Shown one piece after another: positions 1 to 64,000 of a stretch of 64,000 nt of DNA. The translations under genes were made by a program, and so were the position numbers. The stretch comes from Streptomyces sp. NRRL F-2664. GTDB lineage: Bacteria > Actinomycetota > Actinomycetes > Streptomycetales > Streptomycetaceae. The first letter of the stretch is position 1, and the number at the start of each line of letters is the position of its first letter. Where the stretch lies: assembly GCF_000719345.1 (NCBI RefSeq), contig NZ_JOFX01000050.1:3326-67325 (forward strand), given 5' to 3'. The notes under the pieces are model-generated. The model was not told the origin of the DNA, ran no database searches, and saw nothing but the letters and a program-made list of their open reading frames with translations.

Positions 1-483
1 CTGCCACCCCCGTCCGGCCGTGAGCACCGCCTGGAACTCCCGGGACAGGTCCGCCCCCGCCTTCGCCTCCTCGGCGAGCAGCACCCCGATCCGCTGGGCC
101 ACCTCCATGGCCGCCGTCAGTGCCGCGGGGTCGGGGCCGGGCGCGCCGGGCTCCTGGTCGAGCAGCCACACGTAGCCCTGCACGATGCCGCGGTACCGCA
201 CCGGCAGGCAGATCCGCCCCCGGAAGACCCCCGCGTCGGGTGCCGCCGGGATGCGGACCGGGCCGGTGGCCCGGGCGATGCCGAAGCCCTCGAACCAGGA
301 CCGGACGGCCGCCGTCGACTGCCGGGTCAGGATCGAGCGGGTCCGCACCGGGTCCATCACGAGGTCGTCGTCGCTGTCGTGGGCACCGAAGGCGATGAGG
401 CGGAAGTCGCGGTTCTCCAGCGTCGCCGGGGCGCCGAGGAGCGCCGAGATCTCGTCCACCAGGTCCTGGTAATCGCCCTTCAC
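1..483 (-). CDS. PucR-family transcriptional regulator (N-terminal part; runs off the window)
   Basis: The gene starts at GTG 483 on the minus strand behind a GGGAG box and is still open at base 1, so only about 160 residues are visible. An ATG nine bases upstream is followed at once by a stop and cannot be the start. The visible part begins [19 protein letters not shown] and reads as the GAF-like sensory half of PucR/CdaR regulators; the C-terminal HTH_30 domain would lie outside. It faces putB across about 160 bp. I infer that it controls proline catabolism, as PucR-type activators often do for adjacent catabolic genes. Family assignment is from pattern memory. Confidence 0.75.
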
Positions 484-550
484 CCGGCCATTCTCCCACT
501 CCTGCCCCTCCTCTTCAGACAGATGTATGAGATCGCGGACACGGATGCGT

Positions 551-560
551 GACAGCTGTC
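551..560. promoter_or_regulatory. 10-bp palindrome in the pucR-like/putB divergent promoter region
   Basis: GACAGCTGTC is a perfect palindrome lying midway between the two divergent starts (483 and 642). It is the only obvious dyad there. A regulator site is plausible, but a palindrome this short could occur by chance. Confidence 0.3.
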
Positions 561-641
561 GATGGCAGAGGATCAAAGCGGTCCTTAAGTTTCACGGTGG
601 TTCTACTTGCGCTTTTCTTCTGCCACCCGCTGGAGGTTCCC

Positions 642-1568
642 GTGCTGGGTCCCGTGATCCTTGCCGCTTCGCGCAGCGACAAGATGCGTCGTATCGTCTC
701 GGCCGCCCCGGTGACCAAGCCCGTGGTGAATCGGTTCATCCCCGGCGAGACGGTCGACCAGGTCATCCCGATCGTCGAGGACCTCACCCGCAACGGCCTC
801 GAGGTCACCCTCGACGTGGTCGGTGAGGACATCACCGCGGTGGAGCAGTCCCACGCCGCACGTGACGCCTACCTCCAGCTCATCGAGCGCCTCGCGGAGC
901 TCGGCCTCGGCGAGAAGGCCGAGATGTCGGTCAAGCTGTCCATGTTCGGCCAGGCACTGGAGGGCGGCCACGAGCTCGCCCTCGCCAATGTCCGGCCGGT
1001 CGTCGAGGCGGCCGCCGCCATCGGCACCACCGTGACCCTGGACGCCGAGGACCACACCACCCTCGACTCGATGTTCGCCATCCACGAGGAACTGCGGGAG
1101 GACTTCCCGCAGACCGGCTGCGTCATCCAGGCGTACCTCTTCCGCACCGAGGCCGACGCCCGCCGCCTGGCCGCGAACGGCAGCCGCGTGCGGATCGTCA
1201 AGGGCGCCTACAAGGAGCCCGCCGAGGTCGCGTACCAGGACAAGGCGGAGATCGACAAGGCGTACGTCCGCATCCTGAAGATCCTGATGGAGGGCTCGGG
1301 CTACCCGATGATCGGGTCCCACGACCCGCGCCTGATCGCCATCGGCCAGGAGCTCGCCCGCACGGCGGGGCGCAAGCTGGACGAGTACGAATTCCAGATG
1401 CTGTACGGCATCCGCAGCGAGGAGCACCTGCGGCTCGCCGCCGAGGGACACCGGATGCGCGTCTACACCGCGTACGGGACGGACTGGTACGGCTACTTCA
1501 TGCGCCGCCTCGCGGAGAAGCCGGCCAACCTGCTCTTCTTCGTCCGCTCGATGATCACCAAGAACTAG
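642..1568 (+). CDS. putB: Proline dehydrogenase
   Basis: FAD-dependent oxidation of L-proline to 1-pyrroline-5-carboxylate, the first step of proline catabolism. I chose GTG 642 (308 aa) because GGAGG lies at 632-636, five bases upstream; an in-frame upstream ATG at 549 would add 31 unusual residues and lacks a ribosome site. The protein is the monofunctional actinobacterial TIM-barrel type, with family-typical stretches such as VKLSMFG, LDAEDH, QAYLFRTEADA, VKGAYKEPAEVAYQ and FQMLYGIR. The C-terminal RRLAEKPAN is where flavin-contacting arginines usually sit. It is followed after 32 bases by the P5C dehydrogenase gene, so the pair is very likely one transcript. Confidence 0.95.
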   Translation: MLGPVILAASRSDKMRRIVSAAPVTKPVVNRFIPGETVDQVIPIVEDLTRNGLEVTLDVVGEDITAVEQSHAARDAYLQLIERLAELGLGEKAEMSVKLSMFGQALEGGHELALANVRPVVEAAAAIGTTVTLDAEDHTTLDSMFAIHEELREDFPQTGCVIQAYLFRTEADARRLAANGSRVRIVKGAYKEPAEVAYQDKAEIDKAYVRILKILMEGSGYPMIGSHDPRLIAIGQELARTAGRKLDEYEFQMLYGIRSEEHLRLAAEGHRMRVYTAYGTDWYGYFMRRLAEKPANLLFFVRSMITKN

Positions 1569-1600
1569 CCAAGAACCAGGTCTAAGGAGTTACCAGCCCC

Positions 1601-3232
<1,632 letters not shown>

Positions 3233-3249
3233 TCCCCGCCCCAGCGACC

Positions 3250-3290
3250 CCGCCCCCGCCCCGGTACCCCCAAGTCCGGAGCGGGGGCGG
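3250..3290 (+). terminator. GC-rich hairpin after putA
   Basis: CCGCCCCCGCCCCGG (3250-3264) and CCGGAGCGGGGGCGG (3276-3290) pair almost perfectly across an 11-base loop and are followed by a short T run. It sits 18 bases past the putA stop and ahead of a convergent gene, so it is a likely terminator with a poor U tract. Confidence 0.6.
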
Positions 3291-3332
3291 TTTCCATGTG
3301 CGCGGCCGGTCCCACAGCCGGCCGGCCGGGCG

Positions 3333-4033
3333 TTACACCTCCACGACGACCTGGGTCAACGACTTGCGGACCAGGTCCGGGACGACGCAGTCGTCCGCCG
3401 GGTAGCCCACGGGGATCACCGCGAACGCCTTCTCGTTCGCCGGCCGGTTCAGGACGTGGCCCAGGAACCGCATCGGGCTGGGGGTGTGCACCAGCGCGGC
3501 GAGGCCGCTCAGGTGCAGGGCGGACAACAGCATGCCGACCGCGATGCCGACCGACTCGTCCACGTAGTAGTGCTTGCGCTTCGTGCCGTCGGGACCGAGC
3601 CAGTACCGCTGCTGGAAGACCACGATCAGCGCGGGGGCGTCCGTGAGGTGGGTCACACGGCGTCCGTGCCGAGCGGCCGCAGGGCCGCCAGCCACTCGTC
3701 GCCGAGGCGGCCGTCGTAGGAGAGCTCCTCCTCCTGTTCCGCGGCCGCACGGATCTGCGCGCGCACGGCCGGGTCCTTGACCAGGACGAAGGTCCACGGC
3801 TGCTGGTGCGCCCCGGACGGCGCGGTCGCCGCGCACGCGACGGCGTCCAGGACCACCTGCTCGGGCACCGGGTCGGGGGAGAAGTGGCGTACGGTCCGCC
3901 GCCGGTCCATTCTGGCCCTCAACTCCGCTGCCCGGGCGAGGGATTCCTGCCGCGGCATCCGCTCGGGCCGGTAGGCGGTGGGGCGGTACGGCTGGCCGTG
4001 GGTGGGGGTCCACTGCTGGGTTTCGGGCGACAT
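3333..4033 (-). pseudogene. Nitroreductase-family protein, split by a one-base frameshift
   Basis: The N-terminal half reads from ATG 4033 (MSPETQQW...) through the family motif RRTVRHFSPDPV and APSGAHQQPW (FMN-binding) and ends at a TGA in GCC-GTG-TGA near 3655. The rest, from THLTDAPALIVVFQQ to the C-terminus LTQVVVEV, continues in the -1 frame to 3333. Re-reading one G restores the spacing LGTD-(10 residues)-P that I remember from intact relatives, so one base appears missing. There is no slippery heptamer, which argues against programmed frameshifting. The second half could start by itself at a GTG overlapping the TGA, but it would lack the FMN site. It is either a young pseudogene or a sequencing error. 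Confidence 0.8.
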
Positions 4034-4180
4034 GCGCCGAGTCTGCCGGGGTAGTGGTCCAGACCGCCAGGGGCGCGTCGGCCGAGGGCGGCCGGTGTGC
4101 GGCGGTCGGCGTCCGCATGCCGGTGATACGGACATTCGGATCTTGGTAACGTCGCCGGACACCGACTGGCTGGAGCAGGG

Positions 4181-4717
4181 ATGGACACGCTGACCGCGCA
4201 CACCTCGCAACTGACCGCCGACGAGCTCCGCGCGATCAGGTCGCTGCTGGACGACGCCTTCGAAGGGGACTTCGCCGACGAGGACTTCGAGCACGCGCTC
4301 GGCGGGATGCACGTGGTGATCGGCGTGGACGGCCGGCTCGTCGCCCACGGCAGTGTCGTGCAGCGCCGGGTCGTGCACCGGGGACGCGCCCTGCGTACCG
4401 GATACGTCGAGGCGGTGGCCGTACGGGCCGAGCTGCGGCGCCAGGGTCTCGGAGGGCAGGTGATGGCCCGGCTGGAGCAGGTCGTCGCCGGGGCCTACGA
4501 GCTGGGCGCGCTGTCTGCGTCGCAGGAGGGCGCCGGGCTCTACCTCGCACGCGGCTGGTCGGTGTGGCCGGGTCCGTTGGGGGCGCTCTCGCCCGCCGGG
4601 CCGGTGCGGCTGCCCGAGGAGGAGGGCTCCACCTACGTGTGGGCGCCGCCCGGCGGCGTCCGCCTGGACCCCGCAGCGCCGCTCGACTTCGACTGGCGCG
4701 ACGGGGACGTCCTCTGA
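4181..4717 (+). CDS. aac(2'): AAC(2')-I-like aminoglycoside 2'-N-acetyltransferase (GNAT)
   Basis: A 178-residue GNAT protein that aligns along its whole length, from memory, with the chromosomal AAC(2')-I enzymes of mycobacteria and Providencia: TAHTSQLTADEL at the start, then DAFEGDFADEDFEHALGGMH, RALRTGYVEAVAVRAELRRQGLG (acetyl-CoA loop) and the C-terminal DWRDGDV. Such enzymes acetylate the 2'-amino group of gentamicin/kanamycin-class drugs, but the chromosomal copies often give little resistance and may have another physiological substrate. GGAG sits eight to eleven bases before the ATG. It appears to be a single-gene transcript. Family certain; substrate inferred. Confidence 0.88.
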   Translation: MDTLTAHTSQLTADELRAIRSLLDDAFEGDFADEDFEHALGGMHVVIGVDGRLVAHGSVVQRRVVHRGRALRTGYVEAVAVRAELRRQGLGGQVMARLEQVVAGAYELGALSASQEGAGLYLARGWSVWPGPLGALSPAGPVRLPEEEGSTYVWAPPGGVRLDPAAPLDFDWRDGDVL

Positions 4718-5115
4718 GCCGACTCGCCCGATGAGTTCACCGGTCCGGGCCTTCGGGGGCCGGTGAGGCAGGTGGTGTACGTCACTACGGCGGAAGCGGC
4801 TGCAACTCACGCTGTCAGGGCTCTGATCAGGGAACTTCGGCCCGGGAAGGGCTGAAACGGAGCACCTGGGCGAGGCTTTGGGAGGGGATGCGCGTCTCAG
4901 ATAGTAGGAAGTCCGAGTAATTGCCGAGACATACAGCGGGACCTGTCCTAGCGTTGTAGAAGCCGAACGTCTCGCCGATCCGGCGAATGGCGGTCGAGAG
5001 CGCGCGCCCCTGGCAGGCAATCCCTGCGGCGCACTGCTCCCCGCCTCTTCCGGCGCCTTGAAGGAACCCCTCATCCGTGGCTCCGCCACGCCGTGATCTC
5101 AAGGAGTCGATCACC
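4718..5115. other. 398-base region between aac(2') and the 42-aa ORF
   Basis: It holds a weak hairpin just past the acetyltransferase stop (4738-4765) and otherwise no convincing gene on either strand. The last 20 bases carry the ribosome site of the small ORF at 5116. I found no well-formed promoter that I would defend. Confidence 0.5.
4738..4765 (+). terminator. Weak hairpin after the acetyltransferase
   Basis: CACCGG (4738-4743) pairs with CCGGTG (4760-4765) around a GC-rich interior with a TTCG loop, 20 bases past the stop codon. There is no U tract. Confidence 0.35.
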
Positions 5116-5244
5116 ATGACCGCAACCACCGCCACCCGCCGCGTCCGCCACGCCTCCGCCTCGGCCGACGAGCGCAAGAACGCCGCCGCGGCCCTGCAGC
5201 GCGCCCTCGACCGCCGCGACAACGGCGGCTCGACCGGCCACTGA
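5116..5244 (+). CDS. Small protein of unknown function (42 aa)
   Basis: ATG 5116 follows AAGGAG (5101-5106) at a good distance and opens a 42-codon frame: MTATTATRRVRHASASADER, then a helix-forming stretch KNAAAALQRALDRRDNG and the end GSTGH. It is basic (many Arg) and Ala-rich, with no signal peptide. The strong ribosome site and the position between aac(2') and leuB support a real gene. I do not recognise the family. The 16-bp hairpin at 5261-5295 starts 17 bases after its stop and could be its terminator. Confidence 0.6.
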   Translation: MTATTATRRVRHASASADERKNAAAALQRALDRRDNGGSTGH

Positions 5245-5260
5245 CGCAGCGCGGGCCCGG

Positions 5261-5295
5261 GACATTTCACGTCCACATGGTGGACGTGAAATGTC
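5261..5295. promoter_or_regulatory. Perfect 16-bp inverted repeat overlapping the leuB -35 region
   Basis: GACATTTCACGTCCAC (5261-5276), spacer ATG, then the exact reverse complement to 5295. The right arm overlaps where the -35 of leuB should lie: TACGGT at 5314-5319 with a 17-base spacer puts the -35 at 5291-5296. It is either an operator for leuB control or a terminator hairpin for the small upstream gene. There is no U tract, so I favour an operator. Confidence 0.6.
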
Positions 5296-5325
5296 TGAGG
5301 GCTGGACACGGAGTACGGTTTCGCC

Positions 5326-6366
5326 ATGTCGACCAGCATCAATCTCGCAGTGATCCCCGGTGATGGCATCGGCCAGGAAGTCGTGGCTCAGGGACTCAAG
5401 GTCCTTACCGCGGTCCTGCCCCAGGATGTGAAGCTGGAGACCAAGCCCTACGATCTCGGCGCCCAGCGCTGGCACCGCACCGGTGAGACCCTCCCGGACG
5501 CGGAACTCGAAGCCCTCAAGCAGCACGACGCGATCCTGCTGGGCGCCATCGGCGACCCCTCGGTTCCGTCCGGCGTGCTGGAGCGCGGGCTGCTGCTGAA
5601 ACTGCGCTTCGCCTTCGACCACTTCATCAACCTGCGCCCGTCGAAGCTGTTCCCCAACACCGCCACCCCGCTGGCCGGCCGCCCGGACATCGACTTCGTC
5701 GTGGTCCGCGAGGGCACCGAGGGCCCGTACACGGGCAACGGCGGCAGCCTGCGCACCGGGACCCCCGCCGAGGTGGCCACCGAGGTCAGCGTCAACACGG
5801 CATACGGTGTGGAGCGCGTCGTCCGTGACGCGTACGAGCGGGCCGCCTCCCGTCCCCGCAAGAAGCTGACGCTGGTCCACAAGAACAACGTCCTCGTGTA
5901 CGCGGGCCACCTGTGGAAGAACATCTTCGACAAGGTGGGCCAGGAGTACCCCGAGGTCACCACCGACTACCTGCACGTCGACGCCGCGACGATCTTCTTC
6001 GTCACCCAGCCGGAGCGCTTCGACGTCATCGTCACGGACAACCTTTTCGGTGACATCCTCACCGACCTGGCCGCCGCCGTCACCGGCGGAATCGGCCTGG
6101 CCGCCTCCGGGAACATCAACCCGACCGGCGCCTTCCCGTCCATGTTCGAGCCCGTCCACGGCTCCGCCCCGGACATCGCCGGCACCGGCAAGGCCGACCC
6201 GACCGCGACGATCCTCTCGGTGGCCCTGCTGCTGCGGCACCTGGGTTACGAGGCCGAAGCGGTCCGGATCGAGGACGCCGTCACCGCCGACCTCGCCGAG
6301 CGCGACGGAACCTTCCGCTCCACCGATGCGATCGGCGACGCCCTCGCCGCGCGAGTAGCCGGCTGA
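5326..6366 (+). CDS. leuB: 3-isopropylmalate dehydrogenase
   Basis: NAD-dependent oxidative decarboxylation of 3-isopropylmalate to 2-ketoisocaproate, third step of leucine synthesis. The 346 residues show the actinobacterial short form: [11 protein letters not shown] at the N-terminus, [23 protein letters not shown] (substrate arginine/phosphorylation-site loop), [13 protein letters not shown] (metal-binding Asp) and [18 protein letters not shown] (NAD loop). A TACGGT box ends exactly seven bases before the ATG, so the mRNA is probably leaderless; the only purine box (GGAG, 5310) is 12 bases away. It is transcribed alone, ending in a hairpin at 6386-6420, with ilvE following under its own signals. 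Confidence 0.97.
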
Positions 6367-6385
6367 CCCGGCCGCTCCGTCCCAG

Positions 6386-6420
6386 GAAGCCGCCGGGTCA
6401 CAATGGGACCTGGCGGCTTC
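6386..6420 (+). terminator. Hairpin after leuB
   Basis: GAAGCCGCCGGGT (6386-6398) pairs with ACCTGGCGGCTTC (6408-6420), with one G-T wobble, 20 bases beyond the leuB stop. Confidence 0.65.
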
Positions 6421-6593
6421 ACCTGTGCGGCCCCGGGTGCCACCATCTCCCCTGGGCCGCAATCCCCCCGCTTCTCCGAAGCCTGCCCCCGCGCGATAAT
6501 CGAACGCGAGGCCGCGGAATGCGGGGAAGCTCGGACGTCCTAGTACGCCGTGAGCGCGGTCCGCCATACACAACCGGTGAAGGACAAGCACTC

Positions 6594-7679
6594 ATGACGA
6601 CGCCCACGATCGAGCTCAAGCCCTCCTCGAACCCGCTGTCCGACGCGGAGCGCGAGGCGATCCTGGCCAGCCCCGGATTCGGCCGCCACTTCACCGACCA
6701 CATGGTGACGATCAAGTGGACCGAGGGCCGCGGCTGGCACGACGCCGAACTGGTCCCCTACGCGCCGCTCTCGATCGACCCGGCGAACATGACCCTGCAC
6801 TACGCGCAGACGATCTTCGAGGGGCTCAAGGCCTACCGCCAGCCCGACGGCACCGTCGCCACCTTCCGCCCCGAGGCCAACGCCGAGCGCTTCCAGGCCT
6901 CGGCGCGCCGCATGGCCATGCCGGAGCTGCCGGTCGAGCTCTTCATCGAGGCCTGCGACGCCCTGATCAAGCAGGACCGCGCGTGGGTGCCGGACTCCGG
7001 CGAGGCCTCCCTCTACCTGCGCCCGTTCATGTTCGCCTCCGAGGTCGGCCTCGGTGTCCGCCCGGCCAACGAGTTCCTCTTCATCGTCATCGCCTCGCCC
7101 GCCGGCGCGTACTTCCCCGGTGGCGTCAAGCCCGTCTCCGTCTGGCTCTCCGAGGACTACGTCCGCGCCGTCAAGGGCGGCACCGGCGCGGCCAAGACCG
7201 GCGGCAACTACGCCGCCTCGCTCGTCGCACAGGCCCAGGCCGCCGCGCACGGCTGCGACCAGGTGGTCTGGCTCGACGCCGTCGAGCACCGGTGGATCGA
7301 GGAGATGGGCGGGATGAACCTGTACTTCGTGTACGGCGACCGCATCGTCACCCCCGAGCTCACCGGTTCGCTGCTTCCCGGCATCACCCGCGACTCCCTC
7401 CTCACCATCGCCCGCGACCTCGGCTACACCGCCGAGGAGGGCCGCCTGACCACCGAGGACTGGCAGCGCGACAACGCCAACGGCACCCTCACCGAGGTGT
7501 TCGCCTGCGGTACGGCCGCCGTCATCACCCCGGTCGGCTCGGTCAAGTCCGAGCGGGCCGACTGGATCCAGGGCGACGGCGAGCCCGGCTCCGTGACCAT
7601 GCGCCTGCGCAAGGCGCTGCTGGAGCTCCAGACCGGCCGGGCCGCCGACACCCATGGCTGGATGCACCCGCTCGGCTGA
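6594..7679 (+). CDS. ilvE: Branched-chain amino acid aminotransferase
   Basis: PLP enzyme that transaminates the keto acids of Leu, Ile and Val, the last step of their synthesis. ATG 6594 has AAGGA nine bases upstream; longer frames from 6519 add residues with no homology. 361 residues, fold-type [15 protein letters not shown], the Arg-rich RRMAMPELP loop, [10 protein letters not shown] with the PLP Lys of the family, GGMNLYFVY and [16 protein letters not shown] (phosphate cup). It lies downstream of leuB but is separated from it by a terminator. A strong hairpin at 7693-7731 ends it before a convergent permease gene. Confidence 0.96.
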
Positions 7680-7692
7680 CACCCCGTACGCG

Positions 7693-7731
7693 AACGGGCC
7701 CGCACCCCGGAACTCCGGGTGCGGGCCCGTT
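7693..7731. terminator. Strong hairpin between convergent ilvE and the permease
   Basis: AACGGGCCCGCACCC (7693-7707) and GGGTGCGGGCCCGTT (7717-7731) pair perfectly over a 9-base loop. It lies 14 bases from the ilvE stop and 19 from the permease stop, so it can serve both directions. Confidence 0.85.
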
Positions 7732-7749
7732 GGCGTACACGGCGGGCGC

Positions 7750-9177
7750 TCAGGCGTTCGCGGGCTCCTCGGCGACGGCCACCGGGGCGGCCGGGGCGGG
7801 AGCGCGGCGGGCGGTGAGCGCCGTGTGCACGAGCCCCCCGGTGAGGCCGGAGAGGACGAAGGAGCAGTCCACGCCGCCGGTGACGGCGAGCAGCGGGCCC
7901 TCGTAGAACGGGGTGGTCACGGCGAGCAGCCCGACCGCCGCGCCGACCGCCCAGGATGCGGTCGCCGCGACGTTCCAGCCGCCGCGGTACCAGTAGGTCC
8001 CGCCCACCGACCGGCGGTTGAAGACCTGCAGCGCGTCTTCGTCGTACTGCCCGCGGCATCGGACGTGCCCGATGAGGGTGATCACGGCCCACGGCGTGCC
8101 GATCGCGGTCAGCACCAGGACGAAGGAGGTCATCGCGGACTGCACGTCCCACTCGAAGGACCCGAAGAACACGAAGGCGGTGGCGACGGCCGCCGCGATC
8201 ACGGTGGCCGTGGTGCGGGTCGCGCGCGGGACGATGGCGTCGAGGTCCAGGCCCATGGAATAGAGCATCAGCCCGGCGTTGCCCACCGAGCCGGCCGCTG
8301 CGGCGACCAGCAGGGGGAGCAGGTACCACAGCGGCGCCGCTTCTACGAGCGGACCGGCGTAGTCCAGGCCGGCCCGGGCGGCCAGTGCCGTGTACGTGCC
8401 GAAGAGCTGCGGGACCAGCAGGCCGATCAGCAGGCCGAAGGCGGTGGCCCACAGGACCCTGCGCGAGCCGTGGCGGCGCGGTGAGATGTAGCGCGTGTAG
8501 TCGCCCAGCAGGGTGATGAAGGCGACGGGCCCGCTGAGGCCGGCGGCGACGGCCGCCAGCAGCCACGTCGGCCAGAAGGAGCCGAGCAGGTACGGGGTCT
8601 CCGGAGGCGCGGCGGTGGTGAAGTCGGGAGCGTAGGCGACGAAGCCGGCCGCCAGCAGCACGACCATGGCGACGGACAGCACCTTGCTCATGCGCAGCAG
8701 CAGCCGGTAGCCGAAGACGGCCGCGACCACGGTGCCCGCGGCGAGGAGGCCGTACATCACGGCCCGGGAGACGCCGCTGTCCGGGAGCCCGGTGAGGCGC
8801 GCGAGCGTGCCGACCATGACGTCGCCGCCGATCCACAGGGTGAGCGCCGTGTAGCCGAGCGAGAGCAGCAGGCCCACCACCGAGCCCACGAGCCGCCCGC
8901 GCACGCCGAACTGCGCGCCGCTGGAGGTGGAGAGGTTGGTCGCGGTGCGCAGGGAGACGAGGGCCAGCGGCGCGGTGAAGGCGATGCCGACGAGGGTGCC
9001 GGTCACGATGGCCGTGACCGAGGGCCACAGGCCCAGTCCGAAGGACGGGGGCAGCCAGCCGAAGACGATCACACCGAGGCACAGATTGGAGCCGAGGAGG
9101 ATCGATATCAGGTCACGGGGACCGCTGGTCCGCTCCTCCTCCGGGATGGTGTCGACTCCGCGCTGTTCGATGGGCAT
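7750..9177 (-). CDS. NCS1-family nucleobase/cytosine-type permease
   Basis: A 475-residue, roughly 12-helix membrane protein of the nucleobase:cation symporter-1 family (CodB/allantoin permease group). It shows the N-terminal cytosolic motif RTSGPRDLISILLGSNLCLG, GAQFGVRGR after helix 2, and LLGDYTRYI, the substrate-site helix of the family. ATG 9177 follows AAGGGAG; longer frames to 9261 have no supporting site. It is divergent from ureAB-ureC-aguA-tetR with a perfect 11-bp dyad in between, so uptake of a nitrogenous compound for that operon is a reasonable inference. The substrate cannot be read from sequence; cytosine, allantoin and hydantoin are all possible. Confidence 0.85.
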   Translation of the reverse strand: MPIEQRGVDTIPEEERTSGPRDLISILLGSNLCLGVIVFGWLPPSFGLGLWPSVTAIVTGTLVGIAFTAPLALVSLRTATNLSTSSGAQFGVRGRLVGSVVGLLLSLGYTALTLWIGGDVMVGTLARLTGLPDSGVSRAVMYGLLAAGTVVAAVFGYRLLLRMSKVLSVAMVVLLAAGFVAYAPDFTTAAPPETPYLLGSFWPTWLLAAVAAGLSGPVAFITLLGDYTRYISPRRHGSRRVLWATAFGLLIGLLVPQLFGTYTALAARAGLDYAGPLVEAAPLWYLLPLLVAAAAGSVGNAGLMLYSMGLDLDAIVPRATRTTATVIAAAVATAFVFFGSFEWDVQSAMTSFVLVLTAIGTPWAVITLIGHVRCRGQYDEDALQVFNRRSVGGTYWYRGGWNVAATASWAVGAAVGLLAVTTPFYEGPLLAVTGGVDCSFVLSGLTGGLVHTALTARRAPAPAAPVAVAEEPANA

Positions 9178-9281
9178 GGGGGACTCCCTTGGCAGGGCGG
9201 GGGGTGGTGGCGCTTCGTTTGAGCGACACTCAATGTGACGCACGCCCTGCGTGGAGGTCAATGATTCCGTCCAACGAAATC

Positions 9282-9308
9282 AAGAGTTAGAGTGATGCTC
9301 TAACTCTT
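9282..9308. promoter_or_regulatory. Perfect 11-bp inverted repeat between the permease and ureAB
   Basis: AAGAGTTAGAG (9282-9292), loop TGATG, CTCTAACTCTT (9298-9308). It is AT-rich against a GC-rich background and sits 24 bases before the ureAB start. The shape suits a TetR dimer, and a TetR gene ends this operon. Confidence 0.65.
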
Positions 9309-9332
9309 CGACTCGTGAGGTGGTGGATCGGC

Positions 9333-10070
9333 GTGCGGCTGACTCCTACGGAGCGCGACCGGCTGCTGCTCCGCAGCGCTGCGGAACTGGCCAGGGCCCG
9401 GCGGGCCCGCGGCCTGAAGCTCAACGTCCCGGAGGCCACCGCGCTGATCGCGGACACGGTCTGCGAGGCCGCGCGCGACGGCAAACGGCTCGCCGAGGCC
9501 ATCGAGGAGGCCCGCAGCGTGCTGGGCCCGGACGACGTGCTGCCCGGTGTCGCCGACGTGGTCACCGAGGTGCACGTGGAGGCCGTCTTCGACGACGGCT
9601 CCCGCCTCGCCGTGGTCTCGTCCCCCGTCCGGGGCGCGGTGCCGCTCGGGGACGACGCCCCGGGCGCCGTCGTCCCCGGTCCCGGCGTCCCCCAGCCGGA
9701 GCCGGTCCTCCACCTGCACGTGCGCAACACCGCCGACGTGCCGGTGAGCGTGACCTCGCACTTCCACTTCTTCGAGGCGAACCCGCGCCTGGACTTCGAC
9801 CGCGCCGCCGCCTACGGCATGCGGCTGTGCGTGCCCGCAGGCTCCTCCGTACGGTTCGACCCGCACGGCGAGGGCGACGTCGGCCTCGTCCCCCTCGGCG
9901 GCGACCGCATCGCGATCGGCTTCGCGGGCCTGGTCGACGGGCCGCTCGACGCCCCCGGGGCGAAGGCGGAGGCCCTGCGCCGCGCCGCGGCGTGCGGCTA
10001 CCTGGGCGCCACCCCGGCCACGGCCGCCCGGGCCGAACCCACCGACCGCCCCGAAGGGACGACGGCATGA
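9333..10070 (+). CDS. ureAB: Urease gamma/beta fusion subunit (paralogous urease)
   Basis: 245 residues. Positions 1-100 are a gamma subunit (VRLTPTERDRLLL..., LNVPEATALIADTV). After a linker comes a beta subunit with LHVRNTADVPVSVTSHFHFF and NPRLDFDRAAAYGMRL. Gamma-beta fusions are known in ureases. I chose GTG 9333, matching the canonical UreA start, over GTG 9315, which lacks a ribosome site. The stop overlaps the ureC start (ATGA). No ureD, E, F or G genes are nearby, so nickel insertion would need proteins encoded elsewhere. It appears to be the second, divergent urease set described in streptomycetes. Confidence 0.88.
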   Translation: MRLTPTERDRLLLRSAAELARARRARGLKLNVPEATALIADTVCEAARDGKRLAEAIEEARSVLGPDDVLPGVADVVTEVHVEAVFDDGSRLAVVSSPVRGAVPLGDDAPGAVVPGPGVPQPEPVLHLHVRNTADVPVSVTSHFHFFEANPRLDFDRAAAYGMRLCVPAGSSVRFDPHGEGDVGLVPLGGDRIAIGFAGLVDGPLDAPGAKAEALRRAAACGYLGATPATAARAEPTDRPEGTTA

Positions 10071-11809
10071 GCAGGCAGACCCCGCACACCGACCACAGCG
10101 CGCACTGTGCGCCGGGCAGCCGGCACATCGATCCGCACGAGTACGCGGCCGTGTTCGGTCCGCGGGCGGGGGACCGGGTCCGGCTCGGTGACTCGGGGCT
10201 GACGGTACGGGTGGAGTCCGACGCCCAGAAGCCGGGTGACGAGTTCCTGGCGGGCTTCGGCAAGACCGCCCGCGACGGGCTGCACCTGAAGGGCGCCGCG
10301 GTCCGCGACACCTGTGACGTGGTGATCAGCAATGTGCTGGTCATCGACGCGGTCCTGGGGATCCGGAAGGTGTCGATCGGCATCCGTGAGGGCCGGATCC
10401 ACGCGATCGGCCGGGCCGGCAACCCCGACACCCTCGACGGTGTCGACGTCGTCGTCGGCACCGGAACCTCGATCGTCTCCGGCGAAGGCCTGATCGCCAC
10501 CGCCGGCGCCGTCGACACCCACGTCCACCTGCTGTCCCCGCGCATCATGGAGGCCTCCCTCTCTGCGGGTGTCACCACCGTCATCGGCCAGGAGTTCGGC
10601 CCCGTGTGGGGTGTCGGCGTCAACTCCCCGTGGGCCCTGAAGCACGCCTTCAACGCCTTCGACGCCTGGCCGGTGAACATCGGCTTCCTGGCACGCGGTT
10701 CGTCCTCGGACGCGGCGCCGCTGGTGGAGGCCCTCGCCGAGGGCGGTGCGTCCGGGTTCAAGGTCCACGAGGACATGGGCGCCCACACCCGGGCCCTGGA
10801 CACGGCCCTGCGCGTGGCGGAGGAACACGACGTCCAGGTCGCCCTCCACTCGGACGGCCTGAACGAGTGCCTGTCCGTGGAGGACACCCTGCGGGTCCTG
10901 GACGGCCGCACGATCCACGCCTTCCACATCGAGGGCTGCGGCGGCGGACACGTGCCGAACGTCCTGAAGATGGCGGGCGTGCCGAACGTCATCGGCTCCT
11001 CCACCAATCCGACGCTGCCGTTCGGGCGGGACGCGGTCGCCGAGCACTACGGGATGATCGTCTCCGTCCACGACCTCAAGCCGGACCTGCCCGGTGACGC
11101 GGCGATGGCGCGGGACCGGATCCGGGCCGGGACCATGGGTGCCGAGGACGTGCTGCACGACCTGGGCGCGATCGGGATCACGTCCTCCGACGCCCAGGGC
11201 ATGGGCCGGGCCGGGGAGACGATCCGGCGCACCTTCGCCATGGCAGCGAAGATGAAGGGCGAGCTCGGCCCGCTGGAGGGCGACGGCGACGGCGACGACA
11301 ACGCGCGTGTGCTGCGCTACATGGCGAAGCTGACGATCAATCCGGCGATCGCGCACGGCCTGGCGCACGAGATCGGTTCGATCGAGGTCGGCAAGCTCGC
11401 CGACATCGTGCTGTGGCGGCCGCAGTTCTTCGGCGCGAAACCGCAGCTCGTCCTGAAGTCCGGCTTCCCCGCCCACGGCGTCACCGGCGACCCCAACGCC
11501 GCCACCGACACCTGCGAACCCCTCGTCCTCGGACCGCAGTTCGGCTCGTACGGGGCCACCGCGGCCGACATCTCCGTCGCGTTCGTCTCCGCCGCCGCGG
11601 CAGCCCTCGGCAGCGACGGGATGCCGACCCGCCGCCGACGCGTCGCCGTCCGCGGCACCCGCGGCATCGGCCCCGGCGACCTGCTCCTGAACTCCCGGGT
11701 CGGCGCGGTCGACGTGGACGCGCGCAGCGGCCTCGTCTCCCTCGACGGCGAACCCCTGCGCTCCGAAGCCGCCGAGTCGGTCTCCCTCAACCGCCTGTAC
11801 TTCCTGTAA
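10067..11809 (+). CDS. ureC: Urease-like alpha subunit with atypical flap
   Basis: A 580-residue amidohydrolase. The nickel ligands and catalytic residues of urease are visible: H152 and H154 (DTHVH), carbamylated K232 and H234 (GFKVHEDMG), H261 (ALHSD), H287 (FHIEGCGGGH), H335 and D375 (ITSSDAQGMG). The active-site flap differs: where standard ureases have CHHL, this protein reads VHDL, so the mobile-flap cysteine is Val334 and the following His is Asp336. The usual TGPAAGTHATTCTPG loop is replaced by a shorter EFGPVWGVGVNSPW. It is translationally coupled to ureAB and followed by aguA. Urea is the default substrate, but the flap and the neighbour make another ureido or guanidino compound possible. 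Confidence 0.85.
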   Translation: MSRQTPHTDHSAHCAPGSRHIDPHEYAAVFGPRAGDRVRLGDSGLTVRVESDAQKPGDEFLAGFGKTARDGLHLKGAAVRDTCDVVISNVLVIDAVLGIRKVSIGIREGRIHAIGRAGNPDTLDGVDVVVGTGTSIVSGEGLIATAGAVDTHVHLLSPRIMEASLSAGVTTVIGQEFGPVWGVGVNSPWALKHAFNAFDAWPVNIGFLARGSSSDAAPLVEALAEGGASGFKVHEDMGAHTRALDTALRVAEEHDVQVALHSDGLNECLSVEDTLRVLDGRTIHAFHIEGCGGGHVPNVLKMAGVPNVIGSSTNPTLPFGRDAVAEHYGMIVSVHDLKPDLPGDAAMARDRIRAGTMGAEDVLHDLGAIGITSSDAQGMGRAGETIRRTFAMAAKMKGELGPLEGDGDGDDNARVLRYMAKLTINPAIAHGLAHEIGSIEVGKLADIVLWRPQFFGAKPQLVLKSGFPAHGVTGDPNAATDTCEPLVLGPQFGSYGATAADISVAFVSAAAAALGSDGMPTRRRRVAVRGTRGIGPGDLLLNSRVGAVDVDARSGLVSLDGEPLRSEAAESVSLNRLYFL

Positions 11810-11839
11810 ACCAGCACAGCCCCTAAGGACCTGCCTGCC

Positions 11840-12889
11840 ATGACCACCAAGCCCGTGCACGACGGATTCCGGATGCCCGCCGAGTGGACGCCCCACGAAC
11901 GCACCTGGATGGCCTGGCCCAGCCCGAACCCGACCTTCACCACCGAGCAGGAGCTCGCCGAGGCCCGCGAGGCCTGGGGCGCCGTCGCCCGCGCGGTCCG
12001 CGCCCACGAGCCCGTCTCCCTCGTCGTCTCCCCGGGCGACGCCGAGAGCGCCCGCGCGATCGCCGGCGCCGGCGACGGCCACCCGCTCGACGTGATCGAG
12101 CGCGAACTCGACGACGCCTGGATGCGCGACATCGGCCCGACCTTCGTCACCAACGACGCGGGAGAGCTCGCCGCGGTCGACTGGACCTTCAACGGCTGGG
12201 GCGCCCAGGAATGGGCCCGCTGGGACCACGACGCGAAGATCGCCCGGCAGATCTCCGACGTGCTCGGCACCCGCACGTTCAGCACCCCGCTCGTCAACGA
12301 GGGCGGCGCGATCCACGTCGACGGCGAGGGCACCGTGCTGCTCACCGACACCGTGCAGCTGGGCAAGGGTCGCAACCCCGACTGGACCCGCGAGCAGGTC
12401 GAGGCCGAGGTCCACGCCCACCTCGGCACCACCAGGGCGATCTGGCTGCCGTACGGCCTGGCCGGCGACTACGGCACCTACGGAACCCAGGGGCACGTCG
12501 ACATCGTCGCTGCCTTCGCCCGGCCCGGCGTGGTCATGGTGCACACCCAGCCCGACCCCTCCCACCCCGACCACGAGCGCTGCAAGACCATCGCGGCGAT
12601 CCTGCGCGCGTCCACCGACGCCCGCGGCCGCCGGCTGGAGGTCGTGGAGATCCCGGCGCCGACCGTGCTGGAGGAGGAGGGCGAGTGGGTGGACTACTCG
12701 TACATCAACCACTACCTGTGCAACGACGGCGTCGTGCTGTGCGCCTTCGACGACCCGCGCGACGAGGAGGCCGCCGAGATCTTCCGGGGCCTCTTCCCCG
12801 AACGGACCGTGACCCTCGTCGACGCACGTACGATTTTCGCCGGGGGTGGCGGTATCCACTGCATCACCCAGCAGCAGCCGAAGGTCTGA
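11840..12889 (+). CDS. aguA: Agmatine deiminase
   Basis: Hydrolyses agmatine to N-carbamoylputrescine and ammonia. The 349-residue protein shows the pentein-fold motifs of the family: FRMPAEWTPHERTWMAWP at the N-terminus, DAWMRDIGPTF (substrate Asp), NGWGAQ, LVNEGGAIHVDGEGT, GHVD (catalytic His/Asp) and FAGGGGIHCITQQ with nucleophile Cys341. AAGGA lies 11-15 bases before the ATG. It follows ureC after 30 bases, so both are almost certainly co-transcribed. An N-carbamoylputrescine amidase gene, which would complete the usual route to putrescine, is not nearby. Confidence 0.95.
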   Translation: MTTKPVHDGFRMPAEWTPHERTWMAWPSPNPTFTTEQELAEAREAWGAVARAVRAHEPVSLVVSPGDAESARAIAGAGDGHPLDVIERELDDAWMRDIGPTFVTNDAGELAAVDWTFNGWGAQEWARWDHDAKIARQISDVLGTRTFSTPLVNEGGAIHVDGEGTVLLTDTVQLGKGRNPDWTREQVEAEVHAHLGTTRAIWLPYGLAGDYGTYGTQGHVDIVAAFARPGVVMVHTQPDPSHPDHERCKTIAAILRASTDARGRRLEVVEIPAPTVLEEEGEWVDYSYINHYLCNDGVVLCAFDDPRDEEAAEIFRGLFPERTVTLVDARTIFAGGGGIHCITQQQPKV

Positions 12890-12919
12890 CCTCCGGCGGA
12901 CCTGACGAAGGAGTGCCCC

Positions 12920-13585
12920 ATGGCGGCGGGTGGAGTACCGGTACGGGCGGCGCGCAGGAACGCGCCCCCGCGCGAGGACGTACTCGTCGCCGCCATGGCC
13001 ACGATCGCCGAGCGCGGCCTGGACGGCCTGACCATGGCCGGCCTCGGCCGCGAGGTCGGCATGAGCAGCGGCCACCTCCTCTACTACTTCCGCAGCAAGG
13101 ACGAGCTCCTGCTGCAGACCCTGGAGTGGAGCGAGGCCGAACTGGGCAGGGCGCGGCGGGCCCTGCTCGCCCGCCGCGGACCCGTCGCCGAGCGCCTGGC
13201 GGCGTACGTGGACCTGTACGTGCCCACCCAGGCCCGCGACCCGCACTGGACGCTGTGGCTGGAGGTGTGGAACCGCTCCCAGAACGCCGGACCCCAGGAG
13301 CGCGAACGGCAGGCGGCCATCGAGGGGGCCTGGCACCGCGACCTGGTGGCGCTGCTGGCCGAGGGCATCTCCCGCGGGGAGTTCCGCCCGGTGGACGCCG
13401 AACGGGCCGCCACCCGCATCCGCGCCCTCCTCGACGGCTTCAGCATCCAGCTGGCCGTGGGCCTGCCCACCCTCGACCGGACGGACATCCTGGCCCACGT
13501 CCGCGAGTTCCTCACCGACACCCTCGATCCCGCCGGCGTCCGCGGCGCGGCGGACCGCCCGGGCGGAGGGGCCGCGCCCGCATGA
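12920..13585 (+). CDS. TetR-family regulator (probably of the urease/agmatine operon)
   Basis: 221 residues. The N-terminal HTH reads REDVLVAAMATIAERGLDGL, then LGREVGMSSGHLLYYFRSKDEL, the standard TetR recognition helix with the BetI-like form. The C-terminal ligand domain (YVDLYVPTQARDPHWTLWLEVWNRSQ) resembles the BetI/TetR_C_6 group. A GGAG box (12910-12913) precedes ATG 12920, and aguA ends 30 bases upstream. As the last gene of ureAB-ureC-aguA it probably represses this operon through the dyad at 9282-9308; this is inference. Confidence 0.85.
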   Translation: MAAGGVPVRAARRNAPPREDVLVAAMATIAERGLDGLTMAGLGREVGMSSGHLLYYFRSKDELLLQTLEWSEAELGRARRALLARRGPVAERLAAYVDLYVPTQARDPHWTLWLEVWNRSQNAGPQERERQAAIEGAWHRDLVALLAEGISRGEFRPVDAERAATRIRALLDGFSIQLAVGLPTLDRTDILAHVREFLTDTLDPAGVRGAADRPGGGAAPA

Positions 13586-13631
13586 TGAGACGCCTGTCCA
13601 TCCGCGGCGGTCGGTGTGCCACACTGCGTGC

Positions 13632-13688
13632 GTGCCTGCTCTGCTCATGATTATCGCCAGCAGCGCGCCGGTCCCCAGTGGCCGCTGA
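13632..13688 (+). CDS. Candidate leader peptide for cimA attenuation
   Basis: GTG 13632 opens an 18-codon frame (MPALLMIIASSAPVPSGR) that includes Leu-Leu-Met-Ile-Ile, the end products of the pathway. A CACACT box at 13620-13625 ends exactly seven bases upstream, so the transcript would be leaderless. GTGGCCGC (13678-13685, last codons) is complementary to GCGGCCAC (13711-13718), and a classical terminator follows at 13741. This is the layout of a ribosome-mediated attenuator, but no antiterminator pairing that masks the terminator stem is obvious to me. Confidence 0.5.
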   Translation: MPALLMIIASSAPVPSGR

Positions 13689-13740
13689 ACCGTGGAAGAA
13701 CTTCGCGGACGCGGCCACCGTGCCTCGGACCCGCGTGCAG

Positions 13741-13768
13741 ACCTCTCGCTATCCGCGAGAGGTTTTTT
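13741..13768 (+). terminator. Rho-independent terminator upstream of cimA
   Basis: ACCTCTCGC, loop TATCC, GCGAGAGGT, then a run of T's to 13768. This is the most canonical intrinsic terminator in the window, about 100 bases before the cimA start. It is either the attenuator of cimA or the end of the aguA-tetR transcript. Confidence 0.85.
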
Positions 13769-13870
13769 CGTTTCCCGGCCCATCCCTGCCGGGACCGGAC
13801 TGCGCGCGATGATGGGGGCAGTGGATCCCCGGTTGTACGGAACCACTCATCCGACAGGAGTCAGATCAGC

Positions 13871-15499
13871 ATGACGACGACACCAGAGGCGGCAACTGCG
13901 CTGTCCGGGGGCCTGGACGACAGCTTCCACGTCTTCGACACCACCCTGCGCGACGGTGCCCAGCGTGAGGGCATCAACCTCACCGTCGCCGACAAGCTGA
14001 CGATCGCGCGCCATCTGGACGACTTCGGAGTGGGCTTCATCGAAGGCGGCTGGCCCGGCGCCAACCCCCGCGACACCGAGTTCTTCGCCCGCGCCCGCGC
14101 GGAGATCGACTTCAAGAACGCCCGGCTGGTGGCCTTCGGCGCCACCCGCCGGGCCGGCGGATCGGCCGACCAGGACCCCCAGGTGCGGGCCCTGCTGGAG
14201 TCCGGCGCCCCCGTGATCACGCTCGTCGCCAAGTCGCACGACCGCCACGTCGAGCTCGCCCTGCGCACCACCCTGGACGAGAACCTGGAGATGGTCCGCG
14301 ACACCGTCTCCCACCTGGTCGCCCAGGGCCGCCGGGTGTTCGTCGACTGCGAGCACTTCTTCGACGGCTACCGCGCCAACGCCGAGTACGCCAAGGCCGT
14401 CGTCCGCACCGCCCACGAGGCCGGCGCCGACGTGGTCATCCTCTGCGACACCAACGGCGGCATGCTGCCCGCCCAGGTCTCGGCGACCGTCGCCACCGTC
14501 CTCGCCGACACCGGGGCCCGCCTCGGCATCCACGCCCAGGACGACACCGGCTGCGCGGTCGCCAACACCCTGGCCGCCGTCGACGCCGGCGCCACGCACG
14601 TGCAGTGCACCGCGAACGGCTACGGCGAACGCGTCGGCAACGCCAACCTCTTCCCGGTCGTCGCCGCACTGGAGATCAAGTACGGGCGCAAGGTGCTCCC
14701 CGACGGCGCACTCGCGGAGATGACCCGGATCTCGCACGCCATCGCCGAGGTCGTCAACCTCACCCCCTCCACCCACCAGCCGTACGTCGGCGTCTCCGCC
14801 TTCGCGCACAAGGCCGGGCTGCACGCCTCGGCGATCAAGGTCGACCCGGACCTCTACCAGCACATCGACCCCGAGCGGGTCGGCAACACGATGCGGATGC
14901 TGGTCTCCGACATGGCCGGCCGCGCCTCCATCGAGCTGAAGGGCAAGGAGCTCGGCGTCGAACTCGGCGGGGACCGCGCGTTGATCTCCCGGGTCGTGGA
15001 GCGGGTCAAGGAGCGCGAGCTGCAGGGCTACACCTACGAGGCGGCCGACGCCTCCTTCGAGCTGCTGCTGCGGGCCGAGGCCGAGGGGCGCGCCCGCAAG
15101 TACTTCCGCATCGAGTCCTGGCGGGCGATCGTCGAGGACCGTCCGGACGGCACCCACGCCAACGAGGCCACGGTCAAGCTGTGGGCCAAGGGCGAGCGGA
15201 TCGTCGCGACGGCGGAGGGCAACGGCCCGGTCAACGCGCTGGACCGGGCCCTGCGGGTGGCGTTGGAGCGGTTCTACCCCCAGCTCGCCAAGTTCGAGCT
15301 GGTCGACTACAAGGTCCGCATCCTGGAGGGCACGCACGGCACCGAGTCCACGACCCGCGTGCTCATCGCCACGACGGACGGCGTCCGCGAGTGGTCGACG
15401 GTCGGTGTCGCCCCCAACGTGATCGCCGCTTCCTGGCAGGCCCTGGAGGACGCGTTCACCTACGGCCTCCTCCACGCGGGCGTCGAGCCGGCCGAGTGA
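13871..15499 (+). CDS. cimA: Citramalate synthase
   Basis: 542-residue DRE-TIM family enzyme. FDTTLRDGAQREGINL, GVGFIEGGWPGANPRD, LCDTNGGMLP, GIHAQDDTGCAVAN and QCTANGYGERVGNANL are the CimA-type barrel motifs. The C-terminal third (from about residue 410) is the LeuA dimer regulatory domain, which senses isoleucine or leucine in relatives. It condenses pyruvate with acetyl-CoA for threonine-independent isoleucine synthesis. ATG 13871 follows AGGAG at nine bases. Older annotations call it a 2-isopropylmalate synthase; the EGGWPGANP motif favours citramalate synthase. Confidence 0.92.
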   Translation: MTTTPEAATALSGGLDDSFHVFDTTLRDGAQREGINLTVADKLTIARHLDDFGVGFIEGGWPGANPRDTEFFARARAEIDFKNARLVAFGATRRAGGSADQDPQVRALLESGAPVITLVAKSHDRHVELALRTTLDENLEMVRDTVSHLVAQGRRVFVDCEHFFDGYRANAEYAKAVVRTAHEAGADVVILCDTNGGMLPAQVSATVATVLADTGARLGIHAQDDTGCAVANTLAAVDAGATHVQCTANGYGERVGNANLFPVVAALEIKYGRKVLPDGALAEMTRISHAIAEVVNLTPSTHQPYVGVSAFAHKAGLHASAIKVDPDLYQHIDPERVGNTMRMLVSDMAGRASIELKGKELGVELGGDRALISRVVERVKERELQGYTYEAADASFELLLRAEAEGRARKYFRIESWRAIVEDRPDGTHANEATVKLWAKGERIVATAEGNGPVNALDRALRVALERFYPQLAKFELVDYKVRILEGTHGTESTTRVLIATTDGVREWSTVGVAPNVIAASWQALEDAFTYGLLHAGVEPAE

Positions 15500-15571
15500 C
15501 GGCGCACGTCGGCAGGAGCCCCTTATGTCCAACTCACACAGGAAAGTGACGGTTCGGGTAGCGTCGGGGAT

Positions 15572-16927
15572 ATGAGGACCAGGCTGATATCCGTGCGTGG
15601 GGGATCGTTGCTGTCCGGTCTGCTGCTGGCCCTGTCCGCGACGGCCCTGGCCGTCGCGCCGCAGGCGTCGGCCGCCACCGGGGTCGCCGCCGTGGGGGAG
15701 GCCCTCAAGGAGGGGCCCGTGTACGTCGACCCCCGGGCCCGGGCGCAGCTGCCGCCGGCCGAGGCCGACGCACTCGCGGAGAAGATCAAGGACGCCGGGA
15801 AGCCGGTCTTCGTCGCCGTCCTCCCGGCCACCGCCGAGTTCCCGCCGGACAAGGTGCTCCCCGCCGTCCGGGCGGAGACCGGCATCACCGGGCTCTACGC
15901 GATCCGGCTCGGCGACGGCTTCAACGCCGGCGCCGACCGGGCGGTCATGCCGGCCAACGCCGTGCGCAACCTCACCGAGGCGGTCAAGACCGGCGCCCCG
16001 GTCGACGCGAGCACCCAGCTGAACAACTTCGTGGACCAGGCCCTGGCGCAGGCCAGGGGCAGCGCCCCCGCCTCGTGGGGCACCACCGGCGCGGGCGACG
16101 GGGTACCGGTCGGCGGCCTGGTCACCCTCGGCGCCATGGCCGCGGTCGGCGGCGGCGGGGCGTACGCGTTGGTCCGCCGCAACCGCAGGAAGAAGGAGCA
16201 GACGCGGCGCGAGGCGATAGAGCGGCTCGGCGTGGTCGTCGACGAGGACATCACGGCCTTCGGCGAGGAGCTGGACCGCCTGGACTTCCACCCCGGTGAA
16301 CCCGGCGCGGACGACGCGATGCGCGAGGACTACGCGCGGGGGCTCGACGCGTACGACAAGGCCAAACAGCTCATGGCCTCCGTGCAGTACCCGGAGGAGG
16401 TCACCGGCGTGACCCGGGCCCTGGAGGACGGCCGGTACGCCCTGGCCCGTCTGGACGCGCGCCGACAGGGCCGGCCGGTCCCGGAGCGCCGCGCACCCTG
16501 CTTCTTCGACCCGCGCCACGGGCCCAGCACCGAGGACGCGACGTGGGCCCCGGCGACGGGAGCGGCGCGTACGGTACCCGTCTGCACGGCGGACGCGGTC
16601 CGGCTGCGCGACGGGCACGACCCGGCGGTGCGCACCGTCGACACCGAGCGCGGGCCGCGGCCCTACTACGACGCGGGCCCCGCGTACGGGCCCTGGGCCG
16701 GCGGGTACTTCGGCGGCGGCATCCTGCCCGGCCTGCTCATGGGCACGATGCTCGGTTCGATGATGTCGACCCCCGCCTACGCCTCGGACTACGGCGGCGG
16801 CTTCGACGGCGGGGACTTCTCCGGCGCCGACTTCAACCCGTCCGATTTCGGCGGCGGGGACTTCGGCGGCGGAGGCGGGTTCGACGGGGGAGGATTCGGC
16901 GGCGGCTTCGACGGGGGCGGCTTCTAG
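15572..16927 (+). CDS. Secreted/membrane-anchored protein with Gly-rich tail
   Basis: 451 residues. An N-terminal signal peptide (SGLLLALSATALAVAPQASA) is followed by an extracytoplasmic domain of about 150 residues resembling a TPM-like fold. Next come a single membrane segment (VGGLVTLGAMAAVGGGGAYAL, near 180-200), a basic stop-transfer stretch RRNRRKKEQTRR and a cytoplasmic coiled part. The conserved-looking motif APCFFDPRHGPS is near residue 310. The tail beyond about 410 is repeats of GGGDFGGG/FDGGG type. TAGCGT lies eight bases before the ATG, so the mRNA may be leaderless. Function unknown; it reads as a Streptomyces-wide hypothetical membrane protein. Confidence 0.7.
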   Translation: MRTRLISVRGGSLLSGLLLALSATALAVAPQASAATGVAAVGEALKEGPVYVDPRARAQLPPAEADALAEKIKDAGKPVFVAVLPATAEFPPDKVLPAVRAETGITGLYAIRLGDGFNAGADRAVMPANAVRNLTEAVKTGAPVDASTQLNNFVDQALAQARGSAPASWGTTGAGDGVPVGGLVTLGAMAAVGGGGAYALVRRNRRKKEQTRREAIERLGVVVDEDITAFGEELDRLDFHPGEPGADDAMREDYARGLDAYDKAKQLMASVQYPEEVTGVTRALEDGRYALARLDARRQGRPVPERRAPCFFDPRHGPSTEDATWAPATGAARTVPVCTADAVRLRDGHDPAVRTVDTERGPRPYYDAGPAYGPWAGGYFGGGILPGLLMGTMLGSMMSTPAYASDYGGGFDGGDFSGADFNPSDFGGGDFGGGGGFDGGGFGGGFDGGGF

Positions 16928-16959
16928 GGCAGGCCGCCCCCGGGTCGCCGTGCGGCAGG

Positions 16960-17568
16960 TCAGGCCTGCTTGATGGCCGAGATGTCGAAGGTCAGCTTGA
17001 CCTTGTCGCTGACGACGACGCCACCGGTCTCCAGGGCCGCGTTCCAGGTCAGGCCCCAGTCCGAGCGCAGGATGTCGGCGCTGCCCTCGAATCCGACGCG
17101 CTGGTTGCCGTACGGGTCGGTGGCGGAGCCGTTGAACTCCAGGTCGATGGAGAGCGGCCGGGTGACGTCCTTGATGGTGAGGTCGCCGGTGATCCGGTAG
17201 GTGTCGCCGCCGAGGAACGCGGCCTCGGTGGAGCGGAAGGTCATCAGCGGGAAGGCCTCGGCGTCGAAGAAGTCGGCGCTGCGCAGGTGGCCGTCGCGGT
17301 CGGCGATGCCGGTGTCCACGGAGGCGATCTTCACATCGATCGAGGCGGTGGAGCGGGCCGGGTCGGAGCCGTCGAGGTGCAGGGTGCCCTCGTGGTCCTC
17401 GAAGGCGCCGCGGACGTTGGTGACCATGGCGTGGCGGACGGTGAAGCCGATGCGGCTGTGGGCGGCGTCGACGACGTAGTCGCCGGTGAGGGCGGCGAGG
17501 GCCGGGTCCACGTCCAGCGTGGCGACGGCGGCGGTGTTCTCCGGGGTGCGGCGGTTGAAGAGACCCAT
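16960..17568 (-). CDS. YceI-family polyisoprenoid-binding-like protein
   Basis: 202 residues, lipocalin-like YceI fold: GDYVVDAAHSRIGFTVRHAM, VRGAFEDHEGTLHLDG, SADFFDAEAFPLMTFRST, YRITGDLTIKDVTRPL and the C-terminal DKVKLTFDISAIKQA. There is no signal peptide, so it is the cytoplasmic form common in actinobacteria. Family members bind isoprenoid chains; the physiological role is unclear. It is divergent from accB with a dyad at 17613-17626 in its upstream region, of the kind MarR-type repressors bind for yceI genes in other Streptomyces, though no MarR gene is adjacent here. Confidence 0.88.
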   Translation of the reverse strand: MGLFNRRTPENTAAVATLDVDPALAALTGDYVVDAAHSRIGFTVRHAMVTNVRGAFEDHEGTLHLDGSDPARSTASIDVKIASVDTGIADRDGHLRSADFFDAEAFPLMTFRSTEAAFLGGDTYRITGDLTIKDVTRPLSIDLEFNGSATDPYGNQRVGFEGSADILRSDWGLTWNAALETGGVVVSDKVKLTFDISAIKQA

Positions 17569-17612
17569 GACTTACTCCTCGGCAGTGGTTCCTGTGTGGG
17601 GGCGCCGAGGTC

Positions 17613-17626
17613 GTTTAACGTTCAAC
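17613..17626. promoter_or_regulatory. 14-bp imperfect palindrome upstream of yceI
   Basis: GTTTAACGTTCAAC is a dyad with one mismatched pair, centred on AACGTT, about 45 bases before the yceI start. A second TTCAA-rich stretch follows near 17658. It is a plausible MarR-type operator; no direct evidence. Confidence 0.45.
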
Positions 17627-17843
17627 GACTTCGACACCAGAAACACTAGAGGCATTCTGTTCAAATTTCAACCACTGGTCGGGGTGTCGGCGATTTCTGT
17701 GAAGGTCCTACAAGCGCACAGGACCCCGGATGGCGGAGTCCTTACTTCCACCGGTGGTTCTGTGCGGGCCGGACAGCGGAAGAGTCCCGAGACTGTGCGG
17801 AATGAACGGAGGTTTTTCATCACGATCTTCGTAAGGTCGGTAC

Positions 17844-19427
17844 ATGACCGTTGTGGACCAGATCCCGAGCGAGCCGACGGACGCCCGTGGGCGCGTGGCC
17901 GAGCTGCACTCCCTGCGCGAGCAGGCGCGGCGTGGACCCAGTGACCGTGCGACCGAGGCCCAGCACGCGAAGGGCAAGCTGACCGCCCGCGAGCGCATCG
18001 CCCTGCTCCTCGACGAGGGTTCCTTCAAGGAGGTCGAGCAGCTGCGCCGCCACCGCGCGACCGGCTTCGGCCTGGAGAGCAAGAAGCCCTACACCGACGG
18101 TGTCATCACCGGCTGGGGCACCGTCGAGGGCCGCACGGTCTTCGTCTACGCGCACGACTTCCGGATCTTCGGCGGCGCCCTGGGCGAGGCCCACGCCACG
18201 AAGATCCACAAGATCATGGACATGGCCATCGCGGCCGGTGCCCCGCTGGTCTCCCTCAACGACGGCGCCGGCGCCCGCATCCAGGAGGGCGTCTCCGCGC
18301 TCGCCGGCTACGGCGGCATCTTCCAGCGCAACACCAAGGCCTCGGGCGTCATCCCGCAGATCTCGGTGATGCTCGGGCCGTGCGCGGGCGGAGCCGCCTA
18401 CTCCCCGGCTCTCACGGACTTCGTCTTCATGGTCCGCGACACCTCGCAGATGTTCATCACCGGCCCGGACGTCGTCCGCGCGGTGACCGGCGAGGAGATC
18501 ACCCAGAACGGCCTCGGCGGCGCCGACGTGCACGCCGAGACCTCCGGCGTCGCGCACTTCGCGTACGACGACGAGGAGACCTGCATCTCCGAGGTGCGCT
18601 ACCTCATCTCGATGCTGCCCTCCAACAACCGCGAGAACCCGCCCGTCCACGAGACGACCGACCCGGCGGACCGCCGCTCGGACGTCCTGCTGGACCTGGT
18701 CCCCGCGGACGGCAACCGCCCGTACGACATGCACAAGGTCATCGAGGAACTCGTCGACGACGGCGACGTCCTCGAGATCCACGAGCGCTGGGCCCGCAAC
18801 ATCATCTGCGCCCTCGCCCGCATGGACGGCCAGGTCGTCGGCATCGTCGCCAACCAGCCCGCCCACCTCGCCGGCGTGCTCGACATCGAGGCCTCCGAGA
18901 AGTCCGCGCGCTTCGTCCAGATGTGCGACGCCTTCAACATCCCGATCATCACGCTGCTGGACGTCCCCGGCTTCCTGCCGGGCGTCGACCAGGAGCACGG
19001 CGGCATCATCCGCCACGGAGCCAAGCTCCTGTACGCGTACTGCAACGCCACCGTGCCGCGGATCTCGCTGATCCTGCGCAAGGCCTACGGCGGCGCGTAC
19101 ATCGTCATGGACTCCCAGTCCATCGGCGCCGACCTCACCTACGCCTGGCCCACCAACGAGATCGCCGTGATGGGCGCCGAGGGCGCTGCCAACGTCATCT
19201 TCCGCAAGCAGATCGCGGACGCCGAGGACCCCGAGGCCATGCGCGTGCGCATGGTCAAGGAGTACAAGGCCGAGCTGATGCACCCGTACTACGCGGCCGA
19301 GCGCGGCCTCGTCGACGACGTCATCGACCCCGCCGAGACCCGCGAGGTGCTCGTGAGTGCGCTCGCCATGCTGCGGAACAAGCACGCGGACCTGCCGTCC
19401 CGTAAGCACGGCAACCCGCCGCAGTAA
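17844..19427 (+). CDS. accB: Acyl-CoA carboxylase beta (carboxyltransferase) subunit
   Basis: 527 residues of the AccD/PccB carboxyltransferase family, which transfers CO2 from biotin to acetyl-, propionyl- or butyryl-CoA. The two crotonase-like halves are visible: the N-terminal half with VSLNDGAGARIQEGV and MLGPCAGGAAYSPAL, and the C-terminal half with VPGFLPGVDQEHGGIIRHGAK and ILRKAYGGAYIVM (oxyanion-hole glycines). A TAAGGT box ends seven bases before the ATG, so the start may be leaderless. It is followed by accE, the epsilon subunit found only in actinobacterial complexes; the biotinylated alpha subunit is encoded elsewhere. Streptomyces nomenclature calls this beta subunit accB. Confidence 0.93.
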   Translation: MTVVDQIPSEPTDARGRVAELHSLREQARRGPSDRATEAQHAKGKLTARERIALLLDEGSFKEVEQLRRHRATGFGLESKKPYTDGVITGWGTVEGRTVFVYAHDFRIFGGALGEAHATKIHKIMDMAIAAGAPLVSLNDGAGARIQEGVSALAGYGGIFQRNTKASGVIPQISVMLGPCAGGAAYSPALTDFVFMVRDTSQMFITGPDVVRAVTGEEITQNGLGGADVHAETSGVAHFAYDDEETCISEVRYLISMLPSNNRENPPVHETTDPADRRSDVLLDLVPADGNRPYDMHKVIEELVDDGDVLEIHERWARNIICALARMDGQVVGIVANQPAHLAGVLDIEASEKSARFVQMCDAFNIPIITLLDVPGFLPGVDQEHGGIIRHGAKLLYAYCNATVPRISLILRKAYGGAYIVMDSQSIGADLTYAWPTNEIAVMGAEGAANVIFRKQIADAEDPEAMRVRMVKEYKAELMHPYYAAERGLVDDVIDPAETREVLVSALAMLRNKHADLPSRKHGNPPQ

Positions 19428-19476
19428 CAGCCAGCACGATCTGCCGTCCCGCAAGCACGGCAACCCGCCGCAGTAA
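19379..19476 (+). repeat. 49-bp tandem duplication of the accB 3' end
   Basis: The last 49 bases of accB (19379-19427), including the stop, recur directly in 19428-19476. The 3' 37 bases match except for T/C at one position and GAC/GAT at another. The second copy is out of frame with the gene and lies between accB and accE, so it is non-coding. Confidence 0.85.
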
Positions 19477-19499
19477 CCGCGAAGGAGATCTGCCACCCC

Positions 19500-19700
19500 A
19501 TGACCCACACCTCTGACACCCTGCTCCGCGTCGAGAAGGGCAACGCCGAGCCGGAGGAGCTGGCCGCGATCACCGCGATCCTGCTCGCCCGCGCCGCCGC
19601 CACCCCCGAGGAGACCGCCGTCCGCCTGCCCCGCCAGGCCGGCTGGCGCCGTCTGGAGCGCACCCCGGGCTTCCGCGCCCCGCACAGCTGGCAGGGCTGA
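19500..19700 (+). CDS. accE: Acyl-CoA carboxylase epsilon subunit
   Basis: 66 residues. VEKGNAEPEELAAITAILLAR is the diagnostic helix of the AccE/PccE family, followed by the short basic tail WRRLERTPGFRAPHSWQG. Epsilon subunits stimulate the alpha-beta carboxylase complex in Streptomyces and mycobacteria. AAGGAG lies about 12 bases before the ATG. It is in operon with accB across the 49-bp duplicated spacer, and a perfect hairpin (19723-19755) ends the unit. Confidence 0.92.
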   Translation: MTHTSDTLLRVEKGNAEPEELAAITAILLARAAATPEETAVRLPRQAGWRRLERTPGFRAPHSWQG

Positions 19701-19722
19701 GCCGAGAGCTCCCCGCGCCCCG

Positions 19723-19755
19723 AAGGCCCCGCACCCGTCCAGGGTGCGGGGCCTT
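19723..19755 (+). terminator. Hairpin after accE
   Basis: AAGGCCCCGCACCC (19723-19736), loop GTCCA, GGGTGCGGGGCCTT (19742-19755). The stem is perfect and lies 23 bases past accE, before the convergent cvnD. Confidence 0.8.
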
Positions 19756-19872
19756 GCGCGTACCGACGCACCCTCCGGGCCGTCCCGCCCGCCCGATCCG
19801 GCGCCGCCGCCCACGGCGAAGGCCCCCGCGTCATGGACACAGGGGCCTGTCGGATACGGCTGCGGCCGGCTC

Positions 19873-20457
19873 CTACCGCAGGCGCGCCATGAGGGCGTGC
19901 TCGACGAGCGTGATGAGCGCGCTCTTGGCGTCCGCGCGGTGGCGGGCGTCGGTGGTGATGATGGGGGCGTCCGGGCCGATCTGCAGGGCCTCGCGGACTT
20001 CCTCCGGCGTGTAGGGCTGGTGCCCGTCGAAGCCGTTGAGGGCGATGACGAAGGGCAGGCCGCTGTTCTCGAAGTAGTCGACGGCGGGGAAGCAGTCGGC
20101 GAGCCGGCGCGTGTCGACGAGCACGACGGCACCGATCGCGCCGCGGACCAGGTCGTCCCACATGAACCAGAAGCGGTCCTGGCCGGGGGTGCCGAAGAGG
20201 TACAGGATCAGGTCCTGGTCGAGCGTGATGCGGCCGAAGTCCATCGCGACCGTCGTGGTCGTCTTGTCACCGGTGTGGGTGAGGTCGTCGATGCCCGCGC
20301 TCGCGGACGTCATGACGGCTTCGGTGCGCAGCGGGTTGATCTCGGACACGGCTCCGACGAACGTGGTCTTGCCCACGCCGAAGCCGCCCGCCACCACGAT
20401 CTTCGCGGAGGTGGTGGAGCGGGGAGCCGCTCCGCCGTTAGAGCTTGCGAAGTCCAC
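19873..20457 (-). CDS. cvnD2: CvnD small GTPase-like protein, conservon 2
   Basis: 194 residues of the conservon D (MglA/Rab-like) GTPase family: P-loop GGFGVGKTT, switch region GRITLDQDLILYLFGTPGQDRF (DxxG-equivalent) and NGFDGHQPY in place of NKxD. It acts with CvnA (sensor-kinase-like), CvnB (roadblock) and CvnC (DUF742) in a membrane-associated complex likened to eukaryotic G-protein modules. It overlaps cvnC2 by 20 bases. It is over 90% identical by eye to CvnD1 at 24776, including a nearly identical N-terminus, which points to recent duplication or gene conversion. Confidence 0.93.
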   Translation of the reverse strand: MDFASSNGGAAPRSTTSAKIVVAGGFGVGKTTFVGAVSEINPLRTEAVMTSASAGIDDLTHTGDKTTTTVAMDFGRITLDQDLILYLFGTPGQDRFWFMWDDLVRGAIGAVVLVDTRRLADCFPAVDYFENSGLPFVIALNGFDGHQPYTPEEVREALQIGPDAPIITTDARHRADAKSALITLVEHALMARLR

Positions 20458-20980
20458 TGAGCACCCTTTCGAGCAGTGTCACGTCTGGCTGGCCACCGGC
20501 AGACTCATCGCCGCCGGGCTGGTGAATGGCGACAAGGCCCGCCTCCGCCAGGTCGGCTACGAGGATGCGGGCGACACCAAGAGGAATGGAGAGGAGTGCC
20601 GAGATCTCCGCGACGGATTTGATCTCCTGGCACAGGCGGCAGATGCGCTGGTGCTCGGGCAACTGCCCTTGCAGACGCGCGGGATCCGCCGTGGTACTGA
20701 CCAGCGCCTCGATGGCGAGCTGGTAGCGCGGCCGAGTCCGGCCGCCGGTCATCGCGTACGGGCGCACCAGCGGGTTGTGGGCCTTCGGAGCCGGCTGCCG
20801 CGGGGCGCGCGGAGGCGGCTGCGGAGGCATCTGGGGCTGCTGGGGCTGCCCGTACTGCTGGTAATGGTTCTGCTCCGGCACAGGCCGGCTGGGCGCGGAG
20901 GGGAAGTTGAAGCGGTTCTGGTCGTGCCCACCCTGCGGCTGCTGCGCGCCGCCATAAGGATGTCCTCCGGGTGTTGTCAC
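20438..20980 (-). CDS. cvnC2: CvnC DUF742 protein, conservon 2
   Basis: 180 residues from GTG 20980, directly behind GGAGGAGGAG; a longer frame to 21031 has no ribosome site. Residues 1-70 are a Gln/Pro-rich disordered head. The DUF742 domain follows from [21 protein letters not shown] through [30 protein letters not shown], a winged-helix-like core, to TLLERVLSGLRKL. The head is about 50 residues longer than in CvnC1, whose domain is otherwise nearly the same. It forms an operon with cvnA2, cvnB2 and cvnD2. Confidence 0.9.
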   Translation of the reverse strand: MTTPGGHPYGGAQQPQGGHDQNRFNFPSAPSRPVPEQNHYQQYGQPQQPQMPPQPPPRAPRQPAPKAHNPLVRPYAMTGGRTRPRYQLAIEALVSTTADPARLQGQLPEHQRICRLCQEIKSVAEISALLSIPLGVARILVADLAEAGLVAIHQPGGDESAGGQPDVTLLERVLSGLRKL

Positions 20981-23900
20981 GTCTCCTCCTCCGACTCCAA
21001 GAACGCAGTACTCCCTGTGGAACCGCGCCACCGCACCCTACGGTGCGATGGCGCGAAACGCACTGCCTGTTTGCTAGTTGAGAAGACTGCCCTGCAGTTC
21101 GGCGCGCAGGTCCGGGGTCAGGACACTGCCCGCGCGATCCACCAGAAGAGCCATCTCGTAACCCACGAGGCCGATGTCGCACTCCGGGTGCGCCAGCACC
21201 GCGAGGGACGATCCGTCCGAGACGGACATGAGGAACAGGAACCCCCGGTCCATCTCGACCACGGTCTGGTTGACGGCGCCGCCCTCGAAGATGCGGGAGG
21301 CACCGGCGGTCAGCGAGGTCAGTCCGGAGGCCACGGCCGCCCTGGACACCTCGCCGCAAGTTGCTCAACCTGCCGCGGACGTCCTCCGGAGCGCGGGAGA
21401 CCTGGGGGCCGCCCTGCGGGGTCGTCTCCGCTGCGCCCTCGACCAGGTTGGCCTTGGGCACGCGCCGAGGGAGACCGGACGGGGTGACCCCGCCCGCCTT
21501 CGGCTCACGGAGTTTGGCGGCCTGCTGCCAGCGCTCGTCGTTGCCCGAGCGCCAACCCGTGCCACCGTCCTGGTCCTGCTCCGGCGCCGCGGCCTGCCGC
21601 TGACGCTGCGGTCGCTGCTCGAAGAGGGACCCGGAGGACTCCGCTTCCTGCTGTGCCGGCTGCCACTGCTGCTGGCTGCCGCGTCGCGGCAGGCCCGCTC
21701 CGGTCATTGCGTGACCGGTGTCGGCAGCGGCGCCCGGACGGTCGAAGCCTACGCGCTCCGCGGCCGGTTCGGGGACGGCCCGGGATTCCGATTCAGTCCC
21801 GTAATCCTGCTGGTAGGCAGCCGGATACGTGTTCTGTTCGGGCCACTCGGCCTGTGCCGACGGGGTTTCGTAGCCTGCGTCGTAGCTCTGCGTGCTCGAC
21901 TGCTGGTCCGGGTAGCCGTCTTCCGTATAGGCGTAGTCCTGCTGCGGGTACGCCTCGTACCCCTGCTCCGGGCGCTGTCCGTCGTACGCAGGTTCGTAAC
22001 CCTGCTCGGACTGCTGCTCGTAGCCCTGGTACGCCTGGTAGCCGTGCTCGGGCTGAGGTTCCGGATAGTCCTGGCCGCCCGGGCCGCTCCGGTCGGCGTA
22101 CTGCTGCGGCTCCTGCGGGAAGCCGACCTGGGCCTCCAGGGCGGCACGCCGCTCGCCGCGGCTCAGGGAGCGGCCCACCGGGTCCAGGCCCTGTGCGTCA
22201 CCGCCCTGCTCGTAACGCGAGTCGTCGAAGCCGAGCTCCGCCGCCGTGCGCATCGGGGCGGCCTGCTGGGCCTTCTGCTCCGGAATGATCTGCGAGACCG
22301 TGAAGTCGTCGTCCGGGATGCCCTCGCCACCGCCACCGTGCGTGATGGCGTCGGGCAGCATGATCAGCGACGTGGTGCCGGCCGCCTCGCCCGACGGGCG
22401 CAGCTGGACGCGGATGTTGTGGCGGTCCGCCAGCCGGCCGACCACGAACAGACCCATGCGCTGCGAGATCGCGGCGTCCACGGTCGGCGGGTTGGCGAGC
22501 TTGTGGTTGATGTCCGCGAAGTCCTCGGCGGTGAGGCCGATGCCCTTGTCGTGGATCTCGACCATGACGCGGCCGTCGGGCAGGCGCGTGGCGTTGACGC
22601 GCACCTTGGTCTGCGGGGAGGAGAACGTGGTGGCGTTCTCCAGCAGCTCGGCCAGCAGGTGCACGAGGTCGGTCACGGCCTGGCCGTGGATCTCGGCGTC
22701 CGAGACGCCGGAGAGCTCGATGCGCTCGTACTGCTCCACCTCGGAGGAGGCGGCGCGGAGCACGTCCACGAGGGGCACGGGCTGGTCCCAGCGGCGGCCC
22801 GGCTCCTCACCCGCGAGGATGAGGAGGTTCTCGCCGTTGCGGCGCATACGGGTGGCCAGGTGGTCCAGGCGGAAGAGGTTCTCCAGCTGGTCCGGGTCGG
22901 CCTCGTTGTTCTCCAGGTCGGTGATGAGGGTCAGCTGGCCCTCGATCAGCGACTGGTTGCGCATGGAGAGGTTCGTGAAGATCGCGTTGACGTTGCCCCG
23001 CAGGAGCGCCTGCTCGGCGGCGAGCCGGACCGCTTCCCGGTGGACCTGGTCGAACGCGCGGGCGACCTCGCCGATCTCGTCCTGCGAGTCGATCGGGATC
23101 GGCGTGACCCGGGTGTCGACCTTGCCCGGGTCGGTGCGCGACAGCTGGTCGACGAGCGACGGCAGGCGCTGCTCGGCGATGTCGAAGGCGGCGGTCCGCA
23201 GGCGGCCCATCGCACGGCCCATCTGGCGGGCCATCATGCCGGCCAGGATGAAGGCCGCGAGGAGGGCCACGACCACGATGGCGCCGTTGGTGATGGCGTC
23301 GACGCGGGCGTCGTCGGAGACCGCGACGGCGTCGTTGACGGCCTTCTCGAGGAGTTCCTTCTCGACCTCGTCGTAGCCGTCGAACTTGGAGGTGGCGGCG
23401 AACTGCCAGGCCGCCGGCGTGGTGCCGCCGTCGATGACCTTCTTCTTCGGCTCGCCGCTGGCGATCGCCTCGGTCATGCCGGTGAGGATCGACTTGTTGA
23501 TCGGCGAGACGGGCGGGGACTTGAAGGGGGTGCCGGCCTGCTCGGAGGCGGCCTTGGCCTCCGCGAGCTTGGCGGCGCCCTCCTCGGCCTTCTTGGCCAT
23601 GACCGTCTTCAGGCGGTTCACGTCCTCCTCGGTGCCCGCCGCGACGTACTCGCCGATGGCGATTTCCTCGAGGTAGGCGTAGGAGGAGAAGGCGACGAGC
23701 TGGGCCTTGCGGATGTTCTCGTCGTTGTTCGGGCGCACCAGGAGGTGCGTGCCCACGGAGCGCTGGAGCGAGTTCGCCGCCTTGGCGAGCTGGATCGCGT
23801 AGACCATGCGGCCGTAGGAGGTCACGTTGCCCGTACCGAGACCCAGTTCGTTGGCGAACTGCATCAGGTAGTGCTGGACCGTGACGTAGCCCTCTTCGGT

Positions 23901-24479
23901 GGGGATGGGGCCGAACGACGTGGGCGGGTTCTTCTTGGCGCTCTCGATCCCGGCCTGGTAGGCGGTCTGGCGGACGTCCGCCAGCTTGGGCTCCTCCGTG
24001 CGGAAGAGCTCCAGGCGCCGCTCCATGCCCTGGTTCTCGGGCAGGTCCAGGACGGCCTTGTCGAACTTCTCCTTCGCGGCGGTCGTCGCCGCGTAGGCCT
24101 TGCTGACCTTCTCGTCCTTGGTCAGGCCGTTCAGGAGCGGCTCGGCCGTGAGGTCACGCTCGTTGAGCAGTGCCTGGCTGTATTCCGAGGCCGCCTGAAC
24201 GACCCGGGCTATCTGCTCGGCGTCCTTGGCCTCGTTCCACGTGTCGATGGAGCCCTTCACCTGGAAGCCGCCCATGACCAGGCCCACGAGGGCCGGTACG
24301 AGCAGAATGGCGTTCAGGCGGGTCGGCACGCGCCAGTTGCGGGGGGAGAACCGGCTGGTGCTCCCGCTCTTCACAGGCGGTTCCACGGGCACGTCGGCGG
24401 GCGACGCGGCCGCTCGCGGCGGCGGGGTGAAGTTGCCGCGCGCGGGTTCATCCGCGGGGCTTGCGTTGCTTCGCCTCAC
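20505..24479 (-). CDS. cvnA2: CvnA sensor-kinase-like protein, conservon 2 (3' end disrupted)
   Basis: GTG 24479, with AGAGGTTG upstream. About the first 1,045 residues are CvnA: a proline-rich head, TM1 ([15 protein letters not shown], about 57-72), a nitrate/nitrite-sensing-like (NIT) sensor, TM2 ([16 protein letters not shown], about 400), HAMP, then a kinase core with [11 protein letters not shown] (N box), IHDKGIGL (G1) and [18 protein letters not shown] (G2). A Gln/Tyr/Glu-rich linker follows. The proper end is lost near 21343: the frame continues out of phase through cvnB2 and cvnC2 to 20505, adding about 280 meaningless Arg-rich residues. There is no classic H-box His, as in other CvnA proteins. 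Confidence 0.85.
21074..21349 (-). pseudogene. cvnB2: CvnB roadblock/LC7 protein, 5'-truncated, conservon 2
   Basis: What remains ([19 protein letters not shown], then [19 protein letters not shown] through [15 protein letters not shown]) is the second half of a roadblock protein. Intact CvnB proteins are, from memory, about 137 residues and begin with a segment ending [13 protein letters not shown]; here everything before AAVASGL is gone. The sequence runs straight into the cvnA2 reading frame instead. A GTG at 21349 could start a 91-codon remnant, but without a ribosome site. The same truncation, at the same residue, occurs in conservon 1. Confidence 0.8.
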
Positions 24480-24520
24480 TCGACCAACAACCTCTCGGCG
24501 GTGCTACTAGCTAGTTCGTT

Positions 24521-24532
24521 GAATTCCAGCAC
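24521..24532. promoter_or_regulatory. 12-mer shared by both cvnA upstream regions
   Basis: GAATTCCAGCAC occurs here, 42 bases before the cvnA2 start, and again at 29915-29926 upstream of cvnA1. The distances to the starts differ (42 and 178 bases). It may be a relic of duplication or a shared regulatory element. Confidence 0.3.
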
Positions 24533-24714
24533 GGTTGACTGCCGTGTTCCAAACAGTTGAAATCTGCCGCCCCGAGAGACTTATGCCTCACGTAAATCGG
24601 ACATAAAGAGCGTCCCGCTGCAAAAACCGGGGCGGTTGTGAGCGCAGCGGCACCGATCGAACGCATCCCGTTGCCAAAAGGCTTCAATTCTCTGTCGAAA
24701 CGTTATGAACGACA

Positions 24715-24748
24715 GGGGCGGGCCGTGTCCTACGACACAGCCCGCCCC
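24715..24748 (-). terminator. Hairpin after cvnD1
   Basis: GGGGCGGGC (24715-24723) pairs with GCCCGCCCC (24740-24748), with an inner GTGTC/GACAC pair around CTAC. It ends conservon 1 just before the conservon 2 promoter region. Confidence 0.75.
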
Positions 24749-24775
24749 TCCCGTGCGGCAGTTGGGACCGCCGCG

Positions 24776-25357
24776 CTACTTGAGCCGGGCCATCAGCGCG
24801 TGCTCGACGAGCGTGATGAGCGCGCTCTTGGCGTCCGCGCGGTGGCGGGCGTCGGTGGTGATGATGGGAGCGTTCGGGCCGATCTGCAGCGCCTCACGGA
24901 CCTCCTCCGGCGTGTACGGCTGGTGCCCTTCGAAGCCGTTGAGCGCCACCACGAAGGGCAGGCCGCTGTTCTCGAAGTAGTCCACCGCGGGGAAGCAGTC
25001 GGCGAGCCGGCGCGTGTCGACGAGCACGATCGCACCGATCGCGCCGCGGACCAGGTCGTCCCACATGAACCAGAAGCGGTCCTGGCCCGGCGTACCGAAG
25101 AGGTACAGGATCAGGTCCTGGTCGAGCGTGATGCGGCCGAAGTCCATCGCGACCGTCGTGGTCGTCTTGTCACCGGTGTGCGTGAGGTCGTCGATACCGG
25201 CCGAGGCGCTGGTCATGACGGCTTCGGTGCGCAGCGGGTTGATCTCCGACACGGCTCCGACGAACGTGGTCTTGCCCACGCCGAAGCCGCCCGCCACCAC
25301 GATCTTCGCGGAGGTGGTGGAGCGGGGAGCCGCTCCGCTAGATGTTCCGAAGGCCAC
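24776..25357 (-). CDS. cvnD1: CvnD small GTPase-like protein, conservon 1
   Basis: 193 residues, near-duplicate of CvnD2: GGFGVGKTT P-loop, LFGTPGQDRFWFMWDDLVRG switch region and NGFEGHQPY. Differences are confined to the first dozen residues and a few conservative changes (V/I, D/E, N/D), so the two copies are under strong purifying selection or exchange sequence. It overlaps cvnC1 by 20 bases, exactly as in conservon 2, and ends in a strong hairpin. Confidence 0.93.
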   Translation of the reverse strand: MAFGTSSGAAPRSTTSAKIVVAGGFGVGKTTFVGAVSEINPLRTEAVMTSASAGIDDLTHTGDKTTTTVAMDFGRITLDQDLILYLFGTPGQDRFWFMWDDLVRGAIGAIVLVDTRRLADCFPAVDYFENSGLPFVVALNGFEGHQPYTPEEVREALQIGPNAPIITTDARHRADAKSALITLVEHALMARLK

Positions 25358-25730
25358 TGAGCACCCTTTCGAGCAGCGTTACATCCGGCGTGCCGCCGGC
25401 CTCTCCATTGCCCGGCTGGTGGATCGCCACCATGCCGGCCTCCGCCAGGTCGGCCACGAGGATCCGGGCCACGCCCAGCGGCATGGACAGCAGTGCCGAG
25501 ACCTCGGCGACCGACTTGACCTCGCGGCACAGGGTGCAGATGCGCTGGTGCTCCGGGAGCAGGCCGGACAGGTGCATCGGATCGGCGGTGGTGCTGACCA
25601 GTGCCTCGATGGCGAGCTGGTAGCGGGGCCGGGTCCGGCCGCCGGTCATCGCGTAGGGACGCACCAACGGCTGATCGCCTTCCGAGTACGAGTCTCCGTA
25701 CGCATCGGGGTAGGCGGGGGGCGGGGTCAT
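25338..25730 (-). CDS. cvnC1: CvnC DUF742 protein, conservon 1
   Basis: 130 residues from ATG 25730 behind GGAGGA. It has a short head (MTPPPAYPDAYGDSYSEGDQ), then the DUF742 core [50 protein letters not shown] and a TLLERVLSGLRNI end. Compared with CvnC2 the Gln/Pro-rich head is missing, while the domain is nearly the same. Family function is within the CvnABCD complex; the biochemical role is unknown. Confidence 0.92.
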   Translation of the reverse strand: MTPPPAYPDAYGDSYSEGDQPLVRPYAMTGGRTRPRYQLAIEALVSTTADPMHLSGLLPEHQRICTLCREVKSVAEVSALLSMPLGVARILVADLAEAGMVAIHQPGNGEAGGTPDVTLLERVLSGLRNI

Positions 25731-25756
25731 TCATCCTCCGGGCTGGACAGCAGTGG

Positions 25757-28700
25757 TCAGCGTGCCGTCTGACGGGGCGGCCGGTGGGGGGAACGGTATG
25801 ACGGCCTGTCGGTTGTACTGGATTCCGGGGCGGGGCCCCGGTCTCCCGGCCGGCAGTACCGTCCGGCCGGGAGCTGGGAAGTCAGCCGAGCAGGCTTCCC
25901 TGCAGTTCGGCGCGCAGGTCCGGGGTGAGGACACTGCCCGCGCGATCCACCAGAAGAGCCATCTCGTAGCCCACGAGGCCGATGTCGCACTCCGGGTGCG
26001 CCAGTACGGCCAGCGAGGATCCGTCGGAGACGGACATGAGGAAGAGGAATCCCCGGTCCATCTCGACCACGGTCTGGTTGACGGCGCCGCCCTCGAAGAT
26101 GCGGGAGGCACCGGCGGTCAGCGAGGTCAGTCCGGAGGCCACGGCCGCCGTTGCCAGCCTGACGGCCCTGCTGGATACCGCGTCGGAGGTTGGTCAGACG
26201 GCCGCGGACGTCGTCCGGCGCCCGCGAGACCTGCGGACCCGCCTGCGTGTCGGCCTGCTGCTGCGCGGTGCCGGCCACGAGGTTCGCCCGCGGGACCCGG
26301 CGGGGCAGCCCCGAGGTCGTGATGCCGCCGGCGGCGGGCTGGCGCACGCGCTCGGCCTGCCGCATCAGCTCGTCGTTCGGCGAGGACTTCCAGCTGACGG
26401 TCGGCATCGCGCCGGTCGTCGCCGCGGCGGGCTCGGCCGCCTGCTCCTGGCCGCGCTGCGGAAATTGCTGCTGCGGGGCCGGGGCCGCCGGAGCCGACTG
26501 CTGCGGCTGCTGGGGCACGGCCGGGACCTGCGCGGGGGACTGCTGTCCCTCCTCGCGGAACCAGTTCGACTCCAGCGTGTCGAAGATCGGGCTGCGGGCG
26601 TCGCCGGGGCCCTGGGCCGGGGGCAGCGCCTCGGGCCGGTGCGCCTGCGGCAGCCGCGGGGCCTCGGACCGCGCGGGCGGTACGGGTGCGTAACCGCCGC
26701 CCTGCGGCTGGGGCTGCTGCGGGGCCTGCGGCTGGCGGGCGAACCCGCCGACACCGGGGCCGCCGGGCCGCTGGGGCTGGTAGCCCGGGCGCTCGAACTG
26801 GCCGGTGGCGGACGGGTCGACGGGCCCCCGTACGTCCGGACGCTCGAACTGGCCGGTGGTGCTGCCCACGCCGTCGCCCTGGGGCATCGGCGCGTTGAAG
26901 TCCGGGCGGGCGAACTCGGCGGTGGAGCCGGGGCCCGAGAGCTCGTCGTGGCCGCGTGCCTGGTCCGAGCCCCAGCTGGTGGCCTGCGGGCCGGGAAGCT
27001 CCGCCCGGGCACCGGCGCCGCCGCGCGGCGGCAGCTGCGGCCGGGACCCGCCCGGGGCCTGAGCCGCGGGACCGGTCGGCTGCTGCTGGGCCTGCTGCGG
27101 CTGGGGCTGCTGCGGCTGCGCCGGAGGCTGCTGCGGGCGCTCGAAGCCGTTGCCCTGGGGGTGTCCGGGCTGGCCGGACGCGGGACGGGCCTGGGGGTTG
27201 CCGCCGTAGCCGACGCTCGGGATCGGGCCCCGGGTCGGCAGCGGACCGGAGCCGAAGCCGCCCTGGCCCTGGCCCTGGCCCGCGGTGGTCGGGCCGCCCT
27301 GCTGCGGACGGGCACCGGGAGCACCGGGAGTACCCGGAGCACCGGGGCCGCCCTGGGGCCGACCGCCCTGGGGACGCTGCTGGCCGGCGGCGCCGTCGCG
27401 ACCGGGCAGGGCGGCGCGCTGGCCGCCGCCGACCTGACCGCGCTGCTGACCCGCGCCCACGGTGGGACGAGCGCCCGGACCGGGCACGGAGCCCTGGGCA
27501 CCGGGACCGCCCTGGGCACCGGCGGGGCCGCCCTGACCCGGCGTCGGGCCCGGCTTCTTGCCGCCCTGGGCGACGTCCACCGGCAGCATGACGAGGGCCG
27601 TCGTACCACCCGAGTCGGAGGGGCGCAGCTGGATGCGGATGCCGTGGCGCAGGGACAGGCGGCCGACCACGAACAGACCCATGCGCCGGGAGACCGAGAC
27701 GTCCACGGTCGGCGGCGACGCGAGCCGCTCGTTGATCGCGGCGAGGTCCTCCGGGGAGAGGCCGATACCGGTGTCGTGGATCTCGACGAGCACGCGGCCG
27801 TCGGGCAGCGCGTGACCGGTGACCTTGACCTTGGTCTGCGGGGAGGAGAACGAGGTGGCGTTCTCCAGAAGCTCGGCGAGGACGTGCACGAGGTCGTTGA
27901 CGACGCGGCCGGCGACGTCGGTGCCGGGCACCGAGGCCAGTTCGACGCGTTCGTACTGTTCCACCTCGGACGCGGCGGCGCGGAGCACGTCGACCAGCGG
28001 GACCGGGCGGGTCCACCGGCGGCCCGGCTCCTCGCCCGCGAGGACGAGGAGGTTCTCGCCGTTGCGGCGCATGCGGGTCGCGAGGTGGTCGAGCTTGAAG
28101 AGGGAGGACAGCTGGTCCGGGTCGGCCTCGCGCGACTCCAGTTCGGAGATGAGCGAGAGCTGGCGCTGGATGAGGCCCTGGGAGCGGCGCGAGAGGTTGG
28201 TGAACATCGCGTTGACGTTGCCCCGCAGGAGGGCCTGCTCGGCGGCGAGGCGGACGGCCTCGCGGTGCACGTCGTCGAAGGCCGCGGCCACCTGGCCGAT
28301 CTCGTCGCGGGTGTGCACACCGACGGACTCCACGGACGTGTCGACGTCCTGCGGGTCGGACTCGGAGAGCTGCTTGACGAGCTCGGGCAGACGGTCCTGG
28401 GCGACCCGGGTCGCGGTGTCCTGGAGGCGGCGCAGCGAGCGGATCATGGAGCGGGCCATGACGAAGGCGCCGACGAGGGAGACACCGAGGACGAGGAGGA
28501 TCAGCGCACCGTTGATGATGGCGTCCTGCTGGGCCTCGTTCTTCAGCTCACGGGCCTTCTGCTCCATCTCTTCGAGCAGGGTCAGCTCGATGACCTTCAT
28601 GGCCTGGAGCTTGGTTCCGTCCGCGTCGTACCAGTCCAGCCAGGACCGGTTCTTCTCGCGGAGGAAGGCGTCCTGGCTGGCCAGCACGCGGCGGGCGTAG

Positions 28701-29737
28701 TGGTCGGCGCTGGAGATCTCGGAGTTGCTGTCGCCCAGACCGGCGAGGAGTTCCTCGGTGCGGCCCTGGTAGACGAGCTCGAAGGTGGTCTTCGCCTGCT
28801 GCTCGCCCTTCTGCGCGGAGAGGGCGTAGAGGCGGTCGTTCTCCTTCAGCTCACCCTGCTTCTCGTTGGTGTCGGGAAGCGAGGCGGCGATGATCGCGCG
28901 CTGGATGGAGGCGTACTCCTTGGCGGCGGAGAACGCGGCCAGGGCGCGCGTGCGCTTGATCATCTCCGGGTTGGAGGTGGCCTGCGCCATGTCCTGGGAG
29001 AGCGAGAGCAGCGAGACGATCATCGCGTTGTACTCGCTGACGGTCTGCTGTGCGCCGCTGGCGTACGCCTTGGAGCGGATCGTCTCGATGTTGGTGAGCT
29101 GACGGCCGATCTGCAGCACGTTGTTGCGGATCGACTTGAGGGTGTCGTCCTTCTTGCCCGTGCTGTCGACCCGGTCGGTGGCTGCGGTGAAGGCCTTGGC
29201 GGCGACGTCCGTCTGCGCGCGGGCACTGTCGACCTGGCTGTTGCTCTTGCCCTTGGAGATCGACAGCGGACCCGCGGAGAGGTCGCGCTCCTCCTGGAGC
29301 ATGGCCGCCAGGTTGGTGGCCTGTCGCGTCATCGTCGTCAGCAGCTGCATGTGCTCGAGCTGCGCGATGTCGTTGAGCGAGTCGTTGATGCGGAAGCCAC
29401 CGAGCGTGGTGGCGGCGACGACCGGCAGGGTCAGCAGCGACACCAGTCGCGTGCTGATGCGCCAGTTCTGCATGGCGAGGCGGGAACCGGGCCCACTGGG
29501 GGCCTTCGGTATCGCCACGTCCGGCTCGGCCGACCCGGGCCTGTCCTTCTCCTTGGACTTGGCCTTCAGGCTCTTCGCGCGGCTCTTCGCCCTCACCGCC
29601 GCGGAGGCGTCGGGGCCTGCGCCCTCGACAGCCGGCCCGCGGTTCTGGGCGTGCTGGGGCGAGGAGCCACGGTCGGTCCCGCCGCGCGGCTCCTGCTCCG
29701 CCGCAGCGCTGCCATCCCTCTTGAATCGTCCCTGCAC
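25757..29737 (-). CDS. cvnA1: CvnA sensor-kinase-like protein, conservon 1 (3' end disrupted)
   Basis: GTG 29737 with the same AGAGGTTG box as cvnA2. The protein has a basic head, TM1 ([17 protein letters not shown]), a NIT-like sensor, TM2 ([18 protein letters not shown]), HAMP, and a kinase core with [20 protein letters not shown] and [19 protein letters not shown] very long Pro/Gly/Gln-rich linker (about 400 residues) follows, and the conserved tail [20 protein letters not shown]. Near 26150 the frame passes out of phase into cvnB1 and runs on to 25757, so the natural stop is missing. The catalytic core is intact; the extra tail is an artefact of the deletion. Confidence 0.85.
25882..26142 (-). 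pseudogene. cvnB1: CvnB roadblock/LC7 protein, 5'-truncated, conservon 1
   Basis: The remnant begins [19 protein letters not shown] and ends [15 protein letters not shown]. It lacks the same N-terminal stretch of about 48 residues as cvnB2. The upstream sequence GGCGGCCGTGGCCTCCGG is shared by both truncated copies and is joined to different cvnA 3' sequences. No ribosome site precedes the possible GTG start at 26142. A roadblock fold without its first strands and helix is unlikely to be stable. Confidence 0.8.
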
Positions 29738-30312
29738 TAGCGTCGCAACCTCTGGACCAGGCGTCCCGCCGGGCGACCGGCGGAACGGTGTCGAGTCGTG
29801 GGGCATGTCCGCCCCATGGTGGTCGTCGGTGACCGGCGCGTCTTCCTTTCCGTGCGCCGCTCGGCGCTGAGTCGCGCCACCTGCGCGCTGGACCATGTCC
29901 CGCGGCGGTCCCGCGAATTCCAGCACAGTGGCGGATCTCCAACAAGGTGCGCGTGTCACCCCGGAGAGTCGGCCACGGCCCGTGACGGCGGAATTACTCG
30001 ACGTGCGCCCGCATTCGGTTGAAAACGGACTTACACCATCCAAACAACCGGGCTGGCAAGGTGTCCCAGTCGCGATGATCAGGAGCGGAATGGCGCATTC
30101 AGTGGCGCAATGTCCGTTTCTATGGGCGCTGTTGGCTGTCCGTTATGGCGGAAATGTCTGGTCACGGGTGAGCAAACTCACACAGCCGTGGCCATTACTT
30201 CCCGGTTCCGCAGGGGATTCAGATGTTTAGCCTTGCCCCTTGAAGGGTTGGCGCCAGGCCGGTGCGGGCGCCGGCCGACATCCCCAGACCGAACCGAGGA
30301 CCCCGAACTCCG
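29738..30312. other. 575-base divergent region upstream of cvnA1 and the 62-aa gene
   Basis: No convincing gene on either strand. It contains the 12-mer GAATTCCAGCAC at 29915-29926, two TGGCGCA copies near 30090-30110, and a TAGCCT box near 30229 that could drive the small plus-strand gene. The unusual length and lower GC between 30000 and 30220 suggest a regulated divergent promoter region. Confidence 0.5.
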
Positions 30313-30501
30313 ATGAAGACGACGACGATGTTCCGCAACATAGCCAACCCCCGCCGCACCACCCTCGCGCACCTCAAGGACGCCGAGGAACTGCAGGCGG
30401 CGCCGGCCTCCCCGGAGCACGCCGTCGAACTGCCGACGCAGACCGCCAACCCCCGCCGCACGGTCCTCATGGACGCGCCGGTCGCCGCCGCCGCGCAGTA
30501 A
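30313..30501 (+). CDS. Small protein with duplicated ANPRRT motif (62 aa)
   Basis: ATG 30313, 62 residues beginning MKTTTMFRNIANPRRTTLAH and ending with an Ala-rich tail. The block ANPRRT(T/V)L occurs twice, 34 codons apart, and the DNA GCCAACCCCCGCCGCAC is identical in both copies (30343-30359 and 30445-30461). There is no transmembrane segment, no signal peptide and no Cys. The ribosome site (GAGGA) is 13 bases away, a little far. I do not recognise the family; the two-copy layout is reminiscent of leader-plus-core peptides, but no modifying enzyme is adjacent. Confidence 0.55.
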   Translation: MKTTTMFRNIANPRRTTLAHLKDAEELQAAPASPEHAVELPTQTANPRRTVLMDAPVAAAAQ

Positions 30502-30595
30502 GCCGCCCCGCACGGAACGTGAAGCGCCCCGTCCGCCGCGTTAGCCTGGGAACGCAGACTCCAGCCAGCGGAAAACAGAGGGGCAGACGCAACAC

Positions 30596-31384
30596 GTGCG
30601 CATCGCCAGGTTCTCGATCGACGGCAATGTCGCGTTCGGCGCGGTCGAGGGCGACGCCGCCCCCGGCAACGAGGCGTCGCTCGTGCTCGACATCATCAAG
30701 GGCATCCCGTTCGCGGACTTCGAGCTCTCCGGCACGAAGGTCCCGCTGAGCAAGGTCCGGTTGCTGCCGCCCGTGCTCCCGAACAAGGTCGTGGCCATCG
30801 GCCGCAACTACGCGGAGCACGCGGCGGAGCTCGGCAACGAGGTCCCGGACGCCCCCATCACCTTCTTCAAGCCGTCCACCTCCGTGGTCGGCCCCGGCGA
30901 CCCGATCACCTACCCGTCCTTCTCCCAGAACCTCCACCACGAGGCGGAGCTCGCCGTGGTCATCGGCCGCATGTGCCGCGAGGTCCCCAGGGAGCGCGTC
31001 AAGGACGTCATCCTCGGATACACCTGCGCCAATGACGTCACCGCACGCGACGTCCAGCAGCGCGAGAAGCAGTGGGCCCGGGCCAAGGGCTTCGACAGCT
31101 CCTGCCCCCTCGGCCCGTGGATCGAGACCGACCTGGACCCGGCCGACCTGACCATCCAGTGCACGGTCAACGGCCGGCAGCGCCAGCTCGGCCGCACCAG
31201 CGACATGGTGCGGTCCATCGAGGACCTGGTCGTCCACATCACCGAGGCCATGACGCTGCTCCCCGGCGACGTCATCCTCACGGGGACCCCGGCCGGAGTC
31301 GGCCCCCTCAACGTCGGCGACGAGGTCGCCGTCACCATCGAAGGCATCGGCACTCTCACCAACAAGGTGATCAAGCGTGGTTAA
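30596..31384 (+). CDS. Fumarylacetoacetate hydrolase-family protein
   Basis: 262 residues starting with GTG 30596. The FAH fold is clear: [41 protein letters not shown] (metal-binding Glu), [25 protein letters not shown] and [17 protein letters not shown]. Members with this pattern include 2-hydroxyhepta-2,4-dienedioate isomerases and oxaloacetate decarboxylases; the substrate cannot be told. It overlaps gltX by eight bases, an arrangement I recall as conserved in Streptomyces, so the two are co-transcribed. Confidence 0.88.
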
Positions 31385-32852
31385 CGGACCTGTCCGCGTA
31401 CGTTTCTGTCCCTCCCCGACCGGCAACCCCCACGTGGGCCTGGTCCGCACCGCCCTCTTCAACTGGGCGTTCGCGCGCCACCACGGCGGTACGTTCGTCT
31501 TCCGCATCGAGGACACGGACGCGGCGCGCGACTCCGAGGAGTCCTACGACCAGCTGCTCGACTCGCTGAAGTGGCTCGGCTTCACCTGGGACGAGGGCCC
31601 GGAGGTCGGCGGCCCGCACGCCCCGTACCGCCAGTCCGAGCGCATGGACATCTACAAGGACGTCGCGCAGAAGCTTCTCGACGGCGGCTACGCCTACCAC
31701 TGCTACTGCACCACCGAGGAGCTCGACGCCCGCCGCGCCGCCGCCCGCGCCGCCGGCAGGCCCTCCGGCTACGACGGCCACTGCCGCGAGCTCACCACCG
31801 TGCAGGTCGAGGCCTATCAGGGCGAGCACCGCCCCGCGATCGTCCGCTTCCGGATGCCCGACGAGCCCATCACCTTCACCGACCTGGTCCGCGGCGAGCT
31901 GACCTTCACCCCGGAGAACGTGCCGGACTTCGGCATCGTCCGGGCCAACGGCGCCCCGCTCTACACCCTGGTCAACCCCGTCGACGACGCGCTGATGGAG
32001 ATCACGCACGTCCTGCGCGGCGAGGACCTCCTCTCGTCGACCCCCCGGCAGATCGCCCTCTACCAGGCGCTGATCGAACTGGGCGTCGCCAAGAGCACCC
32101 CTGCTTTCGGCCACCTGCCGTACGTCATGGGCGAGGGCAACAAGAAGCTCTCCAAGCGCGACCCCGAGGCCTCCCTCAACCTCTACCGCGAGCGCGGCTT
32201 CCTCCCCGAGGGCCTGCTGAACTACCTCTCGCTGCTCGGCTGGTCCTTCTCCAAGGACCAGGACGTCTTCTCGATCGAGGAGATGGTCCAGAAGTTCGAC
32301 ATCGACGGCGTCAACGCCAACCCGGCGCGCTTCGACCTGAAGAAGGCCGAGTCGATCAACGGCGACCACATCCGCCTCCTCGACCCGAAGGTCTTCGCGG
32401 ACCGCTGCGCCCCCTGGCTGCAGGCCCCGCACGCCAACTGGGCGCCCGAGGACTTCGACGCCGAGGCCTGGGAGCGCATCGCGCCGTACGCCCAGACGCG
32501 CGTGGGCGTCCTGTCGGAGATCACCGCCAACGTCGACTTCCTGTTCCGCAAGGAGCCGGTCGAGGACCAGGCCTCCTGGGACAAGGCGATGAAGGGCGAG
32601 CCGGCGGCCCTGCTGACCACCGCCCGCGAGAAGCTCGCCGGTGCCGACTGGTCGGACCCCGAGTCCCTCAAGCAGGCCGTCCTGACAGCAGGGGAGGCCC
32701 ACGGTCTCAAGCTCGGCAAGGCCCAGGCCCCGGTCCGTGTCGCGGTCACCGGCCGCACGGTCGGCCTGCCGCTCTTCGAGTCGCTGGAGATCCTGGGCAA
32801 GGAGCGCTCCCTGGCCCGCATCGACGCGGCCCTGGCCAAGCTGGCCGGCTAG
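31377..32852 (+). CDS. gltX: Glutamyl-tRNA synthetase
   Basis: Class I synthetase, 491 residues. [20 protein letters not shown] contains the HIGH-type motif (here HVGL) and NKKLSKRD the KMSKS-type motif. [20 protein letters not shown] and [19 protein letters not shown] fit GltX. As actinobacteria lack GlnRS, it is expected to be non-discriminating and to charge both tRNA-Glu and tRNA-Gln, the latter corrected by GatCAB. Both tRNA families are encoded just downstream. The start GTG overlaps the FAH gene. Confidence 0.96.
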
Positions 32853-32987
32853 CCCCGCCCACGCCCCCGGGGGCGGCCGCCCGACCACGGGCTGCCGCCC
32901 CCGGCGCGTTTCCGGCCGCCCTCCCGTTTCGGACGGATCTTCCCGTCGTCCCCTCCGGGCGGGGGAGCGCGGCGTAGGCTCGGCCCC

Positions 32988-33716
32988 ATGCCGATCCGCG
33001 CCGTGCTGTGGGACATCGACGACACCCTCTTCGACTACACGGGAGCGGACGCGGCCGGACTCGCCGCGCAGCTGGAGGCCGTACGGCTCGCGGAGCGGTA
33101 CGGGACGCCCGCGCAGGCCCTCGCACGCTGGCGGGAGATCACCGACCGCCACTGGGCGCTTTTCGCCGCCGGCGTGGGCACCTTCCAGGGGCAGCGGCAG
33201 GAGCGGGTACGGGAGTTCCTCGAACGGCCCGACATGACCGCGGCCGAGGCCGACAGCTGGTTCGACCAGTACGTCGAGCACTACAAGTCCGCCTGGACCG
33301 TCTTCCCGGACGTCGTGCCGGCGCTCGACGCGCTCGCGGCCGACTACCGGCACGGCGTGCTGACCAACTCCTCCAGCGCCAACCAGGACCCCAAGCTGCG
33401 CCACCTCGGCCTGCGCGAGCGTTTCGAGGTGCTGGTCTGCGCCGTGGAGCTCGGCGTCAGCAAACCGAAGGCGGAGGCGTTCCTCGCGGCGTGCGAGGCG
33501 CTCGGGCTGCCGCCCGCGGACGTGGCGTACGTCGGGGACCAGCCCGAGATCGACGCCCGCGGGGCCCGCGACGCCGGACTGCTGGCCATATGGATCGACC
33601 GGGACGGCGGCCGGGGGCCCGGACCCGAGGGGGCGCACCGGATCGAAGGCCTTGACCGACTGCCGGAGCTCCTGGCACGGGATACCCGTTTTGGAGCACG
33701 GTCGGGCATCCGGTAA
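32988..33716 (+). CDS. HAD-superfamily hydrolase (phosphatase)
   Basis: 242 residues with the four HAD motifs: AVLWDIDDTLFDY (nucleophile Asp), GVLTNSS (motif II), SKPKAEAF (motif III Lys) and AYVGDQPEIDARGARDAG (motif IV). The cap is the helical C1 type. TAGGCT ends eight bases before the ATG, so the mRNA may be leaderless. It lies between gltX and the tRNA cluster; the tRNA promoter overlaps its last codons. Substrate unknown. Confidence 0.88.
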   Translation: MPIRAVLWDIDDTLFDYTGADAAGLAAQLEAVRLAERYGTPAQALARWREITDRHWALFAAGVGTFQGQRQERVREFLERPDMTAAEADSWFDQYVEHYKSAWTVFPDVVPALDALAADYRHGVLTNSSSANQDPKLRHLGLRERFEVLVCAVELGVSKPKAEAFLAACEALGLPPADVAYVGDQPEIDARGARDAGLLAIWIDRDGGRGPGPEGAHRIEGLDRLPELLARDTRFGARSGIR

Positions 33717-33719
33717 TGT
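33691..33719 (+). promoter_or_regulatory. Promoter of the tRNA cluster
   Basis: TTGGAG (33691-33696), 17-base spacer, TAATGT (33714-33719), the best sigma-70-like pair in the window. It overlaps the 3' end of the HAD gene and lies about 85 bases before the first tRNA. Confidence 0.65.
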
Positions 33720-33801
33720 TCTTTCTGCGCCGCCGGAGCGGGCCGAAAGGCCGGACGGAGGCGCCACTCGAAAGAAAGTCCCCCAGGGTCTTGACTTTCG
33801 G

Positions 33802-33873
33802 TGGGGTATAGTGTAATTGGCAACACGAGGGTTTCTGGTTCCCTTATTCTAGGTTCGAGTCCTGGTACCCCAG
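33802..33873 (+). tRNA. tRNA-Gln (CTG), copy 1
   Basis: 72 nt. The acceptor TGGGGTA pairs with TACCCCA, discriminator G, no encoded CCA. The anticodon loop is TTCTGGT with anticodon CTG; the T arm is GGTTCGAGTCC. The stem pair next to the loop is T-T. Confidence 0.93.
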
Positions 33874-33900
33874 CGCAGTGCAGCAGTAACGCAGTGCTTT

Positions 33901-33973
33901 GCCCCCGTTGTGTAGCGGCCTAGCACGCCGCCCTCTCAAGGCGGTAGCGCCGGTTCGAATCCGGTCGGGGGTA
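33901..33973 (+). tRNA. tRNA-Glu (CTC), copy 1
   Basis: 73 nt. Acceptor GCCCCCG/CGGGGGT with a G-T end pair, discriminator A. The anticodon loop CTCTCAA sits on a CCGCC/GGCGG stem; T arm CCGGTTCGAATCCGG. No encoded CCA. Confidence 0.95.
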
Positions 33974-34037
33974 CAGATCCTTCCCGCAAGATCTCCTTTT
34001 GGGTAGCTCCCGGACGTCTTGATGCAGGATCGCTAGG

Positions 34038-34110
34038 GCCCCCGTTGTGTAGCGGCCTAGCACGCCGCCCTCTCAAGGCGGTAGCGCCGGTTCGAATCCG
34101 GTCGGGGGTA
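34038..34110 (+). tRNA. tRNA-Glu (CTC), copy 2
   Basis: Identical over all 73 bases to the copy at 33901-33973, with different flanking sequence, so it is a genuine second gene. Confidence 0.95.
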
Positions 34111-34131
34111 CTGGTCTGGTATAGACCACAT

Positions 34132-34203
34132 TGGGCTATGGTGTAATTGGCAACACGAAGGTTTCTGGTTCCTTTGTTCTAGGTTCGAGTCCTGGTAGCC
34201 CAG
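34132..34203 (+). tRNA. tRNA-Gln (CTG), copy 2
   Basis: 72 nt. It differs from copy 1 by compensated changes: acceptor TGGGCTA/TAGCCCA and anticodon stem AAGG/CCTT. Same CTG anticodon and T arm. Confidence 0.93.
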
Positions 34204-34217
34204 CGCAGTACAAGCAA

Positions 34218-34290
34218 GCCCCCGTTGTGTAGCGGCCTAGCACGCCGCCCTCTCAAGGCGGTAGCGCCGGTTCGAATCCGGTCGGGGGTA
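34218..34290 (+). tRNA. tRNA-Glu (CTC), copy 3
   Basis: Identical to the other two tRNA-Glu genes. It is followed seven bases later by the terminator hairpin that ends the cluster. Confidence 0.95.
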
Positions 34291-34296
34291 CGCATG

Positions 34297-34333
34297 GAAG
34301 AGGCCCTCCGCGTTCGTCGCGGAGGGCCTCTTC
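34297..34333 (+). terminator. Terminator of the tRNA cluster
   Basis: GAAGAGGCCCTCCGCG (34297-34312), loop TTCGT, CGCGGAGGGCCTCTTC (34318-34333). Perfect 16-bp stem. Confidence 0.85.
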
Positions 34334-34460
34334 GTCATGCCCCCGGTCCGCGCGGCCCGGGCGGCCGCGCACACAAGTACGGGCCCGGAGGCGCGTGTTC
34401 GGACGTGTGCGGCGTCGAACGCGCCCCCGGGCCCGGGGGTGGACGGATAGGGGAACGGCG

Positions 34461-35177
34461 TCAGCCGGAGCGGCGCAGCGCCTCCGTGAGGCGGGCGGCC
34501 GCGTCGATGACGGCCTGGGCGTGCATCCGGCCGGGGTGGCGGGTCAGCCGCTCGATCGGCCCGGAGACCGACACGGAGGCCACGACGCGGTTCGACGGCC
34601 CGCGCACCGGCGCCGACACCGACGCCACGCCGGGCTCCCGCTCGCCGATCGACTGGGCCCAGCCGCGGCGCCGTACGCCCGACAGGGCCGTCGCCGTGAA
34701 GCGCGCGCCCTGCAGACCGCGGTGGAGCCGCTCGGGCTCCTCCCAGGCCATCAGGATCTGCGCGGCCGAGCCGGCCTTCATGGGCAGGGTCGAGCCCACC
34801 GGCACGGTGTCCCGAAGGCCGGACAGCCGCTCCGCGGCCGCCACGCAGATGCGCATGTCTCCCTGACGGCGGTAGAGCTGCGCGCTCTCGCCCGTCACGT
34901 CGCGGAGGTGGGTGAGTACCGGTCCCGCCGTGGCCAGCAGTCGGTCCTCGCCGGCCGCGGCGGCGAGCTCCGCCAGCCGCGGACCGAGGATGAACCGGCC
35001 CTGCATGTCCCTCGCCACCATCCGGTGGTGTTCCAGTGCCACGGCCAGGCGATGTGCCGTGGGTCGTGCGAGCCCTGTCGCCGCGACCAGCCCGGCGAGG
35101 GTGGCCGGACCGGACTCCAGTGCGCTCAGTACCAGAGCTGCCTTGTCGAGAACGCCGACGCCGCTAGAGTTGTCCAT
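34461..35177 (-). CDS. ndgR: IclR-family regulator NdgR
   Basis: 238 residues, the length and neighbourhood (divergent from leuCD) of NdgR, the nitrogen-source-dependent regulator of branched-chain amino acid and antibiotic genes in Streptomyces. The N-terminal winged helix reads ALESGPATLAGLVAATGLAR and HRLAVALEHHRMVARD; the IclR ligand domain follows (GDMRICVAAAERLSGLRDTV, LPMKAGSAAQILMAW). GAATAT on the minus strand ends exactly seven bases before the ATG, so its mRNA is probably leaderless, and a 21-bp pseudo-palindrome lies between its -10 and -35, which fits autoregulation. Confidence 0.93.
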   Translation of the reverse strand: MDNSSGVGVLDKAALVLSALESGPATLAGLVAATGLARPTAHRLAVALEHHRMVARDMQGRFILGPRLAELAAAAGEDRLLATAGPVLTHLRDVTGESAQLYRRQGDMRICVAAAERLSGLRDTVPVGSTLPMKAGSAAQILMAWEEPERLHRGLQGARFTATALSGVRRRGWAQSIGEREPGVASVSAPVRGPSNRVVASVSVSGPIERLTRHPGRMHAQAVIDAAARLTEALRRSG

Positions 35178-35183
35178 GAAACG

Positions 35184-35210
35184 ATATTCGCGTCTCACAC
35201 TGTGAAACGC
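35184..35210. promoter_or_regulatory. ndgR promoter and 21-bp operator facing leuC
   Basis: 35190-35210 reads GCGTCTCACACTGTGAAACG plus a final C; its two halves mirror each other except for one pair and the centre. On the minus strand it fills the spacer between TTGCGT and GAATAT (35189-35184) of the ndgR promoter. It is a likely NdgR site controlling ndgR and leuCD. Confidence 0.65.
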
Positions 35211-35358
35211 AAGTTCAATTTTTCCAAGAACCAGCGAGTCTGTATGTGCGGGTCCACGAACCACTGGGTCCGAGCCGTCGTCCGGGACGTGGGGTACGGG
35301 CGACCGGCGCACGAATCTCTATGAAGCGCCGGCACACCCGCCGGCCGGAGGGAAAGCG

Positions 35359-36783
35359 ATGGGTAGGACTCTCGCGGAGAAGGTCTGGGACGACCATGTC
35401 GTCCGGCGCGCCGAAGGCGAGCCCGACCTCCTCTTCATCGATCTGCACCTGCTGCACGAGGTGACCAGCCCGCAGGCCTTCGAAGGACTGCGCCAGGCCG
35501 GCCGCACGGTCCGACGCCTCGACCTCACCATCGCGACCGAGGACCACAACACCCCCACCCTCGACATCGACAAGCCGATCGCGGACCCGGTCTCCCGGGC
35601 CCAGCTGGAGACGCTGCGCAAGAACTGCGCCGAGTTCGGCGTCCGCCTGCACCCGCTGGGCGACATCGAGCAGGGCGTCGTCCACGTCGTGGGACCGCAG
35701 CTCGGCCTGACCCAGCCCGGCACCACGGTGGTCTGCGGCGACTCGCACACCTCCACGCACGGTGCCTTCGGCGCACTGGCCTTCGGCATCGGCACCAGCC
35801 AGGTCGAGCACGTGCTGGCCACCCAGACCCTGCCGCTCGCCCGTCCCAGGACGATGGCGATCACCGTCACCGGCGAGCTGGCCGAGGGGGTCACCGCGAA
35901 GGACCTGATCCTGGCGATCATCGCCAAGATCGGCACCGGCGGCGGCCAGGGCTACATCCTGGAGTACCGCGGCGAGGCCATCGAGCGGCTGTCGATGGAA
36001 GCCCGCATGACCATCTGCAACATGTCGATCGAGGCCGGCGCCCGGGCGGGCATGATCGCCCCCGACCGGACCACCTTCGACTACCTCCGGGGCCGCGCCC
36101 ACGCCCCCGTGGGCGAGGACTGGGACGCCGCCGTCGCGTACTGGGAGACCCTGCGCACCGACGAGGACGCGGTCTTCGACGCCGAGGTCGTCATCGACGG
36201 TGCGTCGCTGTCCCCGTTCGTCACCTGGGGCACCAACCCCGGCCAGGGCGCCCCGCTGTCGGCGAACGTCCCCGACCCGGCTTCGTACGAAGACGCTTCG
36301 GAGCGCCTCGCGGCCGAAAAGGCGCTGGAGTACATGGGGTTGAGCGCCGGCCAGCCGCTGCGCGACATCACGGTCGACACCGTCTTCGTAGGCTCCTGCA
36401 CCAACGGCCGCATCGAGGACCTGCGCGCCGTCGCCGGGATCATCGAGGGCCGCAAAGTCGCCGACGGTGTACGGATGCTGGTCGTCCCCGGCTCGGTCCG
36501 CGTCGCCCTCCAGGCGGTGGAGGAGGGGCTGGACAAGGTCTTCAAGGAGGCCGGCGCCGAGTGGCGGCACGCGGGCTGTTCGATGTGCCTGGGCATGAAC
36601 CCCGACCAACTGGCCCCCGGTGAGCGCTCCGCGTCCACCTCCAACCGCAACTTCGAGGGCCGGCAGGGCAAGGGCGGGCGCACCCACCTGGTCTCCCCGC
36701 AGGTGGCCGCCGCCACCGCGGTGCTGGGCCATCTGGCCTCGCCCGCCGACCTGTCCGCCGCCGACGCGACCGCCGGAGTCTGA
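35359..36783 (+). CDS. leuC: 3-isopropylmalate dehydratase large subunit
   Basis: 474-residue aconitase-family subunit that isomerises 2- to 3-isopropylmalate with LeuD. It carries the 4Fe-4S cysteines: [14 protein letters not shown] holds the first, [13 protein letters not shown] the CxxC pair. [24 protein letters not shown] is the signature, with the substrate loop [14 protein letters not shown] 35359 follows GGAGGG at eight bases. It is divergent from ndgR and followed three bases later by leuD, so leuCD is one operon, probably regulated by NdgR. The upstream 180 bases show no Leu-rich leader peptide. Confidence 0.97.
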
Positions 36784-36786
36784 ATC

Positions 36787-37380
36787 ATGGAAGCCTTCAC
36801 CGTCCACACCGGCCGCGCCGTCCCGCTGCGCCGCAGCAACGTCGACACCGACCAGATCATCCCGGCCCACTGGCTCAAGAAGATCACCCGTGACGGGTTC
36901 GAGGACGGGCTCTTCGAGGCCTGGCGCAAGGACCCGGAGTTCATCACCAACCGCCCCGAGCGCGCCGGCGCGACGGTGCTCGTCGCCGGCCCCGACTTCG
37001 GCACCGGCTCCTCGCGCGAGCACGCCGTCTGGGCCCTGCAGAACTTCGGCTTCAAGACGGTCATCTCCTCCCGCTTCGCCGACATCTTCCGCGGAAACTC
37101 CCTGAAGAACGGCCTGCTGACCGTCGTGCTCCCGCAGGAGACCGTCGAGCGGCTGTGGGAGCTGACCGAGGCGGACCCCACCGCCGAGATCACGGTCGAC
37201 CTGGTCGACCGCCAGGTGCGCGCGGAAGGCGTCGTGGCCGAGTTCGAACTCGACGACAACGCCCGCTGGCGTCTGCTGGAAGGCCTGGACGACATCTCGC
37301 TCACCCTTCAGAACGAAGCGGACATCGCCGCCTACGAAAGCGCCCGGCCGGCCTTCAAGCCGCGCACGATTAAGGCCTGA
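36787..37380 (+). CDS. leuD: 3-isopropylmalate dehydratase small subunit
   Basis: 197 residues. [40 protein letters not shown] (mobile loop) and [17 protein letters not shown] are LeuD motifs; the C-terminal part is the swivelling domain that completes the active site of LeuC. The start lies three bases after the leuC stop. A strong hairpin at 37431-37462 ends the operon. Confidence 0.97.
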
Positions 37381-37430
37381 TTCCTGCCTGATCAGCGCTT
37401 ATTCACCTGCGGGTGATCACGTCGACAACA

Positions 37431-37462
37431 CTGTGCCCCCCGCCTTCGGGCGGGGGGCACAG
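37431..37462 (+). terminator. Terminator of leuCD
   Basis: CTGTGCCCCCCGCC, tetraloop TTCG, GGCGGGGGGCACAG. Perfect 14-bp stem, 50 bases after leuD. Confidence 0.85.
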
Positions 37463-37517
37463 GCGTTTGTTGAGGCCCCGTGAGGCGACAACTCGCCCCA
37501 GATGGCACAATCTGTGC

Positions 37518-37745
37518 ATGGAACGCGACAGTCAACTCGAGCTCTACGAACTCGTCGCGGACCGGCTGAAAGAAGCACACACACGGGTGCGCTCACTGCA
37601 AGTCCCGGAGGGCGTACGGATGGCGCTGTCCCGGAAGCTGTTGGTCGTCACGGCCGCGGCGAAGCATGATCTCGCCGATGCGGCAAGGCGCCTGGACAGG
37701 TTGATGAAGGACCTCGACGAGGGTCGATTCCCTGAAGGCGACTGA
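37518..37745 (+). CDS. Small helical protein of unknown function
   Basis: 75 residues, highly helical and charged: MERDSQLELYELVADRLKEA, then RVRSLQVPEGVRMALSRKLL, ending DLDEGRFPEGD. CACAAT at 37506-37511 ends seven bases before the ATG and no ribosome site is present, so it looks leaderless. It sits between leuCD and hupS, a place where I recall a conserved small Streptomyces hypothetical protein. No function can be assigned. Confidence 0.75.
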   Translation: MERDSQLELYELVADRLKEAHTRVRSLQVPEGVRMALSRKLLVVTAAAKHDLADAARRLDRLMKDLDEGRFPEGD

Positions 37746-37808
37746 TGCGAAGGAACTCCGTAACCGCCTCCGGCGTTGCGGCACTAGGGTGATTAGCCCG
37801 TTTCGTGT

Positions 37809-37837
37809 TTGATTTGCGGTATATATCCGCCTAACGT
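37809..37837 (+). promoter_or_regulatory. hupS promoter
   Basis: TTGATT (37809-37814), 17-base spacer, TAACGT (37832-37837), giving a leader of about 47 bases. The spacer contains GCGG-TATATAT-CCGC, an AT-rich dyad that could be a regulator site. Confidence 0.6.
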
Positions 37838-37889
37838 GCGAAATAAGCTTGAACACATTCGTTCTGGCGATGTCTCCGAAGGGGAAGAC

Positions 37890-38567
37890 GTGAACAAGGC
37901 GCAGCTCGTAGAAGCGATTGCCGACAAGCTGGGCGGCCGCCAGCAGGCCGCGGACGCTGTCGACGCGGTACTGGACGCCATCGTCCGCGCTACCGTCGCA
38001 GGCGACCGGGTCTCGGTCACGGGCTTCGGCTCGTTCGAGAAGGTCGACCGCCCGGCCCGCTACGCCCGTAACCCGCAGACGGGTGAGCGCGTCCGGGTCA
38101 AGAAGACCTCGGTGCCCCGCTTCCGCGCCGGCCAGGGGTTCAAGGACCTGGTCAGCGGCACGAAGAAGCTGCCCAAGGGCGGCGAGGTGTCGGTGAAGAA
38201 GGCCCCGAAGGGCAGCCTGAGCGGCGGTGCCTCCGCGACGGTCAAGAAGGCCGCCGCGAAGAAGGCCACCACCGCCAAGAAGGCCGCCGCGAAGTCCACG
38301 ACGGCGAAGAAGACCACGGCGAAGAAGACTACGGCGACCGCCAAGAAGACGGCCGTGAAGAGCACGGGCGCGGCGAAGAAGACGACCGCCGCCGCCAAGA
38401 AGACCACCACCGCCAAGAAGGCCCCGGCGGCGGCGAAGAAGACCACCGCCACCGCGAAGAAGACCGCCCCGGCGGCCAAGAAGGCCACCGCGGCGACGAA
38501 GGCGCCGGCCAAGAAGACGGCGACCCGCAAGGCCACCGCGAAGAAGACCACCGCCCGCAAGAAGTAG
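37890..38567 (+). CDS. hupS: HupS: HU protein with histone-like Lys/Ala tail
   Basis: 225 residues from GTG 37890 behind AAGGGGAAG. Residues 1-95 are a complete HU domain (NKAQLVEAIADKLGG, VSVTGFGSFEKVDR, ARNPQTGERVRVKKTSVPRF). The rest is a tail of repeated AAKK/TAKK blocks like eukaryotic H1. Streptomycetes carry this long HU as the spore-associated nucleoid protein HupS besides a short HU. The tail DNA is a string of degenerate AAGAAG-containing repeats, so its length may vary between strains or be affected by sequencing slippage. Confidence 0.93.
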   Translation: MNKAQLVEAIADKLGGRQQAADAVDAVLDAIVRATVAGDRVSVTGFGSFEKVDRPARYARNPQTGERVRVKKTSVPRFRAGQGFKDLVSGTKKLPKGGEVSVKKAPKGSLSGGASATVKKAAAKKATTAKKAAAKSTTAKKTTAKKTTATAKKTAVKSTGAAKKTTAAAKKTTTAKKAPAAAKKTTATAKKTAPAAKKATAATKAPAKKTATRKATAKKTTARKK

Positions 38568-38587
38568 GGGCACGAGTCACACACGCC

Positions 38588-38620
38588 GGGCCGGCTTCCC
38601 TCCTCCGGGGAAGCCGGCCC
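38588..38620. terminator. Terminator between convergent hupS and cofC
   Basis: GGGCCGGCTTCCC (38588-38600), 7-base loop, GGGAAGCCGGCCC (38608-38620). Perfect stem usable in both directions. Confidence 0.8.
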
Positions 38621-38663
38621 GCGGTGCGCTCAGGGGGCGCCCGCCGTGCGGAAGGCCGGGAGG

Positions 38664-38867
38664 TCAGAAGGTCTGCAGCGTGATCAGGGTGATCCGCAGG
38701 TCCGCGCCCTTGCCGTCCGTCTCGATCCGGACCCGCTGTCCGGGACGCAGCAGCCGCAGACCGCCCGCGTCGAAGGCCGGCGCCTCGAAGGGCACCGGGG
38801 TGCCGTCGTCCAGCAGCACACTGCCGCTGCGGGTCTGGGAGTCGTACGTGTACGCGGTCGCCTGCAT
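38664..38867 (-). CDS. Possible independent 67-aa protein inside the cofC frame
   Basis: ATG 38867 lies exactly seven bases after TACAGT (minus strand, 38879-38874), the geometry of leaderless promoters elsewhere in this window. The product (MQATAYTYDSQTRSGSVLLD, then DGTPVPFEAPAF, RLLRPGQRVRIETDG, ITLITLQTF) looks like a small beta-barrel of cold-shock/OB type. It is in frame with cofC, so it may exist as a fusion tail, a separate protein, or both. I remember similar stand-alone proteins in Streptomyces; not checkable here. Confidence 0.5.
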   Translation of the reverse strand: MQATAYTYDSQTRSGSVLLDDGTPVPFEAPAFDAGGLRLLRPGQRVRIETDGKGADLRITLITLQTF

Positions 38868-39467
38868 ACCCGCACTGTATCGGGCGGTGTGGAGCCCCAC
38901 ACCGAGGGCGAGCGCCGTCCGCAGATCCGCCGCCGTGTCCACGTCCCGGCGCACGCTGTCCACGTCCGTCAATGCGATCTCCACCGCTCCCGAGGCGGAA
39001 TGCCGGGCCCGCGACGGGCCCCCGAAGGACGGGGCCAATTCCACACCCGGCGCTGCGGAAAGCAGAGTCGTCCCGATTCCGGCCGCATCCGCCAGAAATG
39101 CCCGCGGAAATGCCGAGGCGTTTTCGAGCACGCGTAGCAATTCCCCGGGCCGCAGCGCCGGCAGGTCGGCGTTCATCGCCGCGACCGCGCCGCCGGGACG
39201 TCCCGCGCGCGCCGCGCGGGCGCCGTGCGCCAGCGCCGCGTTGAGACCGGCCCCCGGGGTGTCCGCGACGATCCGCGCCCCCAGCCCGGCCAGTTCCCGG
39301 CCGGCGCCGGCGTCGTCCGTGACGACCACCACATCCGCGACCGCGGCGCAGGCCAGCGCCCCTGCGACGGTGTCCTGGGCGAAGGCCAGGGCGAGCCCCG
39401 GACGGGAGGCCCCGACGGCCGCCGCGAGCCGGCTCTTGGCCACCGACAGGGGCTTCAGCGGGACCAC
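38664..39467 (-). CDS. cofC: CofC 2-phospholactate guanylyltransferase with extra C-terminal segment
   Basis: Guanylyltransferase of coenzyme F420 synthesis (CofC/FbiD type). VPLKPLSVAKSRLAA, VVVVTDDAGAG, GLNAALAHGA, AAMNADLPALRPGEL, LLSAAPGVELAPSFGGPSR and DVDTAADLRTALALGVG match the nucleotidyltransferase core (first 200 residues). Homology begins two or three residues upstream of the first usable start, GTG 39467, so the true start is unclear. The frame then continues into a 67-residue segment (MQATAYTYDSQTRSGSVLLD through ITLITLQTF) that relatives probably encode separately; it has its own ATG at 38867, seven bases after a TACAGT box. No stop separates the two. Confidence 0.8.
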   Translation of the reverse strand: MVPLKPLSVAKSRLAAAVGASRPGLALAFAQDTVAGALACAAVADVVVVTDDAGAGRELAGLGARIVADTPGAGLNAALAHGARAARAGRPGGAVAAMNADLPALRPGELLRVLENASAFPRAFLADAAGIGTTLLSAAPGVELAPSFGGPSRARHSASGAVEIALTDVDSVRRDVDTAADLRTALALGVGLHTARYSAGMQATAYTYDSQTRSGSVLLDDGTPVPFEAPAFDAGGLRLLRPGQRVRIETDGKGADLRITLITLQTF

Positions 39468-39715
39468 CAGACTCCAGACCGCGTTCGTGGCGGCCCCCTT
39501 CCCCTCCGGTGCGCACCGGTCCCTGCCCGCACGGAGGTCGGGTCATGGCCGGGTCATGTGTCGTCCCATTGTCGCTCCCGCCCGGGCAGCCCGGGAGCCC
39601 GGCGGTCCGAGCGGGGCGTACGGTGTTCTCGACAGAGGCCGGGCCCGGGGTGACACTTGTCCGGCCGACGACGAGGTGCCCCAGCCGCGCACCGGTCCTA
39701 GAGGAAGGTGTCCGA

Positions 39716-40468
39716 GTGTCCCGCCGCAGAATCGGCTTCTGGTACCGCCTGGCGGCGGTCATCGCAAAACCGCCGCTGGTGGTGCTGTTCAAGCGGGACT
39801 GGCGGGGAATGGAGCACATTCCGGCCGAGGGCGGCTTTATCACCGCCGTCAATCACAACTCGTATCTGGACCCGCTCTCCTACGCGCACTTCCAGTACAA
39901 CAGCGGCCGGGTGCCCCGATTGCTCGCCAAGGCCGCCCTCTTCAAGGTCCCCTTTGTCGGGTCGATCCTCCGCGGCAGCGGACAGATCCCCGTCTACCGG
40001 GAGACCACCAACGCCCTGGACGCATTCCGGGCCGCCGTCGACGCCATCGAGCGCGGCGAATGCGTCGCCTTCTACCCCGAGGGCACGCTGACCCGGGATC
40101 CCGACATGTGGCCGATGGCCGGCAAGACCGGTGTCGCCCGCGTCGCGCTGATCACGAGGGCGCCCGTCATTCCGGTGGCGCAGTGGGGTGCCAACCTCGC
40201 CATGCCGCCGTACGCCAAGGAGAACAAGGTCCGGCTCTTCCCCCGCAAGACCCTCCAGGTGCTCGCCGGACCGCCGGTCGACCTCTCGGCCTACTACGAC
40301 CGGGAACCCACCCCGGACGTCCTCAAGGAGGCCACCGAGACCATCATGGCGGCCGTCACCCGGCTCCTGGAGGAGGTGCGGGGCGAGACCGCGCCCGACC
40401 AGCCGTACGACCATCGCAACGCCAGGGCGGAACAGCGGCGCAAGGCCGCGGGGGAGGGCATGAAGTGA
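39716..40468 (+). CDS. plsC: 1-acyl-sn-glycerol-3-phosphate acyltransferase
   Basis: 250 residues from GTG 39716, with GAGGAAGG seven bases upstream. AVNHNSYLDPLSYAHF is the HX4D catalytic motif and FYPEGTLTRDPDMWPMAGKTG the phosphate-binding block; APVIPVAQWG is the usual third motif. It makes phosphatidic acid for membrane lipids. The stop overlaps the gpsA start by four bases (GTGA), giving a lipid-precursor pair: glycerol-3-phosphate supply and its acylation. Confidence 0.93.
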   Translation: MSRRRIGFWYRLAAVIAKPPLVVLFKRDWRGMEHIPAEGGFITAVNHNSYLDPLSYAHFQYNSGRVPRLLAKAALFKVPFVGSILRGSGQIPVYRETTNALDAFRAAVDAIERGECVAFYPEGTLTRDPDMWPMAGKTGVARVALITRAPVIPVAQWGANLAMPPYAKENKVRLFPRKTLQVLAGPPVDLSAYYDREPTPDVLKEATETIMAAVTRLLEEVRGETAPDQPYDHRNARAEQRRKAAGEGMK

Positions 40469-41475
40469 CACGTCCCATCAAGGCGACCGTCTTCGGAACA
40501 GGCTCCTGGGGCACGGCCTTCGCCATCGTGCTCGCCGACGCCGGCTGCGAGGTGACCCTCTGGGGCCGCCGCCGCGAGGTCGTCGACGCCATCAACACGA
40601 CCCGGACCAACCCGGACTACTTCCCGGACGTCGAACTGCCCGCGAACATCCGGGCCGCCCACGAGCCGGCCGAGGCCGCGGCGGGCGCCGATTTCACCGT
40701 CCTGGCCGTCCCCTCCCAGACCCTCCGCGACAACCTCGCCGCCTGGGCCCCGCTGCTGGCCCCGGACACGGTGCTCGTCTCCCTCATGAAGGGCATCGAA
40801 CTGGGCACCGCGAAGCGGATGAGCGAGGTCATCGAGGAGGTGGCCAAGGTCCCCGCCGAGCGGATCGCCGTCGTCACCGGCCCCAACCTGGCCGCAGAGA
40901 TCGCCGCCCGCCAGCCCGCCGCCTCCGTCGTCGCCTGCGTGGACGAGGCCGTCGCCCAGCGCCTCCAGGCCGCCTGCCACACCCCCTACTTCCGCCCGTA
41001 CACCAGCACGGACGTCATCGGCTGCGAGCTCGGCGGCGCCGTGAAGAACGTCATCGGCCTCGCCGTCGGCATCGCGGACGGCATGGGCCTCGGCGACAAC
41101 ACCAAGGGCTCGCTCATCACCCGGGGCCTCGCCGAAGCGACCCGCCTGGGCGTGGCCATGGGCGCCGACCCGCTGACCTTCTCCGGCCTGGCGGGTCTCG
41201 GCGACCTCGTCGCCACCTGCTCCTCGCCGCTCTCCCGGAACCACACCTTCGGCACCAACCTCGGCCGCGGGATGACCCTGGAGGAGACCATCGCGGTCAC
41301 CCGGCAGACGGCCGAGGGGGTCAAGTCCTGCCAGTCCGTGGCCGATCTCGCGGGCCGGCACGGGGTGGACATGCCCATCACCGAGACCGTCGTCGACATC
41401 GTCCACCACGGCAAGCCCACCCTCGTGGCCCTGAAGGAGCTGATGGGCCGCAGCGCCAAACCGGAACGTCGCTGA
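40465..41475 (+). CDS. gpsA: NAD(P)-dependent glycerol-3-phosphate dehydrogenase
   Basis: 336 residues. ATVFGTGSWGTAFAIVLADAG is the NAD-binding Rossmann motif, then LMKGIELGT, VVTGPNLAAEIAARQPAASVV, ELGGAVKNVIGLAVGIADG (catalytic Lys), and FSGLAGLGDLVATCSSPLSRN. It reduces dihydroxyacetone phosphate to glycerol-3-phosphate. The start GTG overlaps plsC, and ddlA follows after about 40 bases. Confidence 0.97.
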   Translation: MTRPIKATVFGTGSWGTAFAIVLADAGCEVTLWGRRREVVDAINTTRTNPDYFPDVELPANIRAAHEPAEAAAGADFTVLAVPSQTLRDNLAAWAPLLAPDTVLVSLMKGIELGTAKRMSEVIEEVAKVPAERIAVVTGPNLAAEIAARQPAASVVACVDEAVAQRLQAACHTPYFRPYTSTDVIGCELGGAVKNVIGLAVGIADGMGLGDNTKGSLITRGLAEATRLGVAMGADPLTFSGLAGLGDLVATCSSPLSRNHTFGTNLGRGMTLEETIAVTRQTAEGVKSCQSVADLAGRHGVDMPITETVVDIVHHGKPTLVALKELMGRSAKPERR

Positions 41476-41514
41476 CACCTTTCCGGACGCATGAGCGGGT
41501 ACTCTCATGCCGAT

Positions 41515-42672
41515 ATGAGCAGCGAGAACCTCCCCCAGACCCCTGAGCAGCAGGGCCGCAAGCCCCGCGTGGCCGTCGTGTTCGGCGGCCGCAGCTCGGA
41601 ACACGCCATCTCGGTCGTCACGGCGGGCGCCGTCCTGCGCTCCATCGACCGGTCCAAGTACGAGGTGCTGCCCATCGGCATCACCACGGACGGCCGATGG
41701 GCGCTGACCGCCGACGAGCCCGCGCGGATGGCCATCGCAGACCGCAGGCTCCCGAGCGTCGAGGAGCTCGCCGAGTCCGAGGACGGCGCCGTCGTGCTCT
41801 CGGTCGACCCGGCCAGCCGCCAGGTCGTCTACACCGAGCCGGGCGCGGTCCCGAAGGCCCTGGGCGAGGTCGACGTCGTCTTCCCCGTGCTCCACGGGCC
41901 CTACGGCGAGGACGGCACCCTCCAGGGCCTCCTGGAGCTCTCCGGCATCCCGTACGTCGGCTCGGGCGTCCTCGCCTCGGCCGTCGGACAGGACAAGGAC
42001 TACATGAAGCGGGTGTTCACGTCCTTCGGGCTGAGCGTCGGCCCGTACGTGACCATCCGCCCGCGTGAGTGGGAGGCCGACCGGGACGCCGCCCGGGCCC
42101 GGATCCTGGACTTCGCCGGCGAGCACGGCTGGCCGCTCTTCGTGAAGCCCGCCCGGGCCGGCTCCTCCATCGGCATCACCAAGGTCGACGACGCCTCCGG
42201 CCTCGACGCCGCCGTCAAGGAGGCCCGCCGCCACGACCCGAAGATCATCGTGGAGGCGCTGCTGCGCGGCCGCGAGATCGAGTGCGGCGTCCTGGAGTTC
42301 GAGGACGGTCCGCGCGCGAGCGTGCCCGCCGAGATCCCGCCGGTGTCCAGCCACGACTTCTACGACTTCGAGGCGAAGTACATCGACTCCGCCTCCGGGA
42401 TCGTGCCCGCGCCGCTCACCCCGGAGCAGACCGCCGAGGTCCGGCGGCTCGCGATCGAGGCCTTCGAGGCCGCGTCCTGCGAGGGCCTCGTGCGCGCCGA
42501 CTTCTTCCTCACCGAGGACGGCGAGTTCGTCATCAACGAGATCAACACGATGCCCGGTTTCACGCCGATCTCGATGTACCCGCTGATGTGGGAGAAGACG
42601 GGCATCGCGTACCCGGAGCTGGTGGACCGCCTGATCCAGGCCGCCCTGCGCCGCTCCACCGGGCTGCGCTAG
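41515..42672 (+). CDS. ddlA: D-alanine-D-alanine ligase
   Basis: ATP-grasp ligase for peptidoglycan precursor synthesis. I use ATG 41515 (385 aa, MSSENLPQ), the start I recall for Streptomyces DdlA; a frame from 41491 would add eight residues. Motifs: AVVFGGRSSEHAISV, VLHGPYGEDGTLQGLLEL, VGSGVLASAVGQDKDYMK, FVKPARAGSSIGI, EALLRGREIECGVLEF and FVINEINTMPGFTPISMYP. A TACTCT box lies ten bases before the ATG and there is no ribosome site. The Tyr in the IDSASGIVPAP region context suggests a D-Ala rather than D-Lac ligase, but this is not decisive. Confidence 0.96.
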   Translation: MSSENLPQTPEQQGRKPRVAVVFGGRSSEHAISVVTAGAVLRSIDRSKYEVLPIGITTDGRWALTADEPARMAIADRRLPSVEELAESEDGAVVLSVDPASRQVVYTEPGAVPKALGEVDVVFPVLHGPYGEDGTLQGLLELSGIPYVGSGVLASAVGQDKDYMKRVFTSFGLSVGPYVTIRPREWEADRDAARARILDFAGEHGWPLFVKPARAGSSIGITKVDDASGLDAAVKEARRHDPKIIVEALLRGREIECGVLEFEDGPRASVPAEIPPVSSHDFYDFEAKYIDSASGIVPAPLTPEQTAEVRRLAIEAFEAASCEGLVRADFFLTEDGEFVINEINTMPGFTPISMYPLMWEKTGIAYPELVDRLIQAALRRSTGLR

Positions 42673-42681
42673 CCCCCCGTA

Positions 42682-42731
42682 CGCCGCCGCCCGCCGGACG
42701 CCCTGGGGAGGGCGGCCGGCGGGCGGCGGCG
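42682..42731. terminator. Hairpin between convergent ddlA and the DUF3515 gene
   Basis: CGCCGCCGCCCGCCGG (42682-42697) pairs with CCGGCGGGCGGCGGCG (42716-42731) over an 18-base, itself partly paired loop. Confidence 0.75.
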
Positions 42732-42740
42732 TGCCGGAAC

Positions 42741-43235
42741 TCAGTAGGAGGAGATGCCCTCCGGCACGGTCGCGGCGATCGCCGTGGACAGGCCGACGAG
42801 CATCCCCGCGTCCGTGGCATGCTCCTTGTCGACCCGGACCTCCGTGTACGCCAGCCGCATACCGGTGGTGAAACGGAAGCCGTCGTCACCGAGCTTCTCC
42901 AGCATCCAGGCCACACCGTTGACATGGACGCCCTCCTGCTTCGGATCACGCATGCGGGGGGGCTGGGCGATCCCGCACCGCAGTACGATCGCCGAGCCGC
43001 CCCACGAGGCGGTCAGGTCGGACTCCGGTTCGGTCCGGGTCCGCGCCAGGCCGGCCACCGTCTCCGGGAGCTCCTCGTGCAGCGCCGCACAGAATCCCGC
43101 GACGTCGGACGGCGGCGGGGGCGGCGGTTCCACCCGGGCTTCGGCACCGCCCGGGGAGCACGCCGCCAGGACGGACACGGCCAGGGCGGCGGGCATGGCC
43201 AGGACACGGAGCGGCCGGCGGTGGAGGGACATCAC
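42741..43235 (-). CDS. DUF3515 lipoprotein
   Basis: 164 residues. The N-terminus MMSLHRRPLRVLAMPAALAV is followed by the lipobox SVLAAC, so the mature protein is lipid-anchored at a Cys near residue 26. The rest (FCAALHEELPETVAGLAR, ASWGGSAIVLRCGI, WMLEKLGDDGFRFTT) matches the DUF3515 family of actinobacteria. GTG 43235 lies exactly seven bases after a TACTCT box, so the message is probably leaderless; an ATG follows as codon two. Function unknown; genes of this family usually lie between ddl and thiL. Confidence 0.85.
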   Translation of the reverse strand: MMSLHRRPLRVLAMPAALAVSVLAACSPGGAEARVEPPPPPPSDVAGFCAALHEELPETVAGLARTRTEPESDLTASWGGSAIVLRCGIAQPPRMRDPKQEGVHVNGVAWMLEKLGDDGFRFTTGMRLAYTEVRVDKEHATDAGMLVGLSTAIAATVPEGISSY

Positions 43236-43255
43236 CGGCCAAGAGTAGACGGGGG

Positions 43256-43489
43256 CTACAGATGGACCACGGGGCAGGTCAGGGTGCGGGTGATCCCCTC
43301 CACCTGCTGGACCTTGGCGACCACCATGCGGCCGAGCTCGTCCACGGTGTCGGCCTGGGCGCGCACGATCACGTCGTACGGCCCCGTCACGTCCTCGGCC
43401 TGGATCACCCCCGGGATCTGGCCGATGGACTCGGCGACGAACGACGCCTTGCCCACTTCGGTCTGGATGAGGATGTACGCCTGTACCAC
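43256..43489 (-). CDS. Stand-alone Lrp/AsnC ligand-binding (RAM) domain protein
   Basis: 77 residues, a complete alpha-beta ferredoxin-like RAM domain without any helix-turn-helix: VQAYILIQTEVGKASFVAES, GVIQAEDVTGPYDVIVRAQA, ELGRMVVAKVQQVEGITRTL. GTG 43489 is behind GGAGG. Single-domain SraA-like proteins of this kind bind amino acids and may modulate full-length Lrp partners. It lies 20 bases upstream of the DUF3515 gene in the same direction. Confidence 0.9.
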   Translation of the reverse strand: MVQAYILIQTEVGKASFVAESIGQIPGVIQAEDVTGPYDVIVRAQADTVDELGRMVVAKVQQVEGITRTLTCPVVHL

Positions 43490-43734
43490 GGAACCTCCAG
43501 GGCGGCCACGAGGGTCATTTCCCCTAGTCTTCGGGTGGACCCCACACGATGGTCAGGGCCGGGGGAAGAAGGGACGCCACGGTACCGCGTCGCCGTGCGC
43601 CACGGGGAGACCTGCGGGCCCGGCGCCACGCACAGCGGGGCGTGCGGAGAGCAGAAGTTGACGTATCTGTTGACGGTACCCAGAGCTGTGACGGCTCGCG
43701 ACCGCAAGCGGACTGGGCAAGAAGGGGCACAGCG

Positions 43735-44718
43735 ATGAAGGGCACTGTCGGCGAGCTGGGGGAGTTCGGGCTGATCAGGGAGCTCACCTCACGGCTCACC
43801 ACCACCCCGGCGGTCCGGCTCGGACCCGGCGACGACGCCGCGGTGGTCTCGGCCCCCGACCGACGGGTCGTGGCCAGCACCGACATCCTGCTGGAGGGCC
43901 GGCACTTCCGGCGGGACTGGTCCACGGCCTACGACGTCGGCCGCAAGGCCGCCGCACAGAACCTCGCGGACATCGCGGCCATGGGAGCCGTGCCGACCGC
44001 ACTGCTCCTCGGCCTCGTCGTACCCGCCGAACTCCCGGTCACCTGGCCCACCGAGCTGATGGACGGCATCCGTGACGAGTGCCAGGTAGCCGGCGCCGCC
44101 GTGGTCGGCGGAGACGTGGTGCGCGGAGACACCATCACCGTCTCGATCACCGCCCTCGGCGACCTGCGCAACCACGAGCCCGTCCTGCGCTCCGGAGCCC
44201 AGCCCGGCGACGTCGTCGCCGTCACCGGCTGGCTCGGCTGGTCCGCCGCCGGCTTCGCCGTGCTCTCGCGCGGCTTCCGTTCCCCGCGGGCCTTCGTCGA
44301 GGCCCACCGGCGCCCCGAGCCGCCCTACCACGCCGGTCCCGCGGCCGCCGGACTCGGCGCCAGCGCCATGACCGACGTCAGCGACGGTCTGATCGCCGAC
44401 CTCGGGCACATCGCCGAGGCCAGCAAGGTCCGTATCGACCTGCGCTCGGCCGCCGTCGACATCCCGACCCAGATGCACGACATCGGGCAGGCCGTCGGCG
44501 TGGACCCGCTGCAGTGGGTGCTCACCGGGGGAGAGGACCACGCGATCGTCGCCACCTTCCCGCCCGACGTGAAGCTGCCGGCCCGCTGGAAGGTCATCGG
44601 CGAGGTCCTCAACCGCTCCGCGCTGCCCCAGGTGACCGTCGACGGCGCCCCCTGGACCAGCACCGGCGGCTGGGACCACTTCGGGGCCGACCCGGCCGCC
44701 CAGGACGGCTCCCTGTGA
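43735..44718 (+). CDS. thiL: Thiamine-monophosphate kinase
   Basis: 327 residues from ATG 43735, with GAAGGGG seven bases upstream. [40 protein letters not shown] (metal/ATP site), VGGDVVRGD and [19 protein letters not shown] are ThiL signatures. It phosphorylates thiamine monophosphate to thiamine diphosphate. It overlaps thiD by four bases (GTGA), so translation is coupled. Confidence 0.96.
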
Positions 44719-45515
44719 ACGCGGCACCGCCGCTGTGCCTGACCGTCGCCGGATCCGACTCCGGCGGCGGCGCGGGCATCCAGGCCGACCTCAAGACCAT
44801 GCTGGCGCTCGGCGTCCACGGCATGAGCGTGGTCACCGCCGTGACCGCGCAGAACTCCCTCGGGGTGAGCGGCGCCTGGGAGCTTCCCGCCGAGGCCGTC
44901 ACCGCCCAGTACCGGGCCGTGGTGGACGACATAGGCGTGCACGCCGTGAAGACCGGCATGCTCTCCTCCGCCGCGCTGGTGGAGACCGTCGCCGCGCTGC
45001 TGGCCGACACGGCCGCCCCGGCCGTCGTGGACCCCGTGGGCGTCTCCAAGCACGGGGACGCCCTGCTCGCCGCCTCGGCGCTGGACGCCGTACGCGGCGA
45101 CCTGCTGCCCCGCGCCACCGTGGCCACGCCCAACCTCGACGAGGTCGCCCAGCTCACCGGCATCGTCGTGGAGAGCGAGGACGACATGCGCCGGGCCGCC
45201 GACGCGATCCTCGGCCACGGCGCCGGCTGGGCGCTGATCAAGGGCGGGCACCTCGCGCCGCAGGGCGACCAGGCCGTCGACCTGCTCACCGACGGCACCG
45301 AGGACCGCTGGCTGCGCGCCCCGCGCCACTCCAACCGGCACACCCACGGCACGGGCTGCACCCTCGCCAGCGCCATCGCGGCCGGCCTCGCCAAGGGCCT
45401 GCCCGTCCCCGAGGCCGTCACCGCCGCCAAGGAGTACGTGACGGGCGGCATCGCCGCCGGCTTCGCGCTCGGCCGGGGCATCGGGCCCGTGGATCACGCC
45501 TGGCGTCAGCGCTGA
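44715..45515 (+). CDS. thiD: Hydroxymethylpyrimidine (phosphate) kinase
   Basis: 266 residues of the ribokinase-like fold: [20 protein letters not shown] at the N-terminus, [37 protein letters not shown] and the catalytic block [20 protein letters not shown]. It phosphorylates HMP and HMP-P for thiamine synthesis. Coupled to thiL; ends at a perfect hairpin shared with convergent rpmB. No TPP riboswitch is visible upstream of this pair. Confidence 0.95.
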
Positions 45516-45552
45516 CCCCGCCGGGCGGGCCCAACCCCCCCGGACAAGGCAA

Positions 45553-45583
45553 AAGGCCGGTTCACCAGAGGTGAACCGGCCTT
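45553..45583. terminator. Bidirectional terminator between thiD and rpmB
   Basis: AAGGCCGGTTCACC, loop AGA, GGTGAACCGGCCTT. Perfect 14-bp stem with A's on one side and T's on the other. Confidence 0.88.
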
Positions 45584-45618
45584 CTTGGCAACCGGAAGGG
45601 GCTGCGCTACGACGGGCG

Positions 45619-45804
45619 TCAGCGCGAGACCTTGCCGGCCTTGATGCACGAGGTGCAGGCGTTGAGGCGCTTCGGCGTCCCATTGACCACGGCACGGACG
45701 CGCTGGATGTTCGGGTTCCAGCGACGCGAGGTGCGGCGGTGCGAGTGGGAGATGTTGTTGCCGAAGCTCGGCCCCTTGGCGCAAACGTCGCAGTTGGCAG
45801 CCAC
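45619..45804 (-). CDS. rpmB: Ribosomal protein L28 (zinc-ribbon form)
   Basis: 61 residues starting at GTG 45804. Two CxxC pairs (CDVC near residue 5 and CTSC near 51) mark the zinc-binding C+ form; actinobacteria often keep a second, zinc-free copy under Zur control elsewhere. [20 protein letters not shown] is the L28 signature. A TTTCCA/TATGCT promoter pair with 18-base spacing lies about 115-140 bases upstream on the minus strand (TATGCT at 45920-45915). Confidence 0.95.
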
Positions 45805-46047
45805 AGGTCACTCCAAAGACTTCAGATGCAATTACAGTGAAACCGGCGCACCGGTTCAGAGGTCTGAAGTGGTTTGCCGGGGAAAAGGCCCGACTCTCAT
45901 CGGGCAACCGGAGCAGCATACAACGACTGCGCCCGTCCTGGAAAACTACCACGGCGCCCGGCGACCCCGCCCCGCGGTCCCGGCCCCGGCGACGCAGTCC
46001 TTCGTTACCCTGCGGTGAACCCTGGCCCGCACAAGGAGGAACGCCCG

Positions 46048-47739
46048 GTGCCGCACGAGGCTCAGCCGCAGCCCGCCGACGAGCTCGACGCCGAAGCCGT
46101 ACGCACCTGGAGCTCGCTCGCCCTCGCCGCACTGGGCCGGGCCCGCGAGGACATCGACGCCATCAACGTGTACCCGGTCGCCGACGCCGACACCGGCACC
46201 AATCTCTACCTCACCGCCGAGTCCGCCGACCGCGCCCTCACCGAGGCCTTCGCGAACGCCACCGGCGCCACCCCTGCGGACGTGACCGGCGCCACCGCAC
46301 CGACCTCCCTGTCCGAGGCCGTACGGGCCTGGGCGCACGGCGCGCTCGTCGGCGCCCGCGGGAACTCCGGGACGATCCTCGCGCAGCTGCTGCGCGGAGT
46401 GGCCGACGTACTCGGAGCGGAGCCGGACGAGCAGCACACCGGCCCCGGCGGGCTGCTGGCGCACGCCCTCACCCGGGCCGCACAGGAGGCGTACGCGGCC
46501 GTCGCCCACCCGGTGGAGGGCACCATGCTCACCGTCGCCGGCGCCGCCGCGCGGGCCGGCGAAGCAGCCTCGGCGGCCGCAGGCACCGCCGCCGAGGTGG
46601 CGCGCGCCGCCTACGACGGCGCCCGCGCCGCGCTCGCCGAGACCCCCGGACAGCTCGCCGTGCTGGACCGCGCCGGCGTGGTCGACGCCGGCGGCTGCGG
46701 GCTCGTCGCCGTACTGGGCGCCCTCTGGCAGGCGCTGTCCGGCCAGGAGCCGGCCCCCGAACCGGTGGAGGGCCGCACCCCGCCCCCCGGGCCCCGGCCG
46801 GCCGACCCCTGCGACCGGCACGAGGACGACAACGGCCCCGCCTACGAGGTGCTCTACCTGCTGGAGGCCTCCGAGGCCGCGGTCGCGGAACTGCGCGCCC
46901 GCCTCGACGCACTCGGCGACTCCCTCGTCGTGGTCGGCGGCGACGGGCTCTGGAACGTCCACGTCCACGTCGACGACCCCGGCGCGGCCGTCGAGGCCGG
47001 CGTCGTCGCAGGCCGGCCGTACCGGATCCGGATCACGCACTTCGGCGACGAGCGGCGCCGGGGCCGCGCCGAGCGCGCCCAGCGGGGCGTGGTCGCCGTC
47101 GTCCGCGGCGAGGGCCTGGCGAGCCTGTGCGACGAGGCCGGCGCCACCACCGTCCTGGTGCGCCCCGGCGAGGTCCCGGCCGCCGCGGAACTCCTCGACG
47201 CGGTCCGCCGCGCGCACGCCCGCGAGGTGGTGCTCCTGCAGGGCGGCGCCGAACTGCGCGCCGCCGCGGCCACCGCCGCCGAGCAGGCCCGCGCCGAGGG
47301 AGTGCGGGTGGCGGTCGTCCCCACCCGGTCCGCGGTCCAGGGCCTGGCCGCCCTCGCCGTGCACGACCCGGACGGCAGCTTCGACGAGGACGTCGTCGCC
47401 ATGACCGCCGCGGCCGGCGCCACCCGGTACGGGGAGCTGGCCGTCGCCGAACGCCAGTCCTTCACCTCGGCCGGCATCTGCCAGGCCGGTGATGTGCTCG
47501 GCCTCATCGACGGCGACGTCGCCGTCATCGGCGCGGACCTGGCCGGGACCGCCGAGGCGGTGCTCGACCGCATGCTGGGCTCCGGCGGCGAACTCGTCAC
47601 CCTCGTCCTCGGACCCGAGGTGCCGGAGGCCGTCGCCGAAGGCCTCCAGGCGTACGTGCAGTCCGGCCACCTCGCCGTCGACACGGTCACCTACCGGGGC
47701 GGCCGGTACTCGGCGCCGCTCCTCATCGGGGTGGAGTAG
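46048..47739 (+). CDS. DAK2/DegV-linked kinase, FakA/YloV-like
   Basis: 563 residues from GTG 46048, with AAGGAGG eight bases upstream. The N-terminal third is a DhaL (Dak phosphatase/DAK2) domain: DAINVYPVADADTGTNLY binds Mg-ADP, GARGNSGTILAQLLRG follows. The middle and C-terminal part is the YloV extension (VVDAGGCGLVAVLGALW, LWNVHVHVDDPGAAVEAG, HVHVDD being the conserved loop). Relatives phosphorylate fatty acids bound to FakB (DegV) proteins. No DegV gene is near. It precedes recG, a conserved actinobacterial and firmicute arrangement. Confidence 0.88.
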   Translation: MPHEAQPQPADELDAEAVRTWSSLALAALGRAREDIDAINVYPVADADTGTNLYLTAESADRALTEAFANATGATPADVTGATAPTSLSEAVRAWAHGALVGARGNSGTILAQLLRGVADVLGAEPDEQHTGPGGLLAHALTRAAQEAYAAVAHPVEGTMLTVAGAAARAGEAASAAAGTAAEVARAAYDGARAALAETPGQLAVLDRAGVVDAGGCGLVAVLGALWQALSGQEPAPEPVEGRTPPPGPRPADPCDRHEDDNGPAYEVLYLLEASEAAVAELRARLDALGDSLVVVGGDGLWNVHVHVDDPGAAVEAGVVAGRPYRIRITHFGDERRRGRAERAQRGVVAVVRGEGLASLCDEAGATTVLVRPGEVPAAAELLDAVRRAHAREVVLLQGGAELRAAAATAAEQARAEGVRVAVVPTRSAVQGLAALAVHDPDGSFDEDVVAMTAAAGATRYGELAVAERQSFTSAGICQAGDVLGLIDGDVAVIGADLAGTAEAVLDRMLGSGGELVTLVLGPEVPEAVAEGLQAYVQSGHLAVDTVTYRGGRYSAPLLIGVE

Positions 47740-47765
47740 CGGGGTTGTCGGCGCCATGGTGTGCA

Positions 47766-49958
47766 ATGGAACACGTGCCCGCGCTCGACGAAGACCTCAA
47801 GAAGACGCTCGGCCCCGCCACCGCCAAGGTGCTGGCCGAGCAGCTCGGCCTGCACACGGCCCTGGACCTGCTCCACCACTACCCGAGGCGGTACGCCGAG
47901 CGCGGTGAGCTGACCTCGCTGGCCGAGCTCGCCGACCAGATCGACGAGCACGTCACCGTCGTCGCGCAGGTCGCCGACGCGCGCATCCTGACCTTCAACG
48001 GGGGCCGGGGCAAGCGTCTGGAGGTGACCATCACCGACGGCAGCGGCCGGCTCCAGCTCGTCTTCTTCGGCGCGGGCGTCCACAAGCCCCACAAGGAACT
48101 GCTCCCCGGCACCCGCGCGATGTTCGCCGGCAAGGTCTCCCGTTTCAACAGCAAGCTCCAGCTCGCGCACCCGGCGTACGAGCCGCTCGGCGGCGACGCC
48201 TCCGACCGGGACGCCGCCACCGCCTTCGCCAACCAGCTGATCCCGATCTACCCGGCCTGCGCCAAGCTGGAGTCCTGGAAGATCGCCAAGTGCGTGGACG
48301 CCGTACTGCCCAGCGCCCAGGAGGCCGTGGACCCGCTGCCGCCCGCCCTGCGCGAGGACCGCGGCCTGGTCCCCCTCACCGAAGCCCTGCTGAAGATCCA
48401 CCGGCCCGCCACCAAGGCCGACATCGAGGACGCCCGGCAGCGCCTGAAGTGGGACGAGGCCTTCGTCCTGCAGGTCGCCCTGGCCCGCCGCCGCCACGCC
48501 GACGCCCAGCTCCCTGCCGTCCCCCGCCGACCCGCCCCCGCCGGCCTGCTCGACGCCTTCGACGCCAAGCTGCCCTTCACCCTCACCGAGGGCCAGCAGA
48601 AGGTCTCCAAGGAGATCTTCGACGACCTCGCCACCAGCCACCCCATGCACCGCCTCCTCCAGGGCGAGGTCGGAAGCGGAAAGACAATGGTGGCGCTGCG
48701 GGCCATGCTGGCCGTCGTGGACTCCGGAGGGCAGGCGGCCATGCTCGCGCCCACCGAGGTGCTGGCCCAGCAGCACCACCGCTCCATCGTCGAGATGATG
48801 GGCGAGCTCGCCGAGGGCGGCATGCTCGGCGGCTCCGACCAGGGCACCAAGGTCGTGCTGCTCACCGGGTCGATGGGGACGGCCGCCCGCCGCCAGGCCC
48901 TGCTCGACCTCGTCACCGGAGAAGCCGGGATCGTCATCGGCACGCACGCGCTGATCGAGGACAAGGTGCAGTTCCACGACCTCGGCCTGGTCGTCGTCGA
49001 CGAACAGCACCGCTTCGGCGTGGAGCAGCGCGACGCCCTGCGCTCCAAGGGCAAGCAGCCCCCGCACCTGCTGGTGATGACCGCCACCCCGATCCCGCGC
49101 ACCGTCGCCATGACCGTCTTCGGCGACCTGGAGACCTCCGTCCTGGACCAGCTCCCCGCGGGGCGCTCGCCGATCGCCACCCACGTGGTGCCGGCCAAGG
49201 ACAAGCCGCACTTCCTCGCCCGGGCCTGGGAGCGCGTGCGGGAGGAGGTCGAGAAGGGCCACCAGGCGTATGTGGTCTGCCCGCGCATCGGCGACGGCGA
49301 GGACGACCCGAAGAAGAAGCAGGCCGCGGAGGAGGCCGACAGGCGGCCGCCGCTCGCGGTCCTGGAGATCGCCGAGCAGCTCGGCCGCGGCCCGCTGGCC
49401 GGGCTGAGCGTCGAGGTGCTGCACGGCCGGATGGACCCCGCCGACAAGGACGACGTCATGCGGCGGTTCGCGGCCGGCGAGGTCAAGGTGCTGGTCGCCA
49501 CCACCGTCATCGAGGTCGGGGTGAACGTCCCGAACTCCACCGTCATGGTGATCATGGACGCGGACCGGTTCGGCGTCTCCCAGCTCCACCAGCTGCGCGG
49601 CCGCGTCGGCCGGGGCTCCGCCCCGGGCCTGTGCCTCCTGGTCAGCGAGATGCACGAGGCGAGCCCGGCCCGGGCCCGGCTCGCGGCCGTCGCCGCCACC
49701 CTCGACGGCTTCGAGCTCTCCCGCATCGACCTGGAACAGCGCCGCGAGGGCGACGTGCTGGGCCAGGCCCAGTCGGGGGTGCGCTCCTCGCTGCGCATGC
49801 TCGCCGTCATCGACGACGAGGAGGTCATCGCCCAGGCCCGCGAGGAGGCCACCCGCGTGGTCGCCGAGGACCCGGCCCTGGAGCGGCTGCCCGGTCTGCG
49901 CACCGCGCTGGACGCGCTCCTCGACACCGAGCGCGAGCAGTACCTGGAGAAGGGCTGA
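47766..49958 (+). CDS. recG: ATP-dependent DNA helicase RecG
   Basis: 730 residues from ATG 47766; an upstream start at 47745 is possible. The wedge/OB domain (YPRRYAERGELTSLAELAD, ADARILTFNGGRGKRLEVTI) is followed by SF2 motifs: LQGEVGSGKTMVAL (I), VVVDEQHRFGVEQR (II, DEQH), MTATPIPRTVAMT (III), VATTVIEVGVNVPN (V) and QLHQLRGRVGRG (VI). It reverses stalled forks and processes recombination intermediates. There is no ribosome site before the start. It lies 26 bases after the DAK-like gene. Confidence 0.95.
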   Translation: MEHVPALDEDLKKTLGPATAKVLAEQLGLHTALDLLHHYPRRYAERGELTSLAELADQIDEHVTVVAQVADARILTFNGGRGKRLEVTITDGSGRLQLVFFGAGVHKPHKELLPGTRAMFAGKVSRFNSKLQLAHPAYEPLGGDASDRDAATAFANQLIPIYPACAKLESWKIAKCVDAVLPSAQEAVDPLPPALREDRGLVPLTEALLKIHRPATKADIEDARQRLKWDEAFVLQVALARRRHADAQLPAVPRRPAPAGLLDAFDAKLPFTLTEGQQKVSKEIFDDLATSHPMHRLLQGEVGSGKTMVALRAMLAVVDSGGQAAMLAPTEVLAQQHHRSIVEMMGELAEGGMLGGSDQGTKVVLLTGSMGTAARRQALLDLVTGEAGIVIGTHALIEDKVQFHDLGLVVVDEQHRFGVEQRDALRSKGKQPPHLLVMTATPIPRTVAMTVFGDLETSVLDQLPAGRSPIATHVVPAKDKPHFLARAWERVREEVEKGHQAYVVCPRIGDGEDDPKKKQAAEEADRRPPLAVLEIAEQLGRGPLAGLSVEVLHGRMDPADKDDVMRRFAAGEVKVLVATTVIEVGVNVPNSTVMVIMDADRFGVSQLHQLRGRVGRGSAPGLCLLVSEMHEASPARARLAAVAATLDGFELSRIDLEQRREGDVLGQAQSGVRSSLRMLAVIDDEEVIAQAREEATRVVAEDPALERLPGLRTALDALLDTEREQYLEKG

Positions 49959-50031
49959 GCGGTACGACCTATGGTTGGAGTGCCGCGGCAGACCGCCGCG
50001 CGCCCCCTGCCGCCGTACCGAAGGACCCCAG

Positions 50032-50610
50032 ATGACCCGCGTGATCGCCGGCAGCGCCGGCGGGCGACGGCTGGCCGTGCCGCCCGGCACCGGCACCCGG
50101 CCGACCTCCGACCGGATGCGCGAAGGGCTCTTCTCGACCTGGGAGTCGCTGCACGGGGTGGAGGGGGCCCGGGTCCTGGACCTCTACGGCGGCTCCGGCG
50201 CCGTCGGCCTGGAGGCCCTCTCCCGGGGTGCCTCCCACGCCCTGCTCGTCGAGTCCGACGCCAAGGCCGCCAAGGCCATCCGGGACAACATCAAGGCGCT
50301 GGGTCTGCCCGGGGCCGAGTTCAGGGCCGGCCGGGCCGAGCAGGTCGTGGCCGCCCGCCCGGCCGGGGACCCCTACGACGTCGTCTTCCTGGACCCGCCG
50401 TACGCGCTGGACAGTGCGGACCTGCGGGAGATCCTCCTCACACTCCGGTCCAACGGCTGGATCACGGACGACGCGCTCGTCACCGTGGAGCGCAGCACCA
50501 GGAGCGGTGCCTTCCCGTGGCCCGACGGCTTCGAGCCGCTCCGGTCGCGCACATACGGCGAGGGCACCCTGTGGTACGGCCGCGCCGCCAGCACCAGCGA
50601 AGACTCATGA
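50032..50610 (+). CDS. rsmD: 16S rRNA (guanine966-N2)-methyltransferase
   Basis: 192 residues from ATG 50032 with AAGGA upstream. RVIAGSAGGRRLAVPPGTGT and RPTSDRMREGLFS are family hallmarks; VLDLYGGSGAVGLEALSRGA is the SAM-binding motif I and VVFLDPPYAL the DPPY catalytic motif of N6/N2 amino methyltransferases. It overlaps the coaD frame by four bases (ATGA), the usual bacterial rsmD-coaD pairing. Confidence 0.95.
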   Translation: MTRVIAGSAGGRRLAVPPGTGTRPTSDRMREGLFSTWESLHGVEGARVLDLYGGSGAVGLEALSRGASHALLVESDAKAAKAIRDNIKALGLPGAEFRAGRAEQVVAARPAGDPYDVVFLDPPYALDSADLREILLTLRSNGWITDDALVTVERSTRSGAFPWPDGFEPLRSRTYGEGTLWYGRAASTSEDS

Positions 50611-50624
50611 ACGAGGGAGTTCAG

Positions 50625-51104
50625 TTGCGCCGCGCCGTCTGTCCGGGGTCCTTCGATCCCATCCACAACGGACACCTCGACATCATCGGACGCGCCTCCA
50701 GGCTCTATGACGTCGTGCACGTCGCCGTGATGATCAACAAGTCGAAGCAGGGCCTGTTCAGCGTCGAGGAGCGGGTCGAGCTGATCCGCGAGGCGACGGC
50801 CGACTACGGCAACATCCAGGTCGAGTCCTTCCACGGGCTGCTGGTCGACTTCTGCAAGCAGCGCGACATCCCGGCCATCGTCAAGGGCCTGCGCGCGGTG
50901 AGCGACTTCGACTACGAGCTGCAGATGGCCCAGATGAACCTCGGCCTGTCGGGCGTCGAGACGCTCTTCGTCCCGACCATCCCCACCTACAGCTTCCTGT
51001 CCTCCTCACTGGTCAAGGAGGTCGCGACCTGGGGCGGCGACGTCGCCCACCTGCTGCCGGCTCCCGTGCACGCGGCGCTCCTGGAGCGGCTGCGCAAGCA
51101 CTGA
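50625..51104 (+). CDS. coaD: Phosphopantetheine adenylyltransferase
   Basis: 159 residues from TTG 50625, which has GAGGGAG six to twelve bases upstream and gives the canonical start RRAVCPGSFDPIHNGHLD. An ATG at 50607 overlapping the rsmD stop would add six residues. The HxGH motif (HNGH), KGLRAVSDFDYELQM and PTYSFLSSSLVKEVA (ISSTxR-like region) are typical. Fourth step of coenzyme A synthesis. A hairpin beginning at its stop codon ends the unit. Confidence 0.95.
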   Translation: MRRAVCPGSFDPIHNGHLDIIGRASRLYDVVHVAVMINKSKQGLFSVEERVELIREATADYGNIQVESFHGLLVDFCKQRDIPAIVKGLRAVSDFDYELQMAQMNLGLSGVETLFVPTIPTYSFLSSSLVKEVATWGGDVAHLLPAPVHAALLERLRKH

Positions 51105-51128
51105 CCGCCTGACGGGGCGTCAGGCGGT
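51104..51128 (+). terminator. Hairpin at the coaD stop
   Basis: ACCGCCTGACG (51104-51114), loop GGG, CGTCAGGCGGT (51118-51128). Perfect 11-bp stem that includes the last base of the stop codon. Confidence 0.7.
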
Positions 51129-51207
51129 GTCGGGGTTGCGCCCCGTGGCCTTACAGTCGTCCCGTCCGTCTCAGGAACCGCCCGAGGCCGAGAGAGTGCG
51201 AGCCCCC

Positions 51208-52287
51208 ATGGACGTGCAGAAGAAGCTCGACGAGATCGTCGCGGCCGTCGGCGGCGCCCGGTCCATGCCCATGTCGGCGTCCTGCGTGATCAACCGCGCC
51301 GAGCTGCTCGCCCTGCTGGAAGAGGTCCGCCAGGCCCTCCCGGGCTCGCTCGCGCAGGCGCAGGAGCTCCTCGGCGGCCGGGAGCAGATGGTCGAGGACG
51401 CCCGCCGCGAGGCGGAGCGGATCATCAACGCCGCCCACGATCAGCGCGGGTCCTTGATCGCCGACACCGAGATCGCACGGCGCTCGCAGGCCGAGGCGGA
51501 CCGGATCCTGGACGAGGCCCGCCGGGAGGCCGAGCAGATCCGGGCGGAGGCCGACGACTACGTCGACAGCAAGCTCGCCAACTTCGAGGTCGTGCTGACC
51601 AAGACGATCGGCTCGGTCGACCGCGGCCGCGAGAAGCTGCTGGGCCGCGGCCCCGGCCTGGACGAGGACGGCTACCCGGACGCGGACGCCCCGGAGCGCA
51701 GCCACGACCCCGAGACGCAGCGGCAGCAGGCCGACGCCTATGTGGACACCAAGCTGGCGACCTTCGAGGCGGTGCTCTCCAAGACCCTGGAGGCCGTCGG
51801 CCGCGGCCGCCAGAAGCTGCTCGGGCGGGTCCCGACGGACGACCTGGGCGTGCACATGGCCGCCCAGGACGCGGCCGCGGGCCCGTCCTCCCGCTCGGCG
51901 AGCGACGCGGACTTCCTGGCGGGCCTCGCAGAGCCGGAGCCGCCGCACGCACCGGCCCCGGTTCCGGCCCGTCCCGAGCCCGGGTACGACGCGTACGCCT
52001 ACCAGCAGCCCGCCGCCCAGCAGCAGGACGCGTACGCCTACCAGGACCCGTACGGGGGCTACCAGCAGCAGCCGGACCCGTACTCCGGTGCGGCCACCGG
52101 CTCCACCGGAGCGGCCTACGCCGCGCACTACGGTGCGCAGCAGCCCGACCCCTACGCGGCCTACCCGCAGCCGCAGCAGGCCCCCCACCCGCAGCAGGCC
52201 CAGCAGCCCTCGCTCGACGAGACCAGCTTCTTCGACACCAGCATGATCAACCTCGATCAGCTCCGCCAGTACGAACAGGGGCGCTAG
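51208..52287 (+). CDS. DivIVA/ATP-synthase-B-like coiled-coil protein
   Basis: 359 residues from ATG 51208 (MDVQKKLDEIV). Residues 20-130 form a long Ala/Glu/Arg coiled coil (REQMVEDARREAERIINAAH, QAEADRILDEARREAEQIRA). A twice-repeated block DDYVDSKLANFEVVLTKTIG / DAYVDTKLATFEAVLSKTLE, each followed by GRGR.KLLGR, is an internal duplication. The second half is Pro/Gln/Tyr-rich and disordered, ending FFDTSMINLDQLRQYEQGR. Such proteins are annotated as cell-division initiation or filament-like proteins in Streptomyces; the role is unproven. Confidence 0.85.
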   Translation: MDVQKKLDEIVAAVGGARSMPMSASCVINRAELLALLEEVRQALPGSLAQAQELLGGREQMVEDARREAERIINAAHDQRGSLIADTEIARRSQAEADRILDEARREAEQIRAEADDYVDSKLANFEVVLTKTIGSVDRGREKLLGRGPGLDEDGYPDADAPERSHDPETQRQQADAYVDTKLATFEAVLSKTLEAVGRGRQKLLGRVPTDDLGVHMAAQDAAAGPSSRSASDADFLAGLAEPEPPHAPAPVPARPEPGYDAYAYQQPAAQQQDAYAYQDPYGGYQQQPDPYSGAATGSTGAAYAAHYGAQQPDPYAAYPQPQQAPHPQQAQQPSLDETSFFDTSMINLDQLRQYEQGR

Positions 52288-52409
52288 GACCGGATTGGGC
52301 TCTGAGCGAAGCGCCGGGTATCCTGGCTCTTCGGTCGCGCGTATGCACCGCGATCCGTGCTGCCCGTACGTGCGGGATTTACGCAGCAGTCTTCGATCTA
52401 CAGCGATCT

Positions 52410-53078
52410 GTGAAAGCAGGAACGGCCCTGAACACCCGCCTCGACCACCGCAACCCCCTCGTGTTCGACACGCACGAGCTGGGTCGGCGTCCTGGTGCCA
52501 TGCAGCGGCTGTCGCGCGAGATCGACGCACCGGCGGACCTCGGTCTCGCCGGGGTGATCGGAGTGCCGGAAGGCGCTCCGGTGAAGCTGGACCTCCGCCT
52601 GGAGTCGGTCATGGAAGGGGTGCTTGTCACAGGCACCGTCCGTGCATCGGCGACGGGGGAGTGCGTAAGGTGTCTGGAGGCCGTCGAGCGCCAGCTCAAG
52701 GCGGACTTCCAGGAGATGTTCTCGTACCCTGACGCCGACGACCGGGGCCGCGCCAAGGCGGAGCCGGCCGACGACGCCGAGGACGACGAGGACATGCTCT
52801 TCCTCGAGGACGGTTTGTTCGACCTCGAACCCGTGCTGCGCGATGCGGTGGTGCTCGCACTGCCGATGCAGCCGGTGTGCCGGGAGGACTGTCTCGGACT
52901 GTGTCCCGACTGCGGGGCCGGTCTGAACGACGACCCGGACCACCACCACGACGCCGTCGACATCCGTTGGGCGGCTTTGCAGGAACTCGTCGTTACCGAT
53001 CAGGACGGCGAGAAGGACAACATGAGCGGCACTGCATCTGACGACGTTCAGAGCGCCGCCGAGAAGCAGGAGAAGTAG
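52410..53078 (+). CDS. yceD: YceD/DUF177 family protein
   Basis: 222 residues from GTG 52410, although the conserved part starts at [24 protein letters not shown] in [15 protein letters not shown] and the second pair [13 protein letters not shown] form the likely metal or structural site of the family. An acidic stretch ([16 protein letters not shown]) lies between. It is the standard partner of rpmF, transcribed together, and is linked to 23S rRNA accumulation in plants and bacteria. rpmF begins two bases after its stop. Confidence 0.92.
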
Positions 53079-53080
53079 CC

Positions 53081-53254
53081 GTGGCTGTTCCGAAGCGGAA
53101 GATGTCGCGCAGCAACACGCGCCACCGCCGGTCGCAGTGGAAGGCTGCGGTCCCCACCCTGGTTTCGTGTGAGCGTTGCCAGGAGCCGAAGCTCCAGCAC
53201 ATCGCGTGCCCGAGCTGCGGCACCTACAACAAGCGCCAGGTCCTCGAGGTCTGA
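53081..53254 (+). CDS. rpmF: Ribosomal protein L32
   Basis: 57 residues from GTG 53081: [20 protein letters not shown], then the zinc ribbon [19 protein letters not shown] with two CxxC pairs, and NKRQVLEV. The AGGAGAAG just before the yceD stop serves as ribosome site. Part of the yceD-rpmF-rnc operon. Confidence 0.97.
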
Positions 53255-53273
53255 GCGGCTGGTGAGAGGCGCA

Positions 53274-54119
53274 ATGTCTGAGCTGTCCAACGCTGAGAAG
53301 CAGGCAGACAGTAACAACGCGGCCTCGTCCCACACGCTTCTGGAAGGGCGGCTCGGGTACCGACTCGAGTCCGCCCTTCTGGTGCGTGCTCTGACCCACC
53401 GCTCGTACGCGTACGAGAACGGCGGCCTGCCCACCAACGAACGCCTGGAGTTCCTCGGGGACTCCGTGCTGGGCCTGGTGGTCACGGACACGCTGTACAC
53501 CACCCACCCGGACCTTCCCGAAGGCCAGCTGGCCAAGCTTCGGGCCGCGGTGGTCAACTCGCGCGCACTGGCGGAGGTCGGGCGCGGCCTCGACCTCGGC
53601 TCCTTCATCCGGCTCGGCCGGGGCGAAGAGGGCACGGGCGGCCGGGACAAGGCCTCCATCCTCGCCGACACCCTTGAAGCGGTCATCGGCGCGGTCTACC
53701 TCGACCAGGGCCTCGACGCGGCCTCGGAGCTGGTCCACCGGCTCTTCGACCCGCTGATCGAGAAGTCCTCGAACCTCGGGGCCGGCCTGGACTGGAAGAC
53801 CAGTCTCCAGGAGCTCACGGCCGCCGAAGGTCTTGGCGTACCGGAATACCTGGTCACCGAGACCGGTCCGGACCACGAGAAGACCTTCACTGCTGCTGCC
53901 CGCGTCGGTGGTGTCTCGTACGGCACCGGCACCGGCCGCAGCAAGAAGGAAGCGGAACAGCAGGCCGCGGAGTCCGCGTGGCGCGGGATCCGCGCCGCGG
54001 CGGACGAGCGGGCCGCGGCGGCGGCAGCAGCGGCCGCCGCTCCGGCAGAGGTCCCGGCTTCGGCCGAGGCCGTGGACGGCGGGGTGCCGACGCCCGCCGA
54101 TCCGGCGCCGGAGGCCTGA
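53274..54119 (+). CDS. rnc: Ribonuclease III
   Basis: 281 residues from ATG 53274 with GAGAGG upstream. [18 protein letters not shown] is the catalytic signature and [18 protein letters not shown] the second metal-site block; the C-terminal double-stranded RNA-binding domain is [20 protein letters not shown] to [16 protein letters not shown]. An Ala/Pro-rich tail of about 40 residues follows. In S. coelicolor this gene is absB, a global regulator of antibiotic synthesis through RNA processing. Confidence 0.96.
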
Positions 54120-54150
54120 CCTTCCTTCGGGTACCCCCTCGGGCATCCCT

Positions 54151-54183
54151 TCGCCCGCCCCTGCACCGCAGGGGCGGGCGAAG
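54151..54183 (+). terminator. Terminator of yceD-rpmF-rnc
   Basis: TTCGCCCGCCCCTGC, loop ACC, GCAGGGGCGGGCGAA. Perfect 15-bp stem, 31 bases past rnc. Confidence 0.85.
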
Positions 54184-54245
54184 CCGTTTCCGGCGGCCGG
54201 TACGCTCGCGGCAGCGCCCCGATCCGCACCCGATGGAGGTTCCCC

Positions 54246-55115
54246 GTGCCCGAGCTGCCCGAAGTCGAAGTCGTACGGCGGGGGCTGGAACGCTGGGTGG
54301 CGGGACGGACCGTCGAGTCCGTCGAGGTCCTGCACCCGCGTGCGGTCAGGCGCCATCCGGGCGGGGGAGCGGATTTCGCAGCGCGCCTGAGGGGGGAGAC
54401 CCTCGGAGTGCCGCAGCGGCGCGGGAAGTACCTGTGGCTGCCCCTGGCGGGACGGGACCTGGCGGTGCTCGGGCACCTGGGGATGAGCGGGCAGTTGCTG
54501 GTGCAGCCCGAGGACGCCCCGGACGAGAAGCACCTGCGGATCCGGGTCCGCTTCGGGGACGGCGCCGGGACGGAGCTGCGCTTCGTCGACCAGCGGACCT
54601 TCGGCGGGCTCTCGCTGCACGAGACCGCGGCCGACGGCGCCGACGCGCTGCCCGACGTCATCGCGCACATCGCGCGGGACCCCCTGGACCCGCTGTTCGA
54701 CGAAGCCGCCTACCACCTCGCGCTGCGCGCCAAGCGGACCACCGTGAAGCGGGCGCTGCTCGACCAGTCGCTGATCAGCGGGGTCGGCAACATCTACGCG
54801 GACGAGGCGCTGTGGCGTGCGAAGCTGCACTACGAGCGCCCGACGGCCCACCTCACGCGCCCCCGGAGCGCGGAACTCCTCGGCCACGTCCGCGACGTCA
54901 TGAACGCGGCCCTTGCGGTGGGCGGCACGAGCTTCGACAGCCTGTACGTCAACGTGAACGGTGAGTCGGGGTACTTCGACCGTTCGCTCGACGCCTACGG
55001 GCGTGAGGACGAGCCGTGCCGGCGCTGCGGCGCGCCGATACGCCGCCGGCCGTGGATGAACCGGTCGAGCTACTTCTGCCCGCGCTGTCAGCGGCCGCCG
55101 CGCGTGCCGTCGTAG
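54246..55115 (+). CDS. mutM: Formamidopyrimidine-DNA glycosylase
   Basis: 289 residues from GTG 54246 ([16 protein letters not shown], whose Pro becomes the N-terminal nucleophile). [31 protein letters not shown] (helix-two-turns-helix) and the C-terminal zinc finger [20 protein letters not shown] with CPRC complete the set. It excises 8-oxoguanine. Its last 28 bases overlap the end of a convergent HxlR gene. Confidence 0.96.
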
Positions 55116-55492
55116 GTCTCCCGGGCGGCCAGGACGGCCGTCATGTTCTCCTCCAGGTGGTGGATCAGCGCGAGGAGGCGGTCCGCGACCTCGATGCCGA
55201 GGGGCGTCAGCTCGTAGTCGACGCGCGGGGGGTTGGTCGGCTGTGCCTCACGGTTGACGATGCCGTCGCGCTCCAGCGCGTGCAGGGTCTGGGAGAGCAT
55301 CTTCTCGCTCACGCCCTCCACCCGGCGGCGCAGCTCGTTGAACCGGGAGGGGCCCTCGCGCAGGGCGCCCACGGTGAGGCTGCCCCAGCGGCCGGTCACG
55401 TGCTCCAGCGTCTCGCGGGACGGGCAGGCACGCGCGAAGACGTCGAACGGCTGCTCGGACGTGCCGGTGTCGGTACAGGCGGGGGTCTCCAT
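55088..55492 (-). CDS. HxlR-family transcriptional regulator
   Basis: 134 residues from ATG 55492. [25 protein letters not shown] is the HxlR start, with the characteristic Cys in [34 protein letters not shown] is the winged-helix recognition region and [12 protein letters not shown] the wing. HxlR proteins often sense electrophiles or redox state through this Cys. It is divergent from a flavodoxin-like oxidoreductase, the usual target arrangement. Its 3' end overlaps mutM. Confidence 0.92.
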
Positions 55493-55517
55493 AGAACAAG
55501 CGTACTCCCGGGCAGCG

Positions 55518-55549
55518 CTAACTCGTAGCTTGCGCTTTCTAAAAGTTAG
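55518..55549. promoter_or_regulatory. Candidate HxlR operator
   Basis: CTAACT (55518-55523) and AGTTAG (55544-55549) are inverted repeats 20 bases apart in the AT-richer divergent region between the HxlR gene and the flavoprotein gene. Confidence 0.5.
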
Positions 55550-55616
55550 TGCTTCTCTTGCTTCCATCGCACCACGCCCCGTGGTGCGGCGAAGCCTTCC
55601 GAGGGAGAGATCAGCC

Positions 55617-56228
55617 TTGTCCGCCACCACGCACACCCCCGTCGTCTCGATCGCCTACCACTCCGGCTACGGCCACACCGCCGTCATCGCCGACGCAGTC
55701 CGCAGCGGCGCCGTGGACGCCGGGGCGACCGTCCACCTGATCAAGGTCGACGAGATCGACGACGCGCAGTGGGAGCTGCTCGACGCCTCCGACGCGATCG
55801 TCTTCGGCTCCCCGACCTACATGGGTACGGCCTCGGGCGCCTTCCACGTCTTCGCGGAGGCCTCCTCCAAGCGCTGGTTCGCAGACGCCTGGCAGGACAA
55901 GATCGCGGCAGGGTTCACCAACTCCGCCTCGAAGAGCGGCGACAAGCTGCACACCCTGCAGTTCTTCCAGGTGCTGGCCGCTCAGCACGGCATGCACTGG
56001 GTCAACCTGGGTCTCAAGCCGGGCTGGAACTCCAGCACGGCCTCGGAGAACGACCTCAACCGCCTGGGCTTCTTCTCCGGCGCCGCCGCCCAGTCCAACT
56101 CCGACGAGGGTGCGGACGCTGTGCACAAGGCCGACATCGCGACGGCCGAACACCTCGGCCGCCGCGTCACCGAGCACACCCGCACCCTCCTCGCGGGCCG
56201 CGCGGCCCTGGCGACCGCGGCGGTCTGA
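55617..56228 (+). CDS. Flavodoxin-like NAD(P)H:quinone oxidoreductase family protein
   Basis: 203 residues from TTG 55617, with GAGGGAGAG eight bases upstream. VSIAYHSGYGHTAVIADAV is the FMN phosphate loop and IVFGSPTYMGTASGAF the second flavin-binding loop of WrbA-like proteins, but ASKRWFADAWQDKIAAGFTN and LNRLGFFSGAAAQSN fit the broader NADPH-dependent FMN reductase group. Regulation by the adjacent HxlR protein is likely, suggesting a role in quinone or electrophile stress. Confidence 0.9.
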   Translation: MSATTHTPVVSIAYHSGYGHTAVIADAVRSGAVDAGATVHLIKVDEIDDAQWELLDASDAIVFGSPTYMGTASGAFHVFAEASSKRWFADAWQDKIAAGFTNSASKSGDKLHTLQFFQVLAAQHGMHWVNLGLKPGWNSSTASENDLNRLGFFSGAAAQSNSDEGADAVHKADIATAEHLGRRVTEHTRTLLAGRAALATAAV

Positions 56229-56267
56229 GCCCCCGACCGCCGTACCCGCCGGCGGCCGGGACAGGCG

Positions 56268-57257
56268 TCAGAAGCCGAAGTCCTGGGTCCACCAGGGGCC
56301 GCCCGGGGCGAAGTGGGCGCCCACGCCGAGGGTGCGGAATTCGCAGTTGAGGATGTTCGCCTTGTGGCCCGGGCTGTTCATCCAGGCCTTCATGACGGAA
56401 CCGGCGTCGCCCTGCCCGCGGGCTATGTTCTCGGCGGCCAGACCCGAGAGGCCGGCCGCGGCGGCCCGGTCCCAGGGGGTGTTGCCGTCGGGGTCCTGAT
56501 GACCGAAGAAGCCGCGGGTGGCCATGTCCTTGCTGAAGGCTCCGGCCAGCGCCGCCAGCGGCGGGTTGGCGCGGACCGGGCCGCAGCCGGCCTGGGCGCG
56601 CTCCTGGTTCACCAGGGTGACCACGGCTGCCTCCTCCGCGGAGTGGGTGTCCAGGCTCGGCCGGGACGCGGACGCGGTCGGGGCCGGCGTGGCGGGTGCC
56701 GGGGCCTGCGTGCTGGGTGCCGGGGCCGGTGTGCTGGGGGCGGGGGCCTGCGTCTTGCGCGGAGCCTCGGGGGAGGGGCTCGCCGGGGGTGCCGGGCGCT
56801 CCGTGCTCGGCGACGCCTTCGGCGGGGCCGACGGAGCAGGCGGGGCCGAGCGGGTCGGCGGGGCCGACGGGGACGGGGAGCCCGACGGCGTCGGAGAGCT
56901 CGACGGCGTGGGGGAGCTCGACGGGGTGGGAGAGGCCGACGGGGTCGGCGAGGCGGGCGCGGGCGCGGTTGCGGTCGGCGTCGTGGCGCCGCGGCCGGAC
57001 AGGCTCGCGAGACCACCCTGCTTCTGGAGCAGGGAATCGCCGGGGCCGGGCGTGGTCTTCGCGCCGGTCTTCGCGGCGGTGTTCTCCGTGCCGCTGACGC
57101 CCACGTAGGGGAAGGAATCGCCGACTGGCACCATGCCGGTGGTGACGGCGGCGGTGCCGAGGGCGACGGCCACCGAGATCCCGAGCAGGCCGGAGCGCAG
57201 GGCGGTGCCGTGCGTGCCGCCGCGGCGCGGCGGGGCGGGGAGCCGGTGACGTCCCAT
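56268..57257 (-). CDS. Secreted CAP-domain (SCP/PR-1) protein
   Basis: 329 residues. A Tat/Sec-type N-terminus (RSGLLGISVAVALGTAAVTT) is followed by a Pro/Ser/Thr/Ala linker of about 110 residues built from SPTPS and PAPST repeats. A CAP domain occupies the last 130 residues: VVTLVNQERAQAGCGPVRAN, FFGHQDPDGNTPWDR, GLAAENIARGQGD, WMNSPGHKANIL (CAP signature) and a WWTQDFGF end. Bacterial CAP proteins are secreted and of unclear activity. It is convergent with the flavoprotein gene. Confidence 0.9.
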   Translation of the reverse strand: MGRHRLPAPPRRGGTHGTALRSGLLGISVAVALGTAAVTTGMVPVGDSFPYVGVSGTENTAAKTGAKTTPGPGDSLLQKQGGLASLSGRGATTPTATAPAPASPTPSASPTPSSSPTPSSSPTPSGSPSPSAPPTRSAPPAPSAPPKASPSTERPAPPASPSPEAPRKTQAPAPSTPAPAPSTQAPAPATPAPTASASRPSLDTHSAEEAAVVTLVNQERAQAGCGPVRANPPLAALAGAFSKDMATRGFFGHQDPDGNTPWDRAAAAGLSGLAAENIARGQGDAGSVMKAWMNSPGHKANILNCEFRTLGVGAHFAPGGPWWTQDFGF

Positions 57258-57394
57258 CGGTGTCGTGCCTTCCTGACCGGATCAAGATCATCCCTAACCC
57301 ACCCAAATGGGTGAGTTCATTGGTGCGCGACTGTACGCCATGGGGCCCTGGGGGCGATGTGACCGGAAAGTGCTCACCCGGTTAGCGTTCACGC

Positions 57395-57676
57395 ATGAAC
57401 GAAGACGTCCGTCTGACCGCGTGGGTGCGCGGCCGTGTGCAGGGAGTGGGCTTCCGCTGGTTCACCAGGGAGAACGCCTTGGAGATCGGCGGGGTGGTCG
57501 GCTTCGCGCTCAACCTCGACGACGGGCGAGTACAGGTGGTCGCCGAAGGTCAACGTGAGAATTGCCACCGGCTGCTCGACTGGCTGAGGTCCGACGACAC
57601 GCCCGGCCGGGTGGACGGGGTGACAGAGATCTGGGGGACACCGCGCGGTGGCTACGACGGTTTCGGCATGCGGTGA
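57395..57676 (+). CDS. acyP: Acylphosphatase
   Basis: 93 residues. [20 protein letters not shown] contains the anion-binding loop with catalytic Arg, [18 protein letters not shown] the catalytic Asn segment. TAGCGT at 57383-57388 ends seven bases before the ATG, and no ribosome site is present, so it is probably leaderless. Hydrolyses acyl phosphates; commonly found next to smc in Streptomyces. Confidence 0.95.
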
Positions 57677-57851
57677 GCGATCGGCTGATCATGAACTCAT
57701 CACATCTCTGAACGCCCGGACCCGGTCGGAACTGGGCATTCGTCGCCGACGCGTTGCCGCCGAGGCCGATCCGTGGAAGGCTCGGAGACGAGGATGATCT
57801 CCATGCCGCTCGCGGGGGCCGGGGTGCCCGCCGATACGGGGCGTGATCGTG

Positions 57852-57880
57852 TTGACCGTCAAACTTTTTGGTGAGACGCT
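57852..57880 (+). promoter_or_regulatory. Promoter for the small coiled-coil gene
   Basis: TTGACC (57852-57857), 17-base spacer, GACGCT (57875-57880). The -35 lies inside TTGACCGTCAA, an 11-bp dyad. The -10 is a weak match. Confidence 0.45.
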
Positions 57881-57916
57881 GGAAGCCCCGCGCACCTGAG
57901 CTGTTTGGCAGTACTG

Positions 57917-57950
57917 GCAGTAGTCAGCGCAGTGACTGACAGTCGCTGCC
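57917..57950 (+). promoter_or_regulatory. Structured leader element
   Basis: GGCAG (57917) pairs with CTGCC (57946-57950); inside it GTCAG pairs with CTGAC around an 8-base loop. It lies in the presumed 5' leader of the 58024 gene. No known riboswitch is recognised. Confidence 0.35.
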
Positions 57951-58023
57951 GGACACCGCGGGTGCGATTCCCTCACGACCCTCACCGCTTCGGTCGGTCA
58001 CTCAGTGTGGAGGACCATCCATC

Positions 58024-58242
58024 ATGGCAAAGGCGCTTCTCGGTTACGTCGGCGGTTCCGACCCGCGACTCCTCGCCGAGATGCGGCGGCTTCAGCAGCG
58101 CGTCCAGGACCTCGAGTCCGAGCTCGTACGGATTCAGTCCGAGAATGACGCGCTGAACGCGGCCGCCGCTCAGCACGACGGAGACTCGCTGATGAACAGC
58201 ATCGACATCGACGTACCCCAGGCGGAGCCTGCGCTCACCTGA
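58024..58242 (+). CDS. Small conserved coiled-coil protein
   Basis: 72 residues. MAKALLGYVGGSDPRLLAEM, then a coiled coil RRLQQRVQDLESELVRIQSE and NDALNAAAAQHD, and an acidic tail ending DIDVPQAEPALT. GGAGGA precedes the ATG at a suitable distance. I recall similar small proteins at this place in other Streptomyces, without function. A U-tailed terminator follows. Confidence 0.82.
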   Translation: MAKALLGYVGGSDPRLLAEMRRLQQRVQDLESELVRIQSENDALNAAAAQHDGDSLMNSIDIDVPQAEPALT

Positions 58243-58285
58243 TCCGCGCTCACTCGTCGCTCGAATTCAGCCCCGCATGATCTGC

Positions 58286-58315
58286 AAGGGACGCTCCGGC
58301 GTCCCTTCTTTCTTT
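58286..58315 (+). terminator. Rho-independent terminator upstream of smc
   Basis: AAGGGACGC, loop TCCG, GCGTCCCTT, then CTTTCTTT. Confidence 0.85.
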
Positions 58316-58426
58316 GGCCTCGCACCAGGGACCACAGGGCCGGGCGGGGGTCCTGATGCCTCTGACGTCAGTCGTGCCCTGCACCTTCATGGGTGAAACC
58401 GGACGTGAGAGGTAGAGTCCGGCGGC

Positions 58427-61400
58427 GTGCACCTCAAGTCCCTGACCCTGCGTGGCTTCAAATCCTTCGCCTCCGCCACCACCCTGCGCTTCGAACCCGG
58501 CATCACCTGCGTCGTCGGTCCCAACGGCTCGGGAAAGTCCAACGTCGTCGACGCGCTGTCCTGGGTCATGGGTGAGCAGGGCGCCAAGTCCCTGCGCGGC
58601 GGGAAGATGGAGGACGTCATCTTCGCCGGGACCACCGGCCGCCCGCCGCTCGGGCGGGCCGAGGTCTCCCTGACGATCGACAACTCCGACGGCGCGCTGC
58701 CCATCGACTACGCCGAAGTCACCATCACCCGGATCATGTTCCGCGGCGGCAGCAGCGAGTACCAGATCAACGGTGACACCTGCCGGCTGCTCGACATCCA
58801 GGAACTGCTCTCCGACTCCGGCATCGGCCGCGAGATGCACGTCATCGTCGGGCAGGGCCAGCTGGACTCCGTCCTGCACGCCGACCCCATGGGCCGCCGC
58901 GCCTTCATCGAGGAGGCGGCCGGGGTCCTCAAGCACCGCAAGCGCAAGGAGAAGGCGCTGCGGAAGCTGGACGCGATGCAGGCCAACCTCGCCCGCGTCC
59001 AGGACCTCGGAGACGAGCTGAGACGCCAGCTCAAACCCCTGGGCCGGCAGGCCGCCGTCGCCCGGCGGGCAGCCGTGATCCAGGCCGATCTGCGCGACGC
59101 ACGACTGCGGCTCCTCGCCGACGACCTGGTGGCCCTGCGGCGCGCCCTCGACGCGGAGATCGCCGACGAGGCCGCGCTGAAGGAGCGCAAGGAGGCCGCC
59201 GAGGCCCAGCTCGCGGGCGCGCTGCGGCGCGAGGCGGAGCTGGAGGAGGCCGTACGGGAGCTCGCACCGCGGCTGCGGCGCGCGCAGCAGACCTGGTACG
59301 AGCTGTCGCAGCTCGCCGAGCGGGTACGGGGCACCGCGTCCCTGGCGGACGCACGGGTCAAGAGCGCGACGGCCCCCGTCGAGGAGGAGCGCCGGGGGCG
59401 CGATCCGGAGGACATGGAGCGGGAGGCCGAACGGATCCGTGAGCAGGAGGCGGAGCTGACGGCGGCCCTGGAGGCGGCCTCACGGGCCCTGGAGGACACC
59501 AGCGGGCACCGCGCGGAGCTGGAGCGGGAGCTGGCCGAGGAGGAGCGCCGGCTGCGGGACGCCGCCCGGGCCGTCGCCGACCGGCGCGAGGGACTGGCGC
59601 GGCTCACGGGACGGCTCGGCGCCGCCCGCTCCCGCGCCGGGGCGGCACAGGCGGAGATCGACCGGCTCGCCCTGGCGCGGGACGAGGCGCAGATGCGGGC
59701 GGAGGCCGCGCAGGCCGAGTACGAAGCACTGGCCCAGGAGGTCGGCGGGCTCGACGATCCGTCGGCGGAGACCGACCACGAGGCCGCGCGGGCGGAGCTG
59801 AAGGAGGCCGAGGCCGGCCTCGGCGCCGCACGGGAGGCACTGGCGGCGGCGGAGCGCGAGCGGGCGGCGGTGTCCGCCCGCCGGGACGCGCTGGCGCTGG
59901 GGCTGCGCCGCAAGGACGGTACGGGGACGCTGCTCGCGGCCCGGGAACGGCTGGCCGGTGTACTCGGGCCGGCGGCGGAGCGGCTCTCGGTCGCCCCGGG
60001 GTACGAAGCCGCCGTGGCCGCCGCGCTGGGCTCGGCTGCGGACGCCCTGGCGGTGGCCTCCCCATCGGCGGCGGCCGAAGCCCTCCGCCATCTCCGCGCA
60101 GCGGATGCGGGCCGGGCCACGCTCCTGATCACCCCGCCGGCTGTCCGCCAGGACGGGGCCGCCCTCCGGGCTGCTGCGGCCGCGGTGCCGGGCCAGGCCT
60201 GCGGGCCGGAGCCCGCCGCTGTTCTGCCGGACGGTGGTACGCGTGGGGGCGCCCCGGCGTCTGCAACGCAGACCCTTCCCGGGGATCGAGCCGTGTCCCC
60301 CGCAGGCCCGACCGCCCTGCCGGGCGCCGGGACCGAGGGGGCCCGGCCGGACCGGGGGCCGGCCCCCGTCGGGCAGGCGGGCGTCTGCGAACACCACCGG
60401 GCGGGTCGGGAGGCCGGGTCCGGGGCTGGTGCGGCGGATGCGGTCCGGACCGGCCCGGGTGTGCGGGCGGCCTCGGCGGCGGTGCCGGGAGCGGCGGGCG
60501 GTCCGCCGGTCCTGCCCGGCCAGGCGGAGGCGCCCGGGGCCGCCGCCAGGGGCGCGGAGGCCGGTGGCCCTCCTGTCCTGCCCGGGCAGGGCGCGGCATC
60601 CGGCGCCGGGCGCGGACCAGACGCCGGTGCGGGCACGGGCGTGCCCGTCGTGGCGCTCGTGGACGGGGACGACGCGGTGCTGCGGGCCCTGGCGTGGGTG
60701 CTCCGCGACCACGTCGTCGTGGCGGCGCTCGACGAGGCGGAGGCCCACGTCGCGCGGTACCCCGAAGCGGTCGCCGTGACCGTGGAGGGAGACCTTCTCG
60801 GAGCGCACCTCGCGCACGGCGGGTCCGCCGGGGCGCCCAGCCTGATCGAGGTGCAGGCCGCCGTGGACGAGGCTGCCGCGCAGCTCGCCCGGTTGGGCGT
60901 GCGGTGCGAGGAGCTCGCCGAGGCGCAGGAGAGCGCGAAGTCCCGGCGGCAGGACGCTGCCGTCCGGGTGGAGGAGCTCGCCGAGCGGCGGCGCGCCGCC
61001 GAGCAGGCCCGGGCGGGGGTGGCCCAACAGCTCGGGCGGCTCGCCGGGCAGGCCAAGGGGGCGGCGGGCGAGGCCGAGCGCTGCGCCGCCGCCGCGGTCA
61101 GGGCCCAGGATGCGCTGGAGCAGGCACTGGCCGAGGTGGAGGAGTGTGCGGAACGGCTCGCCGTCGCCGAGGAGATGCCGGGGGAGGAGGAGCCGGACAG
61201 TTCCCGCCGCGACCGGCTCGCGGCCGACGGGGCCAATGCCCGCCAGACCGAGATGGAGGCCCGGCTCCAGCTGCGCACCCATGAGGAGCGGGTCAAGGGG
61301 CTCGCCGGACGGGCGGACTCCCTCGACCGGGCGGCGCGGGCGGAGCGCGAGGCCCGCGCCCGCGCCGAACGCCGCCGGGCGCGACGCCGCCACGAGGCCG

Positions 61401-62371
61401 AGGTGGCCCGTGCGGTCGCCGACGGCTCCCGCCAGCTCCTCGCCCACGTGGAGGTCTCCCTCGGCCGGGCCGACGAGGAACGCGTCCTCGCCGAACGGGC
61501 CAAGGGGCTGCGCGAGCGCGAGCTCGCCGACGCCCGCAACAGCGGCCGCGACCTGAAGGGGGAGCTGGACAAACTGACCGACTCCGTCCACCGCGGCGAA
61601 GTGCTCGGCGCAGAGCAGCGGCTGCGCATCGAGGCCCTGGAGGCCAAGGCACTGGAGGAGTTCGGCATGGAGCCCGGCGCCCTGGTCGCCGAGTACGGCC
61701 CGGACCAGCCGGTGCCGCCGTCCCCGCCGGCCGACGGCGAGGAGCTGCCGCAGGATCCCGAGCACCCCCGCAACCGGCCCGGCCCCTTCGTACGGGCGCA
61801 GCAGGAGAAGCGGTTCAAGGCGGCCGAACGGGCCTACCAGCAGCTCGGCAAGGTCAATCCGCTCGCGCTGGAGGAGTTCGCCGCGCTCGAAGAGCGGCAC
61901 CAGTTCCTCAGCGAGCAGCTGGAGGATCTCCGCAAGACCCGCGCCGACCTCCTTCAAGTCGTGAAGGAGGTCGACGAGCGCGTCGAGCAGGTGTTCACCG
62001 AGGCGTACCGGGACACGGCCCGGGAGTTCGAGGGCGTCTTCTCCCGTCTGTTCCCTGGCGGCGAGGGTCGGCTGGTCCTCACCGACCCGGACAACATGCT
62101 CACCACGGGCGTCGATGTGGAGGCCCGCCCGCCGGGCAAGAAGGTCAAGCGGCTGTCGTTGCTGTCCGGCGGCGAGCGGTCGCTGACCGCCGTGGCGCTG
62201 CTGGTGTCCATCTTCAAGGCGAGGCCCAGCCCGTTCTACGTCATGGACGAGGTCGAGGCCGCGCTCGACGACACCAATCTGCAGCGGCTGATCCGGATCA
62301 TGGAGGAGCTCCAGGAGAGCTCGCAGCTGATCGTGATCACGCACCAGAAGCGGACGATGGAGCGATCTTGA
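58427..62371 (+). CDS. smc: Chromosome segregation ATPase SMC (hinge insertion, 3' end truncated)
   Basis: 1,314 residues from GTG 58427, about 130 more than the 1,186 I recall for S. coelicolor Smc. Walker A GPNGSGKSN is at 31-39, two long coiled coils flank the hinge, the ABC signature LLSGGERSLTAVALL is near 1245 and Walker B YVMDEVEAALDD near 1268. An Ala/Gly/Pro-rich insertion of about 170 residues (roughly 570-737, with GGPPVLPGQ twice) lies in the hinge, where relatives have a short linker. The end is QLIVITHQKRTMERS, so the final 20-25 residues after the switch His are missing. A TAGAGT box is nine bases before the start. SMC works with ScpAB in chromosome folding. Confidence 0.9.
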   Translation: MHLKSLTLRGFKSFASATTLRFEPGITCVVGPNGSGKSNVVDALSWVMGEQGAKSLRGGKMEDVIFAGTTGRPPLGRAEVSLTIDNSDGALPIDYAEVTITRIMFRGGSSEYQINGDTCRLLDIQELLSDSGIGREMHVIVGQGQLDSVLHADPMGRRAFIEEAAGVLKHRKRKEKALRKLDAMQANLARVQDLGDELRRQLKPLGRQAAVARRAAVIQADLRDARLRLLADDLVALRRALDAEIADEAALKERKEAAEAQLAGALRREAELEEAVRELAPRLRRAQQTWYELSQLAERVRGTASLADARVKSATAPVEEERRGRDPEDMEREAERIREQEAELTAALEAASRALEDTSGHRAELERELAEEERRLRDAARAVADRREGLARLTGRLGAARSRAGAAQAEIDRLALARDEAQMRAEAAQAEYEALAQEVGGLDDPSAETDHEAARAELKEAEAGLGAAREALAAAERERAAVSARRDALALGLRRKDGTGTLLAARERLAGVLGPAAERLSVAPGYEAAVAAALGSAADALAVASPSAAAEALRHLRAADAGRATLLITPPAVRQDGAALRAAAAAVPGQACGPEPAAVLPDGGTRGGAPASATQTLPGDRAVSPAGPTALPGAGTEGARPDRGPAPVGQAGVCEHHRAGREAGSGAGAADAVRTGPGVRAASAAVPGAAGGPPVLPGQAEAPGAAARGAEAGGPPVLPGQGAASGAGRGPDAGAGTGVPVVALVDGDDAVLRALAWVLRDHVVVAALDEAEAHVARYPEAVAVTVEGDLLGAHLAHGGSAGAPSLIEVQAAVDEAAAQLARLGVRCEELAEAQESAKSRRQDAAVRVEELAERRRAAEQARAGVAQQLGRLAGQAKGAAGEAERCAAAAVRAQDALEQALAEVEECAERLAVAEEMPGEEEPDSSRRDRLAADGANARQTEMEARLQLRTHEERVKGLAGRADSLDRAARAEREARARAERRRARRRHEAEVARAVADGSRQLLAHVEVSLGRADEERVLAERAKGLRERELADARNSGRDLKGELDKLTDSVHRGEVLGAEQRLRIEALEAKALEEFGMEPGALVAEYGPDQPVPPSPPADGEELPQDPEHPRNRPGPFVRAQQEKRFKAAERAYQQLGKVNPLALEEFAALEERHQFLSEQLEDLRKTRADLLQVVKEVDERVEQVFTEAYRDTAREFEGVFSRLFPGGEGRLVLTDPDNMLTTGVDVEARPPGKKVKRLSLLSGGERSLTAVALLVSIFKARPSPFYVMDEVEAALDDTNLQRLIRIMEELQESSQLIVITHQKRTMERS

Positions 62372-62404
62372 ACTGTGCGCCACTGTGAAGACGGACGAAA
62401 CCCC

Positions 62405-63850
62405 ATGGAGCACACCTTGACCAGCAGCACATCGCGGGCCTCGGCGTCCGGCGGCGGATCCTCGCCCCAGCCCGACCACCTCGGCCACGTCATCTTCATC
62501 ACGGCGGCCGCTGCCATGGGCGGCTTCCTCTTCGGGTACGACAGCTCCGTCATCAACGGCGCCGTCGTCGCGATCCGCGAGCGCTTCGACGTCGGCTCGG
62601 AGGCCCTCGCCCAGGTGATCGCCGCCGCGCTGATCGGCTGCGCCATCGGCGCCGCCACCGCGGGCCGGCTCGCTGACCGGATCGGCCGAATCCGCTGCAT
62701 GCAGATCGCGGCGATCCTCTTCACCGCCAGTGCCATCGGTTCGGCCCTGCCGTTCGCCCTCTGGGACCTCGCCATGTGGCGCGTGATCGGCGGCTTCGGC
62801 ATCGGCATGGCCTCCGTCATCGGGCCTGCCTACATCGCCGAGGTCTCCCCGCCCGCCTACCGCGGCCGGCTTGCCTCCTTCCAGCAGGCCGCCATCGTCA
62901 TCGGCATCGCCGTCTCCCAGCTCGTCAACTGGGGCATCCTCAACCTCGCCGACGGCGACCAGCGCGGCGACCTCGCCGGCCTGGAGGCCTGGCAGTGGAT
63001 GCTCGGCGTCATGGTCGTCCCGGCCGTGCTCTACGGGCTGCTGTCCTTCGTCATCCCGGAGTCCCCGCGCTTCCTGGTCTCCGTCGGCCGTACCGACGAG
63101 GCCAAGAAGGTGCTGGCCGAGGTGGAGGGCTCGCAGGTCGACCTGGACGGCCGCGTCCGCGAGATCGAGCACGCGATGCACTCCGAGCACAAGTCCACCT
63201 TCAAGGACCTGCTCGGCGGCCGCTTCGGCTTCCTGCCGATCGTCTGGATCGGCATCGGCCTCTCGGTCTTCCAGCAGCTGGTCGGCATCAATGTGATCTT
63301 CTACTACAGCTCCTCGCTGTGGCAGTCCGTCGGCATCGACCCGAGCAGCTCCTTCCTCTACTCCTTCACCACGTCGATCATCAACATCGTCGGCACGGTG
63401 ATCGCGATGATCTTCGTCGACCGGATCGGCCGCAAGCCGCTCGCCCTCATCGGCTCGGCGGGCATGGCGATCTCCCTCGGCCTGTGCGCCTGGGCGTTCT
63501 CCTTCACCACCGGCACGGGCGAGGACATCACCATGCCCGACGCCCAGGCCACGGTGGCCCTGGTCGCCGCGCACACCTTCGTCCTCTTCTTCGCCCTGTC
63601 CTGGGGCGTGGTGGTCTGGGTGCTGCTCGGCGAGATGTTCCCCAACCGCATCCGTGCCGCGGCGCTCGGCGTCGCCGCCTCGGCCCAGTGGATCGCCAAC
63701 TGGGTCATCACCGTCTCGTTCCCGTCCCTCTCGGACTGGAGCCTGTCCGGTGCCTACGTGATCTACACCGTCTTCGCACTGCTCTCGATCCCGTTCGTCC
63801 TCAAGTGGGTGCCGGAGACCAAGGGCAAGGCGCTGGAGGAGATGGGGTAA
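62405..63850 (+). CDS. glcP: Glucose permease, MFS sugar porter
   Basis: 481 residues from ATG 62405, 12 helices. GGFLFGYDSSVINGAV in helix 1, GRLADRIGRIRCM between 2 and 3, PAYIAEVSPPAYRGRLAS, the PESPRFL motif after helix 6, FQQLVGINVIFYYSSSLW in helix 7, VDRIGRKPLALIG and VPETKGKALEEM at the end are all sugar-porter signatures. Position after smc matches the S. coelicolor glucose permease gene glcP1 from memory. Only 33 bases separate it from the truncated smc end, so a promoter may have been lost with the missing DNA. Confidence 0.92.
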   Translation: MEHTLTSSTSRASASGGGSSPQPDHLGHVIFITAAAAMGGFLFGYDSSVINGAVVAIRERFDVGSEALAQVIAAALIGCAIGAATAGRLADRIGRIRCMQIAAILFTASAIGSALPFALWDLAMWRVIGGFGIGMASVIGPAYIAEVSPPAYRGRLASFQQAAIVIGIAVSQLVNWGILNLADGDQRGDLAGLEAWQWMLGVMVVPAVLYGLLSFVIPESPRFLVSVGRTDEAKKVLAEVEGSQVDLDGRVREIEHAMHSEHKSTFKDLLGGRFGFLPIVWIGIGLSVFQQLVGINVIFYYSSSLWQSVGIDPSSSFLYSFTTSIINIVGTVIAMIFVDRIGRKPLALIGSAGMAISLGLCAWAFSFTTGTGEDITMPDAQATVALVAAHTFVLFFALSWGVVVWVLLGEMFPNRIRAAALGVAASAQWIANWVITVSFPSLSDWSLSGAYVIYTVFALLSIPFVLKWVPETKGKALEEMG

Positions 63851-63877
63851 TCCTCCCCGCCACCACCCCTTCTCCTC

Positions 63878-63916
63878 GGTACTGCCCCGGCTCAGCCCTT
63901 GAGCCGGGGCAGTACC
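63878..63916. terminator. Bidirectional terminator between glcP and the LLM oxidoreductase
   Basis: GGTACTGCCCCGGCTCA (63878-63894), loop GCCCT, TGAGCCGGGGCAGTACC (63900-63916). Perfect 17-bp stem; the stop codon and last codons of the minus-strand gene are part of it. Confidence 0.85.
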
Positions 63917-64000
63917 TGTTCGCACAGCAGGTGCAGGCTCCGCCAGCCCTCGTCCAGCGGCATCCCGCCGCACAGCGGGTGCAGCACCAGGTTCCCCGCC
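63892..64000 (-). CDS. LLM-class flavin-dependent oxidoreductase (C-terminal end only)
   Basis: The last 35 codons are visible, reading NLVLHPLCGGMPLDEGWRSL, HLLCEQVLPRLKG and stop. This matches the C-terminus of luciferase-like monooxygenases of actinobacteria (N/HPLCGGxPxxxGWxSL). The rest is beyond the window. Convergent with glcP. Confidence 0.7.
   Translation of the reverse strand, partial: AGNLVLHPLCGGMPLDEGWRSLHLLCEQVLPRLKG

Follow-up and report, generated by a model that had tools for sequence, protein, structure and literature searches.

The 64,000-nucleotide stretch of Streptomyces sp. NRRL F-2664 DNA analyzed here (the window) carries an operon in which a divergent urease is joined to an agmatine-deiminase-family gene. 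Judged from sequence, we on balance favor the reading that this operon encodes a pathway from a guanidino compound through a ureido compound to an amine, with a two-step dismantling by AguA and then UreAB-UreC. The window-type ureC was present in 134 of 197 genomes of the order; the arrangement is thus not due to chance.

Operon organization and predicted regulation

Fused ureAB, ureC, aguA and a TetR gene constitute one operon on the + strand with an NCS1 permease gene divergent from it, and the coordinates confirm this arrangement as given in the preliminary description. The ureAB gene (9333..10070, + strand; GTG start at 9333) encodes a fused urease gamma-beta subunit (PF00547 and PF00699) scoring 304.2 bits with NF009671, above the cut-off of 243. 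Its stop is overlapped by the start of ureC (10067..11809, + strand), encoding the urease-like alpha subunit. There follow aguA (11840..12889, + strand; PF04371, 374.2 bits), encoding an agmatine-deiminase-family guanidine deiminase, and a gene for a TetR regulator with a BetI-like C-terminal domain (12920..13585, + strand; PF00440 and PF13977), the ureC/aguA and aguA/tetR spacings being 30 bases each. Pfam and NCBIfam assignments of the window genes were concordant. The NCS1-family permease (Transp_cyt_pur; 7750..about 9177, - strand; PF02133, 298.4 bits) probably starts at the ATG at 9177, a longer reading frame to 9261 representing a likely false 5' extension. With TIGR00800 it scored just 42.4 bits against a cut-off of 353.1 and is therefore a divergent NCS1 protein; no PDB relative was found at E 0.001. 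The permease was absent from many loci that retain ureABC-aguA and is not, as first supposed, an obligatory part of the unit.

A perfect 11-nt inverted repeat, AAGAGTTAGAG-TGATG-CTCTAACTCTT (9282..9308), lies between ncs1 and ureAB and is probably the operator of the local TetR. It is unique in the window (0 expected), and in six of six genomes the match to this AT-type palindrome was confined to the ureAB locus. Among 96 distinct upstream regions (ureAB at least 76% identical), TTNGAG-N5-CTCNAA occurred 20-80 bases 5' of ureAB exactly in 67 and with at most one mismatch in 88, compared with shuffled-sequence expectations of 0.0 and 0.1, respectively. At more distant loci it was exact in just 1 of 28 and within one mismatch in 4 of 28. 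No wider regulon of the palindrome was found in the six genomes, the remaining loose-pattern matches being of GC type. A weaker palindrome-like pair read from the sequence near the ncs1 start, TTTGAG-N5-CTCAA (9218..9233), is a possible second operator, and some relatives carry similar second sites. The single, positionally conserved ncs1/ureAB palindrome supports the earlier proposal of a dedicated unit, and its position and conservation suggest that the local TetR would act at this common site to repress the NCS1 importer gene along with the operon.

A urease fold with an altered urea pocket

As the preliminary description stated, the nickel ligands and carbamylated lysine are all intact in the window UreC (H137, H139, K220, H249, H275 and D363; S. 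pasteurii numbering), and H222, D224, H323 and R339 are likewise retained. The protein has the urease alpha fold together with the di-metal ligands and the catalytic His, Asp and Arg. Across 144 urease-like alignment rows (groups A1, 127; A2, 6; B, 8; C, 3), the metal and catalytic residues were invariant in all rows having a letter there.

The window UreC lacks the usual urea pocket, to which the Ala170 loop, Ala366 and Cys322 contribute urea-binding roles (PMC7433671). In place of the Ala170 segment is a shortened loop of 16 residues (UreC residues 174-189; 10586..10633, + strand), four residues shorter and compared with 19-20 in 40 of 42 distinct UreC outside the four urease-like groups, in accord with the reported exchange of the ATTCTPG loop for a shorter segment. 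Alignment placed Gly at Ala366 (G378; 11198..11200, + strand). All 143 urease-like sequences that are ungapped at this position share the Gly, and 40 of the 42 others have Ala. The reported change of the flap from CHHL to VHDL was also borne out by alignment (V334-H335; 11066..11071, + strand): Cys322 is Val and the His after His323 is altered, with catalytic His323 itself kept. Val or Ala replaces Cys322 in 140 of 143 urease-like sequences. The protein scored 633.7 bits with the TIGR01792 equivalog, below the cut-off of 680, and 738.9 bits with the subfamily model NF009686 (cut-off 354), by which it is called a urease alpha subunit. Two UreC with ureG alongside (G218 and G074) combine the short loop and Gly366 with a CHHL flap; loop and Gly366 alone are therefore no proof of a new substrate. 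The suggestion that the substrate is probably other than urea was supported.

Window-type UreC formed a separate clade apart from canonical ureases (support 100/100), mostly with aguA retained, while the positions of groups B and C in the tree are unsure given a long-branch warning. The outcome expected in the preliminary description was thus largely recovered, but the VHDL motif is not the marker of the clade: at residue 322, Val accounts for 106 of 127 window-type sequences, alongside 17 with Ala, 3 with Cys and 1 gap, and Val-His recurs in two further divergent groups.

Probable maturation without accessory proteins

The statement that accessory genes are lacking held for the locus, where none of ureDEFG occurs, but not for the genome, where contig C9 carries a canonical ureABC accompanied by ureG and ureD. 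No ureG was detected anywhere in the 64-kb window (tblastn, two UreG queries, E 0.001). Outside the order, no UreG match was found in 11 of 11 examined genomes with a urease-like gene (G208 and all ten group-B genomes), nor in G277, a genome that is 66% complete. Within the order, 4 of the 134 genomes with window-type ureC were without UreG (G518, G519, G171 and G430), three of them firmly and G430 less surely. G518 gave no match; those in G171, G519 and G430 were at background level (E 7.8e-5 to 4.4e-4), as gauged by the unrelated second UreG match of the source genome at E 1.1e-5. UreD was absent from G518 and G519, and G171 has a remnant alone.

On these UreG and UreD searches the enzyme does not occur solely with UreDFG, and because UreG-free genomes with the urease-like gene exist, it probably matures independently of accessory proteins. 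The genomes missing both suggest that the metal centre would be assembled without UreD and UreG; replacement of nickel by iron or another metal is speculative. The majority of variant-bearing genomes in the order also have ureG, which could serve the variant in trans.

Recurrent linkage of ureABC and aguA

The coupling of ureABC to an aguA-family gene noted earlier recurs at unrelated sites. In the best 80 named loci of at least 570 relatives, aguA was present in all 52 at the leuB/ilvE/cimA (primary) site and in 20 of the 28 elsewhere, 19 of these within 1.1 kb on the same strand; none of the 80 had ureG, and in 8 of the 28 non-primary loci aguA was missing from the fetched flanks. Of 34 canonical ureC loci, none had aguA and 33 had ureG. 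The difference between 20/28 and 0/34 (Fisher 3e-10) refers to loci that are not independent. Two of the 20 aguA-positive loci (L141 and L153) carry tetR of the primary type; these may represent the primary operon, its flanking genes lying out of reach. Window-type UreC pairs with two separate AguA lineages, and a third accompanies L101, a more remote urease-like gene, so that the linkage involves at least three aguA lineages. AguA-family proteins exceeded the cut-off in 133 of 134 order genomes with this ureC type versus 20 of 63 without it. In nine genomes, of which two are truncated by contig ends, aguA stands at the leuB-ilvE/tetR-cimA site without ureABC, and G402, with three copies of aguA, lacks ureC altogether; the AguA product therefore does not always need the urease-like enzyme.

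Among ten group-B genomes, aguA was found in two (G007 and G224), PotA and PotD in three (G117, G245 and G037), and neither in five (G022, G127, G106, G160 and G084), several cut by contig ends. Within a single genus, the polyamine-type Pot genes lie 3' of the group-B urease-like genes at L103, L223 and L224. A sarcosine-oxidase/GcvT-like FAD protein follows aguA at group-B locus L231; a creatine or sarcosine route was rejected as resting on this single case. Secondary clusters in Streptomyces and Kitasatospora contain an Opp-type importer as well as extra deiminases, of which some bear export-like leader sequences. The UreG-free genomes, the secondary clusters and the recurrence of the link across three or more aguA lineages are new relative to the preliminary description.

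The AguA-family protein and the proposed pathway

The catalytic Cys-His-Asp and the guanidinium-binding Asp94 were present in all 39 compared AguA, including that of the window. With reference to the agmatine-contact residues of plant AguA (PMC6447857), Asp220, which binds the agmatine amine, is Gly in the window protein, whereas Glu occupies this position in the E. faecalis enzyme (2jer) and an acidic residue is retained in the cytosolic AguA of secondary clusters and of L102. The gate loop with Arg301 comprises 15-17 residues in 39 of 39 compared AguA versus 30, the shorter H. pylori enzyme being left out. Since its TIGR03380 score (321.7 bits) is under the agmatine-deiminase cut-off of 381.8, Asp220 is replaced and the gate loop is short, agmatine deimination is probably not the function of the window AguA.

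Given the conserved catalytic residues and guanidinium-binding Asp, the AguA-family enzyme would convert R-NH-C(=NH)NH2 into R-NH-CO-NH2 and ammonia. UreAB-UreC, a urease-fold dinuclear metal hydrolase with an opened urea pocket, would then release R-NH2, ammonia and CO2 from the ureido product; agmatine is not favored as the source of R for the window's own AguA. A broader reading, to which we give slightly less than even credence, is that a large accessory-independent family of urease-fold metallo-ureidohydrolases, joined on several evolutionary occasions to guanidine deiminases, acts on N-substituted ureas. The fullest form would be that of the secondary clusters in Kitasatospora and Streptomyces, where the family would work with deiminases that are exported and an importer devoted to the pathway to harvest nitrogen from an extracellular guanidino compound.

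Alternative explanations

The operon could instead encode a second ordinary nickel urease that acts on urea and owes its maturation to UreDFG supplied in trans from the canonical cluster; aguA would then adjoin it as another nitrogen releaser. The complete fold with all ligands, the ureG and ureD on a different contig of the source genome, and the listing of S. coelicolor ureABC (SCO5525-5526) as urea-utilizing in the accessible part of PMC3293853 fit this alternative, which we regard as unlikely considering the genomes that have the enzyme without UreG, the remodeled urea site, and the repeated pairing with aguA, without ureG, in the best 80 named loci of at least 570 relatives. The earlier proposal of N-carbamoylputrescine as substrate, in which AguA would act on agmatine and the urease-like enzyme would take the place of AguB to yield putrescine, becomes one candidate that is not favored and appears decidedly unlikely. 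Curated AguB exceeded its cut-off in 0 of 20 genomes, Pot genes follow the group-B genes of one genus, and the amine-site acid is kept in the cytosolic AguA mentioned above; however, AguB was also below the cut-off in five tested genomes without the variant, the window AguA combines Gly in place of Asp220, a short gate loop and a sub-threshold score, and the divergent carrier is an NCS1 protein, a family in which we know of no polyamine importer. An AguB-like gene as the missing second step was also rejected, as the best match in the source genome is below the cut-off, lies near dihydropyrimidinase and is probably a beta-ureidopropionase.

In a further scheme, free guanidine or a small alkylguanidine would be the AguA substrate, and the urease-like enzyme would hydrolyze urea or an alkylurea; loss of the amine-binding acid would fit a small or uncharged distal end. 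This scheme seems improbable, since the canonical urease would be enough for urea and the altered pocket would be left unexplained. That the enzyme is a catalytically dead relic or structural paralogue is hardly credible: its activity is predicted from sequence alone, but metal and catalytic residues are invariant and the gene is retained in 134 of 197 genomes.

Comparison with known systems

The iron urease UreA2B2 of Helicobacter mustelae (PDB 3qga) works with iron and without accessory proteins, and we know of no aguA partner for it. UreG-free genomes are also seen with the urease-like genes studied here, for which iron would be a speculative metal. In contrast to canonical nickel urease UreABC (K. 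aerogenes and S. pasteurii), the window enzyme has a shorter Ala170 loop, Gly366, Val322, an aguA partner and no ureDEFG alongside. The AguA-AguB agmatine pathway of Pseudomonas (PMC9397018, in its accessible text) follows a similar logic of deimination and then carbamoyl-group removal, but its second enzyme is a nitrilase rather than a urease-fold metal hydrolase, and the window AguA, unlike that of this pathway, is without the agmatine amine-binding acid.

Streptomyces SCO5525-5526 / SAV2715 was described as a cluster of ure(AB)C alone, the missing neighboring accessory genes having been remarked in 2008 (PMC2492869), and SCO5527 is an aguA homologue (PMC3293853). From the fused ureAB and SCO5527 we take these as the window gene type, matched by description rather than protein alignment. 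The accessible portion of PMC2492869 makes no mention of the aguA partner, pocket changes, UreG-free genomes or secondary clusters. In the literature covered by our search, outside which most subscription journals lay, no paper linking window-type ureC to aguA function, or reporting an assay of either enzyme, was recognized. PMC4991794 gives nrdABS as SCO5526-5524, a label taken for a misprint, and PMC3098086, as far as its accessible text goes, treats urea transporters and has no bearing on the window enzyme.

Implications

Urease is the textbook example of an enzyme acting on urea whose function depends on nickel and on helper machinery. To our knowledge no urease-fold enzyme with another natural substrate has been described, and the window-type family, if the proposal is true, would be the first. 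A widespread, helper-free sister group with a different pocket would show the metal site assembling alone, and the pathway would be a new route for the use of guanidine and ureido nitrogen in soil. Many Streptomyces and other soil actinobacteria carry this second urease-like enzyme, and many Streptomyces records of "urease subunit alpha" may not indicate urea users.

Operon organization and upstream palindrome

The window carries an ncs1 gene on the minus strand (7750 to approximately 9177), followed on the plus strand by ureAB (9333-10070), ureC (10067-11809), aguA (11840-12889), and tetR (12920-13585); ureC overlaps the ureAB stop, and the later genes are spaced 30 bases apart. This gene set and layout, proposed in the preliminary description, were confirmed by open reading frame coordinates and domain profiles. 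The description had also placed no accessory genes beside the operon, in agreement with a tblastn search of the 64 kb that detected no ureG. The same genome also carries canonical ureC, ureG, and ureD on contig C9. The window genome is Streptomyces-like, and the nearest other UreC (99%) belongs, by name, to S. virginiae. In the excerpted text of PMC2492869 (2008), SCO5526 and SAV2715 were placed in a UreC tree and clusters of ure(AB)C only were already noted. In passages of PMC3293853, SCO5525-5526 are described as urea-utilising and SCO5527 as an arginine-decarboxylase pathway homologue, with no effect of ArgR or arginine on either. No functional study of this ureC/aguA type was found in the literature searched.

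The ncs1-ureAB intergenic region contains a perfect 27-base palindrome (arms of 11 bases) that occurs once in the window (0 expected). Within 20-80 bases upstream of ureAB, TTNGAG-N5-CTCNAA was exact in 67 and present with at most one mismatch in 88 of 96 distinct regions (ureAB at least 76% identical), while shuffled regions gave means of 0.0 and 0.1 matches, respectively. The pattern was exact in one and present with at most one mismatch in four of 28 more distant regions, and was not found upstream of secondary copies such as L074, L075, L078, and L190. In the six genomes scanned, the AT-type palindrome match was confined to this locus. We infer that the local TetR binds the ncs1-ureAB palindrome.

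Phylogeny and active site of the urease-like UreC

In a careful run of the UreC tree (57 rows, 55 different; rooted for drawing only), the window type, together with a Thermoleophilia-type branch, separated from all other UreC at 100/100. The more distant urease-like groups B and C fell on the other side of this split, with a long-branch warning on their placement. Across 197 genomes of the Streptomycetales, window-type ureC (best E of 0, or large pieces in G399 and G568) was present in 134, only other ureC in 51, and none in 12; G558, counted among the 51, has window-type pieces at contig ends. Among 396 genomes of the phylum, all UreC matches of at least 87% were within the same genus, the next identity being 52%. 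Wider carriers among the best 80 of 570 relatives were Streptosporangiaceae, Kitasatospora, Streptacidiphilus, Actinospica, and uncultured lineages.

Residues (S. pasteurii numbering) were mapped from tblastn alignments of 186 distinct UreC spanning at least 430 query residues, drawn from 209 matched loci. Group A1 (127) was defined by at least 68% identity to the window, while A2 (6; another branch of the window clade), B (8), and C (3) were assigned by locus from the tree, leaving 42 others. The metal ligands, His222, Asp224, His323, and Arg339 were invariant in every row with a letter there. Groups A1, A2, and C share an Ala170 loop of 16 residues; group B has one of 9 residues, and 40 of the remaining 42 sequences one of 19-20. 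At position 366, all 143 urease-like rows that show a letter have Gly, against Ala in 40/42 others; at position 322, 140/143 have Val or Ala, against Cys in 40/42 others. In PMC7433671, the urea site includes Ala170, Ala366, and the flap formed by Cys322 and His323; the carbonyls of the two alanines hold the urea nitrogen. Taken with these roles, the mapping shows that the hydrolytic centre is retained and the urea-specific wall is altered in urease-like UreC. Two of the 42 others (L012 and L016) combine the short loop and Gly366 yet have a CHHL flap and adjoining ureG; this intermediate form occurs in G218 (L012/L104) and G074 (L016/L106). Group C (L110, L112, L080), a third urease-like group in Streptomyces, has a Val-His flap with neither ureG nor aguA nearby, and G424, which has a group-C ureC, gave no UreG match in its genome.

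Urease-like genes in genomes lacking UreG

A credible UreG was missing from four of the 134 window-type genomes. A genome search of G518 gave no match at all, and matches in G171, G519, and G430 reached just 22-24 bits (E 7.8e-5 to 4.4e-4), below the unrelated second UreG match of the window genome (27.4 bits). The carrier G399 was left out of this count; its match (177.7 bits) was below the cut-off but real-looking and lies beside its UreD. Neither G518 nor G519 has UreD; G171 retains a remnant of it, and it is present in G430, an assembly of 820 contigs. G519 additionally carries a group-C ureC. The canonical ureC of G171 is broken, and its locus L120 is a decaying canonical urease cluster, with UreD reduced to a remnant and credible UreG missing, while the aguA-linked urease-like operon is kept in that genome.

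Outside the order, UreG was matched neither in G208 nor in ten group-B genomes (G007, G022, G037, G117, G127, G245, G106, G160, G084, and G224), these eleven being 81-98% complete, and was matched in the three genomes with ureG-linked ureC in the same search (G074, G218, and G087). G277, an eleventh genome of the group-B family with a ureC piece, also gave no match and is 66% complete. The urease-like enzyme probably does without the urease accessory proteins, and may be matured by other factors, e.g. HypAB.

Coupling to aguA

Among the best 80 of 570 relatives, ureG was found in none of the 80 urease-like loci, and aguA in 52/52 at the leuB/ilvE/cimA site and 20/28 at other sites; L141 and L153, among the 20, carry a tetR of the primary type and could themselves be primary operons. 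In 34 comparison loci outside the urease-like groups (L203-L222, L232-L238, L104, L106-L109, L111, and L114), aguA was found in none and ureG in 33, the remaining locus (L234) being cut by a contig end. For aguA, Fisher p = 3e-10, with loci related to one another. Within the order, PF04371 was above cut-off in 133/134 variant genomes versus 20/63 others, the sole exception (G461) having a ureC that runs to the contig edge. In nine of these other genomes aguA occupies the leuB/ilvE/cimA site without ureABC (G107, G431, G445, G459, G478, G499, G537, G543, and G544; the first two cut by contig ends). Urease-like loci without aguA include L080, L125, and L166. An amidohydrolase-like gene comes after ureC in the first two, and L125 and L166 share a downstream amino-acid permease-type gene; such neighbours may be another source of a ureido compound.

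Secondary ureABC clusters (L074, L075, L076, L078, L171, L180, L181, L190, and L194) contain a cytosolic-looking aguA and one to four further aguA (two to five in all), many of the latter with twin-arginine-like leaders as judged by eye. They also hold TetR and Opp/Nik-type ABC importer genes, the importer named by profile in L075 only and by resemblance elsewhere, and several have a Ser/Thr protein kinase gene (profile-named in L075). An NCS1 gene is present in L181 and L190, and beside a smaller aguA-ureABC set in L071 and L195, and the aguA-importer part stands alone, with no ureABC, in G402 and G398. To our knowledge, no known pathway matches these multi-aguA/importer/TetR/kinase clusters around a second ureABC.

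In the AguA tree (40 rows), the window partner type grouped together at 100/100. A second group comprised the secondary-cluster cytosolic AguA and L102, and a third the remaining AguA of those clusters, which L101 joined on a long branch. By contrast, the secondary-cluster UreC nests within the window type. Outside the window clade or order, aguA is paired with more distant urease-like genes in G208 (L101), G007 (L102), and G224 (L231). Given these differing AguA lineages and distant pairs, the coupling probably arose or was re-formed more than once.

AguA residues and potential substrates

In one genus, Pot-type polyamine transporter genes directly follow group-B urease-like genes (L103, L223, and L224), and a cationic substrate is therefore possible there. 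At the position of plant Asp220 (residue roles and numbers from the consulted part of PMC6447857), the secondary clusters have Glu in cytosolic AguA and Ile or Val in the remaining AguA, and Asp occurs in L102 and in the NCS1-side AguA of L071. The window AguA aligns with the catalytic Cys, His, Asp, and Asp94 retained, has Gly in place of Asp220 (Glu in the E. faecalis enzyme) and a gate loop of 15 residues versus 30, and scores under the TIGR03380 cut-off. We infer the chemistry and substrate of the urease-like/AguA pair from such features. The preliminary description, which suggested action on N-carbamoylputrescine, is borne out in the aguA coupling at many loci but not in agmatine as the window AguA substrate, which these features do not favour; guanidine chemistry is likely.
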